The notes beneath the pieces are model-generated. The model ran no database searches and had not been told where the DNA came from. It saw only the letters and a list, made by a program, of their open reading frames with translations. Below, piece by piece: positions 1 to 33,929 of a stretch of 33,929 nucleotides of DNA; position 1 is the stretch's first letter, and every line of letters starts with the position of its first letter. The position numbers and the translations under genes are program-made. Where the stretch lies: the NCBI GenBank assembly GCA_024276355.1, contig JAJRXJ010000035.1, positions 1-33,929 on the forward strand, read 5' to 3'. The stretch is from Actinomycetes bacterium (GTDB taxonomy: Bacteria; Actinomycetota; Acidimicrobiia; Acidimicrobiales; Aldehydirespiratoraceae).

Positions 1-3144
<3,144 letters not shown>

Positions 3145-3260
3145 GCGGCGAGCAACCGGCGAACTTCTCGTCGGGATCGCGGCCTTATCAAGTCGACGTG
3201 TCGGTGGTCGCCGAGGTGGGACGTCTCAGGGTCTCACATAAGCGTGGGTAGACGGCTCGA

Positions 3261-4490
3261 TCAGGTCACTTGGAGTGCGCTGATTGGCCGGATAGGTCCG
3301 TCTAGCGAGGGCAGCTTGAAGGAGTGGCGCACTCCGATCATCGCGATGACCAGAAACTGTTGCACGTCTGGTGATCCGGGGTCGACGCTCGCCGAGACTT
3401 GCACTGTGATTGATCCTGACGCGTCGAGACTCCACGAAAGCCGCTCACCCGGCAGCCGCTCATCCTCCGTTGATCGTTGCACCATGCGCAACGACGCTGT
3501 GATCGCCTCCTCCACAACCTCTTGATGTGCTGGACCGGTGATCTTGAATGACCACGTCGAGTCGCGCAGTAGAGACCCCCGCAGCAGGGGATCGAGCATC
3601 TCGTCGCCAAGGCGTCGGAGATTGTTCTCGATCCGTTCCCGATCGGCCAACCAGCACATGGCAAGAAGGGCGATATCTCGCGGTACCGGCGACCCCTCCA
3701 GCAATCTCAGTGGCGCATCGCCTCCCGCGGCGAGGATCCAGCCCGGAAGCGCGGGCCGAAGCCAGCTTCGAAACGCCGGAAGCGCCGAACGGATCGCTTG
3801 ATCATCTGTCGGGTCGCCGCCAGCCTGCAACGCGACCGTAGTCCCGTCAGCCAATCGAACGGTGCTGAGACCTGCCGGCGGTTCGCCCAGACGTTCCAGC
3901 AGACGTGCACCCACAAGCGTGTGCCAGTAGTAGCCGCACGACAGACCCTCCTCGGCATAGGCGGGCCAATATCCCCCGGATCGTGCCCGCGGCCAAAGCA
4001 TGTCGCGCTGGGGGTCGAACGTCCAATGCACATCCGCGCCACCTGACACCAACTCCCCGTGTAGCGCCATCTCATCTGCCAAGCCCGCCATTCGCTCGCC
4101 CATCTCGCGGTCCGACTCCGAATCGGTCCGCACCGTGGCCGAAACAGTCACAGACGCCGACTGACCGGCCAGCAGATCCACGTGAATCACGAAATCGGCC
4201 GCATACGAAGCCGTAATCATGGTCAGCGTTCGATCTCCGATCGCTGTGCGGACAGACTTCGGATCGAGCCTTGCCCCTTTCATTCTGACGAACCCGCCGG
4301 ATTCAACGGTCGCCAGAAAAATTTCACGGTCTTCCAACCCAAGACCAGCGATCAAGCTCCGGGCAGATGTAGCTGCCAACGCTTCTGCCTTGTCGGCTCG
4401 GGAGACAAACTGCAACACAAGACCGGCGCTGAACCGGCCGGCGCGACGCCAGTGCTGCGGATACTTTGACGGGCCCGTCCAATCATCCAT
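3261..4490 (-). CDS. Uncharacterised protein (likely start MDDWTGPSKYPQHW)
   Basis: About 409-codon ORF with protein-like composition (SCGYYWHTLVGARLLERLGEPPAGLSTVRLADGTTVALQAGGDPTDDQAIRSALPAF). No family recognised. ATG at 4490 is preferred over the longer upstream extension, which looks non-coding. Confidence 0.7.
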   Translation of the reverse strand: MDDWTGPSKYPQHWRRAGRFSAGLVLQFVSRADKAEALAATSARSLIAGLGLEDREIFLATVESGGFVRMKGARLDPKSVRTAIGDRTLTMITASYAADFVIHVDLLAGQSASVTVSATVRTDSESDREMGERMAGLADEMALHGELVSGGADVHWTFDPQRDMLWPRARSGGYWPAYAEEGLSCGYYWHTLVGARLLERLGEPPAGLSTVRLADGTTVALQAGGDPTDDQAIRSALPAFRSWLRPALPGWILAAGGDAPLRLLEGSPVPRDIALLAMCWLADRERIENNLRRLGDEMLDPLLRGSLLRDSTWSFKITGPAHQEVVEEAITASLRMVQRSTEDERLPGERLSWSLDASGSITVQVSASVDPGSPDVQQFLVIAMIGVRHSFKLPSLDGPIRPISALQVT

Positions 4491-4494
4491 CCAA

Positions 4495-4761
4495 CTACCC
4501 GAACACCAGAGCGAACGCGGCCGGACCCGAAACTGTCGGCGACGGCGGGAAGGCGATCCCCGCCGCGAACGCAACTATGCCTACCGCTATCGGCAGATCA
4601 TTGGAACCATCCTTCGCAGGAAGCTGCTGCAACGAACCGGTTTCCCCTCCAAGAAGCCTGTCACGTCCGTACGCGATCTCCTGCGGGCCATGCTCCACCA
4701 CCTCGAAGGCGAGTGGCGACGTTTCTGCCACAGGGCTGCCCGCCACCGATATTCGTCTCAC
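4495..4761 (-). CDS. Possible small protein with a hydrophobic C-terminal segment, just upstream of the 3261..4490 ORF
   Basis: 88-aa ORF (GTG start) ending 5 nt before the downstream ATG. C-terminal hydrophobic stretch DLPIAVGIVAFAAGIAFPP...GPAAFALVFG. No homolog recognised. Confidence 0.35.
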   Translation of the reverse strand: MRRISVAGSPVAETSPLAFEVVEHGPQEIAYGRDRLLGGETGSLQQLPAKDGSNDLPIAVGIVAFAAGIAFPPSPTVSGPAAFALVFG

Positions 4762-4804
4762 CTCATCGTCCCAGCCACCCGGCGACCTTACCTATTGTGA
4801 GTTG

Positions 4805-5308
4805 GTGACCCGGACCCCCGTCATTCGACCAACCGCCAACTCCGACTGCACCGCGGTTGTTCGTATCGCCCGGCAGCTCGTTGCCGCGGCGGACACCTAC
4901 GCGTTCGAACCGGATGTCACCGACGCTGCCCTCTGGGCGTACTGGTCGCCCGATACCGACACCCAGGGCGACGGATTCGTGACCGAGTTCGATGGCCTGG
5001 TCGTGGCCATGTTCGTGATCCGCCCAAACCATCCCGGCCCGGCTTCCCACATTGCCAATGCGAGTTACGCTGTCGACATCGCTGCGAGAGGCAAGGGCAT
5101 CGGGCGATCGATCGGAAAGCAGTCTCTGCTGTTGGCCGCGAAGCTTGGATACGAGGCGATGCAGTTCAACATCGTGATCAGCACCAACGTCGCCGCGGTC
5201 CGTCTTTGGCAGAGCCTCGGCTTCGACATTGTCGGCACCATCCCGGCCGGATTTCGCATGCCGGATGGAACCCTCGTCGCCCATCACATTATGCATCGCA
5301 CCCTCTGA
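4805..5308 (+). CDS. GNAT family N-acetyltransferase
   Basis: Acetyl-CoA-binding motif AARGKGIGRSIGKQSLLLAAKLGYEAMQFNIVISTNVAAVRLWQSLGFDIVGTIP. GTG start at 4805 inferred (VTRTPVIRPT). Confidence 0.88.
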   Translation: MTRTPVIRPTANSDCTAVVRIARQLVAAADTYAFEPDVTDAALWAYWSPDTDTQGDGFVTEFDGLVVAMFVIRPNHPGPASHIANASYAVDIAARGKGIGRSIGKQSLLLAAKLGYEAMQFNIVISTNVAAVRLWQSLGFDIVGTIPAGFRMPDGTLVAHHIMHRTL

Positions 5309-5318
5309 GCGGGCTGGG

Positions 5319-6569
5319 TCACGGGTTCGTCGGTGGGCGCCAGAGAGCGCTCGCCGGTATTGCCCAGACCCGGTCGTCGATCTGGAAAGGAAGAGTTCCT
5401 GTGTAGATCACGGCGCCGTAATGAAACGCCTCTCCCAGCTTGTCACGTAACCACATAAGCCCTCGCGCATCGCTTCTGTCGACGCTTGCTGAGGACTTGA
5501 CCTCGAGTCCGACGATTTGGCTGTGGCGTTCGAGGATGAGATCGACCTCGTTCCCGTCGCGATTTCTGAGGTGGAACAGTTCGGTTCGGTGTTCGGTGGT
5601 TTCGAGGTGGGAGCTGAGCTCGGTTGCGACGAACGTTTCGAAGAGCTGGCCGACCAGGGTGGCGTCGCGTTCGAGGGCTGTTACGTCGACGTTGAGTAGG
5701 TGTGCAGCGAGGCCGGGGTCTGCGATGTGAATCTTGGGGGATCGGTTCAATCGGTGGAGACGTTTATGGTGCCAGGCCGGGATTCGCTGGATGATGGAGA
5801 GGTCCTCGAGAAGCGTGATGTAGTTGTCAGCCGTTCCCTTTGCCACATCGGCATCTCTGGCGGTTGCTTCCTTGTTCAGTTCCTGTCCGGTGCGGGCGAC
5901 GCACGACGAAAGGACAGACCGGAGCTTTCGTGGGCGAGGGTTCATAGTGGCGATTTGTGCCGCGTCGCGGTCGATGAGCTGATCGACGTATCCGTCGAAC
6001 CAGCGGGAACGACCCCGCTCTGATCTGCCAATGACGTCGGGGAACCGGCCGGTAACGACTCTTGCCAAGTAGTCCTGGCGACTGAGGGCGGAATGGCCGA
6101 ACGTTGGTGCTTGATCGCGGAACAAGGTGTCGATGGGGTTGTAGGAATTGTTGTGTTCAAGTTCGCTCTGGGTCAGACCCGACATCCGAACCCTGATGAG
6201 TCGGCCGGTGCCAGGCCAAGTCGCGGCTTGTTGCGCTGCTCGGACCGAACCGGTAACGATGAAACGCCCAGGGGAGCCGGCGAGATCGGCATCGACTGCT
6301 CGCTTCACAGCGCCGAGGATCTCTGGGGCTTCTTGCCACTCGTCGATCAGGATCCGACCGCGGGCGGCTTTGAGGATCCCGTCCGGGTCCTCGACGGCGG
6401 CGGTCCGCACGCCGGGGATGGACAGGTCAAGGATGGTGTCGGCGAACTGGCCCATCGATGTCGATTTCCCGCAACCACGCGGCCCCACAATCATGATCGC
6501 GGGGTACTCGGGAAGCAGTTCTTCAGCAAGGAGCCGGTCGACAATTCGGGGGTAGAGACGCTCAGGCAC
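5319..6569 (-). CDS. AAA_14/DUF4143-type ATP-binding protein
   Basis: Walker A IMIVGPRGCGKST, Walker B-like GRILIDEWQEAPEI, and DUF4143-like C-terminus (VGQLFETFVATELSSHL...FHLRNRDGNEVDLILERHSQIVGLEVKSSASV). GTG start at 6569 (VPERLYPRIVDRLL) inferred. Confidence 0.85.
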   Translation of the reverse strand: MPERLYPRIVDRLLAEELLPEYPAIMIVGPRGCGKSTSMGQFADTILDLSIPGVRTAAVEDPDGILKAARGRILIDEWQEAPEILGAVKRAVDADLAGSPGRFIVTGSVRAAQQAATWPGTGRLIRVRMSGLTQSELEHNNSYNPIDTLFRDQAPTFGHSALSRQDYLARVVTGRFPDVIGRSERGRSRWFDGYVDQLIDRDAAQIATMNPRPRKLRSVLSSCVARTGQELNKEATARDADVAKGTADNYITLLEDLSIIQRIPAWHHKRLHRLNRSPKIHIADPGLAAHLLNVDVTALERDATLVGQLFETFVATELSSHLETTEHRTELFHLRNRDGNEVDLILERHSQIVGLEVKSSASVDRSDARGLMWLRDKLGEAFHYGAVIYTGTLPFQIDDRVWAIPASALWRPPTNP

Positions 6570-7265
6570 AGGCCAACAGTACAACGAGTCGTATGGTTTT
6601 GATCGATCTGCCGACGATATTTTGACCGATTTGCGGAACCAAAAATGCTCGACTGGTCGAAATGCCTTCGCCCGGGTGGAGGAAGTGGTCGATGTGGCCG
6701 CTGTCATTGTCGGAGAACCAGCGGCGGATCTTGGCGCACGGGTCGGCCGGGGCGCTCAGCTGGCATCTCATGTCGCCGATTTCGACAATCATCCCGGCGT
6801 GGAGCTTTCGCCAATCGATCCCGCACACTGTGATGTTCTCACCGGCCACTCCCGCCGACAGCTCGTGGCCTTCAGCGTTCAGTTCGGTGATCACATCGTT
6901 GCTCTACAAACACAGGGCCTGCCACGGTCGGCCGTGATGTTTGCGGGTGCTCTGCCGATCACCGATCACACCACGACGACCTGTGGAGGAGCTCCCGCCC
7001 CGGACGCGGACACCTCGCCGGCGATGTCGATGAGGTGGTGCCAGAGCTGGTGGACAGCCTCGCGGGACGCCCGCTCGATGCTCCGAGAATCGACCGACGA
7101 CCACGATGAGGCGCCCGGAAGCGTGTCCACCAGGTCCGGATCGACTCTGCGCAGTGGCTCGGCCCACAATTCGATGAGCTGTCCGGCGAGCCGAAGGGTG
7201 TTGACGGTGTCCTGGTCGTTCCATTCGTCGGGGTCGAACCCGCACTCTCGGCATCTGTCGGTCAT
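6562..7265 (-). pseudogene. Decayed DinB-like/MOSC-domain fusion gene
   Basis: N-terminus MTDRCRECGFDPDEW and ASREAVHQLWHHLIDIAGE (DinB/DUF664-like) in one frame. GVIGDRQSTRKHHGRPWQALCL lies in another frame, then an in-frame TAG (plus-strand cta 6904-6906), then SNDVITELNAEGHELSAGVAGENITVCGIDW...HIDHFLHPG (MOSC-like) in that same second frame. Confidence 0.75.
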
Positions 7266-7912
7266 CGGAGGCTGAACCCCACGACTGCTTCGAGTTCGGC
7301 GATCGCCTCTGACGGGTCGGTCACCTTGATGGTGGTCATTCCCATGGCTCTGGCCGGTTTCAGGTTGACACCAAGGTCGTCGAGAAACACACACTCCTCC
7401 GGGGCGACGCCGAGGGCTTCGCAGGCAATCTCGTAGAACCTCGGCTCCGGCTTGCGAACACCGACCACACTCGACTCGATCACATGATCGAACATCTCGC
7501 GGATGGAGGCGATCGCCGGATCCGTCTGGGCGGCTGCGGGGTCACGAAAGTTGTTGGTGAGCATGGCGGTCTTGAGTCGCTTGCCGCACTCCTCCACTGC
7601 CCTGACCATCCGGGGCCTGATCGAGCCACGGAGCCCGGCCAGGATCCGCGTGGCATCAACCTCGAATCCATGGACCCGGGCCTCGGACTCGAAAACGGAG
7701 ACGAAACCCGCGGCGTCGAGCTCCCCTCTTTCGAATCTGGCCCAGGCATTCGAGTCGGGATCGGTCGAGTTGAGCCGACGGATCGTGTCGCTTGGGAGGC
7801 CCGCTTCCTGCTCGTAGGCGTTGAACGCCTCGAACGGGCTGGAGAGGATCACACCACCGAAATCGAACAGGGCTGCACGTATCACGTCGGCAGCGTAGAT
7901 GGATCGGGTCAT
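7262..7912 (-). CDS. HAD-superfamily hydrolase
   Basis: MTRSIYAADVIRAALFDFGGVILSSPF...MLTNNF...VVGVRKPEPRFYEIACEALGVAPEECVFLDDLGVNLKPARAMGMTTIKV matches HAD motifs I-IV. The stop overlaps the following MTDRC start by 4 nt (ATGA). Confidence 0.92.
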   Translation of the reverse strand: MTRSIYAADVIRAALFDFGGVILSSPFEAFNAYEQEAGLPSDTIRRLNSTDPDSNAWARFERGELDAAGFVSVFESEARVHGFEVDATRILAGLRGSIRPRMVRAVEECGKRLKTAMLTNNFRDPAAAQTDPAIASIREMFDHVIESSVVGVRKPEPRFYEIACEALGVAPEECVFLDDLGVNLKPARAMGMTTIKVTDPSEAIAELEAVVGFSLR

Positions 7913-7946
7913 CCCAACGACCCGATCGACATGGTTGACTGGCGGC

Positions 7947-9263
7947 ATGCCCAAAGGCCACGCCGTTGTCGACGGATCCAACATTGCCACCGAAGGCCGC
8001 AACACACCGAGCCTCTCGCAGCTCGATGAAGCGGTCACCGAATTCATCGAAAGGCACGACTTCGAACACGTCACGGTGATCGTCGACGCCAGTTTCGAAC
8101 ATCGCGTCGAACCCCACGAAGTCAAAGCCGCCCAAGAGGCCATCGAGGGCCGTGAGATAATCACCCCGCCCGCCGGGGTGATCGGCCGCGGTGATGCTTT
8201 CATCCTCGAGGTTGCCGACCGCGCCAACGCCGTCGTTTTGTCCAACGACTCGTTCCAGGAGTTCCACGGCACCTACGACTGGCTGTTCGACGATGGCCGT
8301 TTGATCGGCGGTAAGCCGATTCCCGGGGTCGGCTGGGTATTCGTGACCCGTTCCCCGGTCCGGGGACCAATCAGCCGTCGGGCCGTGCGCGAGGCCAACG
8401 CGGTTGAACCCCCACCCGCCAACCCCAAGGTGGGCGACACCCGACGGGTCCGCAAGGCCACCAAGAAGACCCCGTCGAAGCGTGCCGCTGCCGAAAAGCC
8501 GACGCCTAGGGTTTCCAAGAAAACGGCCAAGTCCGATGGCCCCAAGGCATCGCGCGGCCGCAAGCAGCCGGCCGGGGCCAACACGAAGTCGGTGATGAAG
8601 AGCTTCCGACGCGACTATCCGGAAGGCAGCACGGTTGCCGTGTTGGTCGAGAGCTTCTCATCACATGGCGCCTACGGCTCGGTCGACGGCGTGAGTGTTT
8701 ACATACCTCTGCGTCTGCTGGGCGATCCCGCCCCGAGAAGGGCAAGAGACGTGATCGAGATCGGCGAGACCCGCGACTTCATCGTCCACGCCTTCGACGA
8801 AAAGCGCATGAGCATCGATGTGGGGACCCTCCCCTTCGCGGAGGGAGACGCCACCACAGATTCCGCCGACGAGACCAAGCGCCCGACGCGAAGGGGCGCG
8901 ACCAAGAAGACCACCAAGAAGGCCGTCGCGAAGAAGGCCACCCCGGCCAAGAAGACCGTCAAGAAGAAGGCGGTCGCGAAGAAGGCCACCCCGGCCCAAG
9001 AGACTGCCGCCAGGAAGACGCCGGCCAGGAAGGCGCCCGCCAAGAAGAAGACCACCGCCAAGAAGGCCGCTCCAGCCAAGAAGACAACCGCGGCGAGCAA
9101 GGCCGCTCCGGCCAAGAAGGCCACGACCAAGAAGGCCCCCGCCAAGAGGGCGTCGGCCAAGAAGAAGACCGCCGCCGTGAAACCGACTGCCAAGAAGGCG
9201 TCGGCCAGAAAAGCCACCAAGAAGAAGACCACCACACGGAAGGCCGCTTCAGGGCTGCGCTGA
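7947..9263 (+). CDS. NYN/Zc3h12a-like ribonuclease domain, S1-like segment and histone H1-like Lys/Ala-rich tail
   Basis: [14 protein letters not shown]...[12 protein letters not shown]...[27 protein letters not shown] (NYN/PIN-like acidic residues). Then [40 protein letters not shown]...[19 protein letters not shown]. Then a long AKKAxPAKK-type tail to the stop. Confidence 0.85.
8881..9257 (+). repeat. Degenerate coding repeat for Lys/Ala/Pro/Thr-rich (AKKA/PAKK) H1-like tail
   Basis: Recurrent 'gccaagaagaag / aaggccaccccggccaagaag' units encoding [27 protein letters not shown]... Confidence 0.8.
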
Positions 9264-9266
9264 CCC

Positions 9267-9286
9267 GCGGCCGGAACCACGGCCGC
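9267..9286. terminator. GC-rich hairpin between the NYN/H1-like gene and ettA; possible terminator
   Basis: GCGGCCG-GAACCA-CGGCCGC, perfect 7-bp stem with 6-nt loop directly after the stop codon. No U-tract. Confidence 0.35.
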
Positions 9287-9305
9287 CCGATAGATTGCAG
9301 CCACT

Positions 9306-11006
9306 ATGGCCGCACAGTTCATCTTCACCATGCACAAGGTCGGCAGGTTCATCCCGCCCAACCGCGACGTGCTCAAGGACATCACCCTCGCCTTCTATCC
9401 GGGTGCGAAGATAGGGGTGCTCGGCCCCAACGGTGCCGGAAAGTCGACCCTTCTCAAGATCATGGCCGGTGTCGACGACGGCTACACCGGCACCGCGAAG
9501 CTCACCGGCGGCTTCACCGTCGGGATGCTCGAGCAGGAACCCCACCTCGACGAGGCCAAGGACGTGCTCGGCAACGTGATGGACGGTGCCGGCGAAGCTG
9601 CCAACCTGCTCGCCGAATACGACGAGGTGATGGCCGGCTGGTCGGATCCGGAAGCCGACTACGAGAAATTGGGCGCCAAGCAGGCCGACATCGAATCGAA
9701 GATCGAGGCCCTGGGCGCGTGGGACCTGCAACGAAACGTCGAGATCGCCATGGACGCGTTGCGCACACCGCCATCCCATTCGCCGGTGAGCAACCTGTCG
9801 GGTGGTGAACGAAGGCGGGTCGCATTGGCCCGCCTGTTGCTGTCGAAACCCGACCTGTTGCTTCTCGACGAGCCCACCAACCATCTCGACGCCGAATCGG
9901 TTGCCTGGCTCGAACGAGCTCTGCAGGACTACGCCGGCACCGTGGTGGCCATCACCCATGATCGCTACTTCCTCGACAATGTGGCCGAGTGGATCCTCGA
10001 ACTCGACCACGGCCGCGGCTATCCGTTCGAAGGCAACTACAGCGGGTTCCTCGAGCAGAAGGAGGCCCGGCTCGCCTCCGAGCAGAAGGCCGACGATGCC
10101 CGTCGACGCACCCTCAAGCACGAACTCGAGTGGGTACGCATGGCCCCCAAGGCCCGGCAGGCCAAAGGAAAGGCCCGATTGGCTGCCTACGACAAGTTGC
10201 TCGAAGAGGCCCGGGCCGCCGAGGGCAGATCCGCCGACCTCGAGATCGTCATCCCCGTCGACTCGAGGCTCGGCGATGTGGTCATCGAAGCCGACTCGAT
10301 CTCGAAGGGCTTCGACGACAAGCTGCTCATCGAGAATCTCTCGTTCTCCCTTCCCCCGGCCGGCATCGTGGGCGTGATCGGAGCCAACGGTGCCGGAAAG
10401 TCGACGCTGTTCAAGATGATCATCGATGCTGCCGAGGGCAAGTCCGACAGCGCCTACTCACCCGATTCGGGCACGCTGCGAATTGGCCCGACCGTCACCC
10501 TCGGTTACGTCGACCAGGACCGCACCCTCGATCCCGACAAGACCGTCTACGAGGAGATCACCGGCGGTGTCGACAATCTCGAGGTCGGCGGCCGCGAAAT
10601 ACACGGCCGGGCCTACGTGGCATCGTTCAACTTCAAGGGAGCAGACCAACAGAAGAAGGTCGGCACCCTCTCGGGAGGCGAACGCAACCGTGTGCATTTG
10701 GCCAAGGTGCTCAAGGAAGGCGCCAACGTGCTGTTGCTCGACGAACCCACCAACGATCTCGATGTCGACACCCTTCGCGCGCTAGAGGACGCGGTCGAGG
10801 CATATGCCGGCTGCGCGGTGATCGTGAGCCATGATCGTTGGTTCCTCGACCGGGTCGCCACCCACATTCTGGCCTTCGAGGGCGACTCGGTGGTGAGATG
10901 GTTCGAAGGCAACTTCACCGAGTACTCCGACTACCGCAAGCGCGAACACGGCGTCGACGCCATGCGTCCTCAGCGCATCAAGTACAAGCCGGTGTCACGG
11001 GGCTGA
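9306..11006 (+). CDS. ettA: Energy-dependent translational throttle protein EttA (ABC-F ATPase)
   Basis: Two ABC modules (GPNGAGKST...LSGGERRRVALARLLLSKPDLLLLDEPTNHLDAES; GANGAGKSTLF...LSGGERNRVHLAKVLKEGANVLLLDEPTNDLDVDTL). EttA-type N-terminus. Confidence 0.96.
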   Translation: MAAQFIFTMHKVGRFIPPNRDVLKDITLAFYPGAKIGVLGPNGAGKSTLLKIMAGVDDGYTGTAKLTGGFTVGMLEQEPHLDEAKDVLGNVMDGAGEAANLLAEYDEVMAGWSDPEADYEKLGAKQADIESKIEALGAWDLQRNVEIAMDALRTPPSHSPVSNLSGGERRRVALARLLLSKPDLLLLDEPTNHLDAESVAWLERALQDYAGTVVAITHDRYFLDNVAEWILELDHGRGYPFEGNYSGFLEQKEARLASEQKADDARRRTLKHELEWVRMAPKARQAKGKARLAAYDKLLEEARAAEGRSADLEIVIPVDSRLGDVVIEADSISKGFDDKLLIENLSFSLPPAGIVGVIGANGAGKSTLFKMIIDAAEGKSDSAYSPDSGTLRIGPTVTLGYVDQDRTLDPDKTVYEEITGGVDNLEVGGREIHGRAYVASFNFKGADQQKKVGTLSGGERNRVHLAKVLKEGANVLLLDEPTNDLDVDTLRALEDAVEAYAGCAVIVSHDRWFLDRVATHILAFEGDSVVRWFEGNFTEYSDYRKREHGVDAMRPQRIKYKPVSRG

Positions 11007-11081
11007 CCGGGTCCGCCCGCCACCCACGGTGATCCCCCACACAACTCCTCACGACCGTCGGTTTGCCGCCGATGGTTCGAC

Positions 11082-11318
11082 ATGGCCAAGTCGGCAGTCA
11101 AGAGCCAGTGGAAGAGCAGAGCGGTCAGCCGCCTGATCGAAGCCGGGGAAATGTCCGAGTGCGAGCACTGCGGGGAACGAGTGAAGTTCCGGGCCCGTGA
11201 GCACTACCGTCAGGTCATCTGCAACGTCTATGTCGACGGCAGGTGGGACCACGTGGAGCACTTCCACGAACACTGCTACACCGAGGCTGATCTCCCCTTC
11301 GGCGAGCCCATCGACTGA
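11082..11318 (+). CDS. Small conserved-looking protein with a possible CxxC metal site
   Basis: 78-aa ORF MAKSAVKSQWKSRAVSRLIEAGEMSECEHCGERVKFRAREHYRQVICNVYVDGRWDHVEHFHEHCYTEADLPFGEPID. CxxC plus later Cys/His residues. Confidence 0.75.
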   Translation: MAKSAVKSQWKSRAVSRLIEAGEMSECEHCGERVKFRAREHYRQVICNVYVDGRWDHVEHFHEHCYTEADLPFGEPID

Positions 11319-11484
11319 CATCACTCGCGGCGATCAGATCAATTGGCGCGACGCGGAACGTTTGGGCGCGCTGGTGTGTTTCTTCCCCGACAATCCACAA
11401 GTTACCTGTGGCCAGCAGACCGGGCATTCACCCAAGGGGTGCTTGGCCATCCCGGACCCTGCCCCACACGGAGGGTAGAAACCG

Positions 11485-12000
11485 ATGACTTCCATACTCG
11501 CAACCTCGCTTGCCGGCCAATACAGCGCCGGATGGGCGATACTCGCCGGAGCGATAGGCGCCGCCGCCATGCTCGTGGTCATCTATGGCGGTCGTGCAAT
11601 GGGCATGACCAAAATGGATCTGCTGCGCACGCTCGGCACCATGGTCCAACCCAAGGGATCAACCAACGTCGTCTACGGCGTCGGCCTCATGATGCATCTG
11701 ATGATGGGCGCCGCATTCGCCCTGCTCCACACCGGGCTGCTCCACGCATTCGACCCGTCGTCCACCGGCGCAGCCACCGGCCTCGGCATCCTCATCGGAG
11801 CGGTCCACGGCATGATGGTCACCGTCGCCATGCCGGTGATGCTCAAGATGGGCCATCCGTTGGTGAAGGACGGAACAATCGACGATCCGGGCCCGGCCAT
11901 GACAGGCTTCGGCAAGATGACCCCGATGGGCATGGTCATGGCCCACGTTGTGTACGGAATTCTGGTCGGCGCAATCTACGCCGGCGCTGTGGCCGTCTGA
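11485..12000 (+). CDS. Uncharacterised integral membrane protein
   Basis: 171-aa ORF with several hydrophobic segments (WAILAGAIGAAAMLVVIYGG; LMMHLMMGAAFALLHTGLL; ATGLGILIGAVHGMMVTVAMPVML; AHVVYGILVGAIYAGAVAV). Confidence 0.75.
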   Translation: MTSILATSLAGQYSAGWAILAGAIGAAAMLVVIYGGRAMGMTKMDLLRTLGTMVQPKGSTNVVYGVGLMMHLMMGAAFALLHTGLLHAFDPSSTGAATGLGILIGAVHGMMVTVAMPVMLKMGHPLVKDGTIDDPGPAMTGFGKMTPMGMVMAHVVYGILVGAIYAGAVAV

Positions 12001-12018
12001 GAACAGGTCTGATCTCCG

Positions 12019-12043
12019 GGCGGCCGGCAGATGGCCGGCCGCC
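12019..12043. terminator. Bidirectional terminator-like hairpin between convergent genes
   Basis: GGCGGCCGGC-AGATG-GCCGGCCGCC: perfect 10-bp stem, 5-nt loop, between stops at 12000 (+) and 12044 (-). No clear U-tract. Confidence 0.65.
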
Positions 12044-12487
12044 TCAGGAGACGAAGCGGATGCAAACGGGGTAGCGATACCACTCGCCGCGTGAGGCTGC
12101 GACTGCGGCCATGATCTCGAGAACGAAGCCAGTGATGGCCACTGCCAAGATCAGGACAAACCCGATCAGCACCAGCATCAACACAAACGACACCGCACCG
12201 GCAATCGCCAGTGTGATCTGGAAGTTGAGCGCCTCGGCTGCATGGTGTCGTACGTAGGCCGAGTCATCCCTCTTGATCAGATAGATCACCAACGGCCCGA
12301 CAAAGCCCGTGAGCATGCCGAGAACATGGGCCAACAACGCCAGCGTGTTGTCGTCCGGTCCGCCACCGACAGCCGGAGCGGTGTGGGTGGTCCATTCGGA
12401 ACCGTCCCAGTACCGTTGCATCCCACCGGGAACCGGATACCAGCCGGCTGGTGCCGTGCCGGGATCCGGAGGCGGATGATTCGTCAT
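12044..12487 (-). CDS. DUF2510/DUF4870-type membrane protein
   Basis: N-terminal PAGWYPVPGGMQRYWDGSEWTTHTAP (DUF2510-like) then LALLAHVLGMLTGFVGPLVIYLIKRDDSAYVRHHAAEALNFQITLAI (DUF4870-like). ATGA overlap with the cysC stop. Confidence 0.88.
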   Translation of the reverse strand: MTNHPPPDPGTAPAGWYPVPGGMQRYWDGSEWTTHTAPAVGGGPDDNTLALLAHVLGMLTGFVGPLVIYLIKRDDSAYVRHHAAEALNFQITLAIAGAVSFVLMLVLIGFVLILAVAITGFVLEIMAAVAASRGEWYRYPVCIRFVS

Positions 12488-13074
12488 CTCAGGATCTCCA
12501 GCACGATCTCGGCCATTGTCGAGGGCTCACCATCGGCGGGCGTGAGCCGCAGATCCGGCTCGACGGGCGCCTCATACGGATCGTCGATGCCGGTGAACCC
12601 GGTGATCTCTCCGGCCCGGGCCTTCGCGTACAGGCCCTTGGGGTCGCGTTGCTCGCAGATCTCGATCGGGGTGTCGACGAACACCTCGATGAACCGGATT
12701 CCCGCGGCTTCGCTCAAGGCCCTGGCGTTGTCGCGTGCCGAGCGGTAGGGGCTCACCAACGGCACCAATGCGACCACGCCGGCGTCGGCCATCAATCTGG
12801 CAACCTCGGCGACACGGCGGACGTTCTCGTTGCGGTCCTCGGCACTGAAACCAAGGTCGCCGTTGAGGCCGTGACGGATGTTGTCACCGTCGAGCACGTA
12901 GGCGGGCCTTCCGTCGCGGAGCAACGCCGCCTCGACCTCCATGGCCACGGTCGACTTTCCGGACCCGGACAGGCCGGTGAACCAGATCGTGGCCCCCGAA
13001 AAGCCGAGCTCGCTCCATCTCTGGGACTGGCTGAGATGCCCCGGATGCCATACGACATTGAGGCTTCTCGCCAT
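12484..13074 (-). CDS. cysC: Adenylyl-sulfate kinase
   Basis: GATIWFTGLSGSGKSTVAMEVEAALL...VLDGDNIRHGLNGDLGFSAEDRNENVRRVAEVARL...FIEVFVDTPIEICEQRDPKGLYAKARAGEI. Confidence 0.95.
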   Translation of the reverse strand: MARSLNVVWHPGHLSQSQRWSELGFSGATIWFTGLSGSGKSTVAMEVEAALLRDGRPAYVLDGDNIRHGLNGDLGFSAEDRNENVRRVAEVARLMADAGVVALVPLVSPYRSARDNARALSEAAGIRFIEVFVDTPIEICEQRDPKGLYAKARAGEITGFTGIDDPYEAPVEPDLRLTPADGEPSTMAEIVLEILR

Positions 13075-13075
13075 G

Positions 13076-14332
13076 TCAGCCTGCTTCGCCGAGAATCATC
13101 CCGGCGGCAACAGTGGTGTTGGTGGCCTCATCGATGAGGATGAAGCTGCCCGTGCTCCGATTTCTACGGTATTCGTCGAAGAACAACGGCACTTGGCAAC
13201 GCATCGACACTCGCCCGATCTCGTTGAGCTTGAGTTCGGGCGCATCTTCGTTGCGGCTCAACGTGTTGATGTCGAGCTGATACGCGAGGTCCCTCACTAT
13301 GACCTTCGCGGTGCGGGTCGTGTGTTTGATCACCAGCCGGCTCCCGCTGGAGAGCGACGACCGCTCCGACATCCAGCAGACCATGGCGTCTATGTCCTGC
13401 GACGCGGTGGGCTGGTTGTTGGGGCGGCACAACATGTCGCCACGCGAGATGTCGATCTCGTCGGAGAGCCTCACCGTGACGGCCATCGGGGCGAACGCCT
13501 CATCGACCGATCCGTCGAAGGTGTCGATGCTCTTGATCGTCGAACCGAAACCGGAAGGCAGCACGACAACTTCGTCGCCGGGCCTCATGACGCCACCGGC
13601 GATGGTACCGGCATACCCCCGGTAGTCGTGGTAGTCGTCGGACTGGGGGCGGATCACATACTGCACCGGGAAACGCGGATCGATCAGATTGCGATCGGAG
13701 GCGATGTGAACCTCTTCGAGATGGTGAAGCAGCGACGGGCCGTCGTACCAAGGGGTGTTGCCCGACCGCTCGACGACGTTGTCGCCGTGGAGAGCAGACA
13801 CAGGAATGAAGGTGAGGTCGACGATGTCGAGCTTCATGGCAAAACTCCTGAACTCCTCCTTCACCTCCTCGAATCGATCTTCGGAATACCCCACCAGATC
13901 CATCTTGTTGACCGCCAACACCAGATGGGGAATGCGCAGAAGTGAAGCCAGGAAGGCATGGCGCCGCGACTGCTCGAGCACACCCTTGCGGGCGTCGATC
14001 AGCACTATCGCCAGGTCGGCGGTGGACGCACCGGTGACCATGTTGCGTGTGTACTGGGTGTGGCCCGGCGTGTCGGCGATGATGAACTTGCGTTTGGGAG
14101 TGGCGAAGTATCGGTAGGCGACGTCGATGGTGATGCCCTGCTCGCGTTCGGCTCTCAGCCCATCGGTGAGAAGGGCCAGGTTGGTGTATTCGGTTCCCAT
14201 CTGAACCGAGGCCCGCTCGACGGCATCGAGCTGGTCCTGAAAGATCGTCTTCGTGTCGTAGAGAAGCCGACCGATGAGGGTCGACTTGCCGTCGTCGACG
14301 CTGCCGGCCGTTGCGAATCTGAGCATCTCCAT
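13076..14332 (-). CDS. cysN: Sulfate adenylyltransferase large subunit (GTPase)
   Basis: MLRFATAGSVDDGKSTLIGRLLYDTKTIFQDQ...EREQGITIDVAYRYFATPKRKFIIADTPGHTQYTRNMVTGAS...LAVNKMDLVGY. Confidence 0.95.
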   Translation of the reverse strand: MEMLRFATAGSVDDGKSTLIGRLLYDTKTIFQDQLDAVERASVQMGTEYTNLALLTDGLRAEREQGITIDVAYRYFATPKRKFIIADTPGHTQYTRNMVTGASTADLAIVLIDARKGVLEQSRRHAFLASLLRIPHLVLAVNKMDLVGYSEDRFEEVKEEFRSFAMKLDIVDLTFIPVSALHGDNVVERSGNTPWYDGPSLLHHLEEVHIASDRNLIDPRFPVQYVIRPQSDDYHDYRGYAGTIAGGVMRPGDEVVVLPSGFGSTIKSIDTFDGSVDEAFAPMAVTVRLSDEIDISRGDMLCRPNNQPTASQDIDAMVCWMSERSSLSSGSRLVIKHTTRTAKVIVRDLAYQLDINTLSRNEDAPELKLNEIGRVSMRCQVPLFFDEYRRNRSTGSFILIDEATNTTVAAGMILGEAG

Positions 14333-15249
14333 TAGAAGTAGCCCTCCTTCTTACGGTCTTCCATGGCTGCCTCGGAGACCCGATCGTCGGCGCGGGTGGC
14401 ACCTCGCTCGGTGATGCGGGTGGCCGATACCTCATCGATGATCGCGTCGATATCGGCGGCTGACGACTCGACCGCCCCGGTGCAACTCATGTCGCCGACG
14501 GTTCGATACCTCACCGTCTCCATGTATGGCTCCTCATCGTCCATCAGCGTGATGAAAGGGCTCACTGAAAGCAACATGCCGTCCCGTTCGAAGACCTCCC
14601 GGCGGTGCGAGAAGTAGACCGACGGGATCTCGATGTTCTCGGCCTTGATGTATTGCCAGATGTCGAGCTCGGTGTAGTTGGAAATCGGGAACACACGGAT
14701 GTGTTCGCCCTGCCTGATCCTGCCGTTGTAGAGGCTCCACAACTCGGGACGCTGATTCTTGGGGTCCCACTGGCCGAACTCGTCGCGGAAGGAAAACACA
14801 CGTTCCTTGGCCCTCGCCTTTTCTTCGTCGCGGCGGGCGCCCCCGAACAAGGCATCGAAACGGTGTTCGGCGATTCCGTCGAGCAACACCCGTGTCTGTA
14901 ACCGATTTCTGCTGGCACGGGGACCAGTCTCCTCGACGACCTTGCCGGCGTCGATCGCTTCCTGCACCGAAGCCACCACCAATCGGGCACCGGCCTCGGC
15001 CAACCGGCGATCACGAAACTCCATCACTTCCGGGAAGTTGTGGCCGGTGTCGACGTGCATCACCGGGAAGGGAATCTTCGCCGGCCAGAACGCCTTCTCG
15101 GCCAGACGCAGCATCACGATGCTGTCCTTGCCTCCGGAGAAAAGCAGGCACGGATTCTCGAACTCGGCCGCCACCTCACGGAAGATATGGATCGATTCGG
15201 CTTCGAGCTGTCGGAGGTGAGTGAGGTCATACGCCATTCGGAACGCCAA
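14332..15249 (-). CDS. cysD: Sulfate adenylyltransferase small subunit
   Basis: LRQLEAESIHIFREVAAEFENPCLLFSGGKDSIVMLRLAEKAFWPAKIPFPVMHVDTGHNFPEVMEFRD. Start may be the internal ATG at 15237 (MAYDLTHL). Confidence 0.95.
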   Translation of the reverse strand: MAFRMAYDLTHLRQLEAESIHIFREVAAEFENPCLLFSGGKDSIVMLRLAEKAFWPAKIPFPVMHVDTGHNFPEVMEFRDRRLAEAGARLVVASVQEAIDAGKVVEETGPRASRNRLQTRVLLDGIAEHRFDALFGGARRDEEKARAKERVFSFRDEFGQWDPKNQRPELWSLYNGRIRQGEHIRVFPISNYTELDIWQYIKAENIEIPSVYFSHRREVFERDGMLLSVSPFITLMDDEEPYMETVRYRTVGDMSCTGAVESSAADIDAIIDEVSATRITERGATRADDRVSEAAMEDRKKEGYF

Positions 15250-15353
15250 ACGTAGAGGTCATCGAGGGCATGTTACGGTCGTCGCAGGTACGTATCGGCC
15301 ATTGTGCGCCAACATCGAGATGTTTGCGCAAGCCCAAAAACGGAGGAGTCGGA

Positions 15354-16115
15354 TTGCCGGTCCCCATGCAAGATCATCAGCTCGCCGCCACCCTCGCCCG
15401 GGAGGCAGGCGAACTCCTCGTGGAGCTCCGCGGGAGGCTCCACAGCGACGGAGCCCCGGGGGCGGTGATCAAGTCCGAAGGCGACCGCCAGGCCCACGAA
15501 TTCCTCATGGAGCGTCTCGCCCACGAACGTCCCGACGATGCCGTTCTCTCCGAAGAAGGCACCGACGACGCCGCTCGGCTCGATGCCGTACGCACCTGGA
15601 TCGTCGATCCGCTCGACGGCACCCGGGAGTTCTCGGAGGTGCCCCGCACCGACTGGGCCGTCCATGTCGCCCTTGTGATCGACAACCGCCCGGTGGCCGG
15701 TGCTGTTGCTCTGCCCGGCCTCGAAATGGTTCTCAGCACCGCCAACCCGCCCACGCTTTCATCTGATGCAGCCGACCCTCCCCGAATCATCGTTTCTCGC
15801 ACACGACCACCAGCCGCCGCCACCCACCTGGCCGAGTCGCTCGGAGCCGATCTGGTCGAGATGGGTTCGGCCGGGGCGAAGACCATGGCTGTCATACGGG
15901 GCGAATGCGAGATCTACGCCCACAGTGGTGGTCAATACGAATGGGACTCCTGTGCGCCGGTGGCGGTGGCGGCCGCAGCGGGATGCCATGTGAGCAGGAT
16001 CGACGGTTCCGAGCTTCTCTACAACCAGTCCGATCCCTACCTTCCGGATCTGCTCGTGTGTCGCCCCGAGCTGGCTTCGGCCACTCTCGACGCCCTGGCC
16101 TCGTTCGAGTCCTGA
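15354..16115 (+). CDS. cysQ: 3'(2'),5'-bisphosphate nucleotidase / inositol monophosphatase family
   Basis: LSEEGTDDAARLDAVRTWIVDPLDGTREF...YEWDSCAPVAVAAAAG match IMPase/CysQ motifs. GGAGGAG precedes a TTG at 15354 (ATG 15366 is the alternative). Divergent from cysDNC. Confidence 0.85.
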   Translation: MPVPMQDHQLAATLAREAGELLVELRGRLHSDGAPGAVIKSEGDRQAHEFLMERLAHERPDDAVLSEEGTDDAARLDAVRTWIVDPLDGTREFSEVPRTDWAVHVALVIDNRPVAGAVALPGLEMVLSTANPPTLSSDAADPPRIIVSRTRPPAAATHLAESLGADLVEMGSAGAKTMAVIRGECEIYAHSGGQYEWDSCAPVAVAAAAGCHVSRIDGSELLYNQSDPYLPDLLVCRPELASATLDALASFES

Positions 16116-16134
16116 CTCCCGGCAGACTGTCGGG

Positions 16135-17745
16135 GTGACTCCCGAACACCAGCCGGAACCCGGGCCGAAATCAGTGGCCACGATCGACACCACATGGGGG
16201 GCGTTCACCGACCAGGGCCCGTGGAACGTCGTGCTTGATGATCTCGTGTGGAAGCCCGGCGTACCCGCCCTTCGCGCCGAAGCCGAACGACGGCTACCGG
16301 CGATGATCAACCCATCGAGGCGGTTTCCGGGCCTGCGGGTGTTCACCGTGGCCGCTCACGCCTCACGGGCGATGATCCCGTGGGCCCTCACAAAGCGTCG
16401 CCGCGGCGGATCCGACTCGCGGGCCGACATCTCGGCTCGTCTTCGATTGGCGGCCGAAAGGCTCGGGCCCACCTACATCAAGCTTGGGCAGATCATCTCC
16501 AGCGGTGAGGGAATCTTCCCTGCTGAGCTGGTTGCCGAGTTCGCGAAATGCCGCGACCAGGTGCCCGCCGAGACATTCACAACCGTACGCGAAGTGGTGG
16601 AATCCGATCTCGGGGGACCACTCGAGTCGGTGTTTGCCTCGTTCTCCATCGTTCCGATCGCCGCCGCCTCCATCGCCCAGGTCCACAAGGCCACGCTCAT
16701 CGACGGAACCCCGGTGGTGGTGAAGGTACAACGCCCCACGGTCGATCGTCTTGTGCATCAGGACCTTCGGGCTATGGCCTGGGTGGCGCCCATGTTCGTC
16801 GGACGGATCCCCATAGCGTCGCTGGCCAACCCGCCGGCGCTGGTCGAGGTCTTCGCCCACACGATCAGCGAAGAACTCGACTTCCGCATCGAGGCCGACA
16901 ACATGCTCGACCTGGCCAAGGTGTTTTCCGATCTTGGCCAGACCCAGTTCGTGATCCCCCGGCCGCATCCCACCCTGGTGACCCGACGTGTCCTGGTGAT
17001 GGAGTGTCTCGACGGATTCAAGTTCGACGACCTCGACGAATACGAACGCCACGGCCTCGACACCCACGAGATCGTGAGGGCGTCGATGATCGGCTTCATG
17101 GAGGGGGCCCTGATTCACGGGATTTTCCATGGTGATCTCCACGGCGGGAATCTGTTCGCACGTCCCGATGGCCGCACCGCACTGCTCGACTTCGGAATCA
17201 CCGGACGCATGAGCGAAAAAAGACGGTTGGCCTTTGTGAAGCTGCTGATCGGCGGGATGATGAACGATCCCCTCGGCCAGCTCGCGGCGATCCGCGATCT
17301 GGGGGCACTCCCGGCCGACACCGACCTCGAAGCCGTGGCCCGAGACCTCGGAATGTTCGACGAGGTCGTCGACCCGACCGCGATGTCTCCCGACGAGCTC
17401 GTGGGCGAATTGCAGAGGGTGGTGAAGGCGCTGCTCGGTTACGGAGCCCGAATGCCCAAGGAACTCATGCTGTTCGTGAAGAACATGGTTTTCCTCGACG
17501 GGGCCATCGCCCGGCTCGCACCCGACCTCGACCTGCTGGCCGAGATCGCCCACGTGGCCGGCTATTTCGCCACCCACCACGGCGCTGAACTGGCCGCTCA
17601 AGTGGGCATGGAGCCCGACGACTACGAGTTCGACGAGGGGGGTGTCCGGGCTGCCTTCGGGATCGGCGATTCGGTCGAGACGATGACCTACCGCCAGCTT
17701 CAGGAACGACGCGAGCTCATCCGCAAGCGCCTGCGCGCCGGTTGA
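16135..17745 (+). CDS. ABC1/AarF/UbiB family atypical kinase
   Basis: KLGQIISSGEGIFPAELVAEFAKCRDQVP, AAASIAQVHKATLIDGTPVVVKVQRP, GIFHGDLHGGNLF, ALLDFGITGRM. GTG start. Confidence 0.93.
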   Translation: MTPEHQPEPGPKSVATIDTTWGAFTDQGPWNVVLDDLVWKPGVPALRAEAERRLPAMINPSRRFPGLRVFTVAAHASRAMIPWALTKRRRGGSDSRADISARLRLAAERLGPTYIKLGQIISSGEGIFPAELVAEFAKCRDQVPAETFTTVREVVESDLGGPLESVFASFSIVPIAAASIAQVHKATLIDGTPVVVKVQRPTVDRLVHQDLRAMAWVAPMFVGRIPIASLANPPALVEVFAHTISEELDFRIEADNMLDLAKVFSDLGQTQFVIPRPHPTLVTRRVLVMECLDGFKFDDLDEYERHGLDTHEIVRASMIGFMEGALIHGIFHGDLHGGNLFARPDGRTALLDFGITGRMSEKRRLAFVKLLIGGMMNDPLGQLAAIRDLGALPADTDLEAVARDLGMFDEVVDPTAMSPDELVGELQRVVKALLGYGARMPKELMLFVKNMVFLDGAIARLAPDLDLLAEIAHVAGYFATHHGAELAAQVGMEPDDYEFDEGGVRAAFGIGDSVETMTYRQLQERRELIRKRLRAG

Positions 17746-17769
17746 CGATTCGCCGCCTATCGTCACTGG

Positions 17770-18435
17770 ATGCGCCTCGTCATCGCCCGCTGCACCGTCG
17801 ACTACGAGGGCCGGCTGAGGGCCCATCTTCCGGACGCCACCCGATTGGTGATGGTGAAGGCCGACGGCTGCGTGGCCATCCACGCCGATGGGGGCGCATA
17901 CAAGCCGCTCAATTGGATGAACTCGCCGAATCGCCTGACAATCGACGACGATGCCGCCATCTGGACGGTGCGCAGCCCCAAGGGAGATTTGCTCACCATC
18001 ACCTTCCACGAGATCTTCTCCGACACGTCCCATGATCTCGGCGTGGATCCGGGGCTCCAGAAGGATGGCGTCGAAGCTCACCTGCAGGAGCTTCTGGCCA
18101 ACGACCCCACTTCCATCTCCGATGGCCTGAGGCTGGTGAGACGCGAGTTTCCCACCGACATCGGGCCGGTCGATCTGATGTGTCGCGACCAGGACGGAGT
18201 GGCGGTGGCCATAGAGGTGAAACGTCGGGGCGAGATCGACGGCGTGGAGCAACTCACCCGATATCTCGATTTTCTCAACCGCGACCCGATGCTGCGACCG
18301 GTCCGCGGAGTGTTTGTCGCCCAGGAGATCAAGCCCCAGGCGAAGGTGCTGGCGGCCGATCGTGAGATCGACTGTGTGGAGGTCGACTACGACGAGCTTC
18401 GCGGTATCGAGTCGCCCAATCTGAAACTGTTCTGA
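17770..18435 (+). CDS. nucS: Mismatch endonuclease NucS (EndoMS)
   Basis: [53 protein letters not shown]...[41 protein letters not shown]...C-terminal LKLF. Confidence 0.95.
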
Positions 18436-18452
18436 GCGGGACCTCCGAGGCC

Positions 18453-20297
18453 ATGACACCCAAGACGTCACGAAGCAAGAGATCCACACGTCAGCGGGTT
18501 CTCACCACCACCGTCGCCGCCATCATCGGGTTGTCCATGGCTGTCACCATCGGATGGACCATCGACGACGTGGTGTTCGGGCACGACATTCCGCGCGGTG
18601 TTTCGATGGAAGGGATCAGCATCGGGAACACCGATCGTGTCGATGCTGCAGCCCGTATCAGCACCTACGACCCCGGGGGCCGTTCGATCACCCTGGAATG
18701 GGCCGGACGGTCGATCGCGAAGACCGCGTCAGACCTCGGGGTTTCCCTTGATGTCGACGCGACACTTGTTGAGGTGCCGGGGCGGGGGCCGATGCTCAAG
18801 CGGCCGTGGAACTGGCTGCGATCTCTGTGGAGTGACAGCCCCATCGAACCGGTCCTCACGATCGACAACTCGCGGCTCGGCACGTTGTTCACCACGGGAG
18901 ATGGCTCCGCGTTCGGAATCAGCTTCGGGAACCCCCGCATCAAGCTCGTCGACGGAACATTCGTGGCCGACTCGGTGGCCACGGTGCCCGAAGTCGACCG
19001 CAATGCGCTCGGGCAGGCGATCATCAAGACTGCGCTGTCCCCCGATGGCGAGACAGCCACGGTGGTCGTTCCGATACTCGGAGAGCGATCGGTCGACACC
19101 GCCGACGCCGATCTCGCCAAGGCCGCCAACGACCTGACAGCAGGAGGAATCTCGGTCGGGCTCGTCGGTTCTCTCGACACCTTCGTGATTCCCCAGACAA
19201 CCCTGCGCTCCTGGCTCGTGTTCGGCGGAACCAGAGGCGAACCGGAGTTCTCGCTCGACCGGACCGCGGTGATGAGCGTGCTTGAGTCATTGTTCGTCGG
19301 TATCGGCGACCAGGGCGAACAGTCACGGTTCGTTGTCGACGACTCCGGCGAGGTACACATCGTGGGCGGTGCCCCCGGTAGCGTCTGCTGCCGGGAGGGG
19401 TCCACCGACCTCATCCTCAACACACTGAAGGACGGCCGACACACCGTCATGCTCAGGCCTCAGGAAGACCCGAATTCGCGCGGTGTCGCTTGGGCCGAAT
19501 CACTCCGCATCCATGAACTCGTCGGAGAATTCACCACACACTTCCGGGCCGGCCAAACACGCGTCAAGAACATCGAGCGGATCGCAGAGCTGACGCGTGG
19601 GGCAGTGATCGAACCCGGAGAGACCTTCTCGATCAACAAGTTCGTCGGCCGACGCACCCGGGCCAAGGGCTTTGTCTCGGCCGGAGTGATCTCCAACGGA
19701 GTCTTCGACAGTTCCGTCGGAGGAGGCATCTCCCAATACGCCACCACCCTGTTCAACGCGGCCTTTTTTGCGGGGCTCGACTTCGGCGAGTACCAGAGCC
19801 ATTCGATCTACATCTCTCGATACCCCTACGGCCGTGAGGCCACAATGTCGTTTCCCCACCCGGATCTGCAGATCATCAACAACACGCCGTACGGCATCCT
19901 CATCTGGCCGACCACCACCAAGGATTCGATCACCGTGTCGCTCTACTCCACGAAGTGGGTCGTGGGCGAGCAGACCGGCCAGACCAAGCGGGCCGAGGGC
20001 ACATCCTGCACGCGGGTCACGACCGAACGCACCCGGACATGGATGGAGGACGGCCATACCGAAGTCGACTTGGTCACGGCCAGGTACCGGCCCGAGGGAA
20101 TCAAGTGCGACGGTTCCCCGAGCGTCCCAACCACCACGACCACCGCGCCACCCACCACCGCACCCCCGACCACAACCGCACCACCCACGACAACCGCGCC
20201 ACCCACCACCACCGCGCCACCCACCACCACCGCACCCCCGACCACAACCGCACCTCCGACCACAACCGCACCCCCGACCACCACTGGTGCCCCATGA
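18453..20297 (+). CDS. VanW family protein with N-terminal TM segment and Pro/Thr-rich C-terminal tail
   Basis: N-terminal hydrophobic segment VLTTTVAAIIGLSMAVTIGW. VanW-type region GETFSINKFVGRRTRAKGFVSAGVISNGVFDSSVGGGISQYATTLFNAAFFAGLDFGEYQSHSIYISRYPYGREATMSFPHPDLQIINNTPYGILIWP. Tail of (TTTAPP)n. Confidence 0.92.
   Translation: MTPKTSRSKRSTRQRVLTTTVAAIIGLSMAVTIGWTIDDVVFGHDIPRGVSMEGISIGNTDRVDAAARISTYDPGGRSITLEWAGRSIAKTASDLGVSLDVDATLVEVPGRGPMLKRPWNWLRSLWSDSPIEPVLTIDNSRLGTLFTTGDGSAFGISFGNPRIKLVDGTFVADSVATVPEVDRNALGQAIIKTALSPDGETATVVVPILGERSVDTADADLAKAANDLTAGGISVGLVGSLDTFVIPQTTLRSWLVFGGTRGEPEFSLDRTAVMSVLESLFVGIGDQGEQSRFVVDDSGEVHIVGGAPGSVCCREGSTDLILNTLKDGRHTVMLRPQEDPNSRGVAWAESLRIHELVGEFTTHFRAGQTRVKNIERIAELTRGAVIEPGETFSINKFVGRRTRAKGFVSAGVISNGVFDSSVGGGISQYATTLFNAAFFAGLDFGEYQSHSIYISRYPYGREATMSFPHPDLQIINNTPYGILIWPTTTKDSITVSLYSTKWVVGEQTGQTKRAEGTSCTRVTTERTRTWMEDGHTEVDLVTARYRPEGIKCDGSPSVPTTTTTAPPTTAPPTTTAPPTTTAPPTTTAPPTTTAPPTTTAPPTTTAPPTTTGAP
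20128..20291 (+). repeat. 18-bp-period coding repeat (TTTAPP)n in the VanW C-terminus
   Basis: Repeated ccacccaccaccaccgcg/ccgaccacaaccgcacc units encoding TTTAPPTTTAPP... Confidence 0.9.
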
Positions 20298-21718
20298 CCA
20301 GTCCCACCTCGCCCGGACCCGGCTCGGGATGCGACCATGAGAAGATGCCTGCCGACCTCGCCGATGATCGAATGTCCGGGCTCGACACTCTGGTCTGGAA
20401 CATCGAGAACGACCCGCGCCTGCGCTCCACGGTCACTGCCATCTTCGGCTTCGACGAGCCCCTCGACCCGGCCGTCCTTCGACATCATCTCGACCGGGTC
20501 TCCCGACTCGTTCCCCGGATGCACCAAAGGGTGGTGCACGACCCGTTGGGCATTGCGCCGCCCCGATGGGAGACCGATCCCGATTTCTGCCTGGGCCGAC
20601 ACTTTCGGGTGGCGACCCTCGGCGGGCAGGGAACCCCACGCCAGCTCCACGAGCTCGCGGCGGCTGTCGCTTCCCAAGCCCTCGATCGCTCAATTCCGCT
20701 TTGGGAGTTCACGCTCGTCAACGGATTGGCCGACGGACGCAGCGCCCTCATCGTCAAGACCCATCACGCCCTGACCGACGGGATGGGGGGAATGCAGCTC
20801 ATGCTCGAGCTGTGCGATCTGACCCCGTCGTTCGAGCCCGACCGCGAGCTGCCACCGCCTCCGACCCCGTCCGGCCGCGATGCCGGATCCGTGGAAAGCG
20901 AGATCCGGTACGAAGCCGGCCGCTTTCTAAGGAATCTGGGCCGCGCCATCGACACTGCCGGCGATGTCGCCGACGACCCGGTCGATGCCGCTCAGCGACT
21001 CGGCTCGGCCATCAGTTCCGCCCGGCGGGTTCTGAGCCCGGTGCCGCCACCGGAAAGCAGTGTGATCGGAGCAAGGTCGCTCGACATCGACTTCCGGTCG
21101 TTCGCACTGTCCCTCGAGGACATGCGTAGAGCAGGTCGGCGGGTCGGTGGCACGGTGAACGATGCCTTCGTGGCCGGGATCTCCTTGGGCATGACCAACT
21201 ACCACCGCCGCTTCGGGGCATCGCTCGAGTCGCTGAGGGTGTCGGTGCCGGTCAACAGGCGTGTCGACTCCGACGGGGTCGGCAACCATTTCACCCCCGG
21301 CAAGATTCATCTCGACACATCAACTTCCGACCCAGACGAACTCATGCGCCGCGCCCATCGTGAGGTGAATCTGCTCAGAAACGAGCCCGCCAACGCCCTT
21401 GTGGAACCCGTTGCCAACCTTCTGCGATTCCTGCCCGCGGCGCTTTCCACCAGCGTCGCGTCGGCCTTGTTCGTCGGAATCGATGTCGCGGCGTCGAACG
21501 TCGCCGGCAGCCCTGTACCCCTCCACCTCTGTGGCCATCGGATGACCGCGCTGATCCCGTTCGGTCCGCTGATCGGTTGTGCAGCGAACGTCACCATGGT
21601 GTCGTTCGACGGCACTGTCCACGTGGGTGTCAACTGTGATCCAGCGGCCATCTCCGATCCCGCGATGTTCGTCCACGAACTCGAGGCCGCGTACGCCACG
21701 GTGCTCGCAGACCGATGA
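20294..21718 (+). CDS. Wax ester synthase / diacylglycerol acyltransferase (WS/DGAT) family
   Basis: MSGLDTLVWNIEN...IPLWEFTLVNGLADGRSALIVKTHHALTDGMGGMQLMLELCDL (HHxxxDG motif). VGGTVNDAFVAGISLGMTNYH. Start ATG overlaps the VanW stop (ATGA). Confidence 0.93.
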   Translation: MTSPTSPGPGSGCDHEKMPADLADDRMSGLDTLVWNIENDPRLRSTVTAIFGFDEPLDPAVLRHHLDRVSRLVPRMHQRVVHDPLGIAPPRWETDPDFCLGRHFRVATLGGQGTPRQLHELAAAVASQALDRSIPLWEFTLVNGLADGRSALIVKTHHALTDGMGGMQLMLELCDLTPSFEPDRELPPPPTPSGRDAGSVESEIRYEAGRFLRNLGRAIDTAGDVADDPVDAAQRLGSAISSARRVLSPVPPPESSVIGARSLDIDFRSFALSLEDMRRAGRRVGGTVNDAFVAGISLGMTNYHRRFGASLESLRVSVPVNRRVDSDGVGNHFTPGKIHLDTSTSDPDELMRRAHREVNLLRNEPANALVEPVANLLRFLPAALSTSVASALFVGIDVAASNVAGSPVPLHLCGHRMTALIPFGPLIGCAANVTMVSFDGTVHVGVNCDPAAISDPAMFVHELEAAYATVLADR

Positions 21719-22920
21719 CCCCCACAGTCGAGGTGGCCATCATCGGGGCTGGTCCGGCCGGATCCGCGGCAGCCACGCTGTTGGCCCGTGCCGGGGTCGA
21801 GGTGGCGGTTTTCGACAAATCGGTGTTCCCCCGAGACAAGTGCTGCGGTGACGGCCTCACCGCGCTGGCCCTGCGTGAGCTCGAACATCTGGGTCTCTCG
21901 CCCGACAACGTGGCCTCATGGAAGGCCATCGACCGATTCATCGTTCGCTCTCCATCCGGGCGGGAGCAGTGCTACCCGCTTCCCGATGGGGCCGGACATC
22001 ACGCGGTTGTCGCCCGGCGGATCGACCTTGATGCCGCCCTGGTCGATCTGGCCCGAAACGCGGGTGCTGCGATTCACGAGTCCGACCCCCTCGTGGGAGC
22101 GGCGGTCCACGGCAGCGGCGTACGGCTCTCGTTGGCATCGAGTGGAGATGTCATCGCCGACCATGTCATCGGAGCCGACGGCATGTGGTCGCCACTGCGG
22201 CGCTTCATGGGGTTGTCCGTCGACGGATACCGAGGCGAATGGCATGCCTTCCGTCAGTACTTCTCCGGGGTGGGCCCGCGTGCCGCCACCGAGCTGGCGG
22301 TCTGGTTCGAGCCCGACATGCTGCCGGGATACGCATGGTCGTTCCCCCTCGCCGACGGTTCGGCCAACGTGGGGTTCGGAATCCAGCGTGGCCGCAAGGT
22401 TTCCGTTCAGCAGATGAAATCCATGTGGACCGACCTGTTGAACCGCCCTCATGTCCGCGAGTTTCTCGGCGAGGCCGCCGTGGGTGAGGACTCACACAAG
22501 GCGTGGCCCATACCCGCCCGCGTTGGCCGCACCGCCCTGGTGGGCCCCGGGGTGATGTTCGTCGGGGATGCGGCCGCGGTGACCGACCCCATGACCGGTG
22601 AAGGCATCGGGCAGGCGATCCTCACCGGACGGATAGCGGCCGAGTCGATCATCGAGGGCCGGGAACCCACTCGAACCTACGAGCGCCGTGTGAGATCCGA
22701 ACTCGTGGCCGACGACAGAATGGCCCGCTTGCTCATTCCCATGCTGGCCCGGCGCCGGGTGGCCGATTCGGTGCTCCGACTCACCTCGGCGACCGCATGG
22801 ACCCGCCGAAATTTCGCCCGCTGGATGTTCGAGGATTATCCCCGGGCCATGATCGCAACCCCCCGACGTTGGCACCGCGGGATGTTCACCGGCGACGGGG
22901 CCTACGCAGACCAACGCTGA
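21715..22920 (+). CDS. Geranylgeranyl reductase-family FAD-dependent oxidoreductase
   Basis: VEVAIIGAGPAGSAAATLLARAGVEVAVFDKSVFPRDKCCGDGLTALALRELEHLGL...VGDAAAVTDPMTGEGIGQAILTGRIAAESI. ATGA overlap with the upstream gene. Confidence 0.92.
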   Translation: MTPTVEVAIIGAGPAGSAAATLLARAGVEVAVFDKSVFPRDKCCGDGLTALALRELEHLGLSPDNVASWKAIDRFIVRSPSGREQCYPLPDGAGHHAVVARRIDLDAALVDLARNAGAAIHESDPLVGAAVHGSGVRLSLASSGDVIADHVIGADGMWSPLRRFMGLSVDGYRGEWHAFRQYFSGVGPRAATELAVWFEPDMLPGYAWSFPLADGSANVGFGIQRGRKVSVQQMKSMWTDLLNRPHVREFLGEAAVGEDSHKAWPIPARVGRTALVGPGVMFVGDAAAVTDPMTGEGIGQAILTGRIAAESIIEGREPTRTYERRVRSELVADDRMARLLIPMLARRRVADSVLRLTSATAWTRRNFARWMFEDYPRAMIATPRRWHRGMFTGDGAYADQR

Positions 22921-22955
22921 GTCGCCCCGGCCGACACCCTCTACGCTCTGGCGTG

Positions 22956-23513
22956 ATGGCTGATCCTGAACCCGACGCGGATCCACTGCAGACAGGCGGA
23001 TTTCTCCGCGCCGTGGACCGTGTCGACGAAACCATCGATGGCTGGTGGGAGACGCTGCGGGGCCACGCCCTCGTCGACCGGATCTACTACACGGCATCCG
23101 AAGCGGCCGACTTCTCGCTGATGTGGCATGCGCTCGGAGTGATCGAGGCCATCATCGAGGACGACCCGATGGTGGCCGTGAAGGTGAGCGCGGCGCTCGG
23201 GTTGGAATCGGCTCTCATAAACGGCCCGGTCAAGTCGTTGTTCAAGCGCAACAGACCGATCCACGAGACCGACCGACCGCATCACCTGCGGCAGCCCCGG
23301 ACCAGCAGCTTCCCCAGCGGCCACGCGTCGGCGGCCATGGTGGCCGCCGCGATGCTCTCGGGCCACGGCAACACCGTCGCCTGGTACGCGCTGGCCGGGG
23401 TGGTGGCCACGAGTCGCATCCATGTACGCATCCACCACGCGTCCGACGTTGCCGGCGGGCTGATTGCCGGAGCGGCCCTGGCGGCCCTCGCCCGTCGATG
23501 TCTCGGCCGGTGA
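22956..23513 (+). CDS. PAP2 family phosphatase
   Basis: KSLFKRNRPIHET...SSFPSGHASAAMVAAAM...SRIHVRIHHASDVAGGLIAG matches the tripartite PAP2 signature. Confidence 0.92.
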   Translation: MADPEPDADPLQTGGFLRAVDRVDETIDGWWETLRGHALVDRIYYTASEAADFSLMWHALGVIEAIIEDDPMVAVKVSAALGLESALINGPVKSLFKRNRPIHETDRPHHLRQPRTSSFPSGHASAAMVAAAMLSGHGNTVAWYALAGVVATSRIHVRIHHASDVAGGLIAGAALAALARRCLGR

Positions 23514-24253
23514 CCAACCCCGAACCGATCAAGTTGCGGGTGGCCGGTCACGACCTGCCGTTGGCTCTGGCCGCGCTGCATCGTGGCCGGGAGGTCGACG
23601 ACAGGATCGATGTCGCCATCGAGGTGACCGATGTGTCTGAGGCAATGCCCACCTTCGAGTCGTTGCTCGAGGGCGGCGGCTTCTCGATCTCAGAGAGAAC
23701 CGGGCCAGGCAAGTTCGTTGTGACGCGGTTGCGATCGCTGCCCGACTACGTGGCCCCCGACATGACGGTCCTGGTGTGCGGGCTCAATCCGAGCCTCCAC
23801 TCAGCGGATCTCAAGGTGGGGTTCGGGCGGGCCGGAAACCGGTTCTGGCCGGCAGCTCTCTCCTCGGGGATGGTCACAATCGACCGTGACCCGATCGACG
23901 CCCTGACCACCCATCGGGTCGGCATGACCGACATGGTCAAGCGGGCATCTCCGCGTGCCGATTCCCTGACCCGCGAGGAATACGCCGGCGGCCTGAGCCG
24001 GCTCGAGGGTCTGTGCGCCTGGCTGCGTCCCGCCGTGGTCTGCATGGTCGGGTTGGCCGGATGGCGGGCAGCCGTCGACCGCAAGGCCATCGCCGGGGTT
24101 CAGGAACGGCACCTTGGACACTCGCTGGTGTATGTGATGCCATCGACCAGCGGACTGAACGCCCACAGCTCACTGGCCGACCTCGCATCCCATCTCCGCG
24201 AGGCCACCGAACTCGCCGATGATGAACTCAGCCGGCGGGGGCCAGATCTCTGA
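23510..24253 (+). CDS. mug: Mug/TDG-like mismatch-specific DNA glycosylase
   Basis: MTVLVCGLNPSLHSADLKVGFGRAGNRFWPAALSSGM...HRVGMTDMVKRASPRADSLT...YVMPSTSGLNAHSS. GTGA overlap with the PAP2 stop. Confidence 0.9.
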   Translation: MTNPEPIKLRVAGHDLPLALAALHRGREVDDRIDVAIEVTDVSEAMPTFESLLEGGGFSISERTGPGKFVVTRLRSLPDYVAPDMTVLVCGLNPSLHSADLKVGFGRAGNRFWPAALSSGMVTIDRDPIDALTTHRVGMTDMVKRASPRADSLTREEYAGGLSRLEGLCAWLRPAVVCMVGLAGWRAAVDRKAIAGVQERHLGHSLVYVMPSTSGLNAHSSLADLASHLREATELADDELSRRGPDL

Positions 24254-25190
24254 CCGCCTGCAACATGTCGATGCCGGGCGCAGGTATGAGCATCAACGCC
24301 GGACAGTCGATGCCGTTGTCGGTGTATCCCGCGATGTGCTGTCGGATCTCGTCGGGGGTTCCGTGCATGATGAGTTGATCGACGACCTTGTCGGGGATCT
24401 TCTCGAGGGCCGCTTTTCGGTCGCCGGCAGCCCAGAGACTCCAGTGCTCGGCCAGGGCATCGCCGCGGCCCATCCATTCATGGAAGGCCCGGTAAACCGG
24501 CACGTTCAGGTAGGCGGCCATGGCGAAGCGTCCCACCGACCTGGCAAGATCCGGATCAGCGGTGGGCACCACGAACAACCGGGCAACGACCTCGGCGTCA
24601 GGATTCTGTTCACGAACCACCTGTGTGACTCTGGCCGCATCATCCACGGACAACCAGTTGACGATGGCCCCATCGGCTTCGCGACCGGCCAGCCGCAGCA
24701 TCCCCTCGCGCAGTGCGGCGACAAGGATCGGGACCGGTTTCTCGAGGTCGATACCCAAGCGGAATCCCTTGATCGAGAAGGTGTCGTAGTCATGGGTGAT
24801 CTTCTCGCCCGCGAGCGCGGCCCTCAGGAACCTCACGGTGTCGCGAACCTTCTTGTAGGGGTCCTCGAACGGAATGGCGTTCCATCTCTCGACGATGATG
24901 TTCGACGACGAACCGATGCCACACACGAATCTGCCGGGGGCCGCCGATGCCATCGCCGCCACCGACTGGGCCATCAGGGCAGGGCCGCGGGTGTAGGCCG
25001 GCAGGATGGCGGTACCGAGCCTCATGGTGGGGGTCCACACGCTTGCCAGCGCGAGCGGGGTGAGTCCGTCGGGGCCCATGGCCTCAGCCGACCAGAGATC
25101 GGTGTATCCGAGTTCGGCGAGTTCTTCGAACCGGGAACGCTGCGAATGCAGCGGCCCGTCGAACGGGATGGTCATGCCATAGCGCTTCAT
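24228..25190 (-). CDS. LLM class (putatively F420-dependent) oxidoreductase
   Basis: MKRYGMTIPFDGPLHSQRSRFEELAELGYTDLWSAEAMGPDGLTPLALASVWTPTMRLGTAILPAYTRGPALMAQSVAAMASAAPGRFVCGIGSSSN. Its 3' end overlaps the convergent mug gene by 26 nt. Confidence 0.93.
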   Translation of the reverse strand: MKRYGMTIPFDGPLHSQRSRFEELAELGYTDLWSAEAMGPDGLTPLALASVWTPTMRLGTAILPAYTRGPALMAQSVAAMASAAPGRFVCGIGSSSNIIVERWNAIPFEDPYKKVRDTVRFLRAALAGEKITHDYDTFSIKGFRLGIDLEKPVPILVAALREGMLRLAGREADGAIVNWLSVDDAARVTQVVREQNPDAEVVARLFVVPTADPDLARSVGRFAMAAYLNVPVYRAFHEWMGRGDALAEHWSLWAAGDRKAALEKIPDKVVDQLIMHGTPDEIRQHIAGYTDNGIDCPALMLIPAPGIDMLQAVRDLAPAG

Positions 25191-25289
25191 CGATTGCCTC
25201 TCTGGATGTGGTGGGTGCCGAGCATGACACCGCACGATCCGGGACCACAAGCGGACCGGAATGTCACACCCCCCATTCATGATTGCAGC

Positions 25290-25469
25290 ATGAACAAGCA
25301 GCTCACCATCCACAGCGGATCCCACGCATGGCGTCTCGACAACGCCACTCGCCGCCGCGGTCGTAGGGGCGTGGCGGCGGCCCGCAAGGTCCTTCAGCAT
25401 TCGCGGTCAACGACCTCGGCCGCAACACAGCGCCGAGAGGATCACCCGAGGGCGGTCAGGGCTGCGTGA
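25290..25469 (+). CDS. Possible small basic protein
   Basis: 59 codons from ATG: MNKQLTIHSGSHAWRLDNATRRRGRRGVAAARKVLQHSRSTTSAATQRREDHPRAVRAA. Fills the gap between divergently and codirectionally placed genes. Confidence 0.4.
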   Translation: MNKQLTIHSGSHAWRLDNATRRRGRRGVAAARKVLQHSRSTTSAATQRREDHPRAVRAA

Positions 25470-25503
25470 GCCGATCCGGCCAGATCCCCGCCACACTTGG
25501 TCG

Positions 25504-26130
25504 ATGAGTTTCGGATCGGGCCGTAGGCCCATGTTCAAACGGTCGGGCGCCGGCCCATGGGGGATCCTGCGCGCCATCGCGTTGCTGATTGTCTTCTCGG
25601 TCGCGCTGGCGGCGTGTGCCGACAGCAACCCGTCATCCCAGTCGGTGATGGCCACCTCGCTGGGGACCGCTGCAACTCTCCCCTCTTCCGACGCCCTTCC
25701 TTCCAACGCAACCGTCGAACGAGTCGTCGACGGCGACACCATCATCGTTCGCATCAACGGCCGGCGCGAAAGAGTGAGACTGATCGGTATCGACACCCCG
25801 GAGTCGGTCGACCCGAATCGTCCTGTCCAGTGCTACGGCCACGAAGCAAGCGCCCGTACCGAATCGTTGTTGCCCCCGGGCACCGAGGTGAGTCTCGTGC
25901 GCGATGTGGAAGCACGCGACAAATACGATCGCCTGCTCGCATATGTGATCCGTACCGACGACCAACTTTTCGTCAACCTCGACCTGATCGAAAACGGTTT
26001 CGCCGGGCCGCTCACCTATCCGCCGAATGACCACTACGCCACACTGTTCGAGTCATCAGCAGATGCCGCATCTGCAGCCGGCGTGGGCCTTTGGGGGTCC
26101 TGCGGTGGTCCCGACGTGCCCCTTGGCTGA
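25504..26130 (+). CDS. Thermonuclease (SNase-like) family lipoprotein
   Basis: Lipobox-like VALAACAD after a hydrophobic segment. TVERVVDGDTIIVRINGRRERVRLIGIDTPES...ARTESLLPPGTEVSLVRDVEARDKYDRLLAYVI...LIENGFA...ADAASAAGVGLWGSC. Confidence 0.93.
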   Translation: MSFGSGRRPMFKRSGAGPWGILRAIALLIVFSVALAACADSNPSSQSVMATSLGTAATLPSSDALPSNATVERVVDGDTIIVRINGRRERVRLIGIDTPESVDPNRPVQCYGHEASARTESLLPPGTEVSLVRDVEARDKYDRLLAYVIRTDDQLFVNLDLIENGFAGPLTYPPNDHYATLFESSADAASAAGVGLWGSCGGPDVPLG

Positions 26131-26171
26131 GCGGATGCCAAAACCCCGGGTCCGCGGCTAGCGTCAACCTC

Positions 26172-27005
26172 GTGGACTCGCTCGCGAAAGCACTCGGCTA
26201 CGGTCCAAAGGATCGCCTGCTGATCATCAGCGCCGATCTCCTTGGTTCCACCCATGCGGCCACGGCCGGCTGCTTTTCCGCCATGCGGGATGGCCACGCC
26301 ACCACATCCACATTGATGATGCCTGGTCCATGGTCTCGTCACGCGGCCGACAACACGCGCCCCGACGACGACATCGGTATCCATCTCACTCTCAATTCCG
26401 AGCTCGACTGCTTCCGATGGGGGCCGCTCACATACGCCCCCAGCCTTCTCGACGGCGACGGCGGATTTCCCAGAACCCTTCCCGACCTCTGGGATCACGC
26501 CGACCTCGACGAGGTCCGGCGGGAGCTCAGCGCGCAGGTCGAGCGGGCCCTGCTGTGGGGGTTCGACCTAACCCACATCTCCACCCATATGGGTGCGCTG
26601 CAGCAGCGCCCCGAGTTCTTCGATGTGATGCTCGAGCTGGCCATCGAGGCACGGCTACCGATTCGCCTCGAAGGCGACCCCGCCCAGGACTCCGCAGGCT
26701 TTCCATTCCGAGAGCTGGCGGCTGCGGAGGGAATCTTGTCGCCCGACCACTTCAAGTTGGTTCGTGGTGGCGCCCGACAACACTTCATGTCCACGCTGAA
26801 GCACCTCAAGCCAGGTGTCACGGAAGTCGTTTTCGAGCCGGCAATTGCCGCTGAGGAACTGCGGGCCATCGACCCTTCGGCAACCCAACGAGTCGACGAT
26901 CTAACTCTGATCACCGACCGACGGCTCGCGGATCTGATCGACAGCTCTGGGGCCAGATTGATCGGATACCGGCAGATTCGCGATCTCCAACGCGCGGCGG
27001 GCTGA
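26172..27005 (+). CDS. YdjC/ChbG-family carbohydrate deacetylase-like protein
   Basis: RLLIISADLLGSTHAATAGCFSAMRDGHATTSTLMMPGPWSRHAA...DDIGIHLTLNSE...LTHISTHMGALQQRPEFFDVMLELA. GTG start inferred. Confidence 0.85.
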   Translation: MDSLAKALGYGPKDRLLIISADLLGSTHAATAGCFSAMRDGHATTSTLMMPGPWSRHAADNTRPDDDIGIHLTLNSELDCFRWGPLTYAPSLLDGDGGFPRTLPDLWDHADLDEVRRELSAQVERALLWGFDLTHISTHMGALQQRPEFFDVMLELAIEARLPIRLEGDPAQDSAGFPFRELAAAEGILSPDHFKLVRGGARQHFMSTLKHLKPGVTEVVFEPAIAAEELRAIDPSATQRVDDLTLITDRRLADLIDSSGARLIGYRQIRDLQRAAG

Positions 27006-27034
27006 TCCACTCGCTCACATCGTCGGTGCGGGTC

Positions 27035-27406
27035 TCAGCCCGATGCATCGACCAGCGCCGACCGCGCTGCTTGACGCCACGATCTCATCGCCACCAGCCA
27101 GAGGGCATGATCACCCTCGACCTTCAGCGCACCGCGCATGTATGCCACATCCACATCGAGGGAACCGTCGAGAATCTGTTCGGCTGTTTCGACGCTGAGA
27201 GAGATCTTGCACGATGGCTTGGAAACCCGGCCGACATCAAGCGATACAAAACGACCGTCCGCGACCGTGAGTCCGAGCACGAGCTTGCCCTCAGCCAGGC
27301 CGGTGATCGTGTACTGGATCGAGGCGGTGACGTCACCCTCGACCGGTAAGTCACCGAGGACCTTCCTTGCCATGTCGAGCCAATTGTCGTCGAACAACGC
27401 GGTCAT
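27035..27406 (-). CDS. SCP2-type sterol-binding-domain protein
   Basis: IQYTITGLAEGKLVLGLTVADGRFVSLDVGRVSKPSCKISLSVETAEQILDGSLDVDVAYMRGALKVEGDHALWLVAMR. Confidence 0.88.
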   Translation of the reverse strand: MTALFDDNWLDMARKVLGDLPVEGDVTASIQYTITGLAEGKLVLGLTVADGRFVSLDVGRVSKPSCKISLSVETAEQILDGSLDVDVAYMRGALKVEGDHALWLVAMRSWRQAARSALVDASG

Positions 27407-28279
27407 TCAGATCACTGCTTCCCGAGATCGGATTCCAGCGAACAGGTCGGTCTCCGGTGTCTGCGATCCGGGCTCGCCCATCACGAGCCGAAACTCATCG
27501 TGGCTGTGGATACGGTCGTCGACCTCGGCCGGAAGTCCAAACCAGAAATTCGAGTCGGGGTCGATCTGGGTGGCGTGAGCCATCAGGGCCGCCCGTCGCA
27601 CGCCCGCGAACTCCCCCACCGGAACGCGCGTGGTGATGAGGTGATCCAGATCCGGACGCTCGAACCAGCGCTCGTCGTATGGCGATTCAAGACCGAGATC
27701 GATGAATGCCCGGTGGCGAGCGACAATTCGGGCCCGGGACCATGCCGAGTGGTAGATCTTGGAAACCGACCAGGCGTCGCCGAGCTCGGGGCGATGGGCG
27801 GGGTCGCCGGCACGGTTGACCGCCGGGCGGGTGATCTCATGGACCCTGATGTGGTCCGGGTGTTGATAGCCGCCCGGGTCGTTCGGGTAGGTCACGACGA
27901 CCTGAGGCCTCTGATCGCGAATAATCGACACCAGTCGGTCGACCGCTTCATCGAACGGAGCCGCGGCAAAGCACTCCGGATGATCATTTGAGTCCGAATC
28001 GAACATCCCCGAATCCCTGTAGCCGAGCATCACAACCTCGTCGTAGCCGATCACCTCGGCCGAGGCTCCCAGCTCCCGCCGACGCACCGCCGGTAGATCG
28101 TCACGAACATGTTGGTGATCCATCGTCGGGTTGAGGATGTCGCCCTCCTCCCCACCGGTGCAACACACCAGCACGGTGCGTATGCCCTGAGCGTGGTAGA
28201 GGGCCACCGCAGAAGCTCCCTTGGACGCCTCGTCGTCGGGGTGAGCGTGAACAGTGAGAAGGCACAGGGGTTCGTCCAT
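27407..28279 (-). CDS. mca: PIG-L family deacetylase, mycothiol S-conjugate amidase-like
   Basis: CLLTVHAHPDDEASKGASAVALYHAQGIRTVLVCCTGGEEGDILNPTMD...MLGYRDSGMFDSDSNDHPECFA...VVVTYPNDPGGYQHPDHIRVHEI. Confidence 0.9.
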   Translation of the reverse strand: MDEPLCLLTVHAHPDDEASKGASAVALYHAQGIRTVLVCCTGGEEGDILNPTMDHQHVRDDLPAVRRRELGASAEVIGYDEVVMLGYRDSGMFDSDSNDHPECFAAAPFDEAVDRLVSIIRDQRPQVVVTYPNDPGGYQHPDHIRVHEITRPAVNRAGDPAHRPELGDAWSVSKIYHSAWSRARIVARHRAFIDLGLESPYDERWFERPDLDHLITTRVPVGEFAGVRRAALMAHATQIDPDSNFWFGLPAEVDDRIHSHDEFRLVMGEPGSQTPETDLFAGIRSREAVI

Positions 28280-28328
28280 CCGGCACGAAGATAGCTGTTT
28301 ACGCGAAGAACGGCCCCCCGCGGTCGGA

Positions 28329-29573
28329 TCAGCCGGCCGAACGAACGCCCTCGAGCGCCTCGAGCTCAATGTCGCCATCACCATCAGGGTCGACAATCTG
28401 CCATCCGAAGATCATGGCCAGATGCTCACGACCCTCATCGGGGCCGCTGGCGATTATCTCATCCTCAGGCAGCAGTCGAGCCGCCCCCCGGGGCCGGTAG
28501 AGGTATTGCCCTCCCCGGCGAATCGCCAAGACGGTGAATCCGGGCTCAATGTTCAACTGCAGCTCCGACAGACTCACCCCGTCGGCGTGGCTTCCCGGAG
28601 CGACCGGAAGCTGGACCACCACTTCATCGCTGTCGCCCAACGCAAGGCTGAGAACGGGATGAAGGTCTTCACGCTGCTCCACCAGCCAGACCATCGCCTG
28701 TGCTTGGTCTCCGATGTCCTCTGCGGCCTGGGAAAGGTGAAGCAACCCCCGCAAGGCCGACGGATCGGCCTTGTCGCTGGCGGCCCGCAACACCCACAAC
28801 TCGAGCTTGTCCTTCATCTCATCGAGACGATCCTCAAGATGACGAACCTCCGCGGCCAGGCCGTGATCGACCAGAACAAGCGCCGAATAGGCCAAGCCGA
28901 CTGCCACCTCCGAGAGGTTCTTCATCTCTACGAGAACGTCGACGGCCCGATCGAGATCGGTGGTATAGCCGTCCTCGGGAGCCTCCGGCGGGTGCCACAA
29001 GGGAGCAGCGGCCAGCTCACGGAGCCGGGTGATCCCATCGGGCGAACCACGCAGAAACATCACATCGCCGGGAGTGATGACGATGTCACCATGGACGTCG
29101 GTGATCCACTTGCGTTCGCGCTTGATGGCCATGACCCGCATCCCGGTCTGAACCGGTAGTTCGTGGGCCGACAGCGGACGGTGAGCCAAATGGGACCCCT
29201 CGGAGACCAACACCCGGTGGCTGACCTCTTCGGCATCCGACAGATCGGCAACCAGTTCAACCGGTATTCCCACTTGGTGGGTGACGATTCTTGCGATGTC
29301 GACCGCGTCGTTGGCGATGCGCTCGATGGCACTGATCACCTGCAGCACCGACGACATGCCTTCGGAGTCCTTGGGACTGCGAACCGCCATCACACAGACG
29401 CCTCTCATGTCCTGCACGAGATCATTCATCGTCTCTTCCAGAGAGTCGACCTCCTCGGCCATGTCGGGATCGCCGAAGTAAAGCGACGCGTACGCGAGGT
29501 CGACCATCAGCTCCGAGGTGTCCTTGGCCTCTGCCAACATCTCTCGAAGGTTTCGTGGTCTGTCGTCCATCAA
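28329..29573 (-). CDS. Tandem PhoU-like / TrkA_C (RCK_C) domain regulatory protein
   Basis: Two similar halves, each with a helical PhoU-like region (LVDLAYASLYFGDPDMAEEVDSLEETMNDL / AVGLAYSALVLVDHGLAAEVRHLEDRLDEM) then a TrkA_C-like region (GMRVMAIKRERKWITDVHGDIVITPGDVMFLRGS / GFTVLAIRRGGQYLYRPRGAARLLPEDEIIASG). Confidence 0.85.
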   Translation of the reverse strand: MMDDRPRNLREMLAEAKDTSELMVDLAYASLYFGDPDMAEEVDSLEETMNDLVQDMRGVCVMAVRSPKDSEGMSSVLQVISAIERIANDAVDIARIVTHQVGIPVELVADLSDAEEVSHRVLVSEGSHLAHRPLSAHELPVQTGMRVMAIKRERKWITDVHGDIVITPGDVMFLRGSPDGITRLRELAAAPLWHPPEAPEDGYTTDLDRAVDVLVEMKNLSEVAVGLAYSALVLVDHGLAAEVRHLEDRLDEMKDKLELWVLRAASDKADPSALRGLLHLSQAAEDIGDQAQAMVWLVEQREDLHPVLSLALGDSDEVVVQLPVAPGSHADGVSLSELQLNIEPGFTVLAIRRGGQYLYRPRGAARLLPEDEIIASGPDEGREHLAMIFGWQIVDPDGDGDIELEALEGVRSAG

Positions 29574-29631
29574 CTCCCCCAGTCGGGTATTGCAATCGTA
29601 GAACCATCGCGGCCGACACTGCGATCCGATC

Positions 29632-30867
29632 TCATATGACTCCCACCCACACGAGAGCGAGGATCAACGCGAACGCGCCGACGAAGTCGAGTGTCGAGGC
29701 CACGATCGGGATCCCGTAGGTGTCGGGATCGAGCCCTGACCTCACGGCCACCACCGTGGAGTAGTAGGCCACCACCACCACGCAAACGGTGGCGATCAGA
29801 CCTCCGAGCATGGTCGCTGCGATCAGGCTCAACAGCCCGGGGCCGATGTCGCCGGTGATGGCCCCGCCCAGCTGAGCGGTAAGAGCAGCCACGAAAAACA
29901 CCGGCACGGCCAGAGAGAACGCCATCGCCACGTCACTGCCGACACCGCGCCGCGGAAGTGCATCGGGCGACAACAACCCCAAGTGGAACTTGGTTGCGAG
30001 CCTGCTGGAGAGGATTCCTCCGAGGGACCCGGCCTTGTTGAGAAACCCGGGAAGCAGAATCAAAAGGACCGGGTAGTCCAAGAGATCGTCGAGCCGTTTC
30101 TCCACTGTGATTCCCGCTATCAGATCGAGAATCCCGGCAATGATGAGCACAGGAAGCGACTCCCGCACGATCGTGGCCACCAGATCCAGACTCGATCGCA
30201 GTGCCCACACTGTGACGACAGCAGCCGAGGCCGCCATGACGACCGCCAAGGTTGGCGTCAGGACATCGATACCTGCGAGCTGAGCCCCGATCACCAGGGC
30301 CGGGAGGCTCACGAGGTCGCCAACGGCGTTGACGAGTGGCGCGACCACATTGTCGAGGTCCCACCCGTACCTCACCGATCCCCCGGCGAGAAGGAGTGTG
30401 ATTGCCAGGACCACCACCGACGCGACAAGCCCGCCAACGGTGGAGATCACCATGAAGTCGGCCAGCGACATGGTGGGCGCAACAGAGAAGATGATCGCGA
30501 TGGTCTTGGCCAGCACGGCCAGAACCACCGAAATGGTGAGGCTCAGCGCCATCGCAGCAACCGTGTTCTGCCCTACCACCGAATCGAACCGGGCCGTGAG
30601 ACGAAATGTGCCCGTGTGGATCGAAGTACCGAGGCGGCTGCCCAACGCACCGAAGATGTTTCCCTTGACCGCCAGAGCCGCCGGAACCAACAAGAGCATG
30701 CCCGGCAGGCTCTCGAGAGTGCCGGTGATCGACGCCAGCGTGATTCCCGACACGATGCTCGCCACCGATGCCAACAGCATCGCCACAAGACTGTCGCGGT
30801 ACGCGACCGAATCGCCCCCGGCGACTGTGGAGAACACGCTCGATTTGCGTGTCTGGCTCGGCTTCAT
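29632..30867 (-). CDS. MgtE/SLC41-like divalent cation transporter with two MgtE-type membrane domains
   Basis: Repeat-related segments LLLVPAALAVKGNIFGALGSRLGTSIHTG and VLLILLPGFLNKAGSLGGILSSRLATKFHLG, each followed by multiple TM segments. PLVNAVGDLVSLPALV and DPDTYGIPIVASTLDFVGAFALI. Confidence 0.87.
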   Translation of the reverse strand: MKPSQTRKSSVFSTVAGGDSVAYRDSLVAMLLASVASIVSGITLASITGTLESLPGMLLLVPAALAVKGNIFGALGSRLGTSIHTGTFRLTARFDSVVGQNTVAAMALSLTISVVLAVLAKTIAIIFSVAPTMSLADFMVISTVGGLVASVVVLAITLLLAGGSVRYGWDLDNVVAPLVNAVGDLVSLPALVIGAQLAGIDVLTPTLAVVMAASAAVVTVWALRSSLDLVATIVRESLPVLIIAGILDLIAGITVEKRLDDLLDYPVLLILLPGFLNKAGSLGGILSSRLATKFHLGLLSPDALPRRGVGSDVAMAFSLAVPVFFVAALTAQLGGAITGDIGPGLLSLIAATMLGGLIATVCVVVVAYYSTVVAVRSGLDPDTYGIPIVASTLDFVGAFALILALVWVGVI

Positions 30868-30925
30868 TCCAGCAAGTGTGCAGCGTCGAACACCGCACCG
30901 TGGTGATTATCGGCTATCTCGCATC

Positions 30926-31855
30926 TCACTCGGCCCGCGATCCCAGTTCACGAAGCACGGCCCGGCAGTCGTCCCATGCATCTCGCAGGATCGACTCAAC
31001 CGGTTCTATGGAGCGGACCCGTCCGGCCACCTGTCCGGCCATGGCCACACCGACCTCCATGTCTCCGCCGAAGTAGAGCTTCATCATGTCGTCGATGTTG
31101 AGGATCGCCGGCTCATCGTCTGCTTCGAGTCGTCCGGTGAGTTCGGTCCGCAGAGTTCGCATGGCCGGACGATGATGGCGGTTGACCACCACGGTGTCGG
31201 ACTCTTTCGCGTCGATTAGCGCCTGTTTCCAATTCGCATGGACCGGAGACTCGATCGAGGCCACCATCCGGGTGCCCATTTGAACCGCCTCCGCGCCCAT
31301 GGCGAACGCTGCCGCCATAGATCTCCCGTCCACGAAGCCTCCGGCGGCCACAACCGGTACATCGAAGCGCGATGCGATCTCGGGCACCAGCACCAGTGAG
31401 GATGCCCCGTCGGCATTCTTGAAACCACCGCCCTCGATGCCCTCCACAACCAAACCGTCGACTCCGGCGTCGATCGCCTTTTGTGCCCCGCGCATGGTCG
31501 GAACCACATGGAACACGGTGACCCCCAACTCTTTGAGCCGCGGGACGAGAACGGCCGGATCACCAGCTGACGTGGTGACGAAGCCGACCTCGTTCTCGGC
31601 CACGAAGTCGACCAGTGCCTGTGGATCGCGCACGAAATGTTGGGCGATGTTGACACCCCACGGCTTCCCGGTGAGCTCCCGCATGGCCAGAATCTCGATC
31701 TTGATCGCGTCCATGTCGCCCGAGGAGGTCTCAATGATTCCGAGACCGCCGGCATTCGACACGGCCGACGCCAGAGATGACCGTGCGATCCATCCCATCG
31801 GAGCTTGAATGATCGGGATTTCGATGCCAAGCATCTCGGTGATGCGTGTCTGCAT
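30926..31855 (-). CDS. Nitronate monooxygenase / 2-nitropropane dioxygenase-like flavoprotein
   Basis: MQTRITEMLGIEIPIIQAPMGWIARSSLASAVSNAGGLGIIETSS...DGLVVEGIEGGGFKNADGASSLVLVPEIASRFDVPVVAAGGFVDGRSMAAAFAMGAEAVQMGTRMVASIES. Confidence 0.93.
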   Translation of the reverse strand: MQTRITEMLGIEIPIIQAPMGWIARSSLASAVSNAGGLGIIETSSGDMDAIKIEILAMRELTGKPWGVNIAQHFVRDPQALVDFVAENEVGFVTTSAGDPAVLVPRLKELGVTVFHVVPTMRGAQKAIDAGVDGLVVEGIEGGGFKNADGASSLVLVPEIASRFDVPVVAAGGFVDGRSMAAAFAMGAEAVQMGTRMVASIESPVHANWKQALIDAKESDTVVVNRHHRPAMRTLRTELTGRLEADDEPAILNIDDMMKLYFGGDMEVGVAMAGQVAGRVRSIEPVESILRDAWDDCRAVLRELGSRAE

Positions 31856-31883
31856 GCGATCGGCTTTCTGAGTCGGGGCCGGC

Positions 31884-32972
31884 TCAACGCCGACGTCGGA
31901 TGACCGTGGGTCGACGGTAGGCCACCGAACGGTCGGATGACCAAAGCGCCGGGGGAGCATCCGCGAATGCGGCCAGTTGAAGGAGCGGTTGGTCGTAGTT
32001 CACTCGCCAACCGGAGAAGTCTCGCCAGGCGGCGTCAAAGTCCGACCTGATCGGGAGGCCGACGTCTTTCAGGGTTTCGTAGACCTCCAGGAACTCGCCA
32101 CGTTCTATCGATATCGGGTCGTCGGGCGCGGGATCGGTTTCGTAGTCGAAGCCGAAGAAGTGTGCGATCCGGCGCAGGGCCATTGTTCCGGTGTGGATCA
32201 TCAATTCTGCTCTTGGGGCTCTGGGCAGCTCGAGGACCGATATGTAGAGCGAGGCGGTGTCGAGAGCCAGACCGGCCCCGGATATCCAGGAACGTTCCGG
32301 CACCGGCGAGCGGAAGAACACCAGCATGGGGAACGATGAATGGCTCTCCTCGATGTCGACGAACCAGTCCTCCCACTCACTCCAGAGTTGCGGCATCTGG
32401 TCGAGCCCGTCGATGAAGTGGATCCTGGTGAGCAACACCTCCGGGCTGGCTCGCTCGCCAACCTTGCTGGCACGAATGTGGAGCTTCGCCACCGCCACCT
32501 CACGTCTGGAGAACGCCGAGTAGATGGTAGGGATGAAGCTGATCATCAATCCGACCAGGCCCAGTCCAATGAGCCCCTCGATCACCGCGACGGTGAGTTG
32601 GGCACCACCGTCCGCCGTGCGAAACCCAAGGGTGGTGAGCGAAGATCCCGACAAGGCCAGCGCGGATCCGTATGACCGATCGTCGATGGCCCAGAACGTC
32701 AGCGACATGGCGGCGATCACCGAGACGGCCCAGATCACCGGAAGCATGATCAACCCAACCGGGGCCATCCGGGCCTTCACCCGCTCGTGTGACTCCCACG
32801 TGTGTCGCCTGCCGGCGACAAAGCCGAAGCTCCATCGAAGGAAGATGAACAAGGTGCGGGTGATGAACACCTGTTCACCTCTCGGCACGACCACGGTTCG
32901 GATGGCCGAACCAAGGGTCGTCAGGGTGAGGGCCACCCCCAATCCTCCAACGATCCAGCGAATCAAGAGCAC
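31884..32972 (-). CDS. Integral membrane protein resembling a pore-loop ion channel
   Basis: Several TM segments with a central LALSGSSLTTLGFRTADG between two of them (K+-channel pore-loop-like arrangement). Soluble C-terminal half. Confidence 0.65.
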   Translation of the reverse strand: MLLIRWIVGGLGVALTLTTLGSAIRTVVVPRGEQVFITRTLFIFLRWSFGFVAGRRHTWESHERVKARMAPVGLIMLPVIWAVSVIAAMSLTFWAIDDRSYGSALALSGSSLTTLGFRTADGGAQLTVAVIEGLIGLGLVGLMISFIPTIYSAFSRREVAVAKLHIRASKVGERASPEVLLTRIHFIDGLDQMPQLWSEWEDWFVDIEESHSSFPMLVFFRSPVPERSWISGAGLALDTASLYISVLELPRAPRAELMIHTGTMALRRIAHFFGFDYETDPAPDDPISIERGEFLEVYETLKDVGLPIRSDFDAAWRDFSGWRVNYDQPLLQLAAFADAPPALWSSDRSVAYRRPTVIRRRR

Positions 32973-33024
32973 CCGCAGATGTTAGGCAGTCGGCGACCTG
33001 CTTTCGGGCAGCCGGCCAGTGGAC

Positions 33025-33062
33025 ATGGGTCGAACGACCCATTGTGGGCCGGACGACCCATT
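33025..33062. promoter_or_regulatory. Operator-like inverted repeat plus a third half-site in a divergent intergenic region
   Basis: ATGGGTCG-AA-CGACCCAT (perfect 8-bp arms, 33025-33042), followed by a second copy of CGACCCATT at 33054-33062 (first copy 33035-33043, 19 bp apart). Confidence 0.45.
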
Positions 33063-33122
33063 TGCAAGTCAAGTCGAACGGCCTGCGTCCCGATGAACCG
33101 TCATACCCACGAAAGAGGTGCC

Positions 33123-33929
33123 ATGAGACCGTCAGCCCCGGTACACCACCATCATCGACCCGCCCGCAAAACCTCCTTCCCCAGGCAATTCGCCCTGGTG
33201 GGCAGCGCGATCGCCTTGGTCACTTGGGGAACGGTGGCGTTGAGCGGAGCGTCGGGCAGCCCGAACGTGCCCAGCCCGTGGGGCCACCCGACGGCAGCGT
33301 CCGCACAGGCACCATCGGGTTCTTCCATCCCGCCGGCAGCGGGGGCCACAGCGGGGGCCGTCGATCAAGTCGATCAACCTGGTGCCCCAAGCGCCATTTC
33401 AACCGGGTCCTCAGGCTTCTCCCTGTTCAGCTCATCCGAATCCGGCGACTGCAGCGCCGAGGCTGAGGCGGAGGATGTTGACGTCGACTCCCCAGACGAT
33501 CACGACTCCGACATCGACTCAACGGACATCGAGGAACTGTCGGTCGAGGACCACGACTCCGACATCGACAGCTCCGATGACCACGACTCGGACCACGACT
33601 CCGACATCGACAGCTCCGATGACCACGACTCGGACCACGGCTCCGACATCGACAGCTCCGATGACCACGACTCCGACCACGACGACCACTCCGACTGTGA
33701 AGAACCCGAGTGCTCCAACGACAGCCACCACGACTCCGACCACGACGACTCCGACTCGGACCACCACAGCGACGACGTCTCATCACATGACAACAGCACC
33801 GATGGGGACCACCACGACTCCGACATCGACAGCTCCGATGACAACGGTGGTGATGGCTGCTCACCGGACACCCCAACCAGCACCACCCCAACCAGCACCA
33901 CCCCAACCAGCACCACCCCAACCAGCACC
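33123..33929 (+). CDS. Exported Asp/Ser/His-rich low-complexity repeat protein, 3' end beyond window
   Basis: ATG at 33123 after AGAGGTG. 269 codons stay open to the last base. Signal-like RKTSFPRQFALVGSAIALVTWGTVALSGASG, then DHDSDIDSSDDHDSDHDSDIDSSD repeats, then a TPTST repeat. Absent from the ORF track because no stop occurs before the window ends. Confidence 0.75.
   Translation, partial: MRPSAPVHHHHRPARKTSFPRQFALVGSAIALVTWGTVALSGASGSPNVPSPWGHPTAASAQAPSGSSIPPAAGATAGAVDQVDQPGAPSAISTGSSGFSLFSSSESGDCSAEAEAEDVDVDSPDDHDSDIDSTDIEELSVEDHDSDIDSSDDHDSDHDSDIDSSDDHDSDHGSDIDSSDDHDSDHDDHSDCEEPECSNDSHHDSDHDDSDSDHHSDDVSSHDNSTDGDHHDSDIDSSDDNGGDGCSPDTPTSTTPTSTTPTSTTPTST
33549..33662 (+). repeat. Tandem coding repeat (30-bp partial unit then two 42-bp units)
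   Basis: 33579-33620 and 33621-33662 are 42-bp units differing at one nucleotide. The 30-bp unit gaccacgactccgacatcgacagctccgat precedes them and recurs closely near 33810. Confidence 0.85.
33869..33929 (+). repeat. 15-bp tandem repeat (accccaaccagcacc) encoding TPTST, running off the window
   Basis: About four copies of accccaaccagcacc up to the last base. Confidence 0.9.

Follow-up and report, generated by a model that had tools for sequence, protein, structure and literature searches.

A predicted NYN-S1 ribonuclease of Acidimicrobiia with a lysine/alanine-rich tail, and its putative counterpart as a nested histone H1-like gene in relatives

RESULTS

Organization of the locus

The window, by which we mean the whole stretch of 33,929 nucleotides analysed here, carries on its forward strand, at positions 7947–9263, a gene for a protein of 438 aa composed of an NYN domain, a linker, an S1 domain and a Lys/Ala tail. 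The initial annotation had described an open reading frame with NYN-type, S1-like and Lys/Ala-rich parts, and all of these lie at the coordinates it gave, as do the motifs VVDGSNIA, VIVDAS, RGDAF and VLSNDSF. Homologues share the start and the frame. An upstream ATG at 7899 is unlikely to be the start: relatives start at the methionine of MPKG. The gene is present as a single copy in the source genome. In the AlphaFold2 model, two confident domains (residues 1–152 and 214–298, with pLDDT above 90 across most of both) are separated by a basic linker predicted to be disordered (residues 153–213, positions 8403–8585, forward strand), which holds 18 Lys or Arg among 61 residues and has low pLDDT at 164–206.

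A gene for a HAD-like hydrolase (7262–7912, reverse strand) lies head-to-head with the NYN-S1 gene, the two starts being 34 nt apart, and is divergent in roughly half of the homologues. AGGAG precedes the first start of the ribonuclease gene in only 3% of cases, and this start is possibly leaderless.

On the other side, 43 nt past the stop codon, begins ettA (9306–11006, forward strand), encoding the translational throttle ABC-F protein EttA; its identity is supported by a TIGR03719 score of 880.6 bits for a cut-off of 807. The adjacency to ettA pointed out in the initial annotation is thus real in the window, and it recurs in several families, but it is missing in about three quarters of homologues. 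Of 124 homologues with enough sequence, 32 have ettA on the 3′ side in the same orientation, at 12–217 nt in 30 and at 2.2 kb in two. A strict dependence was ruled out: many genomes have ettA without the NYN-S1 gene, and some have the NYN-S1 gene without ettA. Since each gene occurs without the other, a functional tie between them is possible but not strict. Within the window's family (f1), genomes G006, G007, G008, G016, G021, G031 and G035 have neither an NYN-S1 gene nor a close ettA; other f1 genomes are without the NYN-S1 gene only.

A Regnase-like NYN domain followed by an S1 domain

The NYN/PIN domain (residues 1–152, positions 7947–8402, forward strand) was recognized by Pfam profile PF11977 (RNase_Zc3h12a) at residues 5–107, with 41.3 bits against a curated cut-off of 23 (E = 1.6e-10). 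The same profile matched 38 of 38 relatives (E ≤ 1, best 2.9e-11). The model of this region, for which an NYN fold had been proposed from the letters, is indeed predicted as an NYN/PIN fold, and Foldseek retrieved with it the PIN domains of Regnase-1 and ZC3H12C (E about 1e-6; for the Regnase PIN domain, E = 1.6e-6 and a TM-score normalized to the target of 0.63).

The acidic residues emphasized earlier turned out to be conserved: D9, D47, D83 and D101 are invariant across the 38 aligned relatives, as are N12, N100 and the GRGD and SNDSFQE motifs. Together, D9, N12, D47, D83, N100 and D101 form the candidate active site. Regnase-1 binds its metal through D141, D225, D226 and D244 (PMC12982082). 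In an alignment to ZC3H12C, D9, D83 and D101 occupy the positions of Regnase D141, D226 and D244, and N12 that of N144. The position of D225 is taken by Gly82, whereas the other three metal-binding Asp are aligned and invariant. From its fold and candidate residues the protein is likely a metal-dependent endoribonuclease of the NYN family, although the Gly at the D225 position speaks against this. Regnase and its ZC3H12A-D relatives carry a CCCH zinc finger; none was found beside the NYN domain by Pfam or by inspection of the window protein sequence, and RNA binding is predicted here to occur via the S1 domain and the basic tail. No YacP-type NYN profile matched the window protein or its relatives, PF11977 being the sole NYN match. 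Rae1/YacP shares the NYN superfamily and possibly a link to translation, but differs in NYN family. Rae1 is not known to have an S1 domain or a tail.

The second domain (residues 214–298, positions 8586–8840, forward strand) is predicted as a lead helix and a five-strand S1/OB barrel, with pLDDT above 90. Foldseek related it to S1 domains from ribosomal protein S1 of bacteria (E about 2e-5), and PF00575 matched 32 of the 38 relatives, the best at 3.6e-8. The S1-like character ascribed to this segment therefore holds for the modelled fold and for most relatives, but not at the level of a profile match in the window copy, where none was obtained at E ≤ 1.

The Lys/Ala tail

Residues 310–438 (positions 8874–9260, forward strand) form a tail of 129 residues with 40 Lys, 9 Arg and 36 Ala and a net charge of +48. 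Its matches to HC2 (PF07382, 30 bits for a cut-off of 40) and to NF038053 (37 bits for a cut-off of 80) both lie below the curated thresholds. The tail shares with Lys/Ala-rich nucleoid proteins of the HC2 or AlgP type the AKKA/PAKK repeat composition, the strong basicity and the disorder; it differs from them in scoring under the family cut-offs and in being fused to a ribonuclease gene, inside which its counterpart appears to be nested in relatives.

Among 157 distinct homologues that join NYN and S1 in a single frame, 107 have a Lys/Arg-rich tail and 36 a tail of another kind. In the other 14, S1 is followed by fewer than 40 residues, in some cases because a contig ends there. Close homologues of the window protein do carry the tail. 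A split layout, in which NYN-S1 stops and is followed by a Lys/Ala gene, was found in none of 12 homologues whose Lys/Ala tail is short or missing. Judged from these comparisons, NYN and S1 are the core of the protein and the tail is an add-on, since 14 of the 157 homologues stop near S1.

Metagenome contigs were seen to end inside the Lys/Ala repeat at L002, L007, L008, L018, L205 and G003:C12; since such breaks are repeated, the NYN-S1 locus is under-assembled in public genomes. Two further sequences, L043 and L072, show frame shifts within the repeats (ending in EGRQEGSGKE or RPRRRR), for which repeat slippage or assembly error are both possible.

Distribution in Acidimicrobiia

Of 61 near genomes, 42 contained relatives recognized by a search with the NYN part. 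With an NYN-S1 profile, 167 of 248 genomes of the order were positive at E ≤ 0.001, several of these matches being weak (E about 1e-5), and class-wide 94 of 295 genomes were positive at E ≤ 1e-15. In a 247-genome sample of the phylum, no NYN+S1 protein from outside the class was present among the matches listed. Since the outside-class matches listed are confined to the S1 part of the profile (from about position 220 onwards), as those of ordinary S1 proteins would be, the NYN+S1 combination looks specific to the class Acidimicrobiia. The protein is vertically inherited within this class. We found no literature on NYN+S1 proteins or on H1-like proteins in Acidimicrobiia.

An internal ribosome-binding site and start codon at the tail junction of relatives

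In many relatives the tail begins with Met, Val or Leu followed by Ala-x-Lys-Lys, the first codon being ATG, GTG or TTG with AGGAGG or AAGGAG just 5′ of it. The nested-gene test, which was devised after this pattern had been noticed, was applied to 94 homologues in which the junction was set independently, with a threshold Shine-Dalgarno (SD) energy of -7 kcal/mol or better. An internal start with an SD was present in 39 of the 94, compared to 19.0 ± 2.7 expected from synonymous reshuffling. The same scan elsewhere in the genes gave 7.2%, and the other two frames gave 3 and 0.

In a larger set, 53 homologues carry the site, and 45 of these have an AGGAG core. The 45 fall into about 11 family-level groups; two more groups are doubtful, their members among the 45 being L045 (f11) and L090 (f16). 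In these 45 homologues an in-frame start is found at the tail junction or close to it, with AGGAG 11–15 nt 5′ of the start (17–20 nt in two cases). The start is GTG in 29, ATG in 15 and TTG in 1, and residue 2 of the predicted internal product is Ala in 39. Many of the genomes are metagenome assemblies that break in repeats; several site-bearing ones are complete or consist of a single-contig chromosome (Aquihabitans sp. G128, our L014; G038, G122 and G172).

The AGGAG core occurs in two codon phases across lineages (32 versus 13). One lineage, for example, encodes AEEAP there, and others TRRSEP, LTRSNI or TRSTHD. A protein-level motif as sole cause of the junction was rejected on account of this variation of SD phase. 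The rare Arg codons AGG and AGA are concentrated in the seven codons before the start (20 of 27, versus 162 of 1717 in the remainder of these genes; Fisher P = 4e-15). Local RNA folding near the internal start is weaker (-6.6 versus -10.5 kcal/mol), and third positions around it are richer in A/T (0.33 versus 0.21). AGGAG was found 5′ of 55 of 478 in-frame tail starts, compared to 28 of 2501 starts within NYN, linker and S1 and to 5 of 295 in a frame +1 control. The two phases, the rare Arg codons, the reduced folding and the control rates argue for selection on the DNA and not on the peptide. Sites of the EEAP type are weak when taken singly, because GAG dominates among Glu codons and SD-like sequence is then frequent by synonymous reshuffling.

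Between S1 and the internal start, the reading frame is open over all 1961 linker codons, which indicates that the fused form is also kept. The free products predicted from closed genes are 43–206 aa long (median 111); Lys makes up 35% and Ala 36% of them. What the initial annotation had missed is that the add-on tail appears, in much of the order, to have its own ribosome-binding site and start codon; there, it is probably also made as a separate H1-like protein.

Stand-alone H1-like genes

Stand-alone genes that are almost wholly Lys/Ala were found in 11 of 42 genomes that lack the site (families f7, f23 and f78) versus 0 of 38 that have it, in a survey that used the NF038053 profile only, a weak one of limited sensitivity, and compared few families. 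The contrast has P = 0.0005 (P = 0.00005 for f7 and f23 alone), for rows that are not independent by descent. Most f23 stand-alone genes begin GTG-GCT/GCA-ACN, preceded by AAGGAGGGAAA and similar sequences, so that AAGGAGG or a similar motif lies 5′ of the start as in the nested ones. These beginnings are very like those of nested starts, for instance GTG-GCA-ACC-AAG-AAG, so that one kind of gene appears to occur both nested and free.

In site-bearing genomes the profile matches are tailed HU, DksA/TraR, PhaF-like and other proteins. No stand-alone H1-like gene was found 5′ of ettA where the NYN gene is missing, nor, by the profile search, elsewhere in the window's genome. The matches there were instead a DksA/TraR-type protein and a glyceraldehyde-3-phosphate dehydrogenase (GAPDH), both with Lys/Ala extensions. 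In the former (L232; window genome G000, contig C87, 1202–1960) the extension is long, Lys/Ala-rich and N-terminal; L234, L241, L242 and L299 are further proteins of this build, which occurs in the window's genome and in relatives. The latter (L233; G000 C233, 1137–2264, minus strand) ends in a C-terminal AKKAPAKK tail and is thus a glycolytic enzyme bearing a polycation of the nucleic-acid type. A 186-aa ORF on the minus strand of G480 C89 (L285) encodes a RidA-like protein whose C terminus is a Lys/Ala tail.

The junction in the window and the history of the site

About 45 relatives have a start codon and a Shine-Dalgarno sequence at the boundary of the C-terminal part; the window copy does not. 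Its tail junction (8886–8909, forward strand; compared with L002, L003 and L004) reads ACG CGA AGG GGC GCG ACC AAG AAG. It contains no start codon, and a lone AGG Arg codon is left where relatives hold the internal ribosome-binding site and start. At the same place, the nearest relative, L002 of the same genus, reads ACA AGG AGA CTG ACA GTG GCC ACA GCG AAG AAG.

A tree of NYN+S1 built with FastTree shows the site to be clade-coherent among Lys/Ala-tailed rows, with 13 changes for a shuffled mean of 35 and a minimum of 29. It is near-universal in families f52, f43, f3, f20 and f18 and in a large part of f24; nearly all of f7 and most of f1 lack it. Loss of the internal start in the window's species seems the simplest reading of these sequences, the choice of loss over non-gain depending on a single near relative (L002) and on the tree placement. 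With the internal start lost, the window copy would make the fusion only. The retention of the tail without the internal start in f1 suggests that the tail serves the enzyme itself.

DISCUSSION

We consider it quite likely that the gene encodes a three-part ribonuclease whose tail derives from a nested H1-like gene, with two products in relatives and the fusion only in the window's species. The NYN endoribonuclease would be held by its S1 domain and polycationic tail on RNA, either mRNA or ribosomes, possibly nascent transcripts; the initial annotation had proposed tethering to the nucleoid or to RNA. The tail would derive from an in-frame, histone-H1-like gene nested in the 3′ end of the ribonuclease gene. 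In relatives with the site, ribosomes would make from one reading frame both the long tailed ribonuclease and a free H1-like protein, and internal initiation would set the ratio of free tail to ribonuclease. In the window's species the internal start would be gone, leaving the fused form alone. For much of the order Acidimicrobiales, it is probable that a complete H1-like gene nested in the ribonuclease gene yields a tail-tethered enzyme and a free nucleoid-type protein of identical sequence, that the H1-like gene is either nested or stand-alone but not both, and that some lineages, that of the window among them, lost the free form and have the fusion only.

A comparable arrangement is known for Cas11b, a C-terminal subunit produced from an in-frame internal start in cas8b (PMC11899642). 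Common to both cases is a single reading frame whose C-terminal part is also made alone, as predicted here. The present gene differs in that it is not a CRISPR gene, that the product would be an H1-like basic protein and that internal translation is predicted from sequence.

The junction could instead be a conserved peptide (EEAP-M-A, a linker or a protease site), its SD-like DNA being a by-product of codon choice and the tail existing only bound to the ribonuclease. Such a peptide would fit the largest class of sites, where the usual codons spell Glu-Glu as GAGGAG, the 19 of 94 sites that reshuffling produces by chance, and the long tail kept without an internal start by the window and most of its family. 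It is unlikely, however, given that AAGGAG stands elsewhere in the other codon phase, over unrelated residues and rare AGG/AGA codons, that start codons follow the SD at canonical spacing and that stand-alone genes with a like beginning exist in related lineages. A neutral expansion of low-complexity sequence by slippage seems still less plausible, indeed very improbable, as an account of the tail. Repeat length does vary, the frame is shifted in some tails (L043 and L072) and 14 of 157 homologues are tailless; yet a Lys/Arg-rich tail occurs class-wide, in 107 of the 157, the junction at which it starts is a defined one, and in the same genomes other proteins related to nucleic acids bear tails of a similar kind.

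A different question is where the enzyme would act. It might be mainly a ribosome-associated quality-control nuclease linked to EttA, cutting mRNA on translating ribosomes in the manner of Rae1/YacP, with a tail that binds rRNA and not the nucleoid. We regard this as possible but less likely than not. The S1 domain and a basic tail suited to RNA speak for it, as do the position of ettA directly 3′ in several families and the role of Rae1/YacP, cited in PMC11346440 as an NYN nuclease in ribosome-dependent mRNA decay. The NYN domain, however, belongs to PF11977 and not to the YacP type, and ettA and the NYN-S1 gene do not strictly accompany each other.

If the nested-gene reading is true, many species have a strongly basic protein of the chromatin type that standard annotation overlooks, and a single gene would join RNA decay to translation, through the neighbouring ettA, and to the packaging of nucleoid or RNA. 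The natural series of nested, stand-alone and fused-only forms would then make it directly testable whether actinobacterial Lys/Ala tails function for the enzyme, for the chromosome or for both.
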